Part shown: piece after piece, positions 1-64,000 of the stretch
Layout of the letters: each line of letters opens with the position of its first letter
How positions within the stretch are numbered: the first letter of the stretch is position 1
Assembly (NCBI RefSeq): GCF_000014585.1
Contig: NC_008319.1
Span: 682,001 to 746,000, forward strand
DNA from: Synechococcus sp. CC9311
GTDB taxonomy: Bacteria; Cyanobacteriota; Cyanobacteriia; PCC-6307; Cyanobiaceae
Length of the DNA: 64,000 nucleotides
Reading direction: 5' to 3'
Made by a program: the position numbers and the translations under genes
Notes under the pieces: generated by a model
Databases searched by the model: none
Seen by the model: only the letters and a program-made list of their open reading frames with translations
What the model was told of the DNA's origin: nothing

Positions 1-45
1 TCCACCGGAGATCAGAAATAGGACCAGGATGAGAACTTCAACCAT
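1..45 (-). CDS. N-terminal fragment of a membrane protein, cut by the window edge
   Basis: Fifteen codons from an ATG at 45 read leftwards to the window edge. The visible peptide is MVEVLILVLFLISGG, a strongly hydrophobic N-terminus. Divergent from hemW. In picocyanobacteria an integral membrane PIN-domain protein commonly begins this way near hemW, but that is recollection and the fragment is too short to prove it. Confidence 0.4.
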   Translation of the reverse strand, partial: MVEVLILVLFLISGG

Positions 46-116
46 GGCAATCAGTCGTGGCCGTTCACTCCGTATGCAGGCAGCATGCACCATCTTCCGT
101 CGCTCTGCCTGCGCAG

Positions 117-1355
117 ATGACCGCATCTGCACCTCGCAGCGCCTATTTACATATTCCTTTTTGCCATCGGCGTTGTTTTTACTGCGACTTCGCTGTGGTT
201 CCTCTCGGTGATCGGGCTAATCCATTTGGAGGGTCTGGTAGTGGCTCAATCGAGGCCTACCTGGATCTGCTCAGCGCAGAGATCAACCTGTCTCCCCAAG
301 GCCCTGCACTGGCCACCGTGTATGTCGGGGGTGGGACGCCATCGTTGTTGAGGCCCGATCAAATTGCAGCACTGCTGCAGCAGCTCAAAGGTCGATACGG
401 CTTCCAGGACGGTGCCGAAATCACTCTCGAAATGGACCCTGCCACGTTTGAGAGACGTGATCTTCTCGCCCTGATCGCTGCAGGCGTCACCCGCGTGAGT
501 TTGGGAGGTCAAAGTTTTGACGATGTCAGGCTCGCGGCCCTGGGGCGTCGACATCGCAGGCAGGATTTGCTGGAGGCCTGCCATTGGCTCCAAGAGTCTT
601 TGCAGGTTGGTGAACTCCAGAGCTGGAGTTTGGATCTGATTCGAAACCTTCCAGACCAAGGAAATCTGGAATGGGAGGCTCAGCTGGAGCAGGCCGTCGC
701 TGTTCAAGCTCCCCATGTGTCGATTTACGACCTAAGCGTGGAGCCAGGCACTGTGTTTGCTTGGCGTGAGAAGCGAGGCGAGCTGGCTCTCCCTGAGGAA
801 GATGCGGCCGCCGACCGCATCGCCTTCACCACCCACAGGCTCCGACGGGCCGGTTACAGCCGCTATGAAATCTCAAATTTCGCCAGGCCAGGCCATGCCT
901 CCAGGCATAACCGCGTGTACTGGAGTGGTGTGGGCTGGTGGGCCTTTGGCCTGGGTGCGACCAGTGCTCCCTGGGGGGAGCGGATGGCTCGGCCTCGTAC
1001 CCGTGAGGCCTATGCCTCCTGGTTGAAGGAACAGAGTCAGAAACTAGATTCCAGCTTGCTTCAAGGGTCAGCGGGAAGCTTGGCTTTGGATGATCGGTTG
1101 ATCGTGGGGCTGCGCTGCCATGAAGGCGTAGATCTATGGGATCTTGCGAGACGCTGCGGATGGAGCGAACAGCGCTGCAGCCGTGATCTATCCGCCCTGG
1201 AGGCGCGCTGGCAACCCTTTTTGGAAAGGGGTCTCCTAGAACGCTTTGGCTGTCGCTGGCGCCTCAGTGATCCCGAGGGGATGGCCGTTAGCAATCAGGT
1301 GCTGGTGGAGGTGGTGGAGTGGTGGGAGTTGCTCTCTGATCCCGTTGCTCCTTAA
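117..1355 (+). CDS. hemW: HemW-like radical SAM protein (coproporphyrinogen oxidase family)
   Basis: About 412 residues. The N-terminus has the radical SAM cluster motif CHRRCFYC (C-x3-C-x2-C), followed by [10 protein letters not shown] and MDPATF blocks typical of the HemN/HemW family. True HemN makes protoporphyrinogen anaerobically, whereas HemW members bind heme and are thought to insert it into proteins; cyanobacterial single copies of this length are usually HemW-like. The ATG at 117 was preferred over the upstream in-frame ATG at 57 because the family homology begins immediately after it (YLHIPFC). The 3' end overlaps convergent panB by 68 bp, which is long for a convergent pair. Confidence 0.9.
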
Positions 1356-2124
1356 GCCAGCTTTTGAGAGCGTTAATGCTGAGTTCACGGCCTTGCATCC
1401 GGGCCGGAGTGAAGGGCGGTTGGCTTGGCGTTAAGCCCAGCAGGTCGGCGGTGACGCTGACCTGTCCATCGCAATCGGGTCCGGCGCCGATGCCGATCAC
1501 CGGGATGGACAACGTGCGTCTCAACCGACCGGCGAGTTCGCTGGGGACATGCTCCACAACAAGGGAGAAACAACCGGCGTCCTGTAGAGCTTGTGCTTGG
1601 CGATGCAGTTTGTCCTGGCTACGCGGATCGATGCCTTGACGCCGGTAGCCGAGTCGGTGCACGGCCTGAGGGGTGAGTCCGAGATGGCCCATCACTGGAA
1701 TACCCATGCGGACGAGGCGATCCACAACAGCAACGATCTCTGGCTCTCCACCTTCAAGCTTGATGGCAGCAGCATCCGACTCTTTGAGAATGGTGCCTGC
1801 AGCGGCGACGGCGCGATCGAGGCCGCACTGATAACTCAGGAACGGTAGATCGCAGACCACTAGTGGTTGCTGCGCGAGAGGTTTGCTCATTCCACGGCAT
1901 ACAGCCTGGGTGTGATGGAGCATGTGTTCAAGCGTGACCGGAAGGGTGGTCGCATGGCCAAGAACCACCATCGCGAGTGAATCACCCACTAAGACGACGT
2001 CGGCACCGGCTTCTTCCACCAGGGCAGCACTGAGGGCATCCCAGGCTGTGAGCATCGTGATGGCTCTGCCGGATTGCTTGAAGCGAATCAATTCAGCTGG
2101 GCGCATCCGCCCTTCCGCCATCAA
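1288..2124 (-). CDS. panB: 3-methyl-2-oxobutanoate hydroxymethyltransferase
   Basis: 278 residues. Transfers a hydroxymethyl group from methylene-tetrahydrofolate to ketoisovalerate, the first committed step of pantothenate and CoA synthesis. Family blocks are clear: [37 protein letters not shown] and [13 protein letters not shown]. The fold is a cytosolic TIM barrel. The last ~20 residues are a proline-rich tail (TTPPPPPAP) which is the part overlapping the end of hemW on the other strand, so the tail is probably a recent extension. The start could also be the ATG six codons in. Confidence 0.95.
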
Positions 2125-2159
2125 AGTGGTTCATTGCTAGCATTAATTCGATTCGGATC

Positions 2160-2243
2160 CATGCGGTCCAGACGCCCAAACCTGGTCAGAACCGGAAGGG
2201 AGCAGCCACACGGGATGCTCTGGGCAGGCGTGGACTCCGGGTC
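2160..2243 (+). ncRNA. ffs: Signal recognition particle 4.5S RNA (small bacterial type)
   Basis: The conserved Ffh-binding core is present: GGTCAG-A-CCGGAAGGGAGCAGCC beginning near 2184, containing the GGAA tetraloop and the asymmetric AGCA/GTCAG internal loop. Flanking arms (GACGCCC near 2171 and GGGCAGGCGT near 2222) pair to make the hairpin. It lies between the divergent... start of panB and the convergent end of ftsZ, only about 8 bp from the ftsZ stop. Ends are approximate. Confidence 0.85.
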
Positions 2244-2251
2244 ACCAACTT

Positions 2252-3382
2252 TTAATTGTCGTTTTGGCGTTGTTGACGCTGCCTGAGGAAATCAGGAATT
2301 CGAGCACCACTTTCTGGAGCGATGTTGGTGTTGGAACTGGGTTCGAACGCTGAAACGGCGGGCCTAGTGGTGATTCGCTCTGAGCGATAGGGATTTCCGT
2401 CTGTAAATCCAGTGGCAATCACGGTTACGTGAATTTCTCCCTCAAGTCGCTCATCCACCACAGCGCCAACAATGATGTTGGCTTCAGGATCCACTACGTC
2501 GTAAATCACCTCTGATGCGGTGGTCATGTCCTCCAGGGTCATGTCCCGGCCGCCACTGATGTTGATCACGCATCCGCTGGCACCATCGATACGAGCTGCT
2601 TCGAGCAAGGGGCTGTTGATGGCGGTTTGGGCGGCTTCAACCGCTCGTGATCGGCCTGAACCCACACCGATACCCAGCAGTGCAGTACCGGCTTCGGTCA
2701 TGACGGAGCGCACGTCAGCGAAGTCAACGTTGACGAGGCCTGGGAGCGTAATGATGTCGCTGATTCCCTTCACTCCCATGCGCAGAACGTCGTCGGCACT
2801 GCGGAAGGCTTCCTGCAAAGGTGCTCCAGCGATGGCATCCCGTAGTCGATCGTTGGGAATGACGATCAAGGTGTCAACGTGCTCTGCCAGACGTTCAATG
2901 CCTTCATCGGCCTGCCGCATCCTGCGGCGACCTTCAAAACTGAATGGTTTGGTGACGATGCCAACTGTGAGGGCCCCACTTTCTTTGGCAACCTCTGCAA
3001 CGACAGGAGCTGCACCGGTACCGGTGCCACCACCCATACCCGCTGCGATGAAGACCAGATCTGCGCCTTGCAGGGCCTGTTGGAGATCAGCTCGCGACTC
3101 TTCTGCAGCTTTTTGGCCAATGCTGGGGTTGCCGCCAGCTCCAAGCCCGCGTGTAAGTGTTTGGCCTAACTGAACCCGATTGTCAGCAGCTGATTGAATC
3201 AGCGCCTGTGCATCGGTGTTTAAAACGCGGTAAGCAACCCCTTCGAGGTCACTCAAAATCATACGATTAACTGCGTTGCTGCCACCCCCACCAACACCAA
3301 TCACTTCGATGCGGGCCGATTGGCTAGGCGAGATGCCCTCTGGATTCATGGATGAGGACATTTCACTGCTCACAATCTCCAT
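2252..3382 (-). CDS. ftsZ: Cell division GTPase FtsZ
   Basis: Tubulin-like GTPase that polymerises into the division ring at midcell. The glycine-rich GTP loop [10 protein letters not shown] and the N-terminal [14 protein letters not shown] are intact, and the C-terminus ends in the tail PDFLRQRQ that normally binds tethers such as FtsA, SepF or ZipN. The reading frame is open upstream to a TTG at 3445; no strong ribosome site decides among 3445, 3415 and 3382, so the start is uncertain. Next in the same direction upstream is ftsQ, 111 bp or more away. Ftn2/ZipN, the cyanobacterial FtsZ tether, is encoded at 33.5 kb. Confidence 0.96.
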
Positions 3383-3493
3383 TATGTGGGCTTTAACAGC
3401 TGTAATCGGTTGCATTATGGAGCTGTGAGCGGCTTTTGCCGACAAAAGTGATACAGGAACTTGATTGTCACGATCATTTTTGCCGCGGGAGCA

Positions 3494-4363
3494 TCAAGAA
3501 TCGCTGGGTTTTCCAGGGGGTGCTGGATTGGGCTTAGGCCGTAATTTCAGTTCAGGTTGGCTTGGATCACTGAGATCTAGGCCTTCGCTAGATGTGCCGC
3601 GAAGGTTGGGAGGGAGGCTTTGATTGAGTTGCGCAATGGTTATGAATTGCTGATCTAAAAGGGCGTCATTGGCACCGAGATAGACAAGGCCAAGCGTTTC
3701 AATGCGCAAACTGACGCCACCAGCGGGTTCCACCTGAATTGTTTTTAATGGCCGACCCAGCAGGTCTCGTTGTTGAAGAATGCGGGCAATAACGAAGCGG
3801 CGATTGGAAATCCAGCCTTCTACTTTGACCGAGCTCGCTGGCTTCTCGCCCTGCTTGGCCATGTCCATCGGCATCCAATGAGCCTCGCTGTCCACCATGC
3901 CCCGCTCGATTCCCTTGGGGCCCATCCGCGTGGCAGCCGCGACAGGGCGTCGTTCAACGAGTTGGATGTCGAGGCCTGGAGGGAGAAGGTGCCGCTGAAC
4001 GGAAACCTCCTGCACAGGAAGCTCCTGCATCAATTTGGTCTCGATTGCACCAGGCTCAAGGCTCAACAGGGATTGGGGAAAGGAAAGGCCTGCAGCCTTC
4101 ACCACCACGGTTTCGTCCATCCGCTCGCTTCCGCTGATCTGAATTTGTGATGGTGATCGCAGGCTCCAACCCAGGGTCAGCAACAACCAGCTCAATCCAG
4201 TGGCCGTGAGGAGAAAAAAAACAAGCCTCCACAATTGGATCAAGCGCTCTTGCCTGCGCTCTTGCCGTAGCCTTCGACGCCGCTCAACACCGGGAGGCAG
4301 CGGGCCTTGGCTTTTGCGTTTGCCGAGCTTACGGCCTTTCTTGCTGGAAGCTTCCGGGCTCAC
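3494..4363 (-). CDS. ftsQ: FtsQ/DivIB-type cell division protein
   Basis: About 289 residues: a basic cytoplasmic N-terminus rich in Arg/Lys, one membrane span (WRLVFFLLTATGLSWLLLTL), then a POTRA domain (SEISGS-like start IQISGSERMDETVVVKAAGL) and a periplasmic beta domain. FtsQ links early and late divisome proteins. The GTG at 4363 was chosen because its bases overlap the stop of the upstream gene as GTGA, a normal translational coupling; an ATG at 4402 would overlap that gene by 43 bp. The proline-rich C-terminus is variable in the family. Confidence 0.85.
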   Translation of the reverse strand: MSPEASSKKGRKLGKRKSQGPLPPGVERRRRLRQERRQERLIQLWRLVFFLLTATGLSWLLLTLGWSLRSPSQIQISGSERMDETVVVKAAGLSFPQSLLSLEPGAIETKLMQELPVQEVSVQRHLLPPGLDIQLVERRPVAAATRMGPKGIERGMVDSEAHWMPMDMAKQGEKPASSVKVEGWISNRRFVIARILQQRDLLGRPLKTIQVEPAGGVSLRIETLGLVYLGANDALLDQQFITIAQLNQSLPPNLRGTSSEGLDLSDPSQPELKLRPKPNPAPPGKPSDS

Positions 4364-4770
4364 AAGTCGCAGCGTGCACGAGACATGAGCTGGTCCATCC
4401 AACGGCGGGCGCGATCAGCATCGGCAAAGGGCACATCGAGCTGACGGCCATTCCCAATCAACCTGAGACGGCATCGACCTTGAGATTCACTGGCCAGTGG
4501 AGCCTCCCCTGATGCCAAGGCCATAAGTTCGACCAATTCAAGGTCCTTGATCACAAAGTGCCCCTCCTCTTGAAATGACCCAGCACTGAAGCTGCTCCAG
4601 CGCAGTTTCCCTTCCTTAAGAAGTGCTGCGCCGCAGCCATCGAGTTTTGCTAACTCAGACTCTTCGCTCCAGGCTCGGAACAGATTTTGACGACGGCGTT
4701 CGAGCCACCCCAGTGCTACGAGCAGCACAAAGGCGACGAGGAGTGGAAGCCAGAGCAGACCTTCAATCAT
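4360..4770 (-). CDS. Conserved small membrane-anchored protein, unknown function
   Basis: 136 residues: an N-terminal membrane span (LLWLPLLVAFVLLVALGWL) followed by a soluble ~100-residue domain with no motif I recognise. It sits between ddl and ftsQ, 19 bp downstream of ddl and overlapping the ftsQ start by 4 bp, so it is probably co-transcribed with wall and division genes. A role at the envelope is inference from that position only. Confidence 0.75.
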   Translation of the reverse strand: MIEGLLWLPLLVAFVLLVALGWLERRRQNLFRAWSEESELAKLDGCGAALLKEGKLRWSSFSAGSFQEEGHFVIKDLELVELMALASGEAPLASESQGRCRLRLIGNGRQLDVPFADADRARRWMDQLMSRARCDL

Positions 4771-4789
4771 CGCTTGTCTCGATGTTGAT

Positions 4790-5851
4790 TCATTCTCGCG
4801 CTGTGTGGACCAGCTGGGCCACTAGGTCGGGTAAAGCGACACCACTGGCCTCCCAAAGCATGGGATACATACTTTGGGAGGTGAATCCAGGCAGGGTATT
4901 GATCTCGTTCAGCCAGATGTCACCGCTTTTCTCATCGTAAAAAACATCAACCCGTGCCAAGCCATAGGCGTGAACAGCTGTGCAGGCTTGCAGGGCAATC
5001 GCCTGAATCTGAGCGCTCACCTGGTCGGGAAGTGGTGCTGGAATCAGCGTTTGGCTGCAGCCGTCGGTGTATTTGGTCTCGTAGTCGTACCAATCGGCCT
5101 CAAAACTGATTTCGCCCACAACGGAAGCCTTCAGCTGTTGCCGTCCAAGTACGGCGCATTCCAACTCGCGTGCGCTAACACCATGCTCCACAACGAGGCG
5201 GGTGTCATGGCGCGCTGCTTCTTTCAGGCCAGCAAGCAGTTGGTCTCGGTGACGCGCTTTGCTGATCCCAACCGATGAGCCCATATTGGCGGGTTTGACA
5301 AAACATGGATAGCCCAATTCCGCTTCGATCCTGGCGACCAGCTTGTTTTGGCGTTCAGGGTGATTGAGGTCTGCAACGTTCAGCCCCACGTAGGGAACCT
5401 GAGGTAAACCTGCGGCGGCAAAAGCAGCTTTCATGGCCAGCTTGTCCATCCCTACTGCTGAACCGAGCACGCCGGAGCCCACATAAGGCTGCCCCATCAG
5501 CGTGAACAACCCTTGCACTGTTCCGTCCTCTCCGTTAGGGCCATGAAGCACGGGGAACCAAACATCCACCCGGTCGTTGTCGATCGGCAGGGAACGAAAG
5601 CCTGCGGGCGGTAGGGGATGGGGAAGGCTGTCCTCTGCAAGCGGCTGCTTTTGCTCGAGCACGCTGTTGGCAATGTGCTCAGGCCACCAACGCCCCTCCT
5701 GATCGATGTAGAGCGGAACAACCTCGAAGTGGTCTCGATTTTGCCCTTCTTGAAGGGCATTGATCACCGTGATGGCCGAGCGAATCGATACGGCATGCTC
5801 TCCGGATGCTCCTCCGAACACCACGCCAATGCGAACGGGAGAAGAGGGCAT
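4790..5851 (-). CDS. ddl: D-alanine--D-alanine ligase
   Basis: About 353 residues, ATP-grasp fold. Makes the D-Ala-D-Ala dipeptide for peptidoglycan in the cytosol. Seen: N-terminal [29 protein letters not shown], the ATP-binding [14 protein letters not shown], and C-terminal metal-binding [17 protein letters not shown]. The ATG at 5851 is preferred to one five codons upstream because the conserved start follows directly ([12 protein letters not shown]). Heads a run with the small membrane gene, ftsQ and ftsZ. Confidence 0.96.
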
Positions 5852-5889
5852 GGTGCAGCCGTTCATTCAATAAGCGAACCCGAAAGGTA

Positions 5890-7311
5890 TCAGTTGATCA
5901 CCGGTGTGCCAGTAAGGGAGAAGGAGCGAACTTGATCGATTCGAACATCGACTAGATCTCCCGCACGATGCGTGATGCCTTGAGGGGATTCAGCAGAGAA
6001 GAAGGTCAGCCTGTTGGTGCGCGTCCGCCCCATGAGCTGGCTTGGATCTTTGGGATTCATTCCCTCTGCAAGCACTTGCTCAATCCGACCGGCATAGCGA
6101 GCGTTCCGTTCTTTTGCCGTGGATTCAACTAGAGCATTGATCTCTTGAAGGCGTGCCACTTTGACCTCTTCAGAGAGCTGATTGTTCCAGTCCGCAGCAG
6201 GGGTGTTGGGCCTTGGCGAATAGGCAGCTGTGTTCACTTGGTCAAAGCCAATTTCTTCAATCAACGCCAGGGTGCGTCTGTATTGCGCATCGGTTTCTCC
6301 GGGGAAGGCCACGATCACATCAGCACTGATGGCTGCATCGGGCATTCGCTTGCGAATGCGATCAATGATGCGGCGGTAACGCTCAACGGTGTATCCGCGG
6401 GCCATCGCTTTTAAAAGCTCGTTATCACCGCTTTGGAAAGGGATATGGAAGTGTTCGCATACTTTTGGAAGGTCGGCGCAGGCATCAATCAGGCGCTCGG
6501 TGAAATATCTCGGGTGACTCGTGGCAAAACGCAGGCGTTCGATGCCCTCCACGTCATGCACTTGGTGAAGGAGATCCGTGAGGGTGTGCTGGCGTCGGCC
6601 CTCGGCGGTGATGCCTGGTAGATCACGGCCATAGGCATCGATGTTTTGGCCGAGCAGGGTGATCTCTTTAAAACCACGCGCTGCTAAGCCTTCCATTTCC
6701 AAAAGGATGGACTCCGGCAGCCGGGATTGTTCTTTGCCACGAACCGAGGGCACCACGCAATACGTGCAACGCTCGTTACAGCCGTAGATCACATTCACCC
6801 AAGCGCAGGTGCTGCTGTCACGCCTGGCGGTGGTGAGGTCTTCGAGGATGTGATGGTCTTCAGTCGCGACCACCTGTTGTCCAGCTTGGACTTGTGTGAG
6901 CAGGGTCTCGAGGCGATTGGCGTGCTGGGGTCCCATGACCAAATCCAGCTCTGGCACCCGGCGGAGTAGGGATTCTCCCTCTTGTTGCGCGACGCAGCCT
7001 GCCACCACCAAGGTGAGATTTGGATTGGTTCGCTTGCGGATGGCCTGGCGACCCAAATAGCTGTACACCTTTTGTTCGGCGTTGTCGCGAATGGTGCAGG
7101 TGTTGTAGAGAACGAGATCGGCATCCAGTTCGGCGTTGGCTTCCTGGTAGCCCATGGTTTCAAGGATTCCCGCCATCCGCTCGGAATCGGCCTTGTTCAT
7201 CTGGCAGCCAAACGTGGTGATCCAGTAGCTACCGCGCTGCCCCTCGTCCAGAGTGGAGGATGCAGGGTTGGTCTTGGCAAGACTGGGGCTGACGGGACTG
7301 GAGAGAGCCAA
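5890..7311 (-). CDS. miaB: tRNA-2-methylthio-N6-dimethylallyladenosine synthase
   Basis: 473 residues. Radical SAM methylthiotransferase that modifies i6A37 of tRNAs reading UNN codons. Three domains are visible: UPF0004 domain ([36 protein letters not shown], supplying three cysteines for the second cluster), the radical SAM core with [12 protein letters not shown], and a C-terminal TRAM domain ([11 protein letters not shown]...). Separated from ddl by 38 bp in the same direction. Confidence 0.96.
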
Positions 7312-7407
7312 AGCGGTGGCGATCCTGGAGACCGACGATGGTGAAATCTTCTTTTAGTGTGAGCCACCGCCAGCTTGTGCAAGCTTGGGGATTGGCGTAT
7401 TAGGGCG

Positions 7408-8481
7408 ATGGGCTGGTCTCTTCGGCGCTTTTCTCTCACCAAAGCGGTGCCGCTTGCCATCAGCCGCGGTACCACCGCCAAGGTGGAACATCTCGAGCTC
7501 ACCTTCAGCCGGGATGGTTGCATCGGCCGCGGCGAAACGGGAGGGTTTGATACGGGGCATCGTGCCTTCAGTACCGACCACTTGGCCTCGGAGCTCGAGG
7601 CGTTGATGCCAAAACTGGTCGATGTTGACCCTGCTGATCGCCAGCGACTCGCCCCTTTGCTGCAGCCGCTAACGCCTCCGGCCCGTTGTGCCGTGGACCT
7701 AGCCCTTTGGGATTGGTGGGGGCAACGGTTGGGACAGCCGGTCTGGCGCCTGTTTGGCCTCGATGGCAGTCGGTCTGTTGCCACCAGCGTGACCTTGGGG
7801 CTCGGTTCAGTCGATGCGGTTGTCAGCCGTCTTCATCGTTGGTGGCATCAGCTACCGGCAACGCGCATCAAACTCAAACTTGGCGGTGCTGATGGCTGCG
7901 ATCACGATCGGACCCTGTTGGGGGCGGTTGCTCAGGCTCTGCAGGAGCGCGCGCAACAGCAGCAGCAAACGATGGAGCTTCAAGTGGATGCCAACGGTGG
8001 CTGGAGTCTCGATGAGGCAAAGGCGATGCAGGAGGCACTGCATCAGGCAGGAGTGGTGTTGCTGGAGCAGCCCATGGCGGCAGTGCTCGATCCTGAGCGA
8101 GATACGGCTGCCTTTGCGGCGCTCAAGCCCTATTGCGCCATGCCCCTTGTGGCCGACGAGAGCTGTTGGGATCTGCAGGATTTGTTGCGTCTTGCCCCTC
8201 ACGTCGATGGGGTGAATCTCAAGTTGCTGAAAAGTGGAGGGCTCAGTGAGGCTTGGCTGATGGCTCAGGTAGCTCAGCGGTTGGAGCTGGATCTGATGAT
8301 TGGCTGCTATTCCGACAGCCTCTTGCTCAATGGGGCGGCCGCCCAGCTGCTTCCCTTGATCCGTTGGCCTGATCTCGACAGCCATCTCAATCTTGTGGAT
8401 GACCCCTATCAGGGGCTTGACTTGGAAGGAGATCAAATGCGAGCACCAGCTGCGGCTGGGCTGGGCATTACCCGCGCGTAA
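7408..8481 (+). CDS. Enolase-superfamily epimerase (dipeptide epimerase / DgcA-like)
   Basis: About 357 residues of the mandelate racemase / muconate-lactonizing family. The KxK catalytic motif (IKLKLGG), metal ligands in VDANGGW, LLEQP and VADES, and a second lysine in LKLLKSGG are all intact, matching L-Ala-D/L-Glu epimerases. The following gene is a DUF1611 protein; this pair corresponds to DgcA/DgcN, described for conversion of D-glutamate through N-acetyl-glutamate. Substrate could instead be a cell-wall dipeptide. ATG 7408 was chosen; an in-frame ATG at 7375 lacks homology before it. Confidence 0.85.
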   Translation: MGWSLRRFSLTKAVPLAISRGTTAKVEHLELTFSRDGCIGRGETGGFDTGHRAFSTDHLASELEALMPKLVDVDPADRQRLAPLLQPLTPPARCAVDLALWDWWGQRLGQPVWRLFGLDGSRSVATSVTLGLGSVDAVVSRLHRWWHQLPATRIKLKLGGADGCDHDRTLLGAVAQALQERAQQQQQTMELQVDANGGWSLDEAKAMQEALHQAGVVLLEQPMAAVLDPERDTAAFAALKPYCAMPLVADESCWDLQDLLRLAPHVDGVNLKLLKSGGLSEAWLMAQVAQRLELDLMIGCYSDSLLLNGAAAQLLPLIRWPDLDSHLNLVDDPYQGLDLEGDQMRAPAAAGLGITRA

Positions 8482-8630
8482 TCGCGATCACAAACAGCGC
8501 TCTTTTGTGTTGTCGCTGCAAAGTCTTGCTAAACGCGTGGAGAAGAGTTGGCTGAGTTGTTCTGGTTCGCTCAGGTGGTCATCGCAATGAAATTGGAGTG
8601 AACAACCACTGTCCTGAGGGGTTTGAACAG

Positions 8631-9677
8631 ATGCCTTTGCTGCTGCTGCAGCACGGTGGTCTCACGTCCCTCTCAGGTAAGACAGGACTTGCACTGTTGC
8701 GTCATCGACGGGGGCCGATTGCCGCTGTCATTGATCCTGATCATGCCCAGGGCTCCCTGGCTGAGATCACAGGGATTGATCGTTCTGTGCCAATCGTGCG
8801 CGATCTGGCTGCGGCTATGACTCATCGTCCTGCAGTCGCCGTGGTGGGCTTGGCTCCTTCCGGTGGAGTTCTGCCCGACCCGCTGAGAAGGGATGCTTTG
8901 GCCGCGCTGCAGGCCGGGTTACACCTGGCCAGTGGCTTGCATACGCAGTTGGGAGAAGATCCCGAATTCAAGGCTGCCTGTCATGCCGGGCAATGGATCT
9001 GGGATTTACGTCGGGAGCCCCCCACCGTGCAGGTGGGTCAGGCTCGTGCTGCTGCACTTTCCTGCAAGCGCGTTTTAGCGGTGGGGACCGATATGGCTGT
9101 AGGAAAGATGAGTGCCTGTTTGGCGCTGCAAGCGGCAGCAGAACGGCACAAGCTGGTATGTCGGTTTGTGGGAACCGGTCAGGCTGGAATTTTGATCAGC
9201 GGTCGGGGCGTTCCTTTGGATGCGGTGCGGGTGGACTACGCCGCTGGTGCGGTGGAAGTGGCTGTATTAAAAGCGGGTACAGGGTTGTCAGAGCAGGATT
9301 TGTTGGTGGTGGAAGGGCAAGGGTCGCTTTGTCACCCAGGCTCGAGTGCCACGCTTCCCTTGATGCGTGGCAGTCAACCAACGGCGTTGCTGATGGTGCA
9401 TCGGGCAGGTCAGTCCACGATCGGGCGACTGCCGCAGATACCGCTGCCCCCGTTGAAGGAGTGCATCAGTCTCTGTGAGTCGCTTGCAGCGATTGCGCGT
9501 CCGCGAGGCGCAGGGCCTCCTCCGAAAGTCCAAGCCCTTGCTCTTAACACAGGGGAGTTGTCGGCCGAGGAAGCGCAGAGATCCATCCGTTCTTGTGAAG
9601 ATGCCTTAGGCCTGCCGTGCGACGACCCCATCCGTAATCAGGCAGACGGCCTACTCAAGGTCTTCCTTAATCGTTGA
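8631..9677 (+). CDS. DUF1611 protein (DgcN-like, P-loop fold)
   Basis: About 348 residues. N-terminal Rossmann-like domain, then a C-terminal P-loop-type domain beginning at RVLAVGTDMAVGKMSACL with VEGQGSLCHP near the middle, both hallmarks of DUF1611. DgcN members acetylate D-glutamate; others are uncharacterised. ATG 8631 is preceded by GAGGGG at a 9-nt spacing; a GTG at 8598 is also in frame. The stop ends 1 bp before the convergent tRNA-His. Function in this organism is inferred from family and pairing with the epimerase upstream. Confidence 0.8.
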   Translation: MPLLLLQHGGLTSLSGKTGLALLRHRRGPIAAVIDPDHAQGSLAEITGIDRSVPIVRDLAAAMTHRPAVAVVGLAPSGGVLPDPLRRDALAALQAGLHLASGLHTQLGEDPEFKAACHAGQWIWDLRREPPTVQVGQARAAALSCKRVLAVGTDMAVGKMSACLALQAAAERHKLVCRFVGTGQAGILISGRGVPLDAVRVDYAAGAVEVAVLKAGTGLSEQDLLVVEGQGSLCHPGSSATLPLMRGSQPTALLMVHRAGQSTIGRLPQIPLPPLKECISLCESLAAIARPRGAGPPPKVQALALNTGELSAEEAQRSIRSCEDALGLPCDDPIRNQADGLLKVFLNR

Positions 9678-9678
9678 G

Positions 9679-9752
9679 GGCGGATGAGGGGATTCGAACC
9701 CCCGGATGGCGGCACCACAAGCCGCTGCCTTAACCACTTGGCGACACCCGCC
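9679..9752 (-). tRNA. trnH: tRNA-His (GUG)
   Basis: Full cloverleaf on the minus strand. The acceptor stem GCGGGTG/CATCCGC is closed by an extra 5' G paired with C73, the G-1 signature specific to tRNA-His. The anticodon loop CTTGTGG carries GTG. The T arm is GGGGGTTCGAATCCCCT. CCA is not encoded. Confidence 0.97.
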
Positions 9753-9801
9753 GTGTCAGGTAAGAATCTACCAATTCATCCAACTTCATCAGGAGACGCT
9801 C

Positions 9802-10221
9802 ATCGTTCCTTTCCGCAAGCCATCTGCCAACGCATTGGCCGCTGTTCTGGCATTCGCCGTCTCTGGTGTAGCACTCGCCTTCGCCAATCCCTCCTCTGAG
9901 GACTTCAAGAGCTATGCGGGCGGCCAACTCGTCTCCGTAATCAGTGACGAGTTATGTGAGGGTGGATTGCCGATGGTGTTGCAGCTTTGGGTCAAAGATT
10001 GCCCGCGCTTGATCCGCGATCAGGAGCCAGCGTTGGCGGAGCTCGCTGGTCAATTCAGCCGTCGTCTCAACCTTGGCTTGGCCAGCATTTACACCACAGA
10101 GCTGGGTGGACAGGACTTACTCCCCACCTTGCGACTTCCTGAGTATTCGGTCACGACCCTCGGAATCGCCGGCCAATTTGTCATCCTTCAATCCAAGAGT
10201 GACGCTGGCAAGATCGAATGA
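9802..10221 (+). CDS. DUF4359 exported protein, probable non-standard start codon
   Basis: About 139 residues: signal peptide (VPFRKPSANALAAVLAFAVS...LA) then a DUF4359 domain (NPSSEDFKSYAG, two cysteines C-x-n-C near DELCEGG and VKDCPRL, SIYTTELGGQ, TLGIAGQFVILQ). Function is unknown; likely periplasmic or lumenal. The only in-frame ATG upstream (9706) lies inside tRNA-His. The best start is ATC at 9802, six bases after AGGAG and giving a normal basic n-region; TTG at 9835 is the alternative. Its stop overlaps the next gene as ATGA. Confidence 0.75.
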   Translation: MVPFRKPSANALAAVLAFAVSGVALAFANPSSEDFKSYAGGQLVSVISDELCEGGLPMVLQLWVKDCPRLIRDQEPALAELAGQFSRRLNLGLASIYTTELGGQDLLPTLRLPEYSVTTLGIAGQFVILQSKSDAGKIE

Positions 10222-11480
10222 TTCCTCGTGTTGGAGATGGCACTCTCAGTGCCTGGATTCCAAGGGGACTGGTCGAGCTGGGCGATGAACGCGTTGGCAC
10301 TCCAGCGCCGATTACACGCGCTGATGGCCTTTGTGCCTTGCAGGTCTCCTGGCGTGAAGGACGGATTGTGCAAGTCCAGCCTCTCGATGAGGGGGCAGCG
10401 GAACCGGAAGGGATGTTGCTTCCCCGTTTGCTGGAACCGCATGCACATCTAGATAAGGCGTTTAGCTGGAGCCGCTATCCCAACCTCAGTGGTACTTATG
10501 CCGGAGCGATGGCGGCCAACTTCAGGGAACATCAGACCCGAACCCTTGAGGTGGTTCAAGAGCGCTTTGAGCGCGCCATGCAATTGGTATGGCGCCATGG
10601 TCTGCGCGCTGTGCGCACCCATATCGACAGCCTTGGGCCTGGGGCCCAGTGCAGCTGGGACGCCATTCTTGATGGAGCCTTCCGTTGGCAAGGCCTTGTC
10701 ACGGTTCAGCCAGTTGCCCTGGTTCCTGTTGAGCATTGGGGCACCTCAGAAGGGGAACAGCTGGCGGCTCGGGTGGCAGCGTCCGGTGGCTTGCTCGGCG
10801 GAGTGATCTCCCCGCCCTGCTCTGGGCGTGCGCCCCGCCAGGCGTTGAAACACCTTTTGGCGTTGGCCGACCGGCATGGATGTGGGGTGGATTTGCACAT
10901 CGACGAAGCCAGCTCTGAGCCTGCTGCCGGCTTGTTTCAGCTGTTGCGCGTTCTCAAGCGGATGCCCGTTTCAGTGCCGATCACCTGCAGCCATGCCAGC
11001 AGCCTGTCGCTCCTTAGAGCATCTGCGTTGCAGCGGCTTGCTGAACGGATGGCGCTTTACAACATTCGAGTGGTGGCTCTCCCTCTGACCAATGGTTGGC
11101 TTTTAGGTCGGCAAGATTTCGGTACTCCTCTGCGGCGACCCTTGGCTCCGATTCGTCAGTTGCAGCGTGCTGGGGTGTGCGTGGCCGTCGGCGGTGACAA
11201 CGTGCAGGATCCATGGTTCCCAGCTGGCAACTTTGACCCTTTGGCTTTGATTGCAGCGAGCTTGGCTCAAGCCCAGCTGGCTCCCTGGGAGCGCTTGGGT
11301 CTTTCGCCCTTCACAACGGCGGCCGCGCGATTGATGGAGATGGAGTGGGACGGGGTGATCCGGGCTGGTGCACCGGCTGATGCGATGCAGCTTTCCGTTC
11401 ACAGCTGGGCGGAAGCCTTGGCGGCACCTCCGGAGCGTCGATTGTTGGTGCGTGGGGTGTGGCTGCAGGATTCAACCTGA
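10218..11480 (+). CDS. Cytosine-deaminase-like metal-dependent amidohydrolase
   Basis: 420 residues, TIM-barrel amidohydrolase. Metal ligands visible in LEPHAHLDKAF, THIDS, VDLHIDEAS, CSHASSLS and VGGDNVQDPW, the set and order seen in CodA and N-isopropylammelide hydrolases. The substrate is probably a pyrimidine, triazine or related cyclic amide, but cannot be read from sequence. Start overlaps the DUF4359 stop by 4 bp (ATGA), so the two are translationally coupled; a GlcD-type oxidase follows after 70 bp. Confidence 0.8.
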   Translation: MIPRVGDGTLSAWIPRGLVELGDERVGTPAPITRADGLCALQVSWREGRIVQVQPLDEGAAEPEGMLLPRLLEPHAHLDKAFSWSRYPNLSGTYAGAMAANFREHQTRTLEVVQERFERAMQLVWRHGLRAVRTHIDSLGPGAQCSWDAILDGAFRWQGLVTVQPVALVPVEHWGTSEGEQLAARVAASGGLLGGVISPPCSGRAPRQALKHLLALADRHGCGVDLHIDEASSEPAAGLFQLLRVLKRMPVSVPITCSHASSLSLLRASALQRLAERMALYNIRVVALPLTNGWLLGRQDFGTPLRRPLAPIRQLQRAGVCVAVGGDNVQDPWFPAGNFDPLALIAASLAQAQLAPWERLGLSPFTTAAARLMEMEWDGVIRAGAPADAMQLSVHSWAEALAAPPERRLLVRGVWLQDST

Positions 11481-11550
11481 GGATCACCACCGCTACAGCA
11501 TTCTTTTTCAGTTACAGCACCCCCTCACTTCCAGCCAGTCCTGAAGCGCC

Positions 11551-12882
11551 ATGGTTTTCGATGCTTTGCACAACGAGCTGGCAGCCATTGCCGATCTCAG
11601 CTTGCTGACGAGTCCAGCCGATTTGGACCGTTATTCCCGTGACGCCTATGACTACTCACCAGTGCTGCGAAAACAGCTCAGTCAATGCCGCGCCGATCTC
11701 GTCGTCAGTGCGGCTTCGGTGCAGGCGGTGCAAGCGGTGGCCGCGGCATGCCATCGCCATGGCGTGCCGCTGACCTTGCGTGGGTCGGGAACGGGTAATT
11801 ACGGCCAGTGCGTTCCCTTGAAAGGAGGTGTGGTGCTCTTGATGGATGCCTTGCGCGAGGTGCGTTCCATCGATCCGGCTTCTGGTGTTGTGACCGTGGA
11901 ATGCGGTTGCTTGATGCGTGACTTGGACCGCGCCTTGGCTGTTCATGGCCGGCAATTAAGGCTGTTTCCAAGTACTTGGCGCAGTGCCACGATCGGTGGC
12001 TTTATCAGCGGCGGATCCGGGGGGATCGGCTCAGTGCGCTGGGGATTTTTGCGAGATCCCGGTCACCTGCTCGGCCTGGAGGTGGTGACGATGGAGTCTT
12101 CACCTCGGCTGTTGCAATTGGAGGCTGCTGAGGCGGAAGCCTTGAATCATGCCTATGGCACCAATGGCATCATCACGGCACTCAAGCTCTCCTCGGCGGC
12201 GCGGGTGGCGTGGCAGGAGGTGGTTGTGGATTGTCCCAACTGGACGTCGGCGGTGGAGTTGGCTCAACGATGTGGTCAAGCTGCGGTTGAGTTGAATCTC
12301 TGCACCGTTCTGCAGTCGGCCATCGTGGAGCGCCTCCCGTCTTGGAGTGGGGCCTCACGGGGACAGCACAGGTTGCTGTTGTTGGTGGCTCCCGATGGGG
12401 TAAGCACGATTGAACGTCTGGCGAGTTCTTTGCAGGCGCAGGTGGAGGTGCTTGGGCCAGAGGACAACCATCAGGGCAATGGTCTGAGGGAGTTGAGCTG
12501 GAATCACACAACCCTGCATCTGCGCAATCACGATCCCAACTGGACCTATCTGCAGATGCTTCTGCCCCAGCCGGAACAGGCCTGTATGGATGGGCTCCAG
12601 CAGCGCTGGGGCGATGATCTCGTGTGGCATCTCGAGGCAGTGCGTCAGCAGGGGGCCTTCCGATTGGCTGCTCTGCCAGTGGTCTATTGGAGAGGGGCTA
12701 AGGCTCTGCAGGACTTAATCGACGACTGTCTTGCCCAGGGGGCATTTGTGTTTAACCCCCATGTCCTCACTGTTGAGGGAGGAGGCCTTGGTGTGATTGA
12801 TGGCGATCAGGTGGCAGCAAAGCATCGTCACGATCCTGATGGCTTGCTCAACCCAGGAAAGCTTGGCGGCTTCCCAGCGTGA
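11551..12882 (+). CDS. FAD-binding oxidoreductase, GlcD/FAD-linked oxidase family
   Basis: 443 residues. PCMH-type FAD domain: LRGSGTGNYGQCVPLKGG binds FAD phosphates, GGFISGGSGGIGSVRWG completes it, and a C-terminal FAD-oxidase cap ends with HDPDGLLNPGKLGG as in D-lactate/glycolate dehydrogenases. No Fe-S binding cysteine pattern is seen. The hydroxy-acid substrate is not predictable. It follows the amidohydrolase in the same direction and abuts the convergent pentapeptide gene with no gap. Confidence 0.85.
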   Translation: MVFDALHNELAAIADLSLLTSPADLDRYSRDAYDYSPVLRKQLSQCRADLVVSAASVQAVQAVAAACHRHGVPLTLRGSGTGNYGQCVPLKGGVVLLMDALREVRSIDPASGVVTVECGCLMRDLDRALAVHGRQLRLFPSTWRSATIGGFISGGSGGIGSVRWGFLRDPGHLLGLEVVTMESSPRLLQLEAAEAEALNHAYGTNGIITALKLSSAARVAWQEVVVDCPNWTSAVELAQRCGQAAVELNLCTVLQSAIVERLPSWSGASRGQHRLLLLVAPDGVSTIERLASSLQAQVEVLGPEDNHQGNGLRELSWNHTTLHLRNHDPNWTYLQMLLPQPEQACMDGLQQRWGDDLVWHLEAVRQQGAFRLAALPVVYWRGAKALQDLIDDCLAQGAFVFNPHVLTVEGGGLGVIDGDQVAAKHRHDPDGLLNPGKLGGFPA

Positions 12883-13416
12883 TCAGCAGTCAAGGCTGTC
12901 GCGGGTGGAGACACCGCTGCTGGAATTGACGCCATCAGCGTCCTGACAGAGCCGACGTTGGTCTTCCCGATCCAACAAAGCATCCGTGAAATCAGCGCCT
13001 TCAATATCTGCACCGGCAAAGCTGCTTCCGGCAGCGATCACGCCAACAAGCAAGGCATCGCGAAGATCTGTTTTGGAGAAATCGGCACGATCCATCAGCG
13101 CATCACTGAGGTTGGCTCCATGGAAATTGGCTTCTGGGAATTCCGCTTGGGTGAAGATTGTTCCTTGCAGGTTGGCGTCGCTGAAATCAGCACCCCTGCC
13201 AGTTGCACCGGCGAAAGAAGTGTTGACGAGGTTCTGGCCGTGGAAGTCACCGCCGCTCTGGTTGGTCAGGGTGTAATCCACCCGCTCTTGGAATAAGGCT
13301 CGATCCTGAAGCCCCACACCGGTGGAGGTGTCGAGAGCGATTACAGGGAATGGCAGCACTGTCATGACCGCCAGCAGAGCAATCGCGAACAGTGAGCGCA
13401 GAGTCTGGTTGCGCAT
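12883..13416 (-). CDS. Exported pentapeptide-repeat protein, thylakoid-lumen type
   Basis: About 177 residues: signal peptide (basic MRNQTLRS then hydrophobic core ending near IALD), about 15 pentapeptide repeats of A(D/N)LXX form (GADFSDANLQGTIF, GANLSDALMDRADF), and a C-terminal LCQDADGVN...TRDSLDC segment with two cysteines. That tail matches lumenal pentapeptide proteins related to plant TL20.3/TL17. Function is unknown. The ATG at 13416 puts the signal peptide at the N-terminus; an upstream in-frame start at 13455 exists. Confidence 0.85.
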   Translation of the reverse strand: MRNQTLRSLFAIALLAVMTVLPFPVIALDTSTGVGLQDRALFQERVDYTLTNQSGGDFHGQNLVNTSFAGATGRGADFSDANLQGTIFTQAEFPEANFHGANLSDALMDRADFSKTDLRDALLVGVIAAGSSFAGADIEGADFTDALLDREDQRRLCQDADGVNSSSGVSTRDSLDC

Positions 13417-13488
13417 GACGGATGCATCGAAAGCTGACCACACTCTGCCGTTCATTTGCCGATGTGGGTTTCGTGGAGGTCTTGACCC

Positions 13489-14733
13489 TTAGGGCTCTTG
13501 CAGTACTCCCTCGTTCAACAACGATCCAATCAAGTACAAGGAGCCTGCAATCACAGGCATTGGCCTCGGTCTGTCTGAGTCGTTCTTAAACAGTTTGATG
13601 AGAACGTCCTCCACGCTTGATGCGCTCCTCAGTTGATGCGCATGCGTTGGGAAGATCTCGCTCAATGCGTCAGCTGTCCAGCTGACATGCCCTGGCACCG
13701 GCACGATCCAGGCTTCATCGTTTGGTTCCAACAGAATCCTGAGCATCTCTGGGGCTTGCTTGTGGCCCTGAATGCCAAGAATCCAGATCTGCTGATGCCC
13801 TGGCTGGTTCCAGCATCGACGCTCGAGCGCGAGCTGCTGAGCTGCATCGGGGTTGTGGGCTCCATCCACACGCACAGATTGGTGGTTCCAGTGAAGCGTT
13901 TGCAGCCGTCCAGGCCAACGGGCTTGGGCCAGGCCTTGCCGGATTTGCCCCTCTGTGATCGCGCTGCCCAGTGCATTCATGCGTCGCAGCGCTGCACGGG
14001 CAACGGCTCCATTACGCCGTTGCAGATGTCCAGGTAGCCCTAACTCCCACGCGTCTGGGAGGGGCTCCACCCACTCCAGCGTTGCGCCCATGTCTTGGCT
14101 ACGCGCCTCCAAGACCTTGGTCACCTCCTCGTGTTGAGGGGCACTGATTACATGGGCTCCAGGGCTGATGACCGCTGCTTTTTCGCTGCTGATGGCGGTT
14201 AAGGAGTGCCCAAGATGCTCGCAGTGATCCATTCCGATCGAGCCAATGGCGATGAGAGGTCGATAGGGATGGGCCGTTGTGGCATCCAGCCTTCCTCCAA
14301 GGCCTGCTTCTAGGACGAGCCAATCCAGGGTATTGGCTTCGAAATGGACCAAGGCTGCGCTGATCAGCTGCTCGAACGGGGTCAGGTTGTGGTGCTGAGC
14401 CAGCGGTTGGAGTTGTTTTAAGCGTTGGCGTAGTTGAGGTAGCTCAATCTGCTGCTGGTTCACGCAAATCCGTTCACACCAACTGGTGAGATGGGGAGAG
14501 GTGGTGAGGCCAGAGTGCAGACCTGCTGCTGTCAGGCCGCTGTGAATCATGCAAGCGATTGACCCCTTGCCATTGGTGCCCACCACCTGCACGGCGGGAA
14601 CATCAGCGCAGGGGTTGGCTAGATCAGCAAGTGCCCTTTGCATTCGCTCAAGGGATAGATCCATTCCCCGCTGCTCAAAGGGGGAGAGCAGGTCCGCCAA
14701 CTCATCGATGGGATCAAGCTTGGAGAGAATCAC
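13489..14733 (-). CDS. folC: Folylpolyglutamate synthase / dihydrofolate synthase
   Basis: 414 residues, Mur-ligase-related ATPase. Seen: GTNGKGSIACM P-loop, TSPHLTSWCERI, LEAGLGGRLDATT, IGMDHCEHLG and RVDGAHNPDAA. Adds glutamates to folates and makes dihydrofolate from dihydropteroate. Its start overlaps the argD stop by 4 bp, so both are translated from one transcript. Confidence 0.95.
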   Translation of the reverse strand: MILSKLDPIDELADLLSPFEQRGMDLSLERMQRALADLANPCADVPAVQVVGTNGKGSIACMIHSGLTAAGLHSGLTTSPHLTSWCERICVNQQQIELPQLRQRLKQLQPLAQHHNLTPFEQLISAALVHFEANTLDWLVLEAGLGGRLDATTAHPYRPLIAIGSIGMDHCEHLGHSLTAISSEKAAVISPGAHVISAPQHEEVTKVLEARSQDMGATLEWVEPLPDAWELGLPGHLQRRNGAVARAALRRMNALGSAITEGQIRQGLAQARWPGRLQTLHWNHQSVRVDGAHNPDAAQQLALERRCWNQPGHQQIWILGIQGHKQAPEMLRILLEPNDEAWIVPVPGHVSWTADALSEIFPTHAHQLRSASSVEDVLIKLFKNDSDRPRPMPVIAGSLYLIGSLLNEGVLQEP

Positions 14734-15971
14734 GCGTTGAGCAAGTCCAGCGTGCGTTCAAGTCGGGAGAGCAGCTCGTTCACCTCTCGGCGATCAATCA
14801 CTAGGGGAGGAACCATCCGCACTACCTTGGTTCCGGCAGGCACGAGCAAGAGTTTTTGCGCTAAGGCTGCTTTTACAACATCAGCAGCATTGAGATCGCA
14901 GTCCTCTCGGAGAACCAATCCCTGCAGCAATCCCCAACCTCGGGCATCCTCGAGTTGTTGAGGAAAGCGTTTGATGAGTTGGTTGAGTCCAGCTCTTAAT
15001 TGCGCACCGCGTTCTGACACGTTGCGGAGCAGCTGTCTCCGTTCCAATTCGCGGGCGACGGTTAGACCAGCGCGACAAGCAAATGGATTGCCGCCAAACG
15101 TGCTGGCGTGATCTCCAGGTGTGAACAGGTCGGCGTGTTTGGTTGTGAGCAGGGCACCGATCGCATGGCCACCACCGAGTCCTTTCGCCAAGGTGATCAC
15201 ATCTGGTTGGACATCGAGTTGCTCGTAGCCCCAGAGCCTGCCGCTGCGACCCATTCCCACTTGAACTTCGTCAAAGATCAACAGGATGTTGCGTTCATCG
15301 CAGTGGCGACGCATCGCACGGAACACTTCGGGATCGCCTGGATTCACACCGCCTTCACCTTGGAGCGGCTCGATCAGCACAGCGCAAACCTGAGGGCCAT
15401 GGGCCTCTAGGCGGTTTAAAAGCAGTTCAAAGCTGTGGATGTCGTTGTAAGTGAAGGTCTCAAATCCCTCCACCATCGGCTCAAACCCAATGTGATAGCG
15501 AGGTTGACCGGTGGCGCTCACCGCTGCCAGCGTGCGGCCATGGAAGCTCGCTGCAGCCGTCAAGATGACGGGTCGTTCGATTCCCCGCCGTTGGTGGCCA
15601 TGTTTGCGGGCCAATTTGATGGCCGCTTCATTGGCTTCCGCACCGGAATTGCAGAAGAACACACTGTCTGCGCAGCTGTTGTTCACGAGCCAACGGGCTA
15701 GCTCTTCTTGCTCGGGAATCTCATAAAGATTGGAGACGTGCTGCAGGCGGCTGAGCTGATCCTTCAGAGCGCGCCGCATCGCGCGGTTGCTATGGCCGAG
15801 GGTGCAGGTGGCAATTCCAGCTACAGCATCGAGGTAGCGATGGCCTTTGTGGTCACGGACCCAGCAGCCTTTCCCACGCACCAGGGTGAGCGGGTAGCGG
15901 TTGTAGGTCCCCATCACAGCAGTGGGGGGAGACTCCGATAAGTCAGTGGTTTTTGTGGATGTACCTGCCAT
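14730..15971 (-). CDS. argD: Acetylornithine aminotransferase
   Basis: 413 residues, class III PLP aminotransferase of arginine synthesis. The PLP lysine lies in LAKGLGGGHAIGA; LIFDEVQVGMGRSG, FCNSGAEANEAAIKLAR and STFGGNPFACRAG are intact. Cytosolic. Overlaps folC by 4 bp at its 3' end. Confidence 0.95.
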   Translation of the reverse strand: MAGTSTKTTDLSESPPTAVMGTYNRYPLTLVRGKGCWVRDHKGHRYLDAVAGIATCTLGHSNRAMRRALKDQLSRLQHVSNLYEIPEQEELARWLVNNSCADSVFFCNSGAEANEAAIKLARKHGHQRRGIERPVILTAAASFHGRTLAAVSATGQPRYHIGFEPMVEGFETFTYNDIHSFELLLNRLEAHGPQVCAVLIEPLQGEGGVNPGDPEVFRAMRRHCDERNILLIFDEVQVGMGRSGRLWGYEQLDVQPDVITLAKGLGGGHAIGALLTTKHADLFTPGDHASTFGGNPFACRAGLTVARELERRQLLRNVSERGAQLRAGLNQLIKRFPQQLEDARGWGLLQGLVLREDCDLNAADVVKAALAQKLLLVPAGTKVVRMVPPLVIDRREVNELLSRLERTLDLLNA

Positions 15972-16136
15972 TTCGCCCGACTGTTGACCAGTGGCCTTCG
16001 TTCTTCTATTGAAGCTGACCGCCCCTTGAGGGCCTCGCTCACAGATCAGTTGGAAGTGACAGGCCCTTTGCCTTGCATCTCAGTACTGAATCACCAATGT
16101 GCCCATTCAATGAATGGGATTATCCCGATTGGGTCA

Positions 16137-16218
16137 TACAGGTGGTCGGACTTGAACCGACAAGGGTTTCCCCGCCGCATTTTGAGTGCGGTGCGTCTAC
16201 CAATTCCGCCACACCTGC
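16137..16218 (-). tRNA. trnL: tRNA-Leu (CAA)
   Basis: 82-nt class II tRNA on the minus strand. Acceptor GCAGGTG pairs with CACCTGT; D arm TGGCGGAATTGGTAGACGC, anticodon loop CTCAAAA giving CAA, a long variable arm and T loop GTTCAAGTC. One G-U pair closes the acceptor. CCA is not encoded. Confidence 0.96.
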
Positions 16219-16301
16219 TGGTTCGCGTCTCCAGACGCTCTAGGTCCCTCAATGATTGAGAGCTCACTAATTACCCTACACGTTGTGGGACTGAGGCTCC
16301 C

Positions 16302-17600
16302 TCAGGATGTACGCCTGGTTAATTTGGCTCCAGTACGACCCAGCTTCGCTTCGATATCGGCGTAGCCACGGTCGAGGTGTTCGAGGCCGCTCACTTGCGA
16401 CTTTCCATTCGCGACCAGTGCCGCCAACACCATGGCTGCTGAGGCCCTGAGATCGGTTCCATTCACTGGAGCTCCGCTGAGTGCGGACACTCCTTCTACG
16501 ACCGCAGTGTTGCTTTGAACCCTGATGGAGGCACCCATGCGCTGCAGCTCTGCGACGTGCTGCATTCGGTTTTCATAGATCTTTTCGGTGATCACACTGG
16601 TTCCCTGTGCCGTGGCCAGTAAGGCCATGAACGGTGCTTGAAGATCGGTGGGAAAACCAGGGAACGGTTGGGTAGTGATGTCGATGCCCTTGATCTCACC
16701 TGGAGTAATCGTGATCCCTTCGTTGTCGATCTCAAGTTTGCAGCCGCAGTCTCGCAACTTCTGCAGAACTGCACTGAGATGATCAGGAATCACAGGTGCC
16801 ACTCTGAGCTTGGAGCGGGTGATGGCCGCAGCAAGCAGAAAGGTGCCAGCCTCAATGCGGTCGGGAATCACCGTGTAATCGCAACCATGGAGTTGATCCA
16901 CACCTTCCACGGTGATGGTGGGTCCACCAGCCCCGGTGATTTTGGCGCCCATCGCAATCAACAAGTTGGCGAGATCCTGTACCTCTGGCTCCTGTGCAGC
17001 ATTCGAAATCACGCTGGTGCCTTGAGCCAAGGCTGCAGCCATCAAAATGGTTTCCGTGGCGCCCACACTCGGGCAATCCAAGACGATCTCTGCACCTTTG
17101 AGACGTTGCTCCCTGCCTGGAATTGAGGCGGCAATGATCCCGTGATCCACGTTCACAACGGCTCCTAGGGCCTTCAATCCACGGATGTGTTCCACCACCG
17201 GACGGGCACCAATGCGGCATCCCCCTGGAAGGGGCACCCGCGCGTGTCCCATTCGGGCGAGAAGCGGGCCAATGGCAAAAAAGCTGGCTCGCAGGCCATT
17301 CACCAATTCGTAGGGAGGCTCAGCTCCCGTCATCTGATCGGCATGTAGGTGAACCACCTCGCCGCTGCGTTGAACCTTGACGCCCAGGGAAGACAGGATT
17401 TCTGTCATCCCGCCGATGTCCGTTAATGGGGGGACATTGCGAAGCGTCAGGGGGGCTTCGGTTAGTAGAGAAGCAGTCATCAGCACGAGGGCTGAATTTT
17501 TCGCGCCGCTGACGCGAAGCTCTCCGCTCAATTTTTCTCCACCATCAATCACGAGGTGCGGCTTGAGAATGTCTTGAGACGCAAGAGCCGCTGCCGTCAT
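16302..17600 (-). CDS. murA: UDP-N-acetylglucosamine 1-carboxyvinyltransferase
   Basis: About 432 residues. Transfers enolpyruvate to UDP-GlcNAc, first step of peptidoglycan synthesis. Seen: [10 protein letters not shown] near the N-terminus, [15 protein letters not shown] with the catalytic cysteine (not the Asp of resistant forms), and [15 protein letters not shown] 17600 is chosen because family homology starts about 15 residues after it; the frame extends to 17639. Transcribed between two tRNA-Leu genes. Confidence 0.95.
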
Positions 17601-17750
17601 GCCCGTGGTTACTAAATTCACGACCATCTTGACCATCAAGGATGAGACCGTCTAGACGGCCGGCGCTCAAACTGGTTCTGTTGGGTTCAGATCGTGTCTG
17701 TCACTCCAAAGCTGATGTCGTATGGTCATCAGGTCACGTTTGTGACGCCA

Positions 17751-17832
17751 GCGGTTGTGGCGGAATTGGTAGACGCGCATGTTTCAGGTACATGTGTCTT
17801 CGGACGTGGGAGTTCAAGTCTCCCTAACCGCA
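17751..17832 (+). tRNA. trnL: tRNA-Leu (CAG)
   Basis: 82 nt. Acceptor GCGGTTG pairs with TAACCGC; anticodon stem CATGT/ACATG encloses TTCAGGT, anticodon CAG. Long variable arm and T loop AGTTCAAGTC are normal. Confidence 0.96.
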
Positions 17833-17866
17833 TTAACGTGATTGGGTCAGGACTCCCAGCTCCTTC

Positions 17867-18115
17867 ATGATTGTGCTCAAGATCTCCAACTCATCGGAGG
17901 TAGTGGCTTCCAAAGTTGGCAAGTTTCTCGAATTTTTGACACCTGACTCGATTGATCAATCCACTGTGGAAGATCAAGTCATTAAAAAGTTGGTTGAGAA
18001 TTTGGCCGCTGAAGGAATCAAAGGTGAAATTGCTGCGGTTCAAGGCATCGACCTCAACGGTCAGGATCTCAATCTTCACGATGGCTTGAAAGTTCGTAAG
18101 CACACGAGCTTCTGA
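17867..18115 (+). CDS. Small conserved protein of unknown function
   Basis: 82 residues, soluble and acidic, with a predicted alpha/beta pattern (MIVLKISNSSEVVASKVG... then IKGEIAAVQGIDL). I recognise no domain. It lies 34 bp after tRNA-Leu(CAG) and 4 bp before the rRNA methylase gene, so it is probably co-transcribed with the latter. Codon use resembles its neighbours, which supports a real gene. Confidence 0.7.
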   Translation: MIVLKISNSSEVVASKVGKFLEFLTPDSIDQSTVEDQVIKKLVENLAAEGIKGEIAAVQGIDLNGQDLNLHDGLKVRKHTSF

Positions 18116-18119
18116 TTTC

Positions 18120-18992
18120 GTGTCATTGAAAGATCAGTCAGATGAGCTGATCACAAGTCGTCGCAACCCACTCGTGCGAAGACTTCGTTCGTTGTCAGCC
18201 CGTTCAGGGAGAGACGAGCATGGCGTGGTTCTGTTGGAAGGAACTCACCAACTTCAAGAACTTCAGTGCTGTTCTTGGACAGATTCTGTTTCACTTGATG
18301 TTGTTGCAACTCCCGCTTGGTTGCAGACGCACGCTGACTTGATTCGTGCGTTGCCGGGGTCTGTGCGGGTGCAGAGGATCAGTGCCGAAGCATTGCAAGC
18401 CGGCTTAACCACGGTTCAGCCCGATGGTGTTGCTTGTTTACTGCCCTTGGCTTGCTTGCCTTCAGTGGTTGAGGCCCCCGACTTTGTTCTGGCGCTTGAT
18501 CGCATTCAGGATCCAGGCAACCTCGGAACGCTGCTGCGCACCGCGCGTGCCGCAGACATCCAGCAGGTTTGGTGCGCGTCCGGTGCTGATCCGTTGGCGC
18601 CGAAGGTGGTGCGCTCGTCGGCTGGTGCGATCCTGAGCTTGCCAGTTGAGCGCTTTGGCCCGGATCCAATGGAAGGGGTCGTTCAACTCGCGGAACGATT
18701 GAACCAAGCGCGTGAGGCCGGGCTTCAAATTGTGGCCACTTTGGTGCCAGATGCGGCAGCAAATTTAAGCGTTCAGCCCTATTGGGAATTGGACTGGACC
18801 TTGCCCACGGTTCTTCTGCTCGGAAACGAAGGAGCAGGACTGGACCCCTTGTTGCAGGCCTGCTGCTCCGCTGGCGTGACCCTGCCCCATAGCTCCGCTG
18901 TGGAATCGCTCAATGTGGCTGCTGCTGCGGTCCCTCTGCTTTTGGAGAGGCGACGGGCGAGAATGACGTCTTCAATGCAGACGACCGGGTGA
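18120..18992 (+). CDS. TrmH/SpoU-family RNA 2'-O-methyltransferase
   Basis: 290 residues. N-terminal substrate-binding domain (SRRNPLVRRLRSL, VLLEGTHQLQE) and a SPOUT domain with DRIQDPGNLGTLLRTA, LLLGNEGAGLDP and VESLNVAAAAVPLLLERRR, the three knotted-fold motifs. Target nucleotide (23S rRNA or tRNA) cannot be told. Start codon may be the GTG/ATG cluster at the beginning; the stop overlaps lpdA as GTGA. Confidence 0.9.
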   Translation: MSLKDQSDELITSRRNPLVRRLRSLSARSGRDEHGVVLLEGTHQLQELQCCSWTDSVSLDVVATPAWLQTHADLIRALPGSVRVQRISAEALQAGLTTVQPDGVACLLPLACLPSVVEAPDFVLALDRIQDPGNLGTLLRTARAADIQQVWCASGADPLAPKVVRSSAGAILSLPVERFGPDPMEGVVQLAERLNQAREAGLQIVATLVPDAAANLSVQPYWELDWTLPTVLLLGNEGAGLDPLLQACCSAGVTLPHSSAVESLNVAAAAVPLLLERRRARMTSSMQTTG

Positions 18993-20431
18993 GCGACGCC
19001 AATTTCGACTTCGATGTGATCGTCATTGGCGCCGGATATGGCGGCTTTGACGCAGCCAAACATGCAGCCGATCATGGCCTCAAGGTGGCGGTCCTTGAAT
19101 CCCGTGACATGGGAGGCACCTGCGTTAACCGTGGCTGTGTCCCCTCAAAAGCTCTGTTGGCTGCCAGTGGTCGCGTGCGTGAGCTGGCTGATGCTGAGCA
19201 TCTTGCAGGGTTTGGTATTCATGCGGCTCCAGTGCGTTTTGAGCGCAAGAAGATTGCTGATCATGCCAATCAACTGGTGGCCACGATTCGAGCCAATCTC
19301 ACCAAAACGTTGGAGCGGGCAGGGGTCACCATCCTTCGCGGTCAAGGTCGGCTTGAGGGGCCTCAACGGGTTGGGGTGCGTGAGGTCAGCGGAGTGGAAA
19401 GGGTCTTAACGGCACGGGATGTGATCTTGGCCACCGGCTCTGATCCCTTTGTCCCCCCGGGCATCGAAACGGATGGGCGCAGTGTGTTCACCAGTGATGA
19501 GGCGGTCAATCTGGAATGGCTGCCTCGTTGGATTGCGATTATTGGCAGTGGCTATATCGGACTGGAATTTGCGGATGTCTACACGGCTTTGGGCTGTGAA
19601 GTCACGATGATTGAGGCCTTGGATCGGGTGATGCCAACCTTTGATCCTGATATCGCCAAGATCGCAGCCCGCAAATTGATCGATGGTCGCGATATTGATG
19701 CGCGCTCTGGGGTTTTGGCCAAATCGATTCAACCAGGATCACCGGTGCAGATTGAGCTGGTTGATATGCAAACCAGAGAGCCAGTGGAGACTTTGGAAGT
19801 GGATGCGGTGCTCGTGGCGACAGGCCGTGTGCCAAGCAGCAAGCATCTCAATCTCGAGTCTGTGGGAGTGGAGACCAATCGCGGATTCATTCCAGTGGAC
19901 GACAGCATGCGCGTGTTGGTGAATGGTGCTCCACAGGCCAATCTCTGGGCTGTTGGCGACGTCACCGGCAAGTTGATGCTCGCTCACACGGCCGCGGCTC
20001 AGGGTTCGGTGGCTGTTGACAACATTCTTGGTCACCCCAGGCAAATCGATTACCGCAGTATTCCTGCCGCCACCTTTACGCATCCTGAGATCAGTTCTGT
20101 GGGCTTATCAGAAGCCGATGCCAAGCAGCTCGCAGGAGAGGAGGGTTTTGAGTTGGGAACGGTACGGAGCTATTTCAAAGCCAATTCCAAAGCGCTTGCT
20201 GAACTGGAAAGTGATGGCCTGATGAAGTTGTTGTTTAACAAAACCAGTGGGGAGGTTCTGGGGGCGCATATCTACGGGTTGCATGCCGCTGATCTGATTC
20301 AGGAGATTGCAAATGCGGTGTCCCGTCGTCAAAGCGTGACCCAACTTGCCAATGAGGTGCACACGCATCCAACCCTGAGTGAAGTGGTGGAAGTGGCGTA
20401 CAAGCAGGCGGCTTCAGCAGTGGGGGCCTGA
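18989..20431 (+). CDS. lpdA: Dihydrolipoyl dehydrogenase (E3)
   Basis: 480 residues. Flavoprotein that reoxidises lipoyl groups of pyruvate dehydrogenase and glycine cleavage. FAD site VIVIGAGYGGFDAAKHA, redox disulfide GGTCVNRGCVPSKALL, NAD site IIGSGYIGLEFADVY, and C-terminal catalytic HTHPTLSEVV are intact. Starts with GTG overlapping the upstream stop. Its partner pdhA is at 32.3 kb. Confidence 0.97.
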   Translation: MSDANFDFDVIVIGAGYGGFDAAKHAADHGLKVAVLESRDMGGTCVNRGCVPSKALLAASGRVRELADAEHLAGFGIHAAPVRFERKKIADHANQLVATIRANLTKTLERAGVTILRGQGRLEGPQRVGVREVSGVERVLTARDVILATGSDPFVPPGIETDGRSVFTSDEAVNLEWLPRWIAIIGSGYIGLEFADVYTALGCEVTMIEALDRVMPTFDPDIAKIAARKLIDGRDIDARSGVLAKSIQPGSPVQIELVDMQTREPVETLEVDAVLVATGRVPSSKHLNLESVGVETNRGFIPVDDSMRVLVNGAPQANLWAVGDVTGKLMLAHTAAAQGSVAVDNILGHPRQIDYRSIPAATFTHPEISSVGLSEADAKQLAGEEGFELGTVRSYFKANSKALAELESDGLMKLLFNKTSGEVLGAHIYGLHAADLIQEIANAVSRRQSVTQLANEVHTHPTLSEVVEVAYKQAASAVGA

Positions 20432-20434
20432 GTG

Positions 20435-21319
20435 ATGGAGATCCGCCGTCGTCCACCCAATCCCAAGGTGCAAGTTGCGCATTTGGAGTACGCGGTCCCT
20501 GATCAGGACAGCGAACCTCGCAATATTTTGGAAAAAATCGTCTGGGAAAAAGATCGAGAGATCGCGGTTGCTCGTGAGCGCATGCCATTGGAGCAGTTGC
20601 GCCGCAAGGTGGCCGATTTGCCCCCAGCCCGTGATTTTCTGGGCGCGTTAAGCGCTGCAGCGGTGAGGCCTGCCGTGATTGCTGAGGTGAAAAAAGCGAG
20701 TCCCAGCAAAGGTGTGATTCGAGAGGATTTCGATCCAGTCGCGATTGCCAAGGCTTATGCGTCCGGTGGGGCAAGCTGCCTTTCGGTGCTCACAGATAAA
20801 GCCTTTTTCCAGGGTGGTTTCAATGTGTTGATTGAGGTGCGCGAAGCCGTGGATCTCCCATTGCTTTGTAAGGACTTCATCCTCAGTCCCTATCAGCTCT
20901 ATCAGGCGCGAGCAGCTGGAGCCGATGCTGCGCTTTTGATTGCGGCGATCCTCACCGATCAAGACCTTGCCTATTTCGCCAAGGTGGCCGCAGCACTTGG
21001 CCTTACGGTTTTGGTGGAGGTGCATGACGCTGAAGAGCTGCAGCGGGTGTTGGCCCTGGGTGGTTTCCCTTTGATCGGAATCAACAATCGGGATCTCACC
21101 AGTTTTGAAACGGATTTGGCAACGACTGAAACGCTCACGGCCCAATTCGCAGAGCAGCTGTTGGAGCAGCAGATTCTTTTGGTGAGCGAATCGGGACTGT
21201 TCCATCGCGCTGATCTTGATCGTGTTCAAGCCGCTGGAGCACAGGCTGTTTTGGTGGGTGAAGCTCTGATGCGGCAAGCGGATGTGGAGGCAGCACTCCA
21301 ATCATTGATCCATGGTTGA
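20435..21319 (+). CDS. trpC: Indole-3-glycerol phosphate synthase
   Basis: 294 residues, TIM barrel of tryptophan synthesis. Seen: [62 protein letters not shown] and LVSESGLF. An N-terminal extension of ~30 residues precedes the usual ILEKIVWEK start. Follows lpdA by only 3 bp. Confidence 0.96.
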
Positions 21320-21415
21320 GAGGCAGGTTGAAACGCTTGGATCAGCACCAACAAGCCGTGAATCGGTGGGTTCCGATCTCTGTCCGGTAGAATTGCTGAA
21401 TCTGAGGATCGCGAC

Positions 21416-22084
21416 TTGCTGATCAGTGTTCTGACGGGCTTCGCGGCGGGTGCTGTGCACGTTGTTGGTGGTGCTGATCATCTTGTCGCGATGGCCCCCT
21501 TTTCTCTCAGGCGTCCATTGCAAGCCATGAAGTCAGGAATGGCTTGGGGCGGCGGCCATTCCCTAGGGGTGGTGTTGCTTGGCGTTGTTGCGATTTTTTT
21601 TAAAGACTTGATCCATGCTGAAAGCATGTCGGCATGGGCTGAATTTTTGGTGGGGGTGTCTTTGCTTGTGATTGGCGCTCTCGCCATTCGAACCGCATTT
21701 GGTTTGGAGTTGCATACCCATGACCATCACCACGATGGTTCGGCCTTGCATCGCCATCTCCATCTGCATCTTCGTGGTCAGAACAACCATCGCCGCCATG
21801 CGCATGCGGCATCTGGTCTTGGATTGCTCCATGGATTGGCGGGTGCCGGGCATTTGTTGGCCGTGATCCCAGCTCTCGCGTTGCCGGTCCATGGTGCCGT
21901 TCTTTATCTCGTTGCTTATTTGTGCGGATCGATGGGCGCCATGCTCGCTGTGGTGAGCACTCTCTCTTTGCTCACGATGCGAAGTAGCGCTCGTTTTCTT
22001 CCTGTTTTGGTGGGTTGCACTGGGGGGCTTTCAATCGTGACGGGAGCGATTTGGCTCCAGAAAACATCATCATTTTTGTTCTGA
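21416..22084 (+). CDS. Nickel permease-like membrane protein with His-rich loop (SodT/UreH-like)
   Basis: 222 residues, about six membrane spans. N-terminal HVVGGADHL resembles the metal-recognition motif of HupE/UreH/NiCoT permeases. Between spans, residues ~100-130 contain 12 histidines, a likely nickel-binding loop. Begins with TTG. It is convergent with sodX (15-bp overlap) and next to sodN, so nickel supply for superoxide dismutase is the likely job; this neighbour is called SodT in some marine cyanobacteria. Cobalt or efflux roles are not excluded. Confidence 0.8.
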   Translation: MLISVLTGFAAGAVHVVGGADHLVAMAPFSLRRPLQAMKSGMAWGGGHSLGVVLLGVVAIFFKDLIHAESMSAWAEFLVGVSLLVIGALAIRTAFGLELHTHDHHHDGSALHRHLHLHLRGQNNHRRHAHAASGLGLLHGLAGAGHLLAVIPALALPVHGAVLYLVAYLCGSMGAMLAVVSTLSLLTMRSSARFLPVLVGCTGGLSIVTGAIWLQKTSSFLF

Positions 22085-22372
22085 CGGCGTTGCGGCGAGT
22101 GCCACAACTTCTCCGATTAAGCACTTTCGAGAGATGATCCCCCATTGCCGGCTGTCTGTGCTGGCATCGGGGTAGTCACCAAGGATGGTGAGCTGATTGT
22201 CCGTTACAGCGCTCAGCCGTTTGATCACACGGCATGACGGCTGATGGGGGTGGATGCAAACGATGATGGCTCCGATGGGGGGGACCTCTGAATGTTGATT
22301 CAGAGGTCGCACGATGACGGGGTCTTTAGGTTTCAAGGTTGGCCACATCGAATACCCCTCCACTTGCATCAC
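22070..22372 (-). CDS. sodX: Nickel-type superoxide dismutase maturation protease
   Basis: About 100 residues, S26 signal-peptidase fold. Catalytic serine in EGYSMWPTL and the downstream lysine region CRVIKRLSAV followed by ILGDYPDASTDSR give the Ser-Lys dyad pattern. SodX removes the SodN leader so that His-1 can ligate nickel. Encoded just downstream of sodN behind a strong terminator. The start is GTG 22372 or ATG 22369; no clear ribosome site precedes it. Confidence 0.9.
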   Translation of the reverse strand: MMQVEGYSMWPTLKPKDPVIVRPLNQHSEVPPIGAIIVCIHPHQPSCRVIKRLSAVTDNQLTILGDYPDASTDSRQWGIISRKCLIGEVVALAATPSEQK

Positions 22373-22386
22373 CCGTCGCCGACCAC

Positions 22387-22422
22387 AAAAAAACAGCAGT
22401 AGGTCGAGGAGACCTACTGCTG
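22387..22422 (-). terminator. Strong intrinsic terminator between sodN and sodX
   Basis: On the minus strand a perfect 12-bp stem (CAGCAGTAGGTC / GACCTACTGCTG) with a 5-base loop is followed by seven T residues. It lies 43 bp past the sodN stop and ends only ~15 bp before the sodX start, so sodX needs read-through or a promoter within the terminator. Confidence 0.9.
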
Positions 22423-22464
22423 CAAGAGATGGTTGAGATCCTGATATAGAGCTCAGAACCTGAC

Positions 22465-22932
22465 TCAGGAAGCTGTGACCCAGGCGTCAGTGCGGCCTTT
22501 GGACTGCCAGAACATGCCGTGGATTTTCTCCACAGCGGCGAGAAGCTCTTCAGCTTTGCCTTGGTCGATGTGAACCTTGCAGGCGCTGCAAAGTTTCGCC
22601 GCTTTCCAGAATGTGTCGTGAAGATCGGGGAACGTCGCCAGGTGCTCGGGCTTGAAGTAGTCGGTCCAAAGGATCAAGAGTTCTTTCTTGGTCTTTTGGG
22701 CTTCATCTTCCTTGACCGCAACGAAGCGAGCAAAGGTGTTGAGAGCAGCGTGGTGGTCTCCGGCAGAAGCAGGCGCTTCCAAAGCCTTGAGCTTTTTGGT
22801 CATCGCGAGCACTGCTTCAGCGTGAACACGAGCTGAAGCAGGGTCATAAACACCGCAGGGTCCGTCGCAGTGGGCTTCAACGGTGGAAGCGGGCAAGGAG
22901 CGAACGATCGCTGATAGAGCCGTGCGAAGCAT
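22465..22932 (-). CDS. sodN: Nickel superoxide dismutase precursor
   Basis: 155 residues. A 20-residue leader ends ...STVEA, then mature His-1 begins the nickel hook HCDGPCGVY (His, two Cys, Pro, Gly, Tyr as required). The rest is the four-helix bundle. Disproportionates superoxide; the nickel form replaces iron/manganese enzymes in many marine picocyanobacteria. Followed by a strong terminator and then sodX, its maturation protease. Confidence 0.98.
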   Translation of the reverse strand: MLRTALSAIVRSLPASTVEAHCDGPCGVYDPASARVHAEAVLAMTKKLKALEAPASAGDHHAALNTFARFVAVKEDEAQKTKKELLILWTDYFKPEHLATFPDLHDTFWKAAKLCSACKVHIDQGKAEELLAAVEKIHGMFWQSKGRTDAWVTAS

Positions 22933-22990
22933 CGGGTTTTAAACAGAATTTCCGTTCGACAAGCCTACCTATGGATCACCTGCCTTTGGA

Positions 22991-23605
22991 TCACTTTTTG
23001 ATGTCTAGTAGTTCGACTTCAAAAATCAGGGTTGCGTTCGGAGGGATCACTCGGCCTGCACCACGCTGGCCGTAGCCCAGGTCAGGGGGAATCACCAACT
23101 TGCGCTTTCCGCCCACTTTCATCCCTTGTACGCCTTCATCCCAACCTTTGATCACCCGACCGGCTCCAAGCGGAAATTCAAACGGAGTGCCGCGGTCGTA
23201 GCTGGAATCAAATTGCTTGCCGTCTTCGAGGGTGCCGCGGTAGTTCACGACCACGTTCTGTCCCGAGCTCGCTTCATCACCAGTGCCGACAACCAGGTCG
23301 GTGATTTTCAGTCCACTCGCGGTGACTTGAGGCTTCTCTGCTTCAATCGGTCCGCCGAGCGCTGATGCATCAGCCAGCTTGGTATCGGGAGCCATCGCAA
23401 ACAAGGAGGGGTTGGGGTTGTCGGGGTCGAGTTCCATGGGATTGGCCACGGCCTGAACGACAGCCGATTGGGCCTTCATCTCAGTGTTGCTGGCCATGGT
23501 GGATGGTGTTGCTGCGATCACCGTGGAAGGCGATACCAGTTGGCTGATGAACGCCACCATCAGACAGGACGCAAAGACAGCGGTGCTGATCAAAATCTCG
23601 CGCAC
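22991..23605 (-). CDS. FKBP-type peptidyl-prolyl isomerase, exported
   Basis: About 204 residues: N-terminal hydrophobic signal/anchor (ILISTAVFASCLMVAFISQLV), a ~60-residue linker, then a complete FKBP domain (VVNYRGTLEDGKQFDSSYDRGTPFEFPLGAGRVIKGWDEG split here by my reading into YRGTLEDGKQFDSSYDRG and VIKGWDEGVQGMKVGGKR; IPPDLGYGQRG; IPPNATLIFEVELL). Acts on prolines in the periplasm or lumen. GTG 23605 or TTG 23629 could start it; the open frame further upstream overlaps the next gene. Confidence 0.88.
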   Translation of the reverse strand: MREILISTAVFASCLMVAFISQLVSPSTVIAATPSTMASNTEMKAQSAVVQAVANPMELDPDNPNPSLFAMAPDTKLADASALGGPIEAEKPQVTASGLKITDLVVGTGDEASSGQNVVVNYRGTLEDGKQFDSSYDRGTPFEFPLGAGRVIKGWDEGVQGMKVGGKRKLVIPPDLGYGQRGAGRVIPPNATLIFEVELLDIKK

Positions 23606-23639
23606 AGAATTTTGCTCGATTGAATCCAAGTCTTGCAGT

Positions 23640-23975
23640 TCATTCCTCTCGCTCCTTTTGGCGTAACTGCTGCTCAAGGCGATCGATTCTCCCCCGAAGC
23701 TCATCCACTTCTCGCTGACTTGCCAGACCGAGGTCTTGAAGGATGTTGTCGCGGTTGCGTTCGAGGTTGCGGCCCATCTGCTGCTCGAGTTCTGGAGTTT
23801 CGCCGCGCAATGCTTTCAGCACATCTTCAACTAGGGCGGAAGCATGGGTTGAATCAAGGCGGCCGCTGCTCACCCATTCCTGGGTGACATAACGAAGCCG
23901 ATCGGCAACAAGGGTGGTGGTGCCGAGTCCACGAAGAAGTAGCTGCTGCAGGGGATTAGCGGTATCCATAGCCAT
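23640..23975 (-). CDS. Phasin-like coiled-coil protein
   Basis: About 111 residues from MAMDTANPLQQLL. Mostly helical, ending in a heptad-like coiled coil (REVDELRGRIDRLEQQLRQKE), which resembles phasin-family / polyhydroxyalkanoate regulator proteins common in cyanobacteria. No polyester synthase is in the window, so the function may be a general scaffold. Divergent from lnt. Confidence 0.7.
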   Translation of the reverse strand: MAMDTANPLQQLLLRGLGTTTLVADRLRYVTQEWVSSGRLDSTHASALVEDVLKALRGETPELEQQMGRNLERNRDNILQDLGLASQREVDELRGRIDRLEQQLRQKEREE

Positions 23976-24021
23976 ACGGGTGAGTCTCGATACAGGATGG
24001 CTTGATCTCCCGGCACTGACC

Positions 24022-25539
24022 ATGGGCAATGACCGATCCCTGGTTCTGCTGCAGGGGCTGGTGGGAGGACTGCTTGCAGGCGTTGCCCTGACAGTGTCGG
24101 GGCCTTGGTGGATGGTGCCGGCCCTGGCGCTGCTCTGGGCTGCGTCCTCCAGTTCTCTCGCCTCTGCGCTCTGGGGTGGCGTGGCCGTTCTGTTGAGCCA
24201 TCGCTGGTTGCTGGCCTTGCATCCCCTGATGTGGATCGGTGTTCCCGCTGGGCTCAGCCTTCCCGTGGCTGCTGGGATCTGGTTGGCCTGTGCACTGTTG
24301 GCTGCCCTACTGCTGGCCTGTTGGAGTGGTCTTGTGAACCGCCTTCCCTTGCGGGGGAGCTTGCCCCATGCCGTGCTGGCCGCGGCTGTATGGGGATTGG
24401 TGGAAGTGGCGCTATCCCAAAGCCCTGTGTTTTGGATCGGTGTTGGTGGCAGCTTGCTTCCGGCCGACCCCCCTTTGGCTGCGCTGAGTCGCTGGATCGG
24501 TGAGGGCGGACTTGCCGCTCTGCAACTGCTGCTCGGCTGGTGGCTTTGGCGCTTGCTGACGCTGTCCCGGCGTGAGTCGGGTTGGTCCGGACTGCTGGCC
24601 GGCGGCCTGTTGAGCCTTGTTGTTCTTCATGGGGTAGGGGCCAAGCTGCTCGAGAAGCCAGTCACGATGGCTGCCCAATCCGATCGAGCGGGATACAGCG
24701 TTGGCCTCTGGCAACCAGCGATACCCACCCGCGAAAAATTTTCTGCGCAGCGCCAACGGGACCTGCCCTTACGGCTTCAAGCTGCGCTTCAAGAGGCTGA
24801 AGCTGCTGATGCGGACTGGCTGATGGCACCTGAAGGCACGTTGTCGTTCCATGATTCCCTCATCGCTCCGGCTCCGATTCCATTGATGAGTGGAGGGTTT
24901 CGCTGGTCGAGGGGACGTCAGCACAGCGCCATGGTTTTGGTGGAGGCTGGTGGCACCACTCCGGTGGCCTCGATTGATAAGCATCGATTGGTTCCGTTAG
25001 GGGAATGGGTTCCGGCCTTGCCAGGTCTCAGTGGCCTCTCTGCCATTGGAGGCCTGGAGGCGGGAGAGCCATCCCGGCTTTGGCGCTGGGGTGGTCCACC
25101 TGCTTCTGTGGCCATCTGTTACGAGATCAGTAATGGAGCGGCGTTGGCTCGCGCCGTGGCTGAGGGGGCGGAGTGGATCCTTGCTGCGGCCAACCTTGAC
25201 CCCTATCCCCGCCTCCTTCAGATGCAGTATTTGGCTTTGGCCCAGCTGCGCAGTTTGGAAACGGCCAGACCGCTTTTATCAACGGCGAATACGGGTCCAA
25301 CGGCCATGATCCGAGCCGATGGCCAGATCGCAGATCGCTTGGCGTCGTTCGATCCAGGCCTTTTGGTGGTGCCGTTTCAACCCCGCACTGGTTTGACTGG
25401 GTATGTGCGCTGGGGAGAGTTGCCCCTGCTGTTGCTGATCGGAGCCTCGTCGCTGGTGTTGATCAGACCGGCGAGTCGATTAGGCCCCCGCCCAGCACGA
25501 CCTCGCCGTCGTACAACACAGCCCCCTGACCAGGCGTGA
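24022..25539 (+). CDS. lnt: Apolipoprotein N-acyltransferase
   Basis: About 505 residues. N-terminal half has six to seven membrane spans; C-terminal nitrilase-like domain carries the Glu-Lys-Cys triad in [22 protein letters not shown] and [10 protein letters not shown]. Adds the third acyl chain to lipoproteins on the membrane outer face. ATG 24022 is chosen because the first span follows directly. Overlaps convergent mnmA by 77 bp. Confidence 0.94.
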
Positions 25540-26638
25540 TCGAGAACTGAGGCTCTTGGAAGGTGAGTTTGCAGCGATGAGGGCGCTCTTTGGCCCGATC
25601 GTTAGCAGTGGCTTCGATGCAGATGAGATGGGCTCGAACGGGTTCGCTGCGGTAGCGCACTTGCACCTCCACCTCCATGGGTGAATCGAGTGGGGGCGGC
25701 GCGATTGAGACCCAGTTCATAGCGCCAACCTCGCAGCCAGTCCGACCAGCTTCTGCCCTCGTGGCGACCACCACCTGATTCATGGCGGCATCGAGTTTCA
25801 CCACATGGAGTGGTTCACTCCAGGCAATTCCCAAGCCTTTACGTTGACCGATGGTGAAGTGTTCGATTCCGTCGTGCTGCCCGACCACCGTTCCGTCTTG
25901 CAGCACGATTTCACCGTCCCGTGGGGGAATGTAGGCATCGAGGAAAGCGCGCATCGAGCCGTGGTGATCGGCGAGGCAGAGGTCCTGGCTTTCTGGCTTG
26001 TCGGCAGTCCGTAATCCGTGGCGCCCGGCCTCAAGACGGGTGTCGGCCTTGGTGAGTTCGCCGAGTGGGAACACCACGCGCGCCAAAACTTCCTGGGGGA
26101 GGTCATAGAGGAAGTAACTCTGGTCTTTGCGGCGATCCAAACCTCGCAACAGCTTCCAGCGACCGTCTTCCCGGTCAAGACGGATGCGGGCGTAATGGCC
26201 TGTAGCAATCCTGGGGAGATTGCGTTCTTGTTCGGCCCAGGCGAGCATCGGCCCGAATTTCACCGAACGGTTGCACTTGGAACATGGCAGGGGTGTGATG
26301 CCAGCTCTGTAGCCATCAACTAAGCCTTGAACGATCTCGCGAACGAAGGTGTCTCTTGAATCCACCACGTGGTGGGGAACCCCGAGCTGTTGACAGATTC
26401 CGGCAGCATCCACCAGGCCCTCGGCGCAGCACGCTCCCTTTCCGCTCATCAGCCAGAGAGTGAGGCCCTCCACCTCCCAGCCGGCTTCCACCATCAATGC
26501 TGCGGTCAGCGAGCTGTCGACCCCGCCTGAAAGCCCTACTGCCACACGATGCTCGCCAGGCCATTGGCGCAATCGCTCCAGGGCCTCGGCACCTGCTTGA
26601 GTTGCTGTAGAGGTGGTCATCTTGGCCTCTGCCGACAT
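25463..26638 (-). CDS. mnmA: tRNA-specific 2-thiouridylase
   Basis: About 391 residues. PP-loop ATPase motif [12 protein letters not shown]; catalytic cysteines in PLPCSKCN and [13 protein letters not shown]-terminal thiouridylase domain with [10 protein letters not shown]. Adds the 2-thio group to U34 of Lys/Glu/Gln tRNAs. A second ATG lies six codons in (26620). Confidence 0.96.
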
Positions 26639-26688
26639 GGGCGGGCATCGCTGTCTAACTCCATAGTGAGGGCCCGGGTGTTTTTGGC

Positions 26689-28242
26689 TTGGTCTGGCCT
26701 CCTCTTGATACGGAGCACTGGCTCGTCAGTGCAGAGCAAATGCTGGCTCTGGAGCAGGAATGGCTGGGGAGTGGTTTGCCTGTTGCCGCTTTGATGGAGG
26801 CCGTCGGCCAGGCGATGGCTGATTGGTGTCTTCAGCGCCGGAAGCGGCTGGAGCAGGGCGTGTTGGTGTTAGTGGGACCGGGCCATAACGGTGGTGATGG
26901 GTTGGTGCTGGCAAGACGGCTGATGCATGCCGGAGTGGAGGTGAGGCTGTGGGCCCCTCTGCCGCTCCGGCAAACGCTTACCCAAGAGCATTGGCGTCAT
27001 CTGGAGTGGCTTGGTGCAACTGTTCTGGAGACGCAGCCGGATCCGAGGGATTCAGCTCTGTGGGTGGAGGCACTGTTTGGATTGGGACAACATCGTCCTC
27101 TCCCTGAGGGTTTGGTGCTGTTGTTTGAAGAACGCGAGCGTGTTCAGCCCGGTCGGTTGATCAGTTTGGATGTCCCTGCGGGGATGCATTCCAATCACGG
27201 CCGGATGCAGGCCGGCGGTGGGGCGGTGGCCTCCGACACGTTGTGTGTGGGCCTGGTGAAACGCGGGTTGGTTCAGGACGCAGCTCTAGCCAATGTGGGA
27301 TGTGTGCATCGCTTAGACCCTGGCGTTCCGCAACTGTTGATTGATCGACGGAAGTCATCGGCTGTGCTGCGGGTGATGGCAAAAGATCTGGCGACCCTGC
27401 CGGTTCCCCAAGATGCGCCAACTGCGATGAAATATCAGCGAGGCCGCGTCTTGGTGCTTGCAGGTAGCGATCGCTATCGCGGCGCAGCAGTCCTGGCGGC
27501 GAATGGGGTGATGGCGAGCGGGGTGGGAAGTTTCAACGCTGCGTTGCCAGAAGCCGTGGCTGAGCTCATCTGGCAGTGGATTCCTGAGTTGGTGGTGTCG
27601 GCCGCGTTACCAGCAACGGCTTCGAGAGGGTTGGCTTGGGGGCCATGGCTGGCGCTCGCAGATCTATCCCGTTTTGATGCGTTGTTGCTAGGCCCTGGTA
27701 TTGGAGCGCTGGAAGCGCAGTGGGATGCCTGGGCAGAACCCTTGGTGTCGTTTCAAGGGCTACTCGTGCTGGATGCGGATGGGCTCAACGCCTTGGCCGC
27801 CTCAAAGCAAGGCTGGCGCTGGCTTTGCCGGCGTGAGTTCCCAACCTGGATCACCCCGCATCGCAGTGAATTCGCAAGGCTTTTCCCTGATTCCAGTGGT
27901 AAGGAACCGCTGGAGAGTGCGCAATGGGCAGCAGCAGAGAGCGGAGCGGTTGTGCTCCTGAAGGGTGCTCACTCCTTGATTGCCGATCCGAATGGTGTGG
28001 TCCATCAACTTGTTGATACGTCTGTGCAGGCGGCTCGCACGGGCCTGGGAGATCTGTTGGCTGGATTTGCCGTTGGCTGGGGGGCGCGTTGCCTGGCTTG
28101 TGGAGAGGAGCCGCAGGGAACAGCTCTTGCGGCCGCGGCTTTGTTGCATGCCGAGGCGGCAAGAACTAGTGAAGATGCCAGTAGTGCTAGGGAGATTGCC
28201 AAAACCCTTGCTGAGCTCACCCGTCGGATTTGCGGGAATTAA
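26689..28242 (+). CDS. nnr: Bifunctional NAD(P)HX epimerase/dehydratase
   Basis: 517 residues. N-terminal YjeF epimerase domain ([17 protein letters not shown]) fused to a ribokinase-like dehydratase domain ([55 protein letters not shown]). Repairs hydrated NADH and NADPH. The catalytic-loop sequence GLGDLLAG differs slightly from the usual GTGDVLAG. Confidence 0.93.
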
Positions 28243-28394
28243 CTATTAAAAAGTTGAAGAAGTTTTAAAATGCACACAATTCAAAACGCACAAATGTGTC
28301 GTTTTCCTTTCACGAATCTGAAGGGTTGCTGAAAACATTTGGGTTTATCGTTTTTTCATAGGAAAGTCTCTCAACGACCTAGAGACGAGTTGCC

Positions 28395-29336
28395 ATGGTT
28401 TCCTCAACAGCTCGGACCTCCGAGACTCAGAGACGCAGAAGCAGTGATCCGATTAGTTGGTATTTGGCGACGATTGGCCGAATACCACTGCTGACTGCTG
28501 CTGAAGAAATCGAGCTTGGCAATCAGGTCCAGAAGTTCATGGAGCTGACGCAGGATGGATCGGTCTCTCCTGACAGTGAGGAGTTCAGCTCCAAAGATCG
28601 CCGCATGATTCGCGTTGGCCAGCGAGCCAAGCAACGGATGATGAAAGCCAACCTTCGCCTTGTGGTGAGTGTCGCGAAAAAATATCAAGGCAAAGGCCTT
28701 GAGCTTCTCGATCTCATTCAAGAGGGTTCCCTTGGCTTGGAACGCGCCGTTGAGAAGTTTGATCCAACTCGCGGATACAAGTTTTCGACTTACGCCTTCT
28801 GGTGGATTCGTCAGAGCATGACCCGGGCAATTGCTTGTCAGTCACGCACCATTCGTCTGCCGGTGCACTTGAGCGAGCGTCTCACCACCATCCGCAAGGT
28901 GAGTCTGGATCTTGCACACAAGCTCGGTGCGATGCCCAGCCGTCTCGAGATTTCTGAAGCACTGGACATGCCTGTTGAGGAGCTCGATTCCTTGCTGCGC
29001 CAAGCTCTCACGACTAGCAGCCTTGATGCTCCTGTGAATGGAGAGGATGGACGTAGTTTCCTCGGCGATTTGATTGCCGATTCCTCAGCAGAGGAGCCTC
29101 TCGACAAGGTCGAGCAGCGCATTCACCACGAACAACTTGGTCGCTGGTTAAGTCATCTCAGTGAGCAGGAGCAACACGTGCTCACTCTGAGGTTTGGTCT
29201 CAATGGCAACGAGCGCCACACCCTTGCTCAAATTGGTCGTTTGCTCGATGTCTCGCGTGAACGCGTACGCCAGGTGGAATTGAAGTCGCTGCGCAAGCTG
29301 CGCAATCTCACTCGTCGGATGTCTCCAACGTTCTGA
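28395..29336 (+). CDS. Group 2 RNA polymerase sigma factor (RpoD-like)
   Basis: 313 residues: region 1.2 (DPISWYLATIGRIPLLTA), region 2 (ANLRLVVSVAKKYQGKGLELLDLIQEGSLGLERAVEKFD split as LVVSVAKKY and LLDLIQEGSLG, then YKFSTYAFWWIRQSMTRAIA), region 3, and region 4 with ERVRQVELKSLRKLR. No long region 1.1, so it is an alternative, non-essential type. A 150-bp AT-rich upstream region probably carries its promoter; a hairpin lies 90 bp downstream. Confidence 0.93.
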   Translation: MVSSTARTSETQRRRSSDPISWYLATIGRIPLLTAAEEIELGNQVQKFMELTQDGSVSPDSEEFSSKDRRMIRVGQRAKQRMMKANLRLVVSVAKKYQGKGLELLDLIQEGSLGLERAVEKFDPTRGYKFSTYAFWWIRQSMTRAIACQSRTIRLPVHLSERLTTIRKVSLDLAHKLGAMPSRLEISEALDMPVEELDSLLRQALTTSSLDAPVNGEDGRSFLGDLIADSSAEEPLDKVEQRIHHEQLGRWLSHLSEQEQHVLTLRFGLNGNERHTLAQIGRLLDVSRERVRQVELKSLRKLRNLTRRMSPTF

Positions 29337-29426
29337 TTGATCGATGAGTCCGCGGCTGGGTTCAAGCATCAGTCGAGGCAATCTTTTTCGTCCTTCACGA
29401 GTTCTTTGGGGTCCCCCCGCTCTCTA

Positions 29427-29447
29427 GCCCTATCTGAGCGATAGGGC
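29427..29447 (+). terminator. 8-bp hairpin downstream of the sigma factor gene
   Basis: Perfect GCCCTATC / GATAGGGC stem with 5-base loop TGAGC. No T run follows, so it may be an RNA processing or Rho-type end rather than a classic intrinsic terminator. Confidence 0.4.
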
Positions 29448-29500
29448 GAAGATGCGATGAGCAAAATGCTGTTGAAGAGCTCAAACAGCAGCGAGGGATC

Positions 29501-29863
29501 ATGTCGATCTACAACCTCTGGAGGGGTAGAAGAGGATTATTAGATAGGCATCCCCCCCTATATGTATTGGGGGACAGCTCCTTTGAGAGTGTTTCTTGGT
29601 CCAATACCTATACGAATAACTTTTCAGACATGTCCGGCTTCATTCCTAAGAAGAACTTGACCGAACCTAATCAGCCCCAAAAAACCAGAGCGTTGACCTA
29701 CACGGAAATGATGAATGGTGGGCAGCAAAAAATGGACGATGTTACCCATTACCAAGAGATAGAGATACAGCAGCGAAAGGATGTATCTGAACGCTCCGTC
29801 GAGCATCTGGAGCAGTCCTTTAAGACTAAAGATGATCAAATTGGAGGCGGCTCTGGGATCTGA
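29501..29863 (+). CDS. Unknown protein, 120 residues
   Basis: Open frame with ATG 29501 behind GAGGG (3-nt spacing) or an internal ATG at 29630 (MSGFIPKKNLTEPN...). Hydrophilic, with several Gln/Glu and a terminal GGGSGI. No domain recognised. Two hairpins just upstream (GCTGTT/AACAGC near 29470 and a G5/C5 pair inside its 5' coding part) could influence expression. It begins a 2-kb accessory stretch; codon use differs slightly from the sigma factor gene. Confidence 0.45.
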   Translation: MSIYNLWRGRRGLLDRHPPLYVLGDSSFESVSWSNTYTNNFSDMSGFIPKKNLTEPNQPQKTRALTYTEMMNGGQQKMDDVTHYQEIEIQQRKDVSERSVEHLEQSFKTKDDQIGGGSGI

Positions 29864-30351
29864 TGAGTGCGCATTCTTGCCTTGTCATCTCTACATTTCT
29901 TGTATATCTGATCGCTTAGTTCCGATAGAGAGGCGCCACCAGCAAAAGCAGCAACGCTTGGCTTGAAGTTTGAGCGCTTTTTTTGATGAGGACCTGAGGT
30001 TCATGTCAAACAGGAATATGAGACTGGCGCTGAGCTTCTCTCGTAAGCCACTTGGTTTCCTTATTTTTTGATGTTGACGAACAGGTCGCTGGAGATAGAG
30101 CCGTCCAGGCGTAAGGCAGAAGACTTCGTCCTTCAGTATTATCCACTTCTTTTAAGTGGTTTCTAATCCACATGTTTTGTGGTCTGTTCTTGGACAGGTT
30201 GTCTGCAATGAGAGATCTATGTCTTGTATATATGTGGGGTGAAACTTCCTGTATGCGTTACGGGGTTTCTTTTTACCAGTTTAAGCATGTGATCTTCTTT
30301 GCATAAGGGTATGTAACACCCTGAAGATTGCTGAACGGGAGAGGAGTATCG
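29864..30351. other. Gene-poor stretch downstream of the 120-residue ORF
   Basis: No supported gene. It holds short AT-rich runs, two small inverted repeats (CCACTT/AAGTGG near 30150 and CCAC/GTGG just after) and a 22-codon ORF near 30003 that lacks support. Confidence 0.4.
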
Positions 30352-30579
30352 TTAAGTTCCAGGTCTAAAAGACACTAAATCATCACGCATTGAATTCAAT
30401 GTCTCCATGACTTGCGCTGGGACCTGCTCTGCCGTGGTACTAAGAATTGGGCGATCAGATTCCAAGAACTCAAGAACCGTAACGCTGCCAATCAGTGCAA
30501 AGGTAATTGAAATAAACTTCGTCAGGTGATTCTCCTTTTTGTTGGCTTTTTTCTTGCCCTTGAATAAGTAGCGTTCCAT
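30352..30579 (-). CDS. Small membrane protein, unknown
   Basis: 75 residues from ATG 30579: a very basic N-terminus (KGKKKANKKEN), one hydrophobic segment (FISITFALIGSVTVLEFL) and a polar tail. GGAG lies 7 nt before the ATG. Probably a single-span membrane protein with a cytosolic basic end. No family recognised. Confidence 0.55.
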   Translation of the reverse strand: MERYLFKGKKKANKKENHLTKFISITFALIGSVTVLEFLESDRPILSTTAEQVPAQVMETLNSMRDDLVSFRPGT

Positions 30580-30728
30580 TTCTAATCTCCATAACTCTCT
30601 CAACCTAATTAGTCAATTCAAAGATTGCTAGAGTGGGTGATGAGAACTAATTAAGTGTTTTCTTAGTCACTAGAACGCTGTGGTGTAGAGCGATGCTTCC
30701 TGGAATTGGACCTAGAAGAGTCTTGCTA

Positions 30729-30881
30729 TTAATGAGTGAGTGCCATTGCCCAATATTGAGCTAGCAACTCATTGAAGCTATCTCTGCATTCGCGAGCCTT
30801 GCTCCATTCCGAATTGCGAACCGCTTGGTGATATGAACTCATTACGTTGGACTTTAGGGCCCTAAACTCGATGTCACTCAT
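30729..30881 (-). CDS. Small soluble protein, unknown
   Basis: 50 residues (MSDIEFRALKSNVMSSYHQ...), helical and charged, with no domain recognised. Upstream in-frame ATGs at 30905 and 30914 are possible. No ribosome site was seen. Composition looks coding. Confidence 0.4.
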   Translation of the reverse strand: MSDIEFRALKSNVMSSYHQAVRNSEWSKARECRDSFNELLAQYWAMALTH

Positions 30882-30963
30882 TAGAATAATTCTGTTGAGT
30901 ATCATGGTGATCAAAAGTATTGCGTTAAAAATTTGTGGTCTCCGTGCAAAGACTTAGAGTCTC

Positions 30964-31185
30964 ATGAAAATCAGTTATGGATTTATTATCGAAATTATTG
31001 ATGGAGTCCGTGAGTAGTTGCTGGAAATCAAAGATTGCCTAAATTTTATTGCGAATCCTGATGGCTTTTTAAGTGTTTTCCATTCGGCCAACTTGTCTTA
31101 TCGTTCAAGAAATGCTCTGCGTCAATTCCGTTGTTCATTTGCAGAAAATTATTCGCATAGTGCTGGATTCAATCATCGGTATTGA
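30964..31185 (+). pseudogene. Probable decayed ORF with internal TAG
   Basis: From ATG 30964 the frame reads MKISYGFIIEIIDGVRE, then TAG at 31015, then continues LLEIKDCLNFIANPDGF and on through 31182 without another stop, ending TGA 31183. The coding-like composition on both sides suggests one ~73-residue gene broken by a point mutation. Sequencing error or a chance frame are alternatives. No homolog recognised. Confidence 0.35.
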
Positions 31186-31349
31186 ATATTGCTCTACTTC
31201 GGTTGCTAAGGCTTTTTGAAGAGGCAACGCAATTGCGCTGGACCTGGACTGGTTGGCTGCTGAATCCATCTTCGCCAGTTGAGGCCAGCTTCCACGGTTT
31301 GCCTTGTTTGGATTGAGACTTCTTCAGTACAGGACAAGTTCGTAAGCCA

Positions 31350-32264
31350 GTGGCTGTGCCCCTCGTTTATCACCCGGCCTACAGCGCACCTTTGCCCTCC
31401 AGCCATCGCTTCCCGATGGCGAAGTTCAGGTTGCTATCTGAGGCTTTAACGGACCTTGGGCTGATGACTCCGCAACAGTGGCATCGCCCTCTACCTGCGC
31501 CGCGCCGCTGGCTCGAAACAGTTCATAAGCGGTCGTACCACGAGGCCTTTGCAAGAGGCAGGCTCGATCGGCAAGCTCAGCGCAGGATTGGTCTTCCGGC
31601 CACCACACCCTTGGTGCAACGCACCTGGTTAGCGGTTGGGGGAACATTGCTCACGGCCAGGTTGGCTCTTGAGCATGGGGTGGCCTGTCATCTCGCTGGT
31701 GGCACGCACCATGCCTTCCCCGATTACGGCAGCGGCTTTTGTATTTTTAATGATATTGCTGTGTCAGCCAGGGTTTTGCTTGAGGAGGGGCGCCTAGAGC
31801 GCTTGATGATTGTGGATTTGGACGTGCATCAAGGCGATGCCACTGCACTGATCTTTGCTGATGACCCAAGGGTCTTTACATTCTCTGCGCATGCAGCCTC
31901 GAATTTTCCCTCTCGCAAGCAATGCAGTGATTGCGATCTGCCATTTGAAGATGGTGTTGAGGATCAGGCTTATGTGGCTGCAATTGGTGAAGCGCTCCCC
32001 TCACTTTTAGACAGCTTTAAGCCTGAGCTGGTGCTTTACAACGCTGGCGTGGATCCGCATCGAGACGATCGGTTGGGCCGACTTTGCCTGTCCGATCCGG
32101 GACTTTTGCAACGCGATCATCTCGTGTTTGATGCCTGCCTTCGTCGTCAGATTCCCCTGGCCAGTGTGATTGGCGGTGGCTATGACGCCCTCAATCCCTT
32201 GGTTAAGCGTCATGCCCTGGTGTTCAGGGCAGCGACCGACCAGGCGAGATTGCATGGTCTCTAG
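31350..32264 (+). CDS. Histone-deacetylase-family zinc amidohydrolase
   Basis: 304 residues. The arginase/deacetylase fold: LAGGTHHAFPDYGSGFCIFND with the His-His pair, metal ligands VDLDVHQGDAT, LVLYNAGVDPHRDD, and terminal GGGYD. Bacterial members deacetylate polyamines, acetoin-like or lysine substrates; there are no histones here. Starts with GTG (31350 or 31356). Confidence 0.9.
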   Translation: MAVPLVYHPAYSAPLPSSHRFPMAKFRLLSEALTDLGLMTPQQWHRPLPAPRRWLETVHKRSYHEAFARGRLDRQAQRRIGLPATTPLVQRTWLAVGGTLLTARLALEHGVACHLAGGTHHAFPDYGSGFCIFNDIAVSARVLLEEGRLERLMIVDLDVHQGDATALIFADDPRVFTFSAHAASNFPSRKQCSDCDLPFEDGVEDQAYVAAIGEALPSLLDSFKPELVLYNAGVDPHRDDRLGRLCLSDPGLLQRDHLVFDACLRRQIPLASVIGGGYDALNPLVKRHALVFRAATDQARLHGL

Positions 32265-32276
32265 AGAGGAAAAGAC

Positions 32277-33383
32277 TCAGTCTTCAGCCCAGATGTAGCG
32301 CGTCAGTTCTGAGCCATCTGGCTCGGGTGCATTGAGAGCAAAGTCCACGCAATCCTGCACCTCTGCATCGATCTCTTTTTCGATCGCACGAAGCTCATCA
32401 GCACTCACTAAACCATCGGAGACCAGATCGCGCTCAAAGGCTTTGAGGGGATCGCGCTTGGCCCAGAATTGCTTTTCTTCCTCGGCACGGAGCTCATCAG
32501 GGTCGGCCAATGAGTGGCCCCTGAAGCGATAGGTGAGGCATTCAAGAACCGTTGGACCTTCGCCAGCTCGCGCCCGTTCGATGGCTCGTTCGGCAGCGGC
32601 TCGAACTGCGAGCACATCCATTCCATCAACCTCTTCCCCAGCCATGCCGAAGGCAGCAGCTTTGCGCCAGATTTCCGGATCGCTGGTGGCGCGGTCATGG
32701 GCCATACCGATCGCCCATTTGTTGTTCTCGACCACAAACAGGATGGGCAGCTTCCAAAGCTGGGCCATGTTGAGGCATTCAAAGAATTGGCCGTTGTTGC
32801 AGGTTCCATCTCCGAAAAAGGCCGCGGTGACGGAGTCGCTACTGGAATCACCCATGGCATCACGTTTGTAGCGGCTCGTGAAGGCAGCGCCTAGAGCAAC
32901 AGGGATTCCCTCGCCGATAAAGGCGAACCCACCAAGCATGTGATGTGGCTTTGAGAACAGGTGCATCGAGCCGCCACGCCCCTTGCTGCAGCCGGTTTCC
33001 TTGCCAAACAGTTCACTCATGACTTCGCGGGCTGGGACGCCTGCGCTCAAGGCATGTACGTGATCGCGGTAAGTGCTGCAAAACCAGTCGTGTTGACGCT
33101 TCATGGCGCCGATCACGCCAGTACTCACGGCCTCTTGGCCGTTGTACAGGTGAACGAAACCAAACATTTTGCCGCGGTAGTACATCTCCGCGCACTTGTC
33201 TTCAAAACGGCGGCCCAGGGTCATATCGCGGTACAACGCCAGCCCTGTCTCACGGTCAACGCTGGCTCTTTGGGTCGTCACGAGTGACGACAATCGCTCG
33301 GCGTGAGCTCCCATCGGGGATTCCCCATTCGCAAGCTTGTGATCGATGCCTGCCGCTGCGCCTACTGCGATGTCCTGACTCAT
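32277..33383 (-). CDS. pdhA: Pyruvate dehydrogenase E1 alpha subunit
   Basis: About 368 residues. Thiamine-diphosphate motif [18 protein letters not shown]...VENN is intact; [16 protein letters not shown] and GRGGSMHLF mark the E1 alpha family. First step of pyruvate to acetyl-CoA. ATG 33383 is chosen; E1 beta is not adjacent in the window. Divergent from ftn2. Confidence 0.95.
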
Positions 33384-33469
33384 GGCACCACCTATTTGAC
33401 AACGAACTTTAAGGGGCCGTGTTGAGGAGATGGGCAAAACCCCTTTCGCTGCCTAAAGTTTCTCTGCTA

Positions 33470-35683
33470 ATGAGCGCAAAGCTGGTGGAATTGCCCATCG
33501 ATCATTTCCGCCTGTTGGGCGTCAGCCCTTCTGCTGAAACCGAGTCGGTGTTGCGGACGCTGCAGTTGCGTCTCGATCGCTGCCCCAATCAGGGTTTCAC
33601 GCATGAGGTCCTCATGCAGAGGGCTGAATTGTTGCGGCTTTCTGCCGAACTCCTAAGCGATGCAGAGCGACGACAGGATTACGAGAGCACCTTGCTCAAA
33701 TTGGGTCGCGATCATCCGGAAGAGACCGCAGGTCTGGAAATGACGTCAAGCCGGGAGGTCGCCGGCCTGATGTTGCTTTGGGAGGCCAATGCCCCGCATG
33801 AGACCTTTCAGCTCACCCGCCAGGTGCTGCAACCTCCTCAAGCGCCCGCCCTTGGTAGTGGTCGAGAGTCCGACCTTGCCCTATTAGCGGCACTGTCTTG
33901 CCGCGATGCGGCCCGCCAAGACCAGGATCAGCGGCGGTATGAATCGGCTGCCGGTCTGCTGACTGAGGGCCTGCACTTGCTCCAGCGCATGGGCAAGCTT
34001 CCGGATCATCGGCAGCGGCTTCAATCGGACCTAGAACAGCTCACTCCTTACAGAATTCTCGATCTGCTGAGTCGTGACCTTGCGGAGCAATCAGCCCGTC
34101 AGGAAGGGCTAGTGATGTTGGAAACCTTTGTCCAAAATCGCGGTGGCTTGGAGGGGGGTGCTGCTGAATTGACGACGGCTGGTATGGACCAGGGAAGTTT
34201 TGAGTTGTTTTTCCAGCAGATTCGTCGCTTTCTCACTGTTCAAGAGCAGGTGGATTTGTATGGACGTTGGGAGCGGTTTGGTTCGTCTGATGCCAGCTTC
34301 CTCTCTGTAATGGCCTTGGCAGCCGCTGGATTTTCCCAACGCAAGCCCGAGCGTGTTCAGGACGCACGCGGCAAACTTCAAGCCCTGGTTCTTGTTGGTT
34401 TAGATCTCAATCCATTGCTTGGATGCATGGATTTATTGCTCGGTGACGTCGATCGGGCATTGGAACACGTCCATGCCAGTCCTGATCTGGATCTGAAGGA
34501 ATGGCTGGCGAACCATCCCAGTGATGATCTGGCGGCCCTCTTTGATTACTGCCGCAGCTGGCTGGGACGGGATGTCCTCCCCGGTTACCGCGATGTGGAT
34601 GCCCAGGTTGTTGACCTAGAGGCTTGGTTTGCTGATCGCGATGTTCAGGCCTATGTGGAGCGCCTTGAACGTAAGGAGGGGCGAAGTCTCGTATCGCCCG
34701 ATCCGTCTGAAACATCTGTTCCCGATACGGATTGGAGCTTCGGGAATCTCCCACCACTGGGCCTTGATCCAGAAGGCACGATGCCCCTTTCTTTTGGAGA
34801 CGTGGAGTCTTTCCCTGAGAACAGCTCAGATCCTGGGGAGAAGGAGGCAAGGGGGAGTGGGCTGCGGCGGTTCATTCCACTGGCCTGGACGAATCTCAAG
34901 AGCCTCCGCCCTTCGCTCACTCGGCTTTCCCAGTCACGCCGAAAGCTCTCCCGCCGCACCCTCTCTCGACTTTCACTGTCGCGTCTGTCGATGTCGCGGA
35001 TGTCCGTGTCTCAGCTTTCACTGCCCCAGCTTTCGCTCTCCCGGCTTTCGGGGAATAGGTCCTCATGGCCGCAACCGAGGCCTTCCTTATTAATTGGTTC
35101 AGGGGTGGTTGTCGTGCTTGTGGTGGTGGCATTCAGCCTCGTGGGATTAAGGCGTGAGGCGCAGCAGGAAACAGCAACTACGTCAACAACGAATCCCAGC
35201 GCGGAGGCCCAGCCCAGTGCGGACGCCCTCTCTTCTCTGCCGAAGGCCACCCTCAAACAGGAGCGGCCTAAGCCCAACGCGTTCATGGCACCCTTAGCAG
35301 TGGCGAAGCCGAGTGAGGTTCAGCTGCAAGCCCTTCTACAGACATGGCTTGATCTCAAGGCAACGGCGTTGCTTCAAAACGGTGGTACCGAATCCCTGGA
35401 TGAGGTGGCCCGTCCTGTTCTTGTGGATCGCGTGAGCGATCAGCAGGCCGCCCTGTTGCGGGATGGCCTCGTCCAAAAGGTCCAAGCTTCAATTACCTCG
35501 ATTCAGACGGTGAGCTCAACGCCCTCTCGCATTGAAGTCAGGGCACAACTCACCTACCGCGATCAAACCCTGAATGATCAGGGAGAGGTGGTGGATGAAA
35601 CTCCCGCTGGCAACTTGCCTGTGACCTATATCCTTGGCCGAGATCCTGACGGTTGGCGCTTACAGGCTTATATCCCTGGTTAG
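33470..35683 (+). CDS. ftn2: Cell division protein Ftn2 (ZipN/ARC6)
   Basis: About 737 residues. N-terminal J-like domain (VELPIDHFRLLGVSPSAE), TPR-like helical repeats, a low-complexity Ser/Leu/Arg stretch near 34.94-35.05 kb, a membrane span (GSGVVVVLVVVAFSLVGL) and a C-terminal IMS/DUF4101 domain (LQTWLDLKATALLQ..., ending GWRLQAYIPG). Ftn2 tethers FtsZ to the membrane and organises the divisome. ATG 33470 is used. The repeat region looks unusually repetitive for the family. Confidence 0.92.
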   Translation: MSAKLVELPIDHFRLLGVSPSAETESVLRTLQLRLDRCPNQGFTHEVLMQRAELLRLSAELLSDAERRQDYESTLLKLGRDHPEETAGLEMTSSREVAGLMLLWEANAPHETFQLTRQVLQPPQAPALGSGRESDLALLAALSCRDAARQDQDQRRYESAAGLLTEGLHLLQRMGKLPDHRQRLQSDLEQLTPYRILDLLSRDLAEQSARQEGLVMLETFVQNRGGLEGGAAELTTAGMDQGSFELFFQQIRRFLTVQEQVDLYGRWERFGSSDASFLSVMALAAAGFSQRKPERVQDARGKLQALVLVGLDLNPLLGCMDLLLGDVDRALEHVHASPDLDLKEWLANHPSDDLAALFDYCRSWLGRDVLPGYRDVDAQVVDLEAWFADRDVQAYVERLERKEGRSLVSPDPSETSVPDTDWSFGNLPPLGLDPEGTMPLSFGDVESFPENSSDPGEKEARGSGLRRFIPLAWTNLKSLRPSLTRLSQSRRKLSRRTLSRLSLSRLSMSRMSVSQLSLPQLSLSRLSGNRSSWPQPRPSLLIGSGVVVVLVVVAFSLVGLRREAQQETATTSTTNPSAEAQPSADALSSLPKATLKQERPKPNAFMAPLAVAKPSEVQLQALLQTWLDLKATALLQNGGTESLDEVARPVLVDRVSDQQAALLRDGLVQKVQASITSIQTVSSTPSRIEVRAQLTYRDQTLNDQGEVVDETPAGNLPVTYILGRDPDGWRLQAYIPG

Positions 35684-35778
35684 GAATTTGTCCTAGGTGC
35701 TGTTGCTGGATCGACCCATTAGTTCAAAAAAGGGGCAGGACTTTTACAGTTGGATGAAGTGCTGCGCGGACTTCCTCC

Positions 35779-37260
35779 ATGTTTGACGAGCTTTCAGCCC
35801 GTTTTGAAGATGCCGTCAAAGGGCTGAGAGGCCAGGACACGATCTCCGATACGAATGTGGAGGGGGCACTCAAGGAGGTCCGGCGGGCGCTTCTCGAAGC
35901 GGACGTGAGTCTGCCGGTGGTCAAGGATTTTGTCTCCGAAGTCCGGGAGAAAGCTGTTGGTGCTGAGGTTGTTCGTGGTGTAACGCCTGATCAGAAGTTC
36001 ATTCAGGTTGTGCATGAGCAGCTGGTCGACGTAATGGGCGGCGGCAATGCCCCTCTCGCGCAGGCCGATCAAGCACCCACGGTGGTGTTGATGGCTGGTT
36101 TGCAGGGGGCAGGCAAAACCACGGCGACGGCCAAGTTGGGGCTTCACTTAAAGGATCAGGGACGCAAGGCCTTGATGGTGGGGGCGGATGTGTACCGCCC
36201 TGCGGCGATTGAGCAGTTAAAGACTCTCGGCGGTCAGATCGGTGTGGATGTGTTCAGTCTCGGGATCGAGGCCAAGCCTGAAGACATCGCAGCGGCCGGT
36301 TTGGCGAAGGCGAAAGAGGAGGGGTACGACACTCTGTTGGTTGATACCGCTGGCCGTCTGCAAATCGACTCCGAGATGATGGAGGAGATGGTCCGTATTC
36401 GCAGCGCCGTGCAGCCCGATGAGGTGCTGTTGGTGGTGGATTCGATGATTGGCCAGGAGGCGGCCGAGCTCACCCGCGCTTTTCACGATCAGGTGGGGAT
36501 CACCGGAGCTGTGCTCACCAAACTCGATGGCGATTCCCGCGGTGGTGCGGCGCTGTCGATTCGCAAGGTGAGCGGTCAGCCGATCAAATTCATCGGTACG
36601 GGCGAAAAAGTTGAGGCTCTCCAGCCTTTCCATCCTGAGCGGATGGCGAGTCGCATCCTCGGGATGGGCGATGTGCTCACGTTGGTGGAGAAGGCGCAGA
36701 AAGAGGTTGAACTCGCTGACGTTGAAAAAATGCAGAAAAAGCTGCAGGAGGCGTCGTTTGATTTTTCTGACTTCCTTCAGCAAATGCGCTTGATCAAACG
36801 CATGGGATCTCTAGGGGGGCTCATGAAAATGATCCCTGGGATGAACAAAATCGACGACGGCATGCTCAAGCAGGGAGAGCAGCAGTTAAAGAAAATCGAA
36901 GCGATGATCGGTTCGATGACGGCGGCGGAACGCACACAGCCCGAATTGCTGGCGGCTCAGCCCTCGAGGCGCCGGAGGATTGCCTCCGGGTGCGGCTATC
37001 AAGCGGCTGATGTTGACAAAGTGCTCGCTGATTTTCAAAAGATGCGTGGGTTTATGCAGCAGATGACCAAAGGTGGCGGAATGCCCGGAATGCCTGGCAT
37101 GGGTGGAGGTGGTTTCCCCGGCATGGGTGGTGGGATGCCCGGAATGCCCGGGATGCCCGGGATGCCTGGAATGGGGGGTGGAATGCCTGCTGGGCAGCCT
37201 GGAGCGGCTCCCCGCCGTCAGCGTCCTTACAAAAAGAAGAAGGGTTTTGGTCAGCTTTGA
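35779..37260 (+). CDS. ffh: Signal recognition particle protein
   Basis: 493 residues. N-domain, G-domain with P-loop GLQGAGKTTATAKL, DVYRPAAIEQLK, DTAGRLQID and TKLDGDSRGG, then a methionine-rich M domain (MRLIKRMGSLGGLMKMIPGM, PSRRRRIASGCG). The last 50 residues are a tandem GMPGMPGM glycine-methionine tail. Binds the 4.5S RNA encoded at 2.2 kb and delivers membrane proteins. Confidence 0.97.
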   Translation: MFDELSARFEDAVKGLRGQDTISDTNVEGALKEVRRALLEADVSLPVVKDFVSEVREKAVGAEVVRGVTPDQKFIQVVHEQLVDVMGGGNAPLAQADQAPTVVLMAGLQGAGKTTATAKLGLHLKDQGRKALMVGADVYRPAAIEQLKTLGGQIGVDVFSLGIEAKPEDIAAAGLAKAKEEGYDTLLVDTAGRLQIDSEMMEEMVRIRSAVQPDEVLLVVDSMIGQEAAELTRAFHDQVGITGAVLTKLDGDSRGGAALSIRKVSGQPIKFIGTGEKVEALQPFHPERMASRILGMGDVLTLVEKAQKEVELADVEKMQKKLQEASFDFSDFLQQMRLIKRMGSLGGLMKMIPGMNKIDDGMLKQGEQQLKKIEAMIGSMTAAERTQPELLAAQPSRRRRIASGCGYQAADVDKVLADFQKMRGFMQQMTKGGGMPGMPGMGGGGFPGMGGGMPGMPGMPGMPGMGGGMPAGQPGAAPRRQRPYKKKKGFGQL

Positions 37261-37336
37261 GTCCGCGGCACGGTAGGTTGGTCGCTTAGTGCAACGTTTT
37301 TGTTGCGCTGAATTCCACCTTTAAGCAAGCGCCACG

Positions 37337-37723
37337 ATGATCAAGCTCCGCCTGAAGCGGTTCGGTAAGAAGCGGGAAGCGAGTTTCCGCCTCGTGGCCT
37401 GCAACAGCACGTCGCGCCGAGATGGCCGTCCCCTGCAGGAGCTGGGTTTTTATAATCCACGCACCAAGGAAACCCGTCTCGACGCAGAAGCACTGCGTGT
37501 GCGCCTTAGTCAGGGTGCACAGCCCACTGATGCTGTTCGCTTCCTGCTCGAGAAGGGCGGGCTGCTCGAAAAGACTGTGCGACCTGCTGAGACCATTGGC
37601 AAGTTGAAGCAGGCTGCTGCCCGTGAAGCGGCAGTGAAGCAAGCGGCAAAAGATGCAGCAGAAGCCAAGGCAGCAGCAGCTAATGAATCTGACGATTCAG
37701 GCACTGACTCCACCGAAAGCTGA
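37337..37723 (+). CDS. rpsP: 30S ribosomal protein S16
   Basis: 128 residues. [20 protein letters not shown] and [10 protein letters not shown] are diagnostic. The C-terminal 45 residues are an alanine-rich, charged extension ([19 protein letters not shown]) ending DSGTDSTES, longer than the ~80-residue core. 8 bp before phoH. A small hairpin AGTGCAAC/GTTGCGCT at 37288-37309 lies upstream. Confidence 0.96.
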
Positions 37724-37731
37724 TCAAAGCC

Positions 37732-38751
37732 ATGCCCGAAGCTGCCGCAACAGGTCGCTTCGCCCTTGATCTCCCCCATGCTGAAGCCGCTCTTGCATTA
37801 GCAGGATCGGCAGAACAGACCCTGCATCAACTGGAGGCCCTCACCGGTGCTTCCCTTGTGATGCGGGGTCTTCAGCTTGAGATGTCCGGCAGTCTTGTCC
37901 AGATCGAACGCGCCGCAGCCGTGGTTGAGTTGGTTCGGCCGATCTGGCAGGACGGCCAAGCGGTGTCTCAGGTTGATCTGCAATCAGCGTTGGGTGCCTT
38001 AAATACTGGCCAAGGTGAGGATCACGTCGCCCTGGGCGATCATGTGCTCGCCCGCAACCAAAAGGGCAACCTTCTGCGTCCCCGCACTTTGCGTCAGAAG
38101 AAGTACGTGGATGCGATGGAGCGCCATGACCTCACCTTTGCACTCGGTCCCGCCGGTACCGGAAAAACATTTCTCGCAGCCGTGTTAGCCGTACGCATGC
38201 TCACGGAGCGAAAGGTTGATCGCTTAATTCTCACGCGGCCAGCGGTTGAGGCTGGCGAGCGTCTTGGCTTTCTTCCGGGTGATTTGCAGCAAAAAATTGA
38301 TCCCTATCTCAGGCCCCTGTACGACTCCCTGCATGCTTTGCTTGGCCCTGAAAAAACCACATCTCTACTCGAGAGGGGTGTGATTGAAGTGGCCCCACTG
38401 GCCTATATGCGGGGTCGCACCCTGGCTGGCGCGTTTGTGATTCTTGATGAGGCTCAAAACACCACGCCAGCTCAGATGCGCATGGTGCTCACGCGTTTAG
38501 GAGAGCGTTCACGCATGGTTGTCACCGGTGACATCACTCAGCAGGATTTACCACCTGGCCAGTTGAGTGGTTTGGTGGAAGCGGCACAGGTGATGGATGG
38601 GGTCGCCGGGGTTGCTGTCTGTCATCTCACCGCGGCTGACGTGGTACGCCATCCATTGGTGCAACGCGTGGTGGAGGCCTATGCCAGCTTTGATGAACAA
38701 CAATCTGATCCACAAACAGCAGCTGGTACGAGCCGGCTCAGGGGTGCCTGA
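37732..38751 (+). CDS. PhoH-family ATPase
   Basis: 339 residues. Walker A in LGPAGTGKTFLAAVLA and Walker B in FVILDEAQNTTPAQM; VVTGDITQQDLP is typical. N-terminal KH-like region. PhoH proteins are cytosolic ATPases linked to RNA metabolism in many bacteria. Co-directional with rpsP. Confidence 0.94.
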   Translation: MPEAAATGRFALDLPHAEAALALAGSAEQTLHQLEALTGASLVMRGLQLEMSGSLVQIERAAAVVELVRPIWQDGQAVSQVDLQSALGALNTGQGEDHVALGDHVLARNQKGNLLRPRTLRQKKYVDAMERHDLTFALGPAGTGKTFLAAVLAVRMLTERKVDRLILTRPAVEAGERLGFLPGDLQQKIDPYLRPLYDSLHALLGPEKTTSLLERGVIEVAPLAYMRGRTLAGAFVILDEAQNTTPAQMRMVLTRLGERSRMVVTGDITQQDLPPGQLSGLVEAAQVMDGVAGVAVCHLTAADVVRHPLVQRVVEAYASFDEQQSDPQTAAGTSRLRGA

Positions 38752-38910
38752 ATAGGGATCAGCAACTGTATTTTTGCCACCTGCTCGTGGATGGGGTCGT
38801 GGTCTTGAACGGTTCGCCTGCTGATTTGAATCGATAGGGGGATCCACACTTCTGCTGTAGTCCATTCCCTGTCATCGCTGGCAAAATATGAGCAGTCTTC
38901 AGTGAAAGGC

Positions 38911-39651
38911 ATGCCAGCCAGCAGTAATTTTCAAGAGGCCATCCGGGAGGCACAATCAAGTGCTCTTGTGGGCCCCAATGTTGTCAATAAAGCACTGCCC
39001 TATGTGGGCGGTGGCATGGTGCTCACTGCCGCAGGTGTTCTAGGAGGTATCTCTACCCTGGCCTCCCTGGGGGGACAGACGTTCCAAACTCTGTCGTTCG
39101 TTGCGATAATCCCTTGGTTCATTCTGTTTTTTGTCGCTCAAAACGCGGCCAAAAAAGGTAATAACGGCACGGCTCTCCCCCTTCTTGCCACCTTCAGTTT
39201 GCTCACGGGGTTTACCCTCACAGGCTTAGTTCTTCAAGCCGTCGCTGTGGCTGGTGCCGCTTCGATTGGCATTGCCACGCTCGCGACCGGCCTCACCTTT
39301 GCGATCGCCTCCGTGGTTGGCAGAAGGATGAGCGATAGCGTTGGACAGGCTTTATCGGGTGTGGTGGGGCTTGGCCTCATCGGTCTGATTATTGCCATGG
39401 TGGTGCAATTAATCGGCAGCTTCTTCGCTCCAGGTGTCTTTGCTGTAGGCACGTTTGAATTGATGATTGCCGGTTTCGGCACGGTGTTGTTTGTAGGCAT
39501 GGCCTTCGTGGACTTTTACACGATGCCCCGTACCTACCGCGATGATCAATATCTCGCAGGTGCGTTGGGAATGTATCTCACCTATATCAATCTGTTCATC
39601 TTCATTTTGCGCCTGATCATTGCGCTTCAGGGTGGTGGTCGTCGCGACTGA
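38911..39651 (+). CDS. Bax-inhibitor-1/YccA-family membrane protein
   Basis: About 246 residues, seven predicted spans with the FVDFYTMPRTYRDDQY... and LGMYLTYINLFIFILRL end typical of the UPF0005/BI-1 family. ATG 38911 is preferred over an ATG at 38902. Calcium leak roles are described elsewhere; function here is unknown. Followed by a strong terminator. Confidence 0.9.
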   Translation: MPASSNFQEAIREAQSSALVGPNVVNKALPYVGGGMVLTAAGVLGGISTLASLGGQTFQTLSFVAIIPWFILFFVAQNAAKKGNNGTALPLLATFSLLTGFTLTGLVLQAVAVAGAASIGIATLATGLTFAIASVVGRRMSDSVGQALSGVVGLGLIGLIIAMVVQLIGSFFAPGVFAVGTFELMIAGFGTVLFVGMAFVDFYTMPRTYRDDQYLAGALGMYLTYINLFIFILRLIIALQGGGRRD

Positions 39652-39694
39652 TTTGATTGATGATGAGGCAAGCTCAATCTCAAGTCGTTGTTTC

Positions 39695-39720
39695 AATCCC
39701 GGCATAGTCCGGGATTTTTT
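39695..39720 (+). terminator. Intrinsic terminator after the BI-1-like gene
   Basis: AATCCCGG / CCGGGATT stem (8 bp), 6-base loop, followed by TTTT. Located 44 bp after the stop. Confidence 0.88.
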
Positions 39721-39808
39721 ATGGACAGTGTGTGTCGACCTGTAAGGAATTAAGGCGGATTGAACGTCGCTTTGCTCTATTGAGACTTCGAGGTTGGCAA
39801 GATCATTC

Positions 39809-41230
39809 ATGCCCAAGAAGAGTGCAGAGCTAATGGGGAATGAACAGGGGAATCGACGGGTTCAATTCATTCTGCGAATAGCAATTTCCGCCGCCTTAGG
39901 CGGTTTTCTATTTGGTTATGACACGGCCGTCATCAATGGGGCTGTGTCTGCTATTCAATCCACATTCAATGCGTCTGCAGTGAATCTCGGACTTGCGGTG
40001 TCATCAGCACTGTTGGGGTCTGCAGCTGGTGCCTTGGGCGCTGGTTGGCTTGCTGATGGGATTGGACGTCGCCGAAGCATGTGGCTTGCGGCGATTTTGT
40101 TTGTTGTGAGTGCACTGGGCTCTGCATTGGCGCCCCACTTGATTGATCTGGTGATCTGGCGCGTGATTGGGGGTGTGGCGGTGGGTTTTGCCAGTGTGCT
40201 TGCGCCTGCCTATATCGCAGAAATCTCACCATCGGAGATGCGTGGCCGCACGGGGTCTTTGCTGCAATTGGCCATTGTTCTGGGGATTTTTATTGCGCTT
40301 TTAAGTGACTATTTATTGGTTCTTTCCACCCCAGATCAAACCTCCTTGTCGGCTTTGGGGCCGATGGCGGCATGGAGATGGATGTTGATGTCTGAGCTGG
40401 TTCCTGCTGTGATTTATGGAGCGATGGTGTTGCGAATACCAGAAAGTCCTCGTTATCTGGTTCAAAAAGGTCGGATTGAGCAGGCTCGTCTTGTGATCTG
40501 CCAAACCCTTGGCGAGCCGACGCAACCGGTGATTGATCGGATTCAATTCAGTCTTGGCAACCATAAAGGGAGCTCAATTGCTGACCTTTTTTCAAGGCGA
40601 TCATTGCTTTTGCCTATTGTTTGGACAGGGATATTGCTAGCGATATTTCAGCAGTTTGTGGGTATTAATGTCATCTTTTATTATTCAAGCTCATTATGGG
40701 AGTCCGTTGGTTTCAGTACTACGGACAGCTTGGTTATTACTGTTGTTACTTCGGTCACGAATGTTGTAACGACAATCCTGGCGATCCTTACGATTGATCG
40801 ATTGGGGCGGCGTCCTTTGCTGCTGATCGGTTCTGTTGTGATCACGATCAGTTTGGGGCTAATGAGTTGGGCCTTTGCCGGAGCTCCCATCGTGAATGGA
40901 GCACCTGTGCTTGCAGGTGCTTCCTCATGGGTGGCCTTGATGTCAGCCAACGTTTTTGTATTTGCTTTTGGCTTCTCTTGGGGACCGGTGATGTGGGTTC
41001 TGTTGGGAGAGATGTTCAATAACCGCATTCGTGCCCTCGCCTTGGGGTTGTCTGCCACCGTGAATTGGCTTGCTAATTTTGTGATCTCAACCACGTTCCC
41101 TGTCTTCCTTGAGACCTCAGGACCGTCCTTTGCCTATGCCCTTTATGCCACGGCTGCTGCGATTTCATTTTTCTTTGTTCTATTCATGGTCCGGGAAACC
41201 AAGGGGCTAGAACTTGAGGATATGGTCTGA
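39809..41230 (+). CDS. Sugar porter (MFS) transporter
   Basis: About 473 residues, 12 spans. LFGYDTAVINGAV, the GRRRSMW loop signature, RVIGGVAVGFASVLAP, PESPRYLVQKGR, DRLGRRPLL and a C-terminal MVRETKGLELEDM are classic for the glucose/arabinose porter family. Proton symport of a hexose is likely. Similar to glucose transporters described for marine cyanobacteria; the exact sugar is not deducible. Confidence 0.92.
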   Translation: MPKKSAELMGNEQGNRRVQFILRIAISAALGGFLFGYDTAVINGAVSAIQSTFNASAVNLGLAVSSALLGSAAGALGAGWLADGIGRRRSMWLAAILFVVSALGSALAPHLIDLVIWRVIGGVAVGFASVLAPAYIAEISPSEMRGRTGSLLQLAIVLGIFIALLSDYLLVLSTPDQTSLSALGPMAAWRWMLMSELVPAVIYGAMVLRIPESPRYLVQKGRIEQARLVICQTLGEPTQPVIDRIQFSLGNHKGSSIADLFSRRSLLLPIVWTGILLAIFQQFVGINVIFYYSSSLWESVGFSTTDSLVITVVTSVTNVVTTILAILTIDRLGRRPLLLIGSVVITISLGLMSWAFAGAPIVNGAPVLAGASSWVALMSANVFVFAFGFSWGPVMWVLLGEMFNNRIRALALGLSATVNWLANFVISTTFPVFLETSGPSFAYALYATAAAISFFFVLFMVRETKGLELEDMV

Positions 41231-41387
41231 CGGGTTCAGTCGTTTAGATAAGGCTTCAGTTGGTTTTGTGTGGTTTTAAGCGTTGTGGCACATCATTTTT
41301 AGTTGCTGTGTAGGCACTGCTCTGTTTTCACTAACATTTCGGCTTTTCTGTTGTGGGAGGAAGAGGCTAAAACTTTAAAGATGCGAA

Positions 41388-41957
41388 CTAATCTGGGATC
41401 GATTCAATCGACCGTGCAATCGCTGTCTTCTGGTTTACGTCGTATCCCCAGCGATCTAGAAAGGCCACATCGCTGCCTTGATTGTTGCTTACTGCTGCCA
41501 ATAAGGTTTCTAAACGTGCTTTAACGCTGTGGGGTTCGAGTTGGCGCAGCAACTCGGTGCAGCGCAGATTCACTCGCTCTGAACCTGCCGCTTGCTTGTC
41601 ATCGGATTGCTGACGATGGTGCACCACCATCGCTGCGCTCATTGCAAGATTGCGAACGGTGAGGTCCACAACTCCTTCTCCACAGGAACGAAGTTTGCCC
41701 ACCAGAGCTTCAGGCAATCGATCCATCAGGGCACTGTTGCCAGCCAGGCTGATCACAAAAAAGCCCCTCGCTCCATCGCGACTCTCCAGAAGCTCCCCGA
41801 CTCGATCGGCGATCACTTCATCACTGATTTCTTCTTGATCCCATTGCTGGAGCCAGACAGCGGCGATTTCCATCGCCTGTTGAAACGTAGGCGTTTGCAC
41901 GGATTCCGAAATTGGCGGCTCGTTTTCTGACGGAACAGTTGAGTCCTGATCTGTCAT
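41388..41957 (-). CDS. Conserved cyanobacterial protein of unknown function
   Basis: 189 residues, soluble and helical. An acidic N-terminal ~25 residues precedes a region (AMEIAAVWLQQWDQEEISDEV..., GARGFFVISLAGN) that I do not recognise as a domain. Divergently transcribed from the acetolactate decarboxylase fusion across ~138 bp, which is where shared promoters would lie. Confidence 0.7.
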   Translation of the reverse strand: MTDQDSTVPSENEPPISESVQTPTFQQAMEIAAVWLQQWDQEEISDEVIADRVGELLESRDGARGFFVISLAGNSALMDRLPEALVGKLRSCGEGVVDLTVRNLAMSAAMVVHHRQQSDDKQAAGSERVNLRCTELLRQLEPHSVKARLETLLAAVSNNQGSDVAFLDRWGYDVNQKTAIARSIESIPD

Positions 41958-42094
41958 GAGGCTTGGAGTACGGGGGTTAGGTCTCTCAGCAGATTAGGTA
42001 GACAGGGTTTGGCTGCGTCTTTCTCAACACTTGTTTGAGACACCCTTTTCTTGATGCAAGCATCGCCAAAGTAGGGACAACCAGCTGGCGATGT

Positions 42095-42946
42095 GTGGAA
42101 GCTCAACAAGCTCATGATCTCCATGTGAAGCTGCCAACGGGACATTGGCAGGCCTTACTGCGTCATTGCCAGCAAAGCGGTGAGACACGTGGCGCCGTGG
42201 TGCGCAAAGCATTGGCGGATTACCTCGACCTCGACCATCACACCCTTTGGCAGCTCTCCACCTCCACCGCCGTAGTGGAAGGGGTTTTTGGTGGTGCTCT
42301 TCAGGTGAAAGACCTGATCGACCATGGCGACTTTGGTCTTGGCACCTTTGAACAACTTGATGGTGAAGGGATTCTTCTTGATGGGGTCTGTTGGCAGGCG
42401 AGGGCAGATGGCAGCCTGATCAAGGCGCCGCCTGATGAGGCCATTCCTTTTTGGGTTGCCACCCATTTCCAGGCTGAACGTCAGATGAGCGTGATTGACA
42501 TAGGCAGCGTTGAGGATCTTGGCGCGCGAATCGACCCGTTTCGGCCCGGAGCCAACTTGTTCGTGGCGATCCAAATCAAAGGGGTGTTTGAACAGGTGGA
42601 GATGCGAACGGTGTCGAGGGTGCCCGAGGGTGTGGGCTTGCTAGAGGCTTCCAGCAAGCAAGCCATGGTTTGCATCGAGAAGGTGTCTGGAACCTTGGTG
42701 GGGTTTTGGAGCCCTGCGCACACCACCAGCTTGAACATCCCTGGTTATCACTTTCACTTTCTTTCGGACGATCACAGCAGCGGAGGTCATGTCCTGGATC
42801 TCAAAGCGGATTCTTTGGAGATTGAACTGGACTTTCAATCGAATCTCAGGCTGGCTCTTCCAGAAACCAAGCAGTTTATTGAGGCTGATCTATCCCATGA
42901 CATCAGCGAGCAACTCCATAGGGCGGAAACCAAACCCCAGGACTGA
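42095..42946 (+). CDS. Alpha-acetolactate decarboxylase with N-terminal CopG-like domain
   Basis: About 283 residues. Residues ~10-45 look like a ribbon-helix-helix DNA-binding fold (HVKLPTGHWQALLRHCQQ... then RGAVVRKALADYL). The rest is an acetolactate decarboxylase (BudA/AlsD): GDFGLGTFEQLDGEG with its glutamate, an arginine in VEMRTVSRVP, and zinc ligands HFH and GGH (His 219, 221 and 232), matching the known 2- and 11-residue spacing. Makes acetoin from acetolactate. GTG 42095 is used; the frame is open to TTG 42035. No acetolactate synthase is nearby. Confidence 0.8.
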   Translation: MEAQQAHDLHVKLPTGHWQALLRHCQQSGETRGAVVRKALADYLDLDHHTLWQLSTSTAVVEGVFGGALQVKDLIDHGDFGLGTFEQLDGEGILLDGVCWQARADGSLIKAPPDEAIPFWVATHFQAERQMSVIDIGSVEDLGARIDPFRPGANLFVAIQIKGVFEQVEMRTVSRVPEGVGLLEASSKQAMVCIEKVSGTLVGFWSPAHTTSLNIPGYHFHFLSDDHSSGGHVLDLKADSLEIELDFQSNLRLALPETKQFIEADLSHDISEQLHRAETKPQD

Positions 42947-42971
42947 GTCGGTGACAGCGCAGACTTAAAGG

Positions 42972-43925
42972 ATGGTTGAGTCTCTTTCTGGTTCGTTCAC
43001 CAGCGATAAATCCAAGGAATTTCGCTCTGGGTTTGTTGCGCTGATCGGCCGCCCCAATGTGGGGAAATCCACGCTAGTGAATCAGCTTATCGGTGACAAG
43101 ATTGCGATCACTTCGCCTGTGGCCCAAACCACCCGCAATCGGCTGCGCGCGATCCTCACCACCGATGAAGCCCAGCTGATCCTGGTGGATACGCCCGGCA
43201 TTCATAAACCCCATCACTTGTTGGGTGAGCGGCTGGTGCGTACTGCTCGATCAGCGATTGGGGAGGTGGATCAAGTGCTGCTTTTGCTGGAGGGATGCGA
43301 GGCCCCAGGACGGGGTGATGCCTTCATCGTGCAATTGCTGCGACAGCAATCCTTGCCGGTGCAGGTGCTGCTCAACAAGTGGGATCTGGTTCCTTTGGAG
43401 CAGAAGGATGCGGCCGATGCGGCCTACCGAGAGCTGCTCAGTGAGACCGATTGGCCGGTTCATCGCTGTAGTGCCCTGAGCGGTGATGGTTGCCCTGAGT
43501 TAGTGAAGGCGATTAGTTCTTTGATGCCCGAGGGCCCTCAGCTGTATCCATCGGACATGGTGAGCGATCAGCCCGAACGCTTGCTGATGGGAGAACTCAT
43601 CCGTGAACAGGTGTTGCTCAATACGCGCGAAGAGGTGCCCCACAGCGTTGCGGTGAGCATTGATCGCATTGAGGAGATACCCGCGAAGGGCAAGGGCAAT
43701 GGGCGTACGGCCGTGTTGGCCACGGTGTTGGTGGAGCGCAAAAGCCAGAAGGGGATTTTGATTGGCAAAGGCGGGGCCATGCTCAAAACGATTGGTCAGG
43801 GCGCGCGTCTGCAGATGCAGACCTTGATCGATGGTCCGGTGTATCTCGAACTGTTCGTGAAGGTGGTTCCCGATTGGCGAAGTAAGCCGGCCAGGCTCGC
43901 GGAGTTGGGGTACGTGGGTGATTAA
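42972..43925 (+). CDS. era: GTPase Era
   Basis: 317 residues. G1 GRPNVGKSTLVNQL, G3 DTPGIHKPHH, G4 LNKWDL, and a C-terminal KH domain with GKGGAMLKTIGQGAR. Needed for 16S rRNA and 30S maturation. 26 bp after the decarboxylase. Confidence 0.96.
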   Translation: MVESLSGSFTSDKSKEFRSGFVALIGRPNVGKSTLVNQLIGDKIAITSPVAQTTRNRLRAILTTDEAQLILVDTPGIHKPHHLLGERLVRTARSAIGEVDQVLLLLEGCEAPGRGDAFIVQLLRQQSLPVQVLLNKWDLVPLEQKDAADAAYRELLSETDWPVHRCSALSGDGCPELVKAISSLMPEGPQLYPSDMVSDQPERLLMGELIREQVLLNTREEVPHSVAVSIDRIEEIPAKGKGNGRTAVLATVLVERKSQKGILIGKGGAMLKTIGQGARLQMQTLIDGPVYLELFVKVVPDWRSKPARLAELGYVGD

Positions 43926-43958
43926 GCACAGGTTGCTGGGCCTGCGAAGATGCAAGAC

Positions 43959-44426
43959 ATGAGCGATCAAACTCCGTTCCCACCGTCAGATCTCGACGGT
44001 TTTCTTGCCCTCTGCGTGGGCCGTTGGATGAGCTTGCGAAGCCGCTTCCTGATCCATGCATCAGAGCAGGAATGGCATAGCAGTGAGCGGGGCGAGGTTG
44101 AGGTGTCGGCTTCCGTTGTTGCTGGTGTGCCCTGTTTGGACGTGACTCCCGCGGAGGGTGGTAAGAGCACCCTGGCGTTTCAAGCTGATGGCTGTGTCGC
44201 GATCCATGCATCCGGCAAGGAGCACAGCGGGCGTTGGCAGCTGCTTCCTGATGCCATCCTTGAGATTCAATTGACAGCCAATAACGGCGACCAGGTGCTG
44301 GAACGTATTTGGTTCACCAAACCCAACCTGCGTCTACGCAGCACTACGGCGGTTGGTGGCGATGGAAAGCCCAAGCAGGGCAGTTTCTGCTCGGAGATCC
44401 GACGCGTTAGTCGTCCGCAGAGCTGA
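43959..44426 (+). CDS. CpcS/CpeS-family bilin lyase-like protein
   Basis: About 155 residues, lipocalin-like beta barrel pattern. FLALCVGRWMSLRSRFLIH at the N-terminus and RIWFTKPNLRLRSTTAV...SFCSEIRRVS at the C-terminus match CpcS/CpeS/CpeU proteins that attach bilins to phycobiliproteins. Substrate and site cannot be assigned, and a non-lyase member is possible. Lies between era and trmD, a housekeeping place rather than a phycobilisome cluster. Confidence 0.75.
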   Translation: MSDQTPFPPSDLDGFLALCVGRWMSLRSRFLIHASEQEWHSSERGEVEVSASVVAGVPCLDVTPAEGGKSTLAFQADGCVAIHASGKEHSGRWQLLPDAILEIQLTANNGDQVLERIWFTKPNLRLRSTTAVGGDGKPKQGSFCSEIRRVSRPQS

Positions 44427-44432
44427 TATTTG

Positions 44433-45152
44433 ATGGCTCCCTATCGCCTCGATGTGATCAGCTTGGCGCCGCAGGCCTTTGCGCCATTGCCTGAGGTTGG
44501 GGTGATCGGTCGTGCCTTTGGGGCCAAGATTGCTGAGTTGCACCTCCACAACCCTCGCGATCACGCCATCGACCGTCATCGCAAGGTGGACGATGTGCCC
44601 TACGGGGGCGGGGCTGGCATGGTGCTCAAGCCGGAACCGGTATTTGCCGCTTTTGAGTCGGTACCGGTTTGCTCACGGCGGCGTGTGCTGTTGATGTCGC
44701 CGCAAGGACAACCCCTGCGGCAGGTTGACTTACAACGCTGGTCGCAGGATTACGACCAGTTGGTGTTTTTGTGCGGGCATTACGAAGGCTTTGATGAACG
44801 CATCCGCTCCTTGGCTGATGAGGAGGTGTCCATGGGGGACTTCGTGCTCACTGGCGGTGAACTTCCGGCCATGACGATCATCAATGGAGTCGTGCGGTTG
44901 TTGCCGGGCACGGTGGGCACGCCGGAATCCTTAGTGGAAGAAAGTCATAGCGATCTGTTGCTTGAGCATTCGCATTACACCCGCCCGGCGGATTTCCGTG
45001 GCATGACAGTTCCCGATGTACTGCGAAGCGGGGATCATGGCGCCGTAGCTCTTTGGCGTCAGCAGCAGCGTGAGCAGCGCACCCAGGAGCGTCGGCCAGA
45101 TTTATGGAACCGTTGGCAGCAGATCCAAAATCCAACCCCCCCCGCTCCCTAG
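44433..45152 (+). CDS. trmD: tRNA (guanine-37-N1)-methyltransferase
   Basis: About 239 residues. SPOUT fold: VDDVPYGGGAGMVLKPEP, LCGHYEGFDERI, EVSMGDFVLTGGELPAMTIING. Prevents frameshifting at G36-G37 tRNAs. Six bp after the upstream stop. The ~20 C-terminal residues are variable. Confidence 0.95.
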   Translation: MAPYRLDVISLAPQAFAPLPEVGVIGRAFGAKIAELHLHNPRDHAIDRHRKVDDVPYGGGAGMVLKPEPVFAAFESVPVCSRRRVLLMSPQGQPLRQVDLQRWSQDYDQLVFLCGHYEGFDERIRSLADEEVSMGDFVLTGGELPAMTIINGVVRLLPGTVGTPESLVEESHSDLLLEHSHYTRPADFRGMTVPDVLRSGDHGAVALWRQQQREQRTQERRPDLWNRWQQIQNPTPPAP

Positions 45153-45220
45153 CTTTGATTCAGGGGTATGGCTGATGAGGCACGCCATTCCTAGTTTCAG
45201 TGGTTTTTGCTGTGAAGGCA

Positions 45221-45334
45221 ATGCGCCTTTACACCGATGGCAAGTGTGCTCCGCTGACGCAAACTATGGACATCGAGATCGGAGGCGCTTTGACAGACGA
45301 CACTCCACCTGAGTTATCAGCAGAAGCAAGCTGA
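45221..45334 (+). CDS. Possible 37-residue peptide, unknown
   Basis: ATG 45221 (MRLYTDGKCAPLTQT... ending AEAS) preceded by AAGG at 2 nt. Acidic, no membrane span. Codon pattern is coding-like but length is too small to be sure. Confidence 0.3.
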   Translation: MRLYTDGKCAPLTQTMDIEIGGALTDDTPPELSAEAS

Positions 45335-45741
45335 CTTCAGGTCCCTGCTCCAACAGTCTCAACAAGACGTGGGTTGTTCCTTTGGTAGGCAATGCCTTGC
45401 GCGCCACGCCAATCGATACTCCATCTGCACCGTCCTAGGTGCCCTACGGAGAACACGACCCCACACCTAGAGCCCCGGCCCCAGGTGATCCTGCAGACAG
45501 TCGCTTCGCGCCAATCTTTCAGTTCACTGTTTTCGATACGAGGTTCAGTCTTCCGCGATACAGATTCACTGATTAATGGTTTGCGATATGAATAAACGAG
45601 CGAGCTAGGCCGTCTTTTCCATCTGGGAGAGGCGGCCTCTCCTTATGGGGCTTTGTTGTCGTTAGTGCTCAGCAGTTCTGACGTGGATGGCATGAACAGG
45701 CCTCTTACTATTGGCTTTGAAAGAAGAGCTCTTGGGTTTCA
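45335..45741 (+). other. Gene-poor stretch with a 14-bp hairpin
   Basis: No supported protein gene. Contains an imperfect but fully paired 14-bp hairpin at 45607-45638 (AGGCCGTC... / ...GGCGGCCT with three G-U pairs, loop ATCT). No poly-T follows. It could be the end of a small RNA. Confidence 0.4.
45607..45638. terminator. Long hairpin, possible terminator or sRNA element
   Basis: Arms 45607-45620 and 45625-45638 pair over 14 positions with three G-U wobbles; the loop is ATCT. Because no T tract follows on either side, its role is uncertain. Confidence 0.4.
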
Positions 45742-45933
45742 ATGATGACTGAAAGCAGAGTGGCGAATTAAAAGATTGGTGTGTTATTTGAGATTGCAAC
45801 ATTAATTGCCTTAAGTGATGGGAATGTTTCAAAGATAGAGGAGTCGTTGATTCGTGGTCTTCCTGCTCAGATCGCTGTCAAGAGCGGTTTGGATGATCTT
45901 CGGGGATCGAATCTTCAGAAACGCAACAGCTGA
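45742..45933 (+). pseudogene. Decayed TerB-like (tellurite-resistance-like) fragment
   Basis: In frame from ATG 45742: MMTESRVAN, TAA at 45769, then KIGVLFEIATLIALSDG and NVSKIEESLIRGLPAQI up to TGA 45931. The helix pattern LIALSDG...IEES resembles the acidic motif of the TerB family. The in-frame stop near the start indicates loss of function. A further coding-like +1 frame follows. A GTG at 45781 could also give a 50-residue peptide. Confidence 0.4.
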
Positions 45934-46212
45934 ATCAAGCTTGCTCTCTGATCAGGCTCGTTATGGGTTTGAGCTTTGATGATGAGATATTGCGCAATCT
46001 TCTTGTTTAAATACTTAAATATGGTGATTGCCGGCAACGTCTAGACCATCTGTTCCATGCGCTTTATATGGGTCTTGCCATCAAGACGGAATGGTGATTC
46101 AAGGGTATTCCATTTTGAACTATGAATTACATCGTCCTGATCGTGCCGGCTCGATTTTCAGCAGACATTTATTTGGCTTGATGTTTGTTGTTCAGCTTTC
46201 AATGGATACAGT

Positions 46213-46314
46213 TCAAAATGTCATGAGGATCTGCATTAGGGTTCCGCCCAGACCTACTCCAATCGAGAGGCAGGCGATCCAAACGCTGAGCGGAGGCGGG
46301 TTGCCAGGTGGCAT
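46213..46314 (-). CDS. Tiny membrane protein, 33 residues
   Basis: ATG 46314 with GGGAG six bases upstream, a near-ideal ribosome site. The peptide MPPGNPPPLSVWIACLSIG... then LGGTLMQILMTF is one hydrophobic segment after a proline-rich start. Such subunits occur in photosynthetic complexes, but I cannot name this one. Confidence 0.5.
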   Translation of the reverse strand: MPPGNPPPLSVWIACLSIGVGLGGTLMQILMTF

Positions 46315-46393
46315 GGTGATCTCCCGTTAGTTCATCACAGGCTCCGGAGGAGATAGAGGAGTGAATCGTCATTCCTCGGCCTAACCGGATTGC

Positions 46394-46417
46394 AAAGGAC
46401 TAAATCCCTAGTCCTTT
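46394..46417. terminator. 9-bp palindromic hairpin
   Basis: AAAGGACTA / TAGTCCTTT with loop AATCCC. No T run immediately after, on either strand. It lies downstream of nothing identified on the plus strand and about 80 bp before the tiny membrane gene on the minus strand, so it could be a regulatory or termination signal. Confidence 0.35.
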
Positions 46418-46945
46418 GAACATTTTTATTTTCAGGCCTTTGCGGCCACTGATGTGTTTTCGATGAGAGATGACGATGTTTGCAAAGAGGCATGTTGACG
46501 TTTCTTTTGAGGAATCATTGTTTTAATGATCGTCCTTGTTTGTTTTTGATGATTTTTTGGCTATTTGAGTGATGCCTTGTGATGGATTATCGCTTTCTTT
46601 TATGAAAATATTGAAGGGCTATTGGCTTGTTCTTGTCAATGTTTTAGTTCTGGGGTGATTGTTCGTTTTTAATGGCGTCTTATCGCTTAAGCTGCTCCTC
46701 TAGTTTGCTCTGCTTTGTTTGCGGTAAGGGGCTTGATTTTGCGTTTTTCTTGAGTCTTTAGGGTGAAATGGGTTGCGATTGTGTTGCTCTTGCGATCTGT
46801 AGGGTCATGCGTTCTGAGTGGCGCTCGGCAGGAGCATGTCATCGCTTCTGGTGTTGCTGTTGCCCTTAAAATCACTTCTCGATGAATCAATCACCAGTTG
46901 TTGAGACAGGTGAGTGAGATCGTTCGGCCTGCTCCCCACCCCTTG
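46418..46945. other. AT-rich gene-poor stretch upstream of ispF
   Basis: 528 bp. No supported gene; an ORF on the minus strand (46687-46890) has no support. The 5' end of ispF transcription probably lies here. Confidence 0.4.
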
Positions 46946-47446
46946 ATGACCTCTTCGGTTCCGTCCCTTCGAATCGGCAACGGCTATGACGTCCACCGGT
47001 TAGTACCGGACAGGCCACTGATTCTTGGTGGTCAGCTGTTGGAGCATCCAGCAGGACTAGGTCTCGATGGTCACAGCGATGCTGATGTGTTGGTGCACGC
47101 GATCATGGACGCTCTCTTGGGGGCGTTGTCTCTTGGTGACATCGGCAAATATTTCCCCCCCAGTGATCCGCAATGGAAAGGAGCCGACAGTCTTGTGCTG
47201 TTAGAGCAGGTCGTGGCTTTGGTAAAGGCACGCGGCTGGGGCGTGGTCAATGTGGATGCGGTGTTGATCGCTGAGCGGCCCAAGCTCAAGCCCCACATTG
47301 AGGCGATGCGATCGGCCATCGCCCTCAGGATTGGTGTTGCTCCAGATCAAGTGGGTGTCAAAGCCACCACCAATGAACAGTTGGGCCCTGAAGGTCGGGA
47401 AGAGGGGATCTCATGTCAGGCCGTCGCCCTTTTGCAGGCACTTTGA
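46946..47446 (+). CDS. ispF: 2-C-methyl-D-erythritol 2,4-cyclodiphosphate synthase
   Basis: About 166 residues. [25 protein letters not shown] and [11 protein letters not shown] motifs of the trimeric MEP-pathway enzyme, including Asp and His zinc ligands. Makes MEcPP for isoprenoids. ATG 46946 is chosen. The stop TGA and next ATG share one base (TGATG). Confidence 0.96.
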
Positions 47447-47904
47447 TGCAAAGCCTCCTGCCGCGATTCCAGCCGTTGATGATTAGGGTCGCCACCCTGA
47501 TCAGTGTTGCTTTGGTGCTGATGGTTCAATCAGCCGATGTTCGTTTCGCTGCGTTTGCAGATCCAGACGGTGGATACGACGTTGCTGTGATTGAGCATCT
47601 ACGCATCTCGGTGCCCGCGCAAGGACGGGAGGCGTGGCTGGAAGCGGAACGAGGTAGCTGGGAGCCTTGGTTGGCTCAACAATCTGGATTTCTGGGTCGC
47701 GATCTGCTTTGGGACCCCGAAACAGAAGAGGGCACACTTTTGATTCGGTGGTCGAGTCGACAGGCTTGGAAAGCGATCCCCAGTGAACAGGTGGAAGAGG
47801 TTCAGGCCCGCTTTGAGCAGCTCGCTCGTAACGCCATGGCGCTTCCTCAGGTGATGGACAATCCGTTCCCGCTCGTCTTTGAAGGAGAGCTTTTGCCCCC
47901 ATGA
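47446..47904 (+). CDS. Conserved exported/membrane-anchored cyanobacterial protein
   Basis: About 152 residues: N-terminal signal/anchor (MIRVATLISVALVLMVQSAD), then a ferredoxin-like domain (ISVPAQGREAWLEAERGSWEPW, GTLLIRWSSRQAWKAIP) reminiscent of small dimeric alpha-beta barrel monooxygenase-like folds. It resembles the uncharacterised cyanobacterial family TIGR03792. Coupled to ispF and larB by overlapping ends. Confidence 0.7.
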   Translation: MQSLLPRFQPLMIRVATLISVALVLMVQSADVRFAAFADPDGGYDVAVIEHLRISVPAQGREAWLEAERGSWEPWLAQQSGFLGRDLLWDPETEEGTLLIRWSSRQAWKAIPSEQVEEVQARFEQLARNAMALPQVMDNPFPLVFEGELLPP

Positions 47905-48566
47905 GTAGCGACGACATCCGTCTCGACTGGCAGCGGAACGATCGTCTCGGCATCAGCGAAGCGATCTGGGGTCTGCATAAATCGGTGGATCAGATCGTGG
48001 CCATTCTTGAAGCCTTTGCGGTCAGGGATCAGCCAGCTCTTGTTACGCGTGTGGATGAGACGAAGGCTCAGGCCGTTCTCCAGCGCTGCAATACCGAGCT
48101 TGTGCGTTTTGAGGCCCGGGCCCGATGTTTAACGTCGGGAGCCCCGCCGACATTGCGACCGGAGCTTGGGACGGTGACGGTGCTCAGTGGCGGCACTAGC
48201 GATCTCCCCGTAGCTGCAGAAGCGCAACTGGCCCTGCATTGGCACGGCATTGATGCAGGCCTGCTGCTGGATGTGGGGGTTGCCGGGTTGCATCGACTCT
48301 TGGATCAATTACCGAAACTTCAGCAGTCGTCGGTTCTGATTGCTTGCGCGGGCATGGAAGGAGCCCTGCCAACTGTGCTCGCTGGTCTGTTGCCCCAACC
48401 GGTGATCGGAGTGCCGGTGTCGGTGGGTTATGGCGTTAGTGCTGGTGGACGGGCGGCACTTGATGGAATGCTTGCGAGCTGTGCTCCAGGCCTGGCTGTG
48501 GTCAATATTGATAACGGTTACGGAGCAGCCATGGCTGCCTTGCGAATTCTGCAACGACGCACCTGA
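47901..48566 (+). CDS. larB: Nickel-pincer cofactor synthesis protein LarB
   Basis: 221 residues. N-terminal small domain then a PurE-like carboxylase domain: VLSGGTSDLPVAAEAQ, VDVG-type LLLDVGVAGLHRLL, CAGMEGALPTVLAGL, VGYGVSAGGRAALDGML, VVNIDNGYGAA. LarB carboxylates nicotinate mononucleotide for the nickel-pincer cofactor. larC and larE are not in the window, so the pathway may be incomplete or split. ATGA overlap with the upstream gene. Confidence 0.9.
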   Translation: MSSDDIRLDWQRNDRLGISEAIWGLHKSVDQIVAILEAFAVRDQPALVTRVDETKAQAVLQRCNTELVRFEARARCLTSGAPPTLRPELGTVTVLSGGTSDLPVAAEAQLALHWHGIDAGLLLDVGVAGLHRLLDQLPKLQQSSVLIACAGMEGALPTVLAGLLPQPVIGVPVSVGYGVSAGGRAALDGMLASCAPGLAVVNIDNGYGAAMAALRILQRRT

Positions 48567-48567
48567 C

Positions 48568-48735
48568 TCAGCTGGCCTGCTTTTGCGCCCTGATCTCAGT
48601 TTGGGACTCCCCAGTGTGCTTTTTGCCTAAGCGTGAAAGCTCATCACTGTGCTGGTCGCATTCCACATTGCGGAGATGGCAAACCAGCTCGATGAGGTCG
48701 CCTTGATCAAGCTCGCCATTCGTCTGCCACTGCAT
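48568..48735 (-). CDS. Small conserved-looking protein, unknown
   Basis: About 55 residues from MQWQTNGELDQGDLIELV, acidic, helical, with two Cys; no domain known. The frame is open to 48771. It abuts the larB stop from the opposite strand. The charged composition and position support a gene, but not a function. Confidence 0.5.
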   Translation of the reverse strand: MQWQTNGELDQGDLIELVCHLRNVECDQHSDELSRLGKKHTGESQTEIRAQKQAS

Positions 48736-48870
48736 GGCTCTGGGGTCTAAGCGTGGAGCAGTGGAGGTCAAGACTCAACTCGGGAAGTAGGGATTTAAAC
48801 CTATTGAGTTGAAACCCTGACGGCTTGTTTGATGTCGTGAATTTGGCGGAAGATTTTCTTAAATCAGCAT

Positions 48871-49842
48871 TCAGAGATGCTGGAGGTTTGGATAAGCCAT
48901 CACCAGCTCATCGGCGCTGAGTACGTCGCCACTTCCATCAGGTTGCCAAATAACCTCGAGAGCCATCAGGTCTGAAGAGGATGTGGAGCCAAGAATCCGC
49001 AGCGTTTCGCGCAGGTCTTCGCCACTGTTGACTTGCTTGAGCTTCACGCTTTGACGGCTAGCTACGAGCACTGTGACCACGATGAATTCGTTGGTGGCAT
49101 CCGCCTCTCCGCTGCTGCTCGATTCCGCTTCGTTGTTGTTGCGCACACCGCCCACATTGGTGGTGATTTCAGCGCGCAGCTTGCTGCGTTCTGTCATCGA
49201 TAGGCGGTTGAATGTCGATTCAGACGCGTTGAAGGGAACGCTTCCTGATTCAACATTGGCGTACACCCAAAGTTCCGGCTGCCTTAGTAGGGCGAGGGTT
49301 GTTTCCTGCAATACCCGTTGCAAACCAGACGATGAGCTGGTGTCAGCGGATGCGGCGAGCTGACGCAAATCGGTTTGCAATGACTTGGCACTTGCGAGCA
49401 GTCCGATCTGCATCTGCAGCATCGACACGGGTCCGGTGGACAGCTCCCTGGGGGCTGGATAACCACCGCCGATTGCAGGGGATCCGCCACCACTGCCATT
49501 ACGCACGGCATTGACTAACACACCCACGATTGCCGCGAGCACTAAAAAGCCAAACAGGCCGCCTCCGCCAAATCCAAAGATCGGGATGATGAACGGAAAG
49601 CCCATTCCGCCTCCGCGTCCATATCCCCGTCCGTATCCACCACCTCCGTAACTACGTCCATATCCCCCGCTTCTTGGCATGGACGGGGCGCGGAAGCTAC
49701 CTCCCCCGATCCGACCGCCGCGAGCGGCTTCACTGGGTTGGGGGCTAATTACCAGGAGGGCAACAACAAGGGCTGGCACCAGCAATCCCGAGAGCCAGCG
49801 TCTGATTTGAGCAGCCTGGGGGCGGAGTTTGGAGGAGGCCAA
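48871..49842 (-). CDS. DUF1517 protein
   Basis: 323 residues: signal peptide ending SEAARG, a Gly/Arg/Tyr-rich segment (GGGYGRGYGRGGG), a hydrophobic segment (LFGFLVLAAIVGVLVNAV), then the DUF1517 domain. Probably a thylakoid or plasma membrane protein facing the periplasm/lumen. Function is not known. 25 bp downstream of thiS in the same direction. Confidence 0.85.
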   Translation of the reverse strand: MASSKLRPQAAQIRRWLSGLLVPALVVALLVISPQPSEAARGGRIGGGSFRAPSMPRSGGYGRSYGGGGYGRGYGRGGGMGFPFIIPIFGFGGGGLFGFLVLAAIVGVLVNAVRNGSGGGSPAIGGGYPAPRELSTGPVSMLQMQIGLLASAKSLQTDLRQLAASADTSSSSGLQRVLQETTLALLRQPELWVYANVESGSVPFNASESTFNRLSMTERSKLRAEITTNVGGVRNNNEAESSSSGEADATNEFIVVTVLVASRQSVKLKQVNSGEDLRETLRILGSTSSSDLMALEVIWQPDGSGDVLSADELVMAYPNLQHL

Positions 49843-49867
49843 GACGGCATATCACACTCCAATAACT

Positions 49868-50077
49868 CTAGGAACCACCGCCCACGATGGTGACGATCTC
49901 GAGGTTGTCACCGTCTTGAACCTGCTGGGCTTCCCAGAGTTCTGGCGTCAGGATTAAGCCGTTGTATTCCACAACAACCAGCCGTGGGTGATGGCCAAGT
50001 TGCTGGATCACTTGATCCAGCCTTGCTGCTGATGGGTCAAGGCTGCGCCGTTCGCCGTTCACCGTGTAATGAGCCAT
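49868..50077 (-). CDS. thiS: Sulfur carrier protein ThiS
   Basis: 69 residues, ubiquitin-like beta-grasp ending in the required GGGS-type Gly-Gly tail (IVTIVGGGS, with two extra residues to trim). An AAGGAG site lies 9 nt before ATG. Carries sulfur for the thiazole of thiamine. Its usual neighbour thiE is 2.6 kb upstream, the gap being filled by unknown ORFs. Confidence 0.88.
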   Translation of the reverse strand: MAHYTVNGERRSLDPSAARLDQVIQQLGHHPRLVVVEYNGLILTPELWEAQQVQDGDNLEIVTIVGGGS

Positions 50078-50583
50078 CTACTTCAACTCCTTGCTTCTAC
50101 TGGGTTTCTGGTGATGCTTTGACTGAACCCTATGCCCTTGATCTATGCCCCCTTCCGATTTGTTAATAGTCGGTAGGTCCTGCTCCGATGGCATAGCAAG
50201 GAGTTCAGCTGGTAGTGAAGTGGCAATTAGACATGGCATCTCATGGAGGGTGGCATTGCGCCACCGTTGCTTCAGTTGTGGAATGGGTTCTCGGGCGCCG
50301 TGTTCCTTTGGTTGTCTCCATGGCTGTCAGTGAAGACGTGCATGTCATCCATTCCCAAGCATTTAACTCTGCACTGTCTGTTAAATAGTGGAGAGAATGC
50401 CAACCCGCTGGCATCATCAATTGTAGCCACTCTGGGTCGATCAGCATTAAGGAGCGAAGGGCCTATGTTTCAGCTGGAGGTGGGCTAGGTGAGGTGGTTA
50501 GGGCCTGCGCTATGGCGAGATGCCCTCAGGTGATTTGGCCAAAATCCTAAAGCTTGATAAAGTGACTCAGCTAAAACGATTAA
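50078..50583 (+). other. Accessory stretch next to thiS
   Basis: No firm gene. A coding-like open frame from ATG 50233 (MASHGGWHCATVASVV...) reaches TAG at 50386 and continues open to 50548, which may be a decayed gene. No TPP riboswitch sequence is recognised in this region. Confidence 0.3.
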
Positions 50584-50751
50584 ATGGCAGAACACACCTC
50601 CAAGCATTTCACGCTTTTGAAACTGGAGGATGCATGGATGCTGAAATCTTCCCATGTCACCAAGGATCAGGATGGAGACTGGATGGTCACCAACGGTGAA
50701 CTTCATGAATTGCTGGAGTTATTGCAGTCAGCAAAGAACGACTTTCAATGA
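50584..50751 (+). CDS. Small unknown protein, 55 residues
   Basis: MAEHTSKHFTLLKLEDAWML... ending SAKNDFQ. Amphipathic, charged, coding-like composition, no recognised domain. No clear ribosome site. It stands opposite in direction to the thi genes. Confidence 0.45.
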   Translation: MAEHTSKHFTLLKLEDAWMLKSSHVTKDQDGDWMVTNGELHELLELLQSAKNDFQ

Positions 50752-51120
50752 ATCATGCAAGTACTGTGGTGCTATACGGCAAAAAGGACTAACGAGCCTT
50801 TGTAGAGCATTCCAGGCACAAGCTTTGTATGGCTAGATGAGAAGCGTTTGCCCTGCGAAGGGCATCTAGTAAGCATTTCAGTAACAATTTTATCTATTGC
50901 AGTCAGGGTAGCTTCAGCTTAAGCCTCAGCAGCTTTGACTGATAGTGGGTCTGGAATTGACTTATCAGTTGCAAAAGTAGCTGAAAGATCGTCCTCACGC
51001 AGATGTCTGAATGGGATTGTCGATCTCTGATTGGTAAGCACTTGGGCTGTTATGTGTTGTGAAAAAGGTTATGTAAAAGCCACCTTCAAAGGATTAGGCC
51101 TAAGTAAAAGAGTTGAATCG
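50752..51120. other. Short gene-poor stretch
   Basis: Nothing supported in these ~370 bases; sequence is AT-rich and shows no repeat or hairpin I could confirm. Confidence 0.35.
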
Positions 51121-51255
51121 CTAGGGTTGTCTTGAATCCTCTTCACTGTGTTCTTCCTCTCCGGGAACCTCAGGTTGAAGTTGTTGCTCCACCCACTGGC
51201 TAAGCATGAGCAGAAGGAAGCCGTGTGGTCTGAGGATGTGGTTGTTCTGATTCAA
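51121..51255 (-). CDS. Small unknown protein, translationally coupled
   Basis: 44 residues from TTG 51255 (MNQNNHILRPHGFLLLMLSQ then VEQQLQPEVPGEEEHSEED), hydrophobic middle and very acidic tail. TTG overlaps the upstream stop as TTGA, so it is probably the third ORF of this operon. Not in any family I know. Confidence 0.4.
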   Translation of the reverse strand: MNQNNHILRPHGFLLLMLSQWVEQQLQPEVPGEEEHSEEDSRQP

Positions 51256-51938
51256 TTGGTATCAGTTTTGGTTGCTGTAGATTTGTTTTTAGTCATGCCT
51301 AGGGTTTTGTAATAAGCAGCTTCTAAAGCGCTCTCGTAATTCCTGAGGTGCTTCCTAATGCTTGCCTCTACCTCAATATTTGTAGGAGGTAGTGGTGGTT
51401 TAAGTGTCACCCAATAAGGCGACATAAGGGGGTCTATTGTGCAGCGGCTGCCCTCAGGCCAGTGTTGGGTCAGCTCGAATGGATTGCTGTTGTGAATAAC
51501 ATTGCTCATCCACTTAGAGTGTTTGCGATTTATCCATCTATGTGCTTGTGTGATGCGAAATGTGATCACATCCATCACAAACTTGTCCCACTTGTTCTGC
51601 TTCTCCAGCTCATTCCGCTTAAGTCTCAGAAGACGCAAGTAGTGGCCATTGTGATGTAATTGGCATTGGAGATAGAGGTGATCTCTTCTCCTGTAGCAGG
51701 TACGCCTAAGGGTCTGCGTAAGTCGTCTTAGGGCCTCTGCATGGGCTTTTTTCTGCTGTTGTTTGTCGTAGGCTGTCTTTTTGTCAGGAGCCCGTAGAAG
51801 GGCATCTAGTTGTGTCTTGCAGAAGGGATTGTCTTGAAATGAATAGAGAAGATCGTAGTGATTAATCTTCCCTTTTTGTATCTCCGAGGTTGGGCGGTGG
51901 AAGCGAGTAGGCGAAGGAGGTCTATTGGCGTTGTTCAT
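51252..51938 (-). CDS. Unknown basic protein, 228 residues
   Basis: From ATG 51938 (MNNANRPPSPTRFHRP). Very basic with Arg/Lys/His/Trp-rich central part (RLTQTLRRTCYRRRDHLYLQ, QAHRWINRKHSKW), no membrane span, no domain known. Nucleic-acid binding is a guess from composition. The start overlaps the end of the upstream gene by 17 bp, and the stop overlaps the next ORF by 4 bp. Lower GC than core genes. Confidence 0.6.
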   Translation of the reverse strand: MNNANRPPSPTRFHRPTSEIQKGKINHYDLLYSFQDNPFCKTQLDALLRAPDKKTAYDKQQQKKAHAEALRRLTQTLRRTCYRRRDHLYLQCQLHHNGHYLRLLRLKRNELEKQNKWDKFVMDVITFRITQAHRWINRKHSKWMSNVIHNSNPFELTQHWPEGSRCTIDPLMSPYWVTLKPPLPPTNIEVEASIRKHLRNYESALEAAYYKTLGMTKNKSTATKTDTN

Positions 51939-52257
51939 TGATTGGACCCGGCTGGGCAATATTTGTCTGCGTAGAAGCAGGCTTAAGCGCAAGTGGTTTA
52001 GTGGGAGGTTTAGGAGCTTCGTGTGGAGCTGCTTTGACGTCTACACGCTTAACGAGAACATCAAAGTAATAGCCCGTATTCTCTCTTTTCTTTCTACGCT
52101 TTCCCTGAGCTTCTAGTGAAGAGCTCATGAGTGGATTTTGTGTAAATGTTTCAGGCGTCTTTTTGTGAATTGATTTGTTTGTCGATTCGCTTTGGGCTAT
52201 GAGCAATCGCAATATCTCAGCGGTTATGGGTGAGTATGTTCGTGAGCGTTGAGGCAA
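51922..52257 (-). CDS. Unknown protein, 111 residues
   Basis: TTG 52257 is the only clear start (MPQRSRTYSPITAEILRLLI); the frame stays open upstream for about 30 more codons (AYLSLFHLPQ...), so an unrecognised start is possible. Basic middle (KRRKKRENTGYYFDVLVKRV) and a proline-rich tail (EAPKPPTKPLALKP). No domain recognised. First complete ORF of the minus-strand island operon. Confidence 0.5.
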   Translation of the reverse strand: MPQRSRTYSPITAEILRLLIAQSESTNKSIHKKTPETFTQNPLMSSSLEAQGKRRKKRENTGYYFDVLVKRVDVKAAPHEAPKPPTKPLALKPASTQTNIAQPGPINEQRQ

Positions 52258-52403
52258 ATGAAAGAGTGACAGGTAAGCCTTGGCTTGGATAATTCTCCTG
52301 GTAACGCAAGAAGAATGGACAGTAGGGCTCGTGCTTGCTTCCCTTCTCTATGTGTTTGCTGCTTAGATTGATGATGATGGTAGAGATTTAAGAAAAAATG
52401 ATC

Positions 52404-52538
52404 CTATAAATCTTTGATCTGCTCCTTAAGTTGTTTCTGGAGTTCTCTTGGTCTGCGATCCATATGATTCAAAGCAGCAAGGAGATTTTCAGGAGCTAAT
52501 GCCTCCTGCTCTTTGTTCACTTTCTCAGGATTCTCCAA
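52404..52538 (-). CDS. Possible truncated ORF upstream in the island
   Basis: Reading NPEKVNKEQEALAPENL then MDRRPRELQKQLKEQIKDL to TAG at 52404; very charged and coiled-coil-like. The open frame extends to a stop near 52588, but only weak start codons (TTG 52538, GTG) are present, so it may be a C-terminal fragment of a lost gene. Confidence 0.3.
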   Translation of the reverse strand: MENPEKVNKEQEALAPENLLAALNHMDRRPRELQKQLKEQIKDL

Positions 52539-52634
52539 GTCCTTCAGATCATGAGCAGCTCTGTACTCCGTTATGAAGCTCCTCGACCTGTTGAGGAGTT
52601 AAGAGTGAACGGCATGGCCCCAAAGCAAGGGGGG

Positions 52635-53696
52635 TTAAGCGAGGGTTTGGAGCAGGGTCCGGCTGGCTTCTTCCGGATCATTGGAACTCATGATCGCGCT
52701 CACGACGGCGACGCGTTGTGCGCCGGCTGCGCGAACCGAGGGAATCGTTTCAATATCGATGCCACCGATCGCAAACCAGGGCACGGCCGCGTGACGACTG
52801 GCTTCCGTCACCCAGCTCAGGCCGGCCGGGCTGAGATCGCGCTTGGTCTTGGTGGCGAAGACGGGGCCAACGCCCAAATAATCGGCGCCCGCTTGCTGGG
52901 CCTCGAGCAGGTGCTCGAGGCGGTGGGTGCTGCGTCCGAGCAAGCGTTCTGGGCCGAGCAGCTGTCTCGCTTCTGAGAGGGGAAGGTCGTCCTGGCCGAG
53001 ATGCACGCCATCGGCATCCACCAAAAGCGCCAGATCAATGCGGTCGTTGACGATGAATAGTGCCTCAAAGCGACTGCAAAGTGTTTTTAGGGCTTGTGCT
53101 TCCAGTAAGCGTTGTTTGTCATTGCCCTGTTTGCGGCGGTATTGAACCAGGCTGACGCCGGCCATCAGAGCGGCTTCAACCCCGTGCAGTAAGCGCTCCA
53201 GGTTGTTGTCTCGATCGGGATCCGTGATTAGGCAAAGCTTGGCGCCCTCGAGGCGTTCCTGTCTGTGCTGTCGTCCGCAGGCTTCGAGAATCCGCACCTC
53301 AAGGTCATAGAGCCCGTAGCGGATCTCAGCTGCGGTGCTGGCCAGGTCTGGATCGAGATTCCGCCCGAATTCCTCCAACACGCGCAGGGCTTCCTGCACC
53401 CGGCTGGCATTGGCTTTGATGATCGCTGGCGCGGAGCAACGACTCGTTTGAGCGGGATGGCCCAGACCGGCGGCAACGTCTGTTGCGGTGGAACGGGCCC
53501 GGCGGTAGCGATCGTGATGCTGTTGCCCCAATCGCTGCCGCCAGTCTTTGAGTGGTAAGACGAGATCGTCCCGATCCAGTCCAAAGCGACACCAGTCCTC
53601 AATGACACGCAGCCCTTCTCGTGCTCGATCCAGGTTGGCGTCGATTAGCCGCGCCACTCGCAGCTTGGCGTCTGCTTCGACAACCATCAGCTCCAT
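52635..53696 (-). CDS. thiE: Thiamine-phosphate synthase with N-terminal ThiD2-like domain
   Basis: About 353 residues. N-terminal ~120 residues (LIDANLDRAREGLRVIEDW, NASRVQEALRVLEEFGR) match the ThiD2 domain often fused to ThiE; the C-terminal part is ThiE (LVQYRRKQGNDKQRLLEAQ, VNDRIDLALLVDADGVHLGQ, GRSTHRLEHLLEAQQAGAD, GPVFATKTK, AIGGIDIE). Joins HMP-PP and thiazole phosphate to thiamine phosphate. ATG 53696 is chosen. Confidence 0.95.
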   Translation of the reverse strand: MELMVVEADAKLRVARLIDANLDRAREGLRVIEDWCRFGLDRDDLVLPLKDWRQRLGQQHHDRYRRARSTATDVAAGLGHPAQTSRCSAPAIIKANASRVQEALRVLEEFGRNLDPDLASTAAEIRYGLYDLEVRILEACGRQHRQERLEGAKLCLITDPDRDNNLERLLHGVEAALMAGVSLVQYRRKQGNDKQRLLEAQALKTLCSRFEALFIVNDRIDLALLVDADGVHLGQDDLPLSEARQLLGPERLLGRSTHRLEHLLEAQQAGADYLGVGPVFATKTKRDLSPAGLSWVTEASRHAAVPWFAIGGIDIETIPSVRAAGAQRVAVVSAIMSSNDPEEASRTLLQTLA

Positions 53697-53732
53697 GGCA
53701 GTCTGAGAAGGATCGCATGCTCCCCGGCTGCC

Positions 53733-53852
53733 ATGGACAACAGCGGATCCGAGAGCACCATGCACGTGCTCGTTTGGGGGATCATCCTCCTGGGCGGTAT
53801 TGGTGTGTTCATCGTCTGGGGACTGTCGAATGCTTACCCAGCTGCGGCCTGA
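53733..53852 (+). CDS. Tiny single-span membrane protein, 39 residues
   Basis: MDNSGSESTMHVLVWGIILL... ending WGLSNAYPAAA. One strong membrane span; internal ATG 53760 would give 30 residues. Divergent from thiE and overlapping the ribF end by 19 bp. Size and layout recall tiny NDH-1 or photosystem subunits, but identity is not shown. Confidence 0.5.
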   Translation: MDNSGSESTMHVLVWGIILLGGIGVFIVWGLSNAYPAAA

Positions 53853-54796
53853 AGCCGTTGACGGGCTGCATCGGCGTCCTGACCGATTTGTGCACTGAGC
53901 TCGTCAAGGCCTGAAAAGCGTTGTTGTCCGCGAAGCCGTTCCACCGGCTCCACGACAAGCTCCTGGCCGACGAGTTCGATGCGCCTATCGAGCAGATGCA
54001 CTTCAACGGCTGAAGGCGAGTTGGGGTCCACGGTGGGCTGGGGGCCGAGATTCATGACCGCCGGAAGCGCTTCGCCATCGCGCTGAGTCCAGGCGCGAGC
54101 GGCATAGACGCCAAGACCTGGCAAAAATTTGCGCCCGTCCACTTGCAGATTGGCGGTGGGCCAGCCCAAATCACGACCTAAGCCGCGTCCGCGCACCACC
54201 GTTCCCCGGAAGCGGTAGGGGCGGCCAAGCAGTGCGCTGGCGGTTTGTAGGTCGCCATTCGAGAGCGCTTCGCGAATGCGGCTGCTGCTCATCCGTCCCT
54301 CGGCATCTTCCAAGATCGGCAACACCGACACCTGCACTCCAGCAGCCTCCGCTAAGGCCCGCAGAGTGTTGGTGTCGCCTTTCCTGCCACGACCGAATCG
54401 GAAGTTGGCCCCCACAGCGATTTGGCGTGCTTTGAGGCAACCGAGCAGCACCTGCTCGACAAAGTCGGCAGCGCTGAGCTGCGCCAGTTGGCGGTTGAAA
54501 GGCACCAGGACCAGTTGCTGGATGCTGAGCGGCTCCAGGAGCTCGAGCTTCTCTTCAGGAAGATCGAGGCGCAGGCGTGGCTCACCGTGCAGCACTTCCC
54601 GTGGATGCGGCCAGAAGCTCACCACCGTGGGAATGGCATGGAGGTGATCCGTTTCGGTCACAGACGAGATCACCCGCCGATGGCCCGCATGGAGGCCGTC
54701 AAAGCTGCCCAACGCCAGGGTGGTGGGGGTTTTGGCCTGCTGTGGGGAGCAGAGATGAATCAACGGCGTTGTGCACGGATCTGTGGTTAATGGCAA
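53834..54796 (-). CDS. ribF: Bifunctional riboflavin kinase / FAD synthetase
   Basis: 320 residues. N-terminal nucleotidyltransferase domain (GSFDGLHAGHRRVI, SSSRIREALSNGD) and C-terminal flavokinase domain (VVRGRGLGRDLGWPTANLQ, LPGLGVYAARAW). Makes FMN and FAD. The C-terminal end overlaps a tiny convergent ORF. Confidence 0.95.
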   Translation of the reverse strand: MPLTTDPCTTPLIHLCSPQQAKTPTTLALGSFDGLHAGHRRVISSVTETDHLHAIPTVVSFWPHPREVLHGEPRLRLDLPEEKLELLEPLSIQQLVLVPFNRQLAQLSAADFVEQVLLGCLKARQIAVGANFRFGRGRKGDTNTLRALAEAAGVQVSVLPILEDAEGRMSSSRIREALSNGDLQTASALLGRPYRFRGTVVRGRGLGRDLGWPTANLQVDGRKFLPGLGVYAARAWTQRDGEALPAVMNLGPQPTVDPNSPSAVEVHLLDRRIELVGQELVVEPVERLRGQQRFSGLDELSAQIGQDADAARQRLQAAAG

Positions 54797-54823
54797 GTTT
54801 GGACGACAGACCTCCTACCTCGC

Positions 54824-55384
54824 ATGGCCGATCGGCTCGATCTTCAACTGCTCGCCCTTGGCTTGCGCCGCTCAGCGTGGATTCGCTTTTGGACGCAAAC
54901 CGGGCTTGGAATTGTGATCTTGGGGGTGTTGACGTTCAACAATATCGGCGGAAGTTTGAGCAGAAACGCTGATAAAGCCTTGGGATTGGGTCCGGGGCTG
55001 TCACTCACCACGCTGTCGTTTTTGGTGTTGCTGTTCAGCCTTTGGCAGGGCTGGTTGGTGGTCCGGCTGGGGCGCGCCTTAGACAGTGGTGCGCGACCGA
55101 GTCGGGGTGAGGCGAGCCGCACGATCAAGCGCAGTTTGTTCGCTGATCTGTTGGGTCTGGTTTTTGCTTCAGTTGGCTACCAATCTCTTGCTGGCGCCTT
55201 GTTTGTGCAGGCATCACAGCAGACGCCAGGCATTGCCATTGGTGCCAGAGGGGCGAGTGAAAATATGGCAATCACCTCCTTGGAGATGCTTTCGGTGCTC
55301 AGCAACACCCAGGTGTTGTTTGCCCATGTGATTGGGTTGATTTTTTCACTGTGGATGCTGCAAAGGATCTATCGCACGAGCTGA
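54824..55384 (+). CDS. DUF3611 (TIC21-like) membrane protein
   Basis: 186 residues, four predicted spans (IRFWTQTGLGIVILGVLTF, LSFLVLLFSLWQGWLVVRLG, LFADLLGLVFASVGYQSL, LFAHVIGLIFSLWMLQRI). Belongs to DUF3611, the cyanobacterial relatives of chloroplast TIC21. Role in transport is debated; not inferable here. 28 bp past ribF in the opposite direction. Confidence 0.85.
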   Translation: MADRLDLQLLALGLRRSAWIRFWTQTGLGIVILGVLTFNNIGGSLSRNADKALGLGPGLSLTTLSFLVLLFSLWQGWLVVRLGRALDSGARPSRGEASRTIKRSLFADLLGLVFASVGYQSLAGALFVQASQQTPGIAIGARGASENMAITSLEMLSVLSNTQVLFAHVIGLIFSLWMLQRIYRTS

Positions 55385-55415
55385 GCGGATGGGGCTGAGC
55401 CGACCCACCACTCAA

Positions 55416-56213
55416 CTATTGATCGATGTTTAGTTGGGGTAGGGAGGAGAGACCTCCTCGCCAGAAAAGCTCCGGTTGGATGGGTGTGAGTGAGGGTGCA
55501 TCTGCTTGGATTTGGGCCACGTCAGTGGGCCAGTCGCGGGGACCATCACCGCCCGATTCAAAATCCTCGACAGCTTCACCGGCGAGCCAGTAATAGGTGC
55601 GGCCACGGGGGTCGACCCGAGGGCTGAATTGCTCGTCATAGCGGCGGATCGAAAGGCGGGTCCAGCTCAGTTTCCCCATGGCCTCTTGCTTGCAGGGGGG
55701 AACGTTGAGATTGAGCAATAGGTTTTCTGGCCATTGATCGGCAAGGGCTGCTTCGGCTACCTGGATGGCCAAGTGTGCGGCGGCTTGGAATTCTCTCCAC
55801 TGAAAACAGGCACTGCTCACGGCCATCGCCGGTAGGCCCTCCAGCGTGCCCTCCATCGCGGCTGCCACGGTGCCGGAGCAAAACACATCGGTGCCGAGGT
55901 TGGGGCCATGGTTAATCCCTGAAAGCACTAGGTCTGGCTTTTCAGGAAGCAACTCAAACAGGGCCAATTTCATGCAATCCGCCGGGGTGCCGCTGCAGGC
56001 CCAGGCCTTGATTCCAGGTTCAAACAGTTCATCGGCCCGCTCGGCACGGATAGGTGTTTGGAGGGTTAGCCCGTGGCCAGTGGCGGATCGCTCTTGGTCG
56101 GGACACACCACCGTGACCTGATGCCCGGCTGCTGCGGCCGCTGCCGCCAGGGTGCGGATGCCGTCGGCAAACACGCCGTCGTCGTTGCTGATCAGGATCC
56201 GCAGGGGAGTCAT
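55416..56213 (-). CDS. surE: 5'/3'-nucleotidase SurE
   Basis: 265 residues. Metal site [48 protein letters not shown]. Broad phosphatase of nucleoside monophosphates. Convergent with DUF3611 gene, divergent from pheS. Confidence 0.95.
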
Positions 56214-56287
56214 CAGAAGGGTTGGTAAGCGTTGGTTGGAACCTAGTCGTGATGGCTCCCTAGAGTCATTGCCGCGAAACCAATGCC

Positions 56288-57295
56288 TTGAGCGCCACGA
56301 TCTCCCTGCAGCAGCTCACTGATCAGCTGGACGCCCTAGAAGCGGCGGCGGCGGTTGAGATTCAGGCGGCTGCCGATGCCACTGCCCTGGAGCAGCTTCG
56401 GGTGGGTCTGTTGGGCAAGAAGGGGCGGCTGTCAGCTGTGCTGGGGGCGATGGGCAAGCTGCCGGGGAATGAACGCCCCTTGGTGGGCCAGCGCGCCAAT
56501 GTGTTGAAAACCTTGGTGCAGCAGCTGCTATCTGAGCGCCTGGAGGCGGTGAACAGTGCTGCGATGGCGACAAGAATCGCAGCTGAAACCCTGGATGTCA
56601 CGGCGGCTCCGCTAGGGGTTCCGATGGGGCACCGGCACCCGTTGATCACCACCACCGAGGAGATTGTTGATCTGTTTTGCGGCCTTGGTTATCAGGTGGA
56701 GGAAGGCCCTGAAGTGGAGACGGATCACCACAACTTCACGGCACTGAACATTCCGCCTGAACACCCGGCGCGCGATATGCAGGACACCTTTTATTTGCAA
56801 GACAACCTGTTGCTGCGCACCCATACATCGCCGGTGCAGATCCGACACCTTGAAACCAATCCACCCCCGGTGCGGATCGTGGCTCCAGGCCGGGTGTATC
56901 GACGGGATGCGGTGGATGCAACCCATTCGCCTGTGTTTCATCAGGTGGAGGTGCTGGCCATTGATGAAGGCTTGGATTTCAGTCACCTCCGCGGCACGGT
57001 GATGCAGTTCCTCAAGGCGTTCTTTGGTGACCTACCGGTGCGCTTTCGCGCCAGTTACTTCCCGTTTACGGAACCCTCTGCTGAGGTGGATGTCCAATGG
57101 CGAGGGCGCTGGCTTGAGGTGATGGGTTGCGGAATGGTGGATCCCGCAGTGTTGGAGGGGTTAGGCCTTGATCCCGATCGTTGGAGTGGTTTCGCTGCCG
57201 GTTTGGGGGTAGAGCGTTTCTGCATGGTGCGTCATGGCATCGATGACATTCGCCGCCTGTACACCAGTGATTTGCGCTTTCTGGATCAGTTTTGA
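56288..57295 (+). CDS. pheS: Phenylalanyl-tRNA synthetase alpha subunit
   Basis: 335 residues. Coiled-coil N-terminus, then class II motifs: [47 protein letters not shown], and [18 protein letters not shown]. Begins with TTG 56288 ([13 protein letters not shown]). pheT is not adjacent here. The 3' side opens into an accessory region. Confidence 0.95.
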
Positions 57296-57406
57296 TTCAA
57301 TTCATCTTTCTTCGATCTGAAAATCACCCGTGACGGAATAGGACTCGTGTTCAATACCAGTTGCATTGCTTTATGGGATCTTTGCTATTGCATAGGGACT
57401 TTTTAA

Positions 57407-58774
57407 TTACTCCATTAAACTGTCGTGTAATATTCGAATGAGTAGTCTAATTCCATCATCTTTTTTTAGATTGTCGAACGCTGGTATTCCGCTTTTTTTG
57501 AATTCTCTAAGGTCATCTCTTAATTCTGGGTGGAATTGACATGTGAATGATCTGCGAGTTTGTCGAGTGTCGTAGTCCCTATAGTTGATACATGTTGCGG
57601 CAACTTCTGTGCACAACCTGCCTTCAGCGGTTGTTGAACACAGAATTTCAATACTGCTCGGAAGATTGAACAACCAAGAAAGTTCAGATATCACAAGCTG
57701 GTTCCTTGCGGGCAGAAGTGATTGATAGAGATTGCGATAGGCCCAATTCGCAAACAGGATGGCTTCTTCGTTGACTTCGTCGGTATGGAACATAACAATA
57801 TTTAAGTCCTTTTCGTGAGAAATTGATTCTTCAATTACACCATCATATTCTTCTGCAGTGATTGCTTGAGTGGTGATTAATTCGGCTAGCTCTGGGTCGG
57901 GATGGGAGCTTGATTTTTCATAATGAATGATTTCACAGTGACCCGCCTCTGGAACTTCGTTGATCCCTACGGCGAATTCTGGATGATCCCAGCCCTTCGC
58001 AACAATTTTGTCGTCTTTGACGATTCTTAGTTTTGTTCCTAGAGCCTGAATTCTATTGCAGACTTGTTTTAAAGCATTTCTAGAATTGGGCTGATTGATT
58101 AGGATGTCATCAATAGTCTCCAGAATCTCGTGAGTTGCTTTTTTTATTAATCGTATATGTGCTTGCGCGGCAAGCTGATGTCCAAGGCAGATAAATATAG
58201 AAGGAGCACTTCTAAGTCTCCTTGATAAAATAAGCTCCTCACTTAGATCGAGGAGATCAGCATGAGAGCAATTGGTATTATCAAACGATTTGCTATCTCT
58301 TACTGTTGGATGCCCGCCTTCAAATACAACAGCTAGAGAAGACGTAAGAACATGAGCGAGTTTTTTTCGGTCCATTAAGCCAGATTTCCACAAAGGGAAC
58401 ACAATTGAGTCGCAATCAGCAATTCTCTGTGCAAGCCATGCAACATTGATTGAGGCTCTTACTGGTTCGCCGATAGTGTTGAATCCAACATGATCAGCTG
58501 GTTCGACAATGCAAATGGATTGATTGAATGCAAATGGAGTATTGATAAGAGTGTCTAGATCTTCTTGGCATGTAATCTCTTTTTCTAATGGAGCAGAGTC
58601 ACCCCATCCATAATTGATTGAATCAGATGTATCATTGTCATAATGAGCTTGTAACAAACTCGGAGAGTGCCGATCTCGTAAGAATTCAGAGAACAGGGCC
58701 TGAATGGATTTGAAGCTTGACTTCCCAGGTCGGTAGAACCCAGGAAGGACTCGCCAGGACATGGCTTTATCCAT
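57407..58774 (-). CDS. Divergent class I glutamine amidotransferase-like protein
   Basis: About 455 residues, low-GC by eye. SIFICLGHQLAAQ (Cys near residue 196) and TCQFHPEL (His ~415, Glu ~417) are the nucleophile and His-Glu pair of class I GATases. The ~215 residues between them are longer than usual and hold an extra region (EAGHCEIIHYE, NEEAILFANWAYRNLYQSL). The N-terminal ~120 residues are of unknown type. No partner synthase is adjacent. Could be an amidotransferase-like hydrolase or a sensory homolog. ATG 58774; an upstream TTG is possible. Confidence 0.6.
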   Translation of the reverse strand: MDKAMSWRVLPGFYRPGKSSFKSIQALFSEFLRDRHSPSLLQAHYDNDTSDSINYGWGDSAPLEKEITCQEDLDTLINTPFAFNQSICIVEPADHVGFNTIGEPVRASINVAWLAQRIADCDSIVFPLWKSGLMDRKKLAHVLTSSLAVVFEGGHPTVRDSKSFDNTNCSHADLLDLSEELILSRRLRSAPSIFICLGHQLAAQAHIRLIKKATHEILETIDDILINQPNSRNALKQVCNRIQALGTKLRIVKDDKIVAKGWDHPEFAVGINEVPEAGHCEIIHYEKSSSHPDPELAELITTQAITAEEYDGVIEESISHEKDLNIVMFHTDEVNEEAILFANWAYRNLYQSLLPARNQLVISELSWLFNLPSSIEILCSTTAEGRLCTEVAATCINYRDYDTRQTRRSFTCQFHPELRDDLREFKKSGIPAFDNLKKDDGIRLLIRILHDSLME

Positions 58775-59424
58775 CTTCAAATGCGTGGGATAAATATCTA
58801 AAATTTTACACTATTAGTTCTTTCACTCTGCTTTTTAAAACTTGTGGTCAATGACTTTGTGTCTGCAGCCTTTGTTACATTTTCGGTAAAGGCATTGGCT
58901 TGATTTGTGTTTAATCAGCGAGGCCGAACTGTTTGAATTGAGCAAGATGGTTGGCGAATCAATCTAACCTGCAATAGAGGCGAGGCAATTCTCAATGCTC
59001 TCAGGCGCAAATTTATATCTGATGTTGTATAGAATTAGTGCTCAGGACTCAGTGCGTGCTGCCCGCCACTGCAATTTCAAAAATATGAATCTCAGAGACT
59101 TGTCATAATCATCACAAGTGCGAACCTACGCTAGTCAAGCTGTTTGGCTATTATATACTTAACATTGGTAGTATCGGCTGATTCAGTTTGGATTAGCGAG
59201 AGTGAGTCGCTACTGTTTTGCTCGTGCTCTCTCTTGTAATGCTTTTACGGTAGTCATGTTTCTTGGCGTCATTCAGTGGCCCCAAGAAATCAGTTTGCTG
59301 ATCGTTCCTGAAGGCGTTGACGAAAGGGGTGACAGCGTTCGTCTCCTTAAGGGCCTTTTGTCATATCTCAAGGCAGGCACTGCATGGGATTGATGCTTAA
59401 CTAATTGTTCATGTCGACAGAGCA
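58775..59424. other. AT-rich stretch, possible promoter region
   Basis: Holds the upstream region of the amidotransferase-like gene and an unsupported short plus-strand ORF at 59202-59393 (63 residues from GTG). I confirmed no RNA gene or repeat. Confidence 0.35.
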
Positions 59425-59718
59425 ATGGTGACTCCCAGTCTGATGCTCTTGAGCTTCATCCTGTCTATTGGCTTAATTCCAGCAAGCCAGGCTAAAGATC
59501 CGGCAGCACTCAAACTTGGGAAGTGCGACCCTGCTGGCGCAGTTAAGACGCTTGATACAGGATTAAGGAAAGGAAAAAGCTTGAATGATTCGATGACAAT
59601 GGTCATTCAAAGCAAGCAATTTGATGGCTCAAATGCCTGTATTACGTTCATTCGGGAAGCCTCTATGGATCAGCGTGAAACATTTCCCTATGTGTTCAAG
59701 AAGCTTTGGATGGAGTAG
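59425..59718 (+). CDS. Small exported protein of unknown function
   Basis: 97 residues: signal peptide (MLLSFILSIGLIPASQA) then a ~70-residue domain with two Cys (GKCDPAGAV, NACITFIRE). ATG 59425 or 59443. No family recognised; likely periplasmic. Standing alone. Confidence 0.5.
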   Translation: MVTPSLMLLSFILSIGLIPASQAKDPAALKLGKCDPAGAVKTLDTGLRKGKSLNDSMTMVIQSKQFDGSNACITFIREASMDQRETFPYVFKKLWME

Positions 59719-59759
59719 TTGTCATTCTCCTGTTCACTCTTTGTTGAAAACTAGGGTAA

Positions 59760-60014
59760 TTAGATTTCTTTTATGGTAGTAGTCTTGGCTGTTCTTGTAA
59801 GTCTAGGGTTTTTTAAAGGCATCCATACTTCTGTAATTGCTGTCCCTGGAATATTTTTCATGCCTAGGTTTGAGGTCTCTTGCTTCCATTCGTTAAGTTG
59901 TAACTTTGATGTATGTGTCTTAGGTATTCCTTGATCAACATTGCCTAAGAAGTGGCTATGCAATGCCGGTAAAAGTACCTGGCGGTCATTAGTAAGATTA
60001 AAAGCGGCCAGTAC
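59760..60014 (-). pseudogene. Open frame without a start codon, probable gene remnant
   Basis: An 84-codon open frame reads ...LTNDRQVLLPALHSHFLG, VDQGIPKTHTSKLQLNEW and ITEVWMPLKNPRLTRTAK to TAA 59760. Only weak starts (TTG at 59963) lie in it, which suggests 5' loss. No family recognised. Confidence 0.3.
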
Positions 60015-60128
60015 TTAGGCTCCTAGGTGTTATTTGTAAAGGCTTCTAGTTTGCATGCAATGCAATGACGCAGAGTTAGAACTTTTTTGATCAAGTCGTG
60101 TATTGGGTCAGCTTTTAGGTGATTGGAA

Positions 60129-60344
60129 TTACACCTCTATTGGATCAGCTTTCAGCGACTCCATCAAGAGGTCGAATCGGACTGAGTCTCCAAGGCAGCA
60201 CATCGTTATTAGGAAATGGCACATGAGGTACCCAGTCAAATGAGCCTCTCGACTGACATCGATTCGATCTTTATAAGCGTCTACAGTCTCATTAAGTTCG
60301 AGACTTGCCTGTAGGCACAAGTTCTCAATTCTTAAGGATGTCAT
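60129..60344 (-). CDS. Small unknown protein, 71 residues
   Basis: ATG 60344 preceded by GGGAG at 5 nt. MTSLRIENLCLQASLELNE... then YLMCHFLITMCCLGDSV, with five Cys in the chain. Helical; a metal or membrane role is only speculation. No domain recognised. Confidence 0.5.
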   Translation of the reverse strand: MTSLRIENLCLQASLELNETVDAYKDRIDVSREAHLTGYLMCHFLITMCCLGDSVRFDLLMESLKADPIEV

Positions 60345-60531
60345 GCATTCTCCCGGTAACACTACTCTGAATACGCATCTCATGCTTGGCATCAGTCGGT
60401 ATACCTACGTGCTTAAGTGTGTTTGCTTCACGACCAGTAGATTTGCGGGTGAACAGGATGTACTGCTGTTTGATCATGATGTTCTCTTGTTAGGGGCTCT
60501 CTTCAGCTTTCTTCTTTGTTTGGATTAATGC

Positions 60532-60788
60532 ATGGCTAACTCGCAATTTTCCACTATCAATGTGGATGAAAAGGGTTGCGACCCAATCGCTTATGGCTCT
60601 CCTTCCTTGGTTGCCTATGTTTGACCCATCGTCATTGCTAACGACGATCTCGGTAGAAAGCTTGGGTCTGTCGAGTGCTGGTATGTCATCACCCCTTGGT
60701 GGTTCCTTCTGAAGGTGTGAACGAACTGATCGATCCGGTCGAACCTCCTTCACAGTGGATGGCTGCTCTTTTGTTTTGTATTGGGTAG
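60532..60788 (+). pseudogene. Decayed gene with in-frame TGA and a frameshift
   Basis: From ATG 60532: MANSQFSTINVDEKGCDPIA, YGSPSLVAYV, TGA at 60622, then in the same frame PIVIANDDLGRKLGSVECWY VIT, after which the coding-like sense moves to another frame (LVVPSEGVNELIDPVEPP, QWMAALLFCIG) and stops at 60786. The opposite-strand ORF here is a shadow. Family unknown. Confidence 0.45.
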
Positions 60789-61253
60789 GCGTAAAATGTC
60801 AGCTTGAGCGCTGATTGTGTAGCGCATTCCTGATTGGTAGTTGGCGATTGTTTCTTGATTCTGATGTTTCGTGTCAATGATGAGCGAAACTAGTTTGTGT
60901 TTTAACAGCTTAATTCTCCGTTTCTGTTATAGCTCTGGTATTGATTTGAGTAGGTGTGATCTGTTTTGGAATATTGAGGCCAGTTGTGTTTAGAACTGGC
61001 TTGGATCGGCCTTCCTCACTGAGATTGTTGGAAAGTCCGTTGATCTCAAGGCTGTGGTGGTTCAGACTTGCTTCCCCTGCTAACACTCTCCCATCGCAGG
61101 CAATGTTTTCTTCTGCTTTTGCTTACAGCAATGGTGCTTGTTTGTGTGCCGTGATGGTTGGCTGAGTGCAGGTCAGCTGAAGACTCCATTCCTTCTGATG
61201 ACTGCTTCAGACCACTGATACACCAAGGGTTTTTGTCGTTTACTGCTGCTTGA
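60789..61253. other. Gene-poor stretch upstream of the ABC1 kinase
   Basis: 465 bases with no supported gene. A short coding-like frame (TEIVGKSVDLKAVVVQTCF) around 61020 hints at further decayed sequence. Confidence 0.35.
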
Positions 61254-62897
61254 ATGTCTGTCCTCAGTGTGTTCGACGGTTCATCAAGAGCCTTGGAGAT
61301 CGTTCGGATCGTCTCACGCCATGAGTGGTCGTTTCTCTCGCAGCTCCTTAACCGTGGCGATGCCTCTGAGACGCGGCTGCCCTTGCCTTCGGTCCTGTGC
61401 AACATCCTGACGGAGCTCGGACCTGTGTATGTGAAGTTGGGTCAGCTGTTGAGTACACGCCCCGACCTGCTGGGGGAGGACTACATCGAGGCATTGAGTC
61501 AATTGCAGGCGGATGTTCCAGCCGTGCCTTGGGAGCAATTGAGATCGCAACTGGAGAAGGAACTGGGCTGCTCTGTCGACAAGGCGTTCTCAACGTTCAC
61601 CGACACGCCGATTGCGGCTGGAAGTGTGGGGCAGGTGTACAAAGCAACCTTGCCTGAGTTCGGTGCTGTAGCGGTGAAGGTGTTGAGGCCAGGGATCGCT
61701 GCCCAGGTGGAAGAAGACGGTCGCTTATTGCGCAAGATTGCTGCCCTCGCTGCAGCAACGTCTCTCGGTGGTTTGTACGACTTCGTGGGTCTTGCCGATC
61801 AGGTGCTTGAGGCTTTGGTGCGGGAGCTCGATTTCAGGATTGAGGCCTCCAATACCTTGCGTCTGCAGCGCAGTTTGGAACAGTCGAGTTTCGTGCCTGA
61901 CGCTCAGATTCGTCTGCCCCAAGTGGTGCAGCGGTTGTCGAGCCGCAGCGTGCTCGTGCTCGAGTGGATCGAAGGCGCATCAATCCTGAGCCCTGAAGCT
62001 CACGAAGCCCTCGAGGCTGGGCCTGGATTGGTGGCAACAACAACGGCGCTGCTTGGTGCCTTTGTAGAGCAGTACTTCGTGGAGGGATTTTTTCATGCGG
62101 ATCCCCATCCCGGCAATCTCAAAGTGCTGGCCGATGGCAAGGTGATCCTGCTGGATGCGGGAATGGTGGGTCAGTTCGATCCACGTACGCGCAGCAACTT
62201 GCTGGATCTTGTCTTGGCCCTGATTAACCAGGACGGAGCCCGGGCAACGGATGTGTTGGAGCAAATTGCGCCACCGGCACGGGGGGTGAAAGTGGATCGT
62301 CAGCACTTGCAACGGCAGCTTGATCAGCTGATTGCCAAGAGTTTTTCCAAGCCATTGGAGGAGCTGAATTTCGCCCTATTTCTCGCCGCATTGCTGCAGC
62401 TGGCTAATCGCTCAGGATTGAGGGTGCCTGGAACCCTTGGCCTGTTTGTGAAATCGGTCACCAACTTGGAGGGGGTCGGCAATTCTTTGAACCCGGCGTT
62501 CAGTTTCACCGGGGAGATGCAGCCCTTGGTGGCTCAACTGCTCGCTCGTGCCGTGATGCTGCCTCAAGAGCGGCTGATGCAGTTTGGCCTTGATTTGCGC
62601 AACCTCACGATTGACTCCCCGCGCCAGCTGAGTCAGCTGTTGCGGCGCTTCAGCAGTGACGACTTGGTGTTTGCCATTCAGCTGGAGGGGCTTGATGCCA
62701 TGCGCGCCAGCTTGGACCGCATGTCGCAGCGGGTGTCCTTGGCAATTCTGGTGGCATCGCTATTGCTTAGTGCCACGGTGATGGCCACCTTGGCCCAACA
62801 ACCTTTGCTCAGGAACGTTAGCGAGGGGTTATTTATTGGAGCCACCTTGTTTGGCCTCTGGCTGATTGTGTCGTTGCTGCGCTCTAGTCGTCGATGA
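61254..62897 (+). CDS. ABC1/AarF/UbiB-family kinase-like protein
   Basis: 547 residues. The KxGQ motif (LGPVYVKLGQLLSTRPD), the AAxS-like nucleotide loop (AAGSVGQVYKA), VAVKVLRPG, FHADPHPGNLKV with the catalytic loop, and LLDAGMVGQFD are intact. Two C-terminal spans (LAILVASLLLSATVMATLA; LFIGATLFGLWLIVSLL) anchor it in the membrane. Such kinases act in quinone or lipid homeostasis of thylakoids/plastids. Confidence 0.93.
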   Translation: MSVLSVFDGSSRALEIVRIVSRHEWSFLSQLLNRGDASETRLPLPSVLCNILTELGPVYVKLGQLLSTRPDLLGEDYIEALSQLQADVPAVPWEQLRSQLEKELGCSVDKAFSTFTDTPIAAGSVGQVYKATLPEFGAVAVKVLRPGIAAQVEEDGRLLRKIAALAAATSLGGLYDFVGLADQVLEALVRELDFRIEASNTLRLQRSLEQSSFVPDAQIRLPQVVQRLSSRSVLVLEWIEGASILSPEAHEALEAGPGLVATTTALLGAFVEQYFVEGFFHADPHPGNLKVLADGKVILLDAGMVGQFDPRTRSNLLDLVLALINQDGARATDVLEQIAPPARGVKVDRQHLQRQLDQLIAKSFSKPLEELNFALFLAALLQLANRSGLRVPGTLGLFVKSVTNLEGVGNSLNPAFSFTGEMQPLVAQLLARAVMLPQERLMQFGLDLRNLTIDSPRQLSQLLRRFSSDDLVFAIQLEGLDAMRASLDRMSQRVSLAILVASLLLSATVMATLAQQPLLRNVSEGLFIGATLFGLWLIVSLLRSSRR

Positions 62898-62928
62898 GTG
62901 CGATCAGGACGAGGCGCGTTTGTTGTTA

Positions 62929-64000
62929 TTAACGAAGCCAAGGGTGTTTGAGTCCAAAGAGATCCAGTTGATCCATCACGAGTTTGTTGATGGTGCGACC
63001 CAGTACAACCTGTGGTTCGTCGTCGCGAATCTGGATCACAGGGTGTTGAAGGGGCTGAGACTGCGTTGTTCCCGAGATGATCTTGCGTTTGAGCAGTGAA
63101 TTTCCGGCTTCTAAACCACACACATAGGCACGCTCCTGGCAGAGCCCTTTGGCGCCGAATTCCCGATCTCCCATCCGCACCCAATCTCCAGCGCAGACGA
63201 TCGAGGCCATCGACGTTTCCAGCGGTGGCCGCTGCTTGAAACTTCCCGGTGAAAACAATGACACCGACCCGGGATAACGCCGCACCTCCTGATCCACCAC
63301 CTGCGCTGTGCGGAAGGCCGGCTGCACCTTCGGCAACAACTCCTGCATGAGGCAATCGACAATCCCCTGATCGCTGAGTTCAGCAATTGCTGTGGCGTTA
63401 TAGAAGTCGCTTGCAATCACCGAGCCCTGTACTGGATCTGCACCCCAGAGCTCCTGCTGACTGTCCCTTTGCAGCTGATCGAGCATGAAGAAAGTGGCGC
63501 CGGATCCCCGAAGTGCCTGGAAACGCGACAACACATTGGCGGGCTCGGCAACCGGCACTGTGCGATCAAGCCACAAGCGCACGGACACCACATCAATGGC
63601 GCCGAGATTGCCTGCCCGCACCAGCTCCGGGGACAGAGCCGCGCACTCTGGGGAGTTGGTCATCAGTGCCCCCATCCCCTTAGCGCCCACCGCGAGCACC
63701 ACGGCATCCACATCGTTGATAACAGAGCTGCGGCCCGTGGCTAGCGAGAGGGTTTCAACGGAAGTCACCGTTGTTCCATTTGGGGAGACGTTCAGCCGCG
63801 ATGCCAACGTTCCCCCAAGCACTTCCAGATGATGTTGCTTGCGCAACCGCTGACTGAGCGGAGCCAACAGTTGCTCTGCGATGCTCTTGCGCTTGATCCA
63901 GCGCACATCAAAAGAATCCTGATGGGCCAGTGCGTAGTAGTACAGCAACTCCATCGTCACCGCCGCTGAGAGCTCCTCAGGTGGCTTGAACAGTCCCACC
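62929..64000 (-). CDS. FAD-dependent amine-oxidase/carotenoid-desaturase-like enzyme, 5' end cut
   Basis: At least 356 residues to the edge at 64000; the N-terminal FAD-binding domain lies outside. Seen: DAVVLAVGAKGM, the C-terminal FAD motif FASIVCAGDW-like SIVCAGDWVRMGDREFGAKG, and LCQERAYVCGLEAGNSLL, as in zeta-carotene desaturase-type oxidoreductases. Convergent with the ABC1 kinase gene. Confidence 0.75.
   Translation of the reverse strand, partial: VGLFKPPEELSAAVTMELLYYYALAHQDSFDVRWIKRKSIAEQLLAPLSQRLRKQHHLEVLGGTLASRLNVSPNGTTVTSVETLSLATGRSSVINDVDAVVLAVGAKGMGALMTNSPECAALSPELVRAGNLGAIDVVSVRLWLDRTVPVAEPANVLSRFQALRGSGATFFMLDQLQRDSQQELWGADPVQGSVIASDFYNATAIAELSDQGIVDCLMQELLPKVQPAFRTAQVVDQEVRRYPGSVSLFSPGSFKQRPPLETSMASIVCAGDWVRMGDREFGAKGLCQERAYVCGLEAGNSLLKRKIISGTTQSQPLQHPVIQIRDDEPQVVLGRTINKLVMDQLDLFGLKHPWLR

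Follow-up and report, generated by a model that had tools for sequence, protein, structure and literature searches.

A composite insertion between thiE and thiS of Synechococcus sp. CC9311 is, in its main part, probably the truncated end of a T7-like-cyanophage satellite

The window analysed here is a stretch of 64,000 nucleotides, bases 682001-746000 of the single-contig genome (2,606,748 bp) of Synechococcus sp. CC9311. Within it, the genes thiS and thiE are separated by 2557 bp. Two further genomes of the genus, G014 and G023, are needed to describe what lies between them, p131 and p105 being proteins of 131 and 105 aa encoded in G023. The features of the locus, in window coordinates, are these:

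49868-50077, minus strand: thiS, by Pfam match
50067-52604, no single strand: the whole insertion between thiE and thiS, composite, 2538 bp, by comparison with eight relatives
50075-50092, minus strand: new thiS start codon with AAGGAG upstream, both from the insert, by sequence comparison
50584-50751, plus strand: conserved small gene of 55 aa, by homologue matches and a G014 copy
51121-51255, minus strand: ORF of 44 aa, a possible fragment, judged to be no gene (other-frame reading)
51216-52604, minus strand: putative remainder of an integrative element's late-gene end; 51216 is where homology with the G014 copy starts
51252-51938, minus strand: gene for a basic orphan protein of 228 aa, ATG start, under purifying selection
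51922-52128, minus strand: gene for a 68-aa protein, read from the internal ATG of the 111-aa ORF; relative of p105, with a 17-bp overlap with the 228-aa gene
51922-52257, minus strand: ORF of 111 aa, TTG start
52404-52538, minus strand: ORF of 44 aa, TTG start, a C-terminal stump of p131; p131 similarity extends over 52422-52559
52598-52615, minus strand: thiE-side junction, with what may be a decayed copy of the former thiS start; weak, by eye
52635-53765, minus strand: thiE, carrying a ThiD2 domain, by Pfam match

The insertion is genuine and specific to the CC9311 genome. Both thiE and thiS were matched in 29 of the 31 genomes of the genus, CC9311 counted, and in all 28 others possessing both genes the two share a contig, with at most about 90 bp between them, bearing out the earlier sequence-only reading that they are normally adjacent. 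Among eight close relatives, homology on the thiE side breaks off at 52605 in six and at 52620 and 52623 in the remaining two, while on the thiS side it restarts at 50066 in every case; the insert is therefore 2538 bp long, in agreement with the roughly 2.5 kb first proposed. In the six relatives with the break at 52605, the flanks overlap by 3 bp. The insert is also AT-richer, as had been noted, with a GC fraction of 0.462, compared with 0.553 in the window and 0.614 in thiE. It sits on the start of thiS, a gene that has thereby lost its original start codon and takes an ATG, with the ribosome-binding-like AAGGAG ahead of it, from the insert. No tRNA was found near the insert, and promoter- and terminator-like sites fell below the shuffle mean. 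The single Rfam match lay outside the insert, far under the gathering score, and was judged spurious; a 35-bp match of 50081-50115 elsewhere in the genome falls within an apparent membrane-protein gene and was set aside.

The sequence-only reading had placed four genes on the thi strand in this interval and proposed one operon. The positions and strand of all four ORFs were confirmed, as were both overlaps, of 17 bp (51922-51938) and of 4 bp (TTGA, 51252-51255), but the number of genes is smaller. ORF 51121-51255 was rejected, since it merely reads the DNA around the element's end and past it in a different frame. The 111-aa ORF encodes a shorter protein: it aligns with its relative from an internal ATG, giving 68 aa, some 10 residues ahead of that ATG being similar. 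The upstream 44-aa ORF is a stump. The 228-aa ORF would comprise 246 aa were it to start at an upstream TTG. As to the operon, the order and overlap of the 68-aa and 228-aa genes (the 68/228 pair) are kept in G014, as an operon would predict, while the proposed membership of four genes falls.

The 228-aa gene is real, coding and under purifying selection. None of 1000 dinucleotide shuffles of the insert gave an ORF of 228 codons, the maximum being 226. Its protein occurs in two of the 31 genus genomes, CC9311 and G014, with 64% identity, and in G014 the gene overlaps the 68-aa gene in identical manner. Across 228 codons, the two copies differ at 60, 41 and 86 sites in codon positions 1, 2 and 3, respectively. 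The true frame has a dN/dS of 0.28, the other sense frames 0.87 and 1.22. The antisense frames gave 1.05, 0.39 and 1.84, the low value being taken for a mirror of the sense-frame constraint. The 68-aa gene yielded 0.37, on just 68 codons. This selection signal spans the time since the copies parted, and present-day action of the 68/228 pair does not follow from it. That time is long: dS between the two copies is 0.88, compared with 0.16 for thiE, 0.14 for thiS and 0.21 for a gene flanking the G014 copy, which we take to be crtISO-like. The copies therefore parted long before their hosts, and hence at least one of them was acquired from outside.

The sequence-only reading recognised no known family among these proteins, and the profile searches concur, with no match above a curated cut-off or of any weight. 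For the 228-aa protein neither Pfam nor NCBIfam gave a match, and the best others were phrog_4930 (E 0.023), a PDB entry (E 0.17) and a very weak match to JetD in PADLOC (E 0.0037, 14 bits). Neither the protein nor the two-row alignment found a relative in viral contigs, phages or genome contigs, and one match among plasmids (E 0.2) was dismissed as noise. A profile search of 400 genomes of the family brought up 14 genomes at E <= 0.1, two of them with the true copies; the other matches had E-values of 0.0066 or worse, extended over no more than 63 of the 249 positions and were put down to chance. An AlphaFold model of low confidence (mean pLDDT 47.5) predicts a mostly helical protein.

In G014 the 68/228 pair lies at another locus, between the presumed crtISO-like gene and a 181-aa ORF, and far from thiE (572 kb against 185 kb). 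This locus is empty in CC9311 and in five of six relatives, the flanks being 113-115 bp apart, and the sixth relative aligns partly; G014 carries 1.49 kb in place of 113 bp. By eye, the stretch at this site (L002:1393-1452, L201:2885-3045) continues as a small ORF in CC9311. Homology between the window and G014 begins at 51216, 36 bp beyond the stop codon of the 228-aa gene, at the insertion junction of the G014 copy, and 51216 is therefore taken as the end of the element. Upstream of the pair both copies have p131-like sequence, clear in the window and weak in G014 (E 0.05, with stops present).

The link to a larger element came through the 44-aa stump. A search with it gave matches at E <= 1 in 10 of the 31 genomes, of which CC9311, G023 and, for its position, G014 (0.05) were kept. 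The match to the C-terminus of p131 in G023 had an E-value of 3.8e-7 in the genome search and of 1e-11, with 19 of 39 residues, in BLASTP. Downstream of p131, G023 has a 40-aa ORF and then p105, whose N-terminus matches the 68-aa protein of G014 (BLASTP 2e-4; tblastn with the leader 1.7e-7); the window's 68-aa protein alone did not match p105. The order of the p131 and p105 relatives agrees with that in G023. Since both copies of the pair have p131-like sequence and a p105-like gene, two of the three genes belong to the late block of this element. Upstream of p131, G023 encodes a 253-aa protein (p253) and, beyond about 1 kb with no clear gene, a 1087-aa T7-type RNA polymerase (PHROG_414, E 2.5e-118), together with a 335-aa protein (p335), a tyrosine integrase (phrog_1, E 2.2e-50) and an HNH protein. 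The last matched 18 families, mostly HNH, with one 'terminase small subunit' (2.8e-4) among them. Two of the parent loci are:

G023, 916927-933692: integrated element, 16.77 kb, missing from six of six relatives examined
G312, contig QCSL01000048.1: related element in Synechococcus sp. AG-670-B23

The G023 element has the chromosomal integration, the integrase and the defined ends by which a satellite is recognised. A 12-bp direct repeat, CTTCAGTCGTAA, stands at both ends, and the element adjoins the 3' end of what is presumably the homoserine O-succinyltransferase gene; in one relative, G030, its site holds roughly 1.3 kb of other DNA. The end repeat resembles the thiE-side junction of the window by eye, a likeness that is possibly chance and was set aside. 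No capsid, portal or large terminase was recognised among 14 proteins of the element scanned against PHROGs, the six ORFs over 200 aa included. For three proteins over 200 aa (253, 265 and 345 aa) no family was matched; if they are divergent virion proteins, as they could be, the parent would be a prophage. Neither p253, p131 nor a third parent protein has a relative in the phages or viral contigs. The model of p253 (mean pLDDT 62.1) matched nothing in PDB or BFVD at E <= 0.001, and matches of the parent proteins to PADLOC were weak (PbeC, LmuB).

Related elements occur elsewhere in the family. The polymerase query matched 27 of the 400 genomes, many of them distantly, these being perhaps ordinary phage-type polymerases, and it had no match in CC9311. 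The polymerases closest to that of G023 are in G312 (53% identity), G011 (42%) and G007 (35%), with remnants in G019 (70%) and G307 (46%). A p131 profile, incorporating the window's 44-aa row, found seven of the 400 genomes at E <= 0.01, and in five (G023, G312, G011, G293 and G019) a polymerase match or ORF lies within about 2.5 kb of p131. In G293 this polymerase is distant (34% over 183 aa), and a second p131 copy on another contig has no polymerase among the matches listed; the p131 match of G019 is weak (0.004). Beside p131 in CC9311 and G170 there is no polymerase. p253 is common to G023, G312, G011 and G293, the last having also a primase/helicase-type protein at its related locus. The layout in G023, G312 and G011 is alike (p126, p335, polymerase, p253, p131, p105) at 40-53% polymerase identity, and so compact a common order suggests one lineage rather than separate decay. 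No intact element examined has a homologue of the 228-aa protein. In G019 the polymerase remnant is seen to run directly into a p131 stump (L174, about G019:C1:1218750-1219750); this locus is another decayed end like that of the window. Two minus-strand ORFs in and beside the G011 element (G011:C1:1632449-1632688 and 1636044-1636349; L170, L171) resemble, we believe, precursors of Nif11-type peptides.

Set against these parents, the main part of the insert appears to have once been a longer element, from which everything before the last third of p131 has been lost: one side of the relic would be the element's own end, at 51216, and the other a truncation inside p131. No ORF of the insert matched an integrase or a polymerase. 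Being truncated inside p131 and devoid of an integrase, the relic should therefore not move by itself. The remainder, 50067-51215, is of other origin, and the insert is thus composite. This part contains the 55-aa plus-strand gene, which the first reading had overlooked. Its family has matches in 37 of the 400 genomes, and its protein is identical to that of the G014 copy at another locus (dN 0) despite 10% base differences.

The parents share a short site with T7-like cyanophages. The stretch between polymerase and p253 gave, independently in G023 and G312, one phage match each. Both fell past the large terminase gene of S-TIP28 on the same spot (bases 45594-45640 and 45611-45636 of 45749), with E-values that are individually weak (2e-3 and 7e-3). 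Here G023 and G312 have in common the 17-mer TCTCACCGCATATCCAC, on the strand opposite to the polymerase and late genes. The same 17-mer is found exactly in 31 viral contigs. All 31 have it downstream of the large terminase match, at a distance of 44-61 bp (218 bp in one) and on the strand opposite to that match:

L230:2115-2131 (S-TIP28) and L232-L262, opposite to the large terminase: 17-mer with hairpins, T7-like cyanophage

Among all 12-mers of the two polymerase-p253 spacers, those that recur in at least 5 of the 31 viral loci belong to the 17-mer block, to a second short block with GAGCACCACTTC, present in both G023 and G312, and to one further G023 spot. As the 31 loci had been chosen by the 17-mer, it is the second block that forms the independent part of this control. 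In DNA folds hairpins flank the 17-mer on both sides, with modest z values (G023 -1.5, G312 -2.7, S-TIP28 -2.6). In G307 the 17-mer, with two mismatches, lies beside the decayed polymerase remnant and is oriented opposite to it. Neither the G011, G007, G019, G293, G170 and G014 stretches nor the window showed the site in context when up to four mismatches were allowed, and at up to three mismatches it is absent from the window altogether.

A pause of the polymerase at a class II terminator serves packaging. In phage DNA such a terminator of a T7-type polymerase is placed in the concatemer junction by an extract of PMC11617373. A site that stands behind the terminase gene in phages and beside the element's own T7-type polymerase in the parents is thus a plausible packaging signal, and, judged from its place, we regard it as a candidate packaging or concatemer-junction site.

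We consider it probable that an integrative element, most likely a satellite of T7-like cyanophages, left its truncated late-gene end as the main part of the insert. Intact parents integrate by their tyrosine integrase into marine Synechococcus-type genomes, encode a T7-type RNA polymerase of their own and have as their last part a run of small genes (p253, p131, p105, with variable extras). Upon infection by a helper phage, the element may excise, replicate and make its polymerase, which would transcribe the p253-p131-p105 late block, and the site shared with the terminase-end region of the phage would allow the helper's terminase to package the element. The 228-aa gene would be one of the variable late genes, closing the block in a different branch of the element family, and the 68-aa gene with the overlapping basic 228-aa gene would be what remains at the element's end in the window. 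We infer a role for the pair, the 228-aa product perhaps acting in packaging by binding nucleic acid or a protein of the helper phage. The best reading of the window insert is accordingly that of a probable relic of a phage satellite and not itself a member, lacking an integrase and mobility of its own.

The strongest competitor, although unlikely, is that the relic derives from a temperate T7-like prophage, the parents being degenerate prophages with most of their virion genes lost. T7-like cyanophages (Autographiviridae, such as S-TIP28, S-CBP42 and Syn5) share with the parents a single-subunit RNA polymerase and, in several contigs, a tyrosine integrase, and behind their large terminase stands the conserved site that recurs in G023 and G312; part of PMC8776855 mentions remnants of phage integration in these hosts. 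Yet the compact layout common to G023, G312 and G011 persists at the polymerase divergence given above, capsid, portal and large terminase went unrecognised among the parent proteins scanned, and the polymerase is only 24-27% identical to those of the best-ranked phages among the matches listed. S-TIP28 measures 45.7 kb, while the measured parent is chromosomal and 16.8 kb in length. According to the same portion of PMC8776855, isolates of marine Synechococcus and Prochlorococcus lack intact prophages, and integration of T7-like cyanophages was only transient in its experiments.

Less probable still, we think, is that the 68/228 pair is an autonomous or recombining cassette kept for the benefit of the host, for example in phage defence, for which the element was a landing site only. 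Such a cassette would fit the purifying selection on the 228-aa gene, the very weak JetD match and the form of the two known copies, both short inserts of like size (1.39 kb, 51216 to 52604, and 1.49 kb in G014) without integrase. A mere landing site is harder to reconcile with the p131-like sequence upstream in both copies and the p105-like gene directly before the 228-aa gene in each. A host operon tied to thiamine metabolism and co-transcribed with thiE and thiS, as the position of the ORFs between these genes on the same strand might suggest, is scarcely credible, for the ORFs are missing from the thiE-thiS interval in 28 of 28 other genomes, the G014 copy is remote from thiE, and an opposite-strand gene and the new thiS start separate the pair from thiS. 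Chance ORFs in non-coding DNA, a description true of ORF 51121-51255, are equally implausible as an account of the locus, such an origin of the 228-aa gene being refuted by the shuffle and dN/dS results.

The probable satellite origin invites comparison with known systems. A putative 'relic' prophage of marine Synechococcus was reportedly described by Flores-Uribe in 2019; judging by title alone, it resembles the window in being a phage-derived relic in a marine Synechococcus chromosome. PICMI, a phage satellite of marine bacteria, is like the parents in its chromosomal location, its integrase, its mostly unknown genes and the lack of a recognised full virion set, according to sections of PMC10803314 that also name tycheposons and VEIMEs among marine phage satellites. 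PICMI integrates at fis, whereas the G023 element does not. Moreover, the parents, which would be induced and packaged as satellites, encode a T7-type RNA polymerase and have a site in common with the terminase end of T7-like cyanophages, and it is these two possessions that differ from known satellites and prophage relics. A search of the open-access literature gave no description of these elements in the titles or opening lines of abstracts among the matches listed, and the portion of PMC3744912 consulted makes no mention of this locus; some of the elements may already figure in the original tycheposon, VEIME or 2019 relic-prophage papers.

More tentatively, the parents may constitute a new kind of satellite, equipped with its own T7-type polymerase and terminase-end site, transcribing its late genes itself and packaged by the helper. 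The window would hold a domesticated end of such a satellite, and its 68/228 pair would have been retained because it continues to interfere with helper phages; taken whole, this proposal is doubtful. That a T7-type polymerase and the terminase-end site occur in integrated elements suggests that lytic T7-like cyanophages have chromosomal satellites in the same hosts. Such elements would provide definite loci for satellite biology in major primary producers of the ocean and indicate a candidate packaging site of the T7-like cyanophages, and an orphan insertion in a thiamine locus becomes, on the satellite reading, the probable scar of a mobile element.
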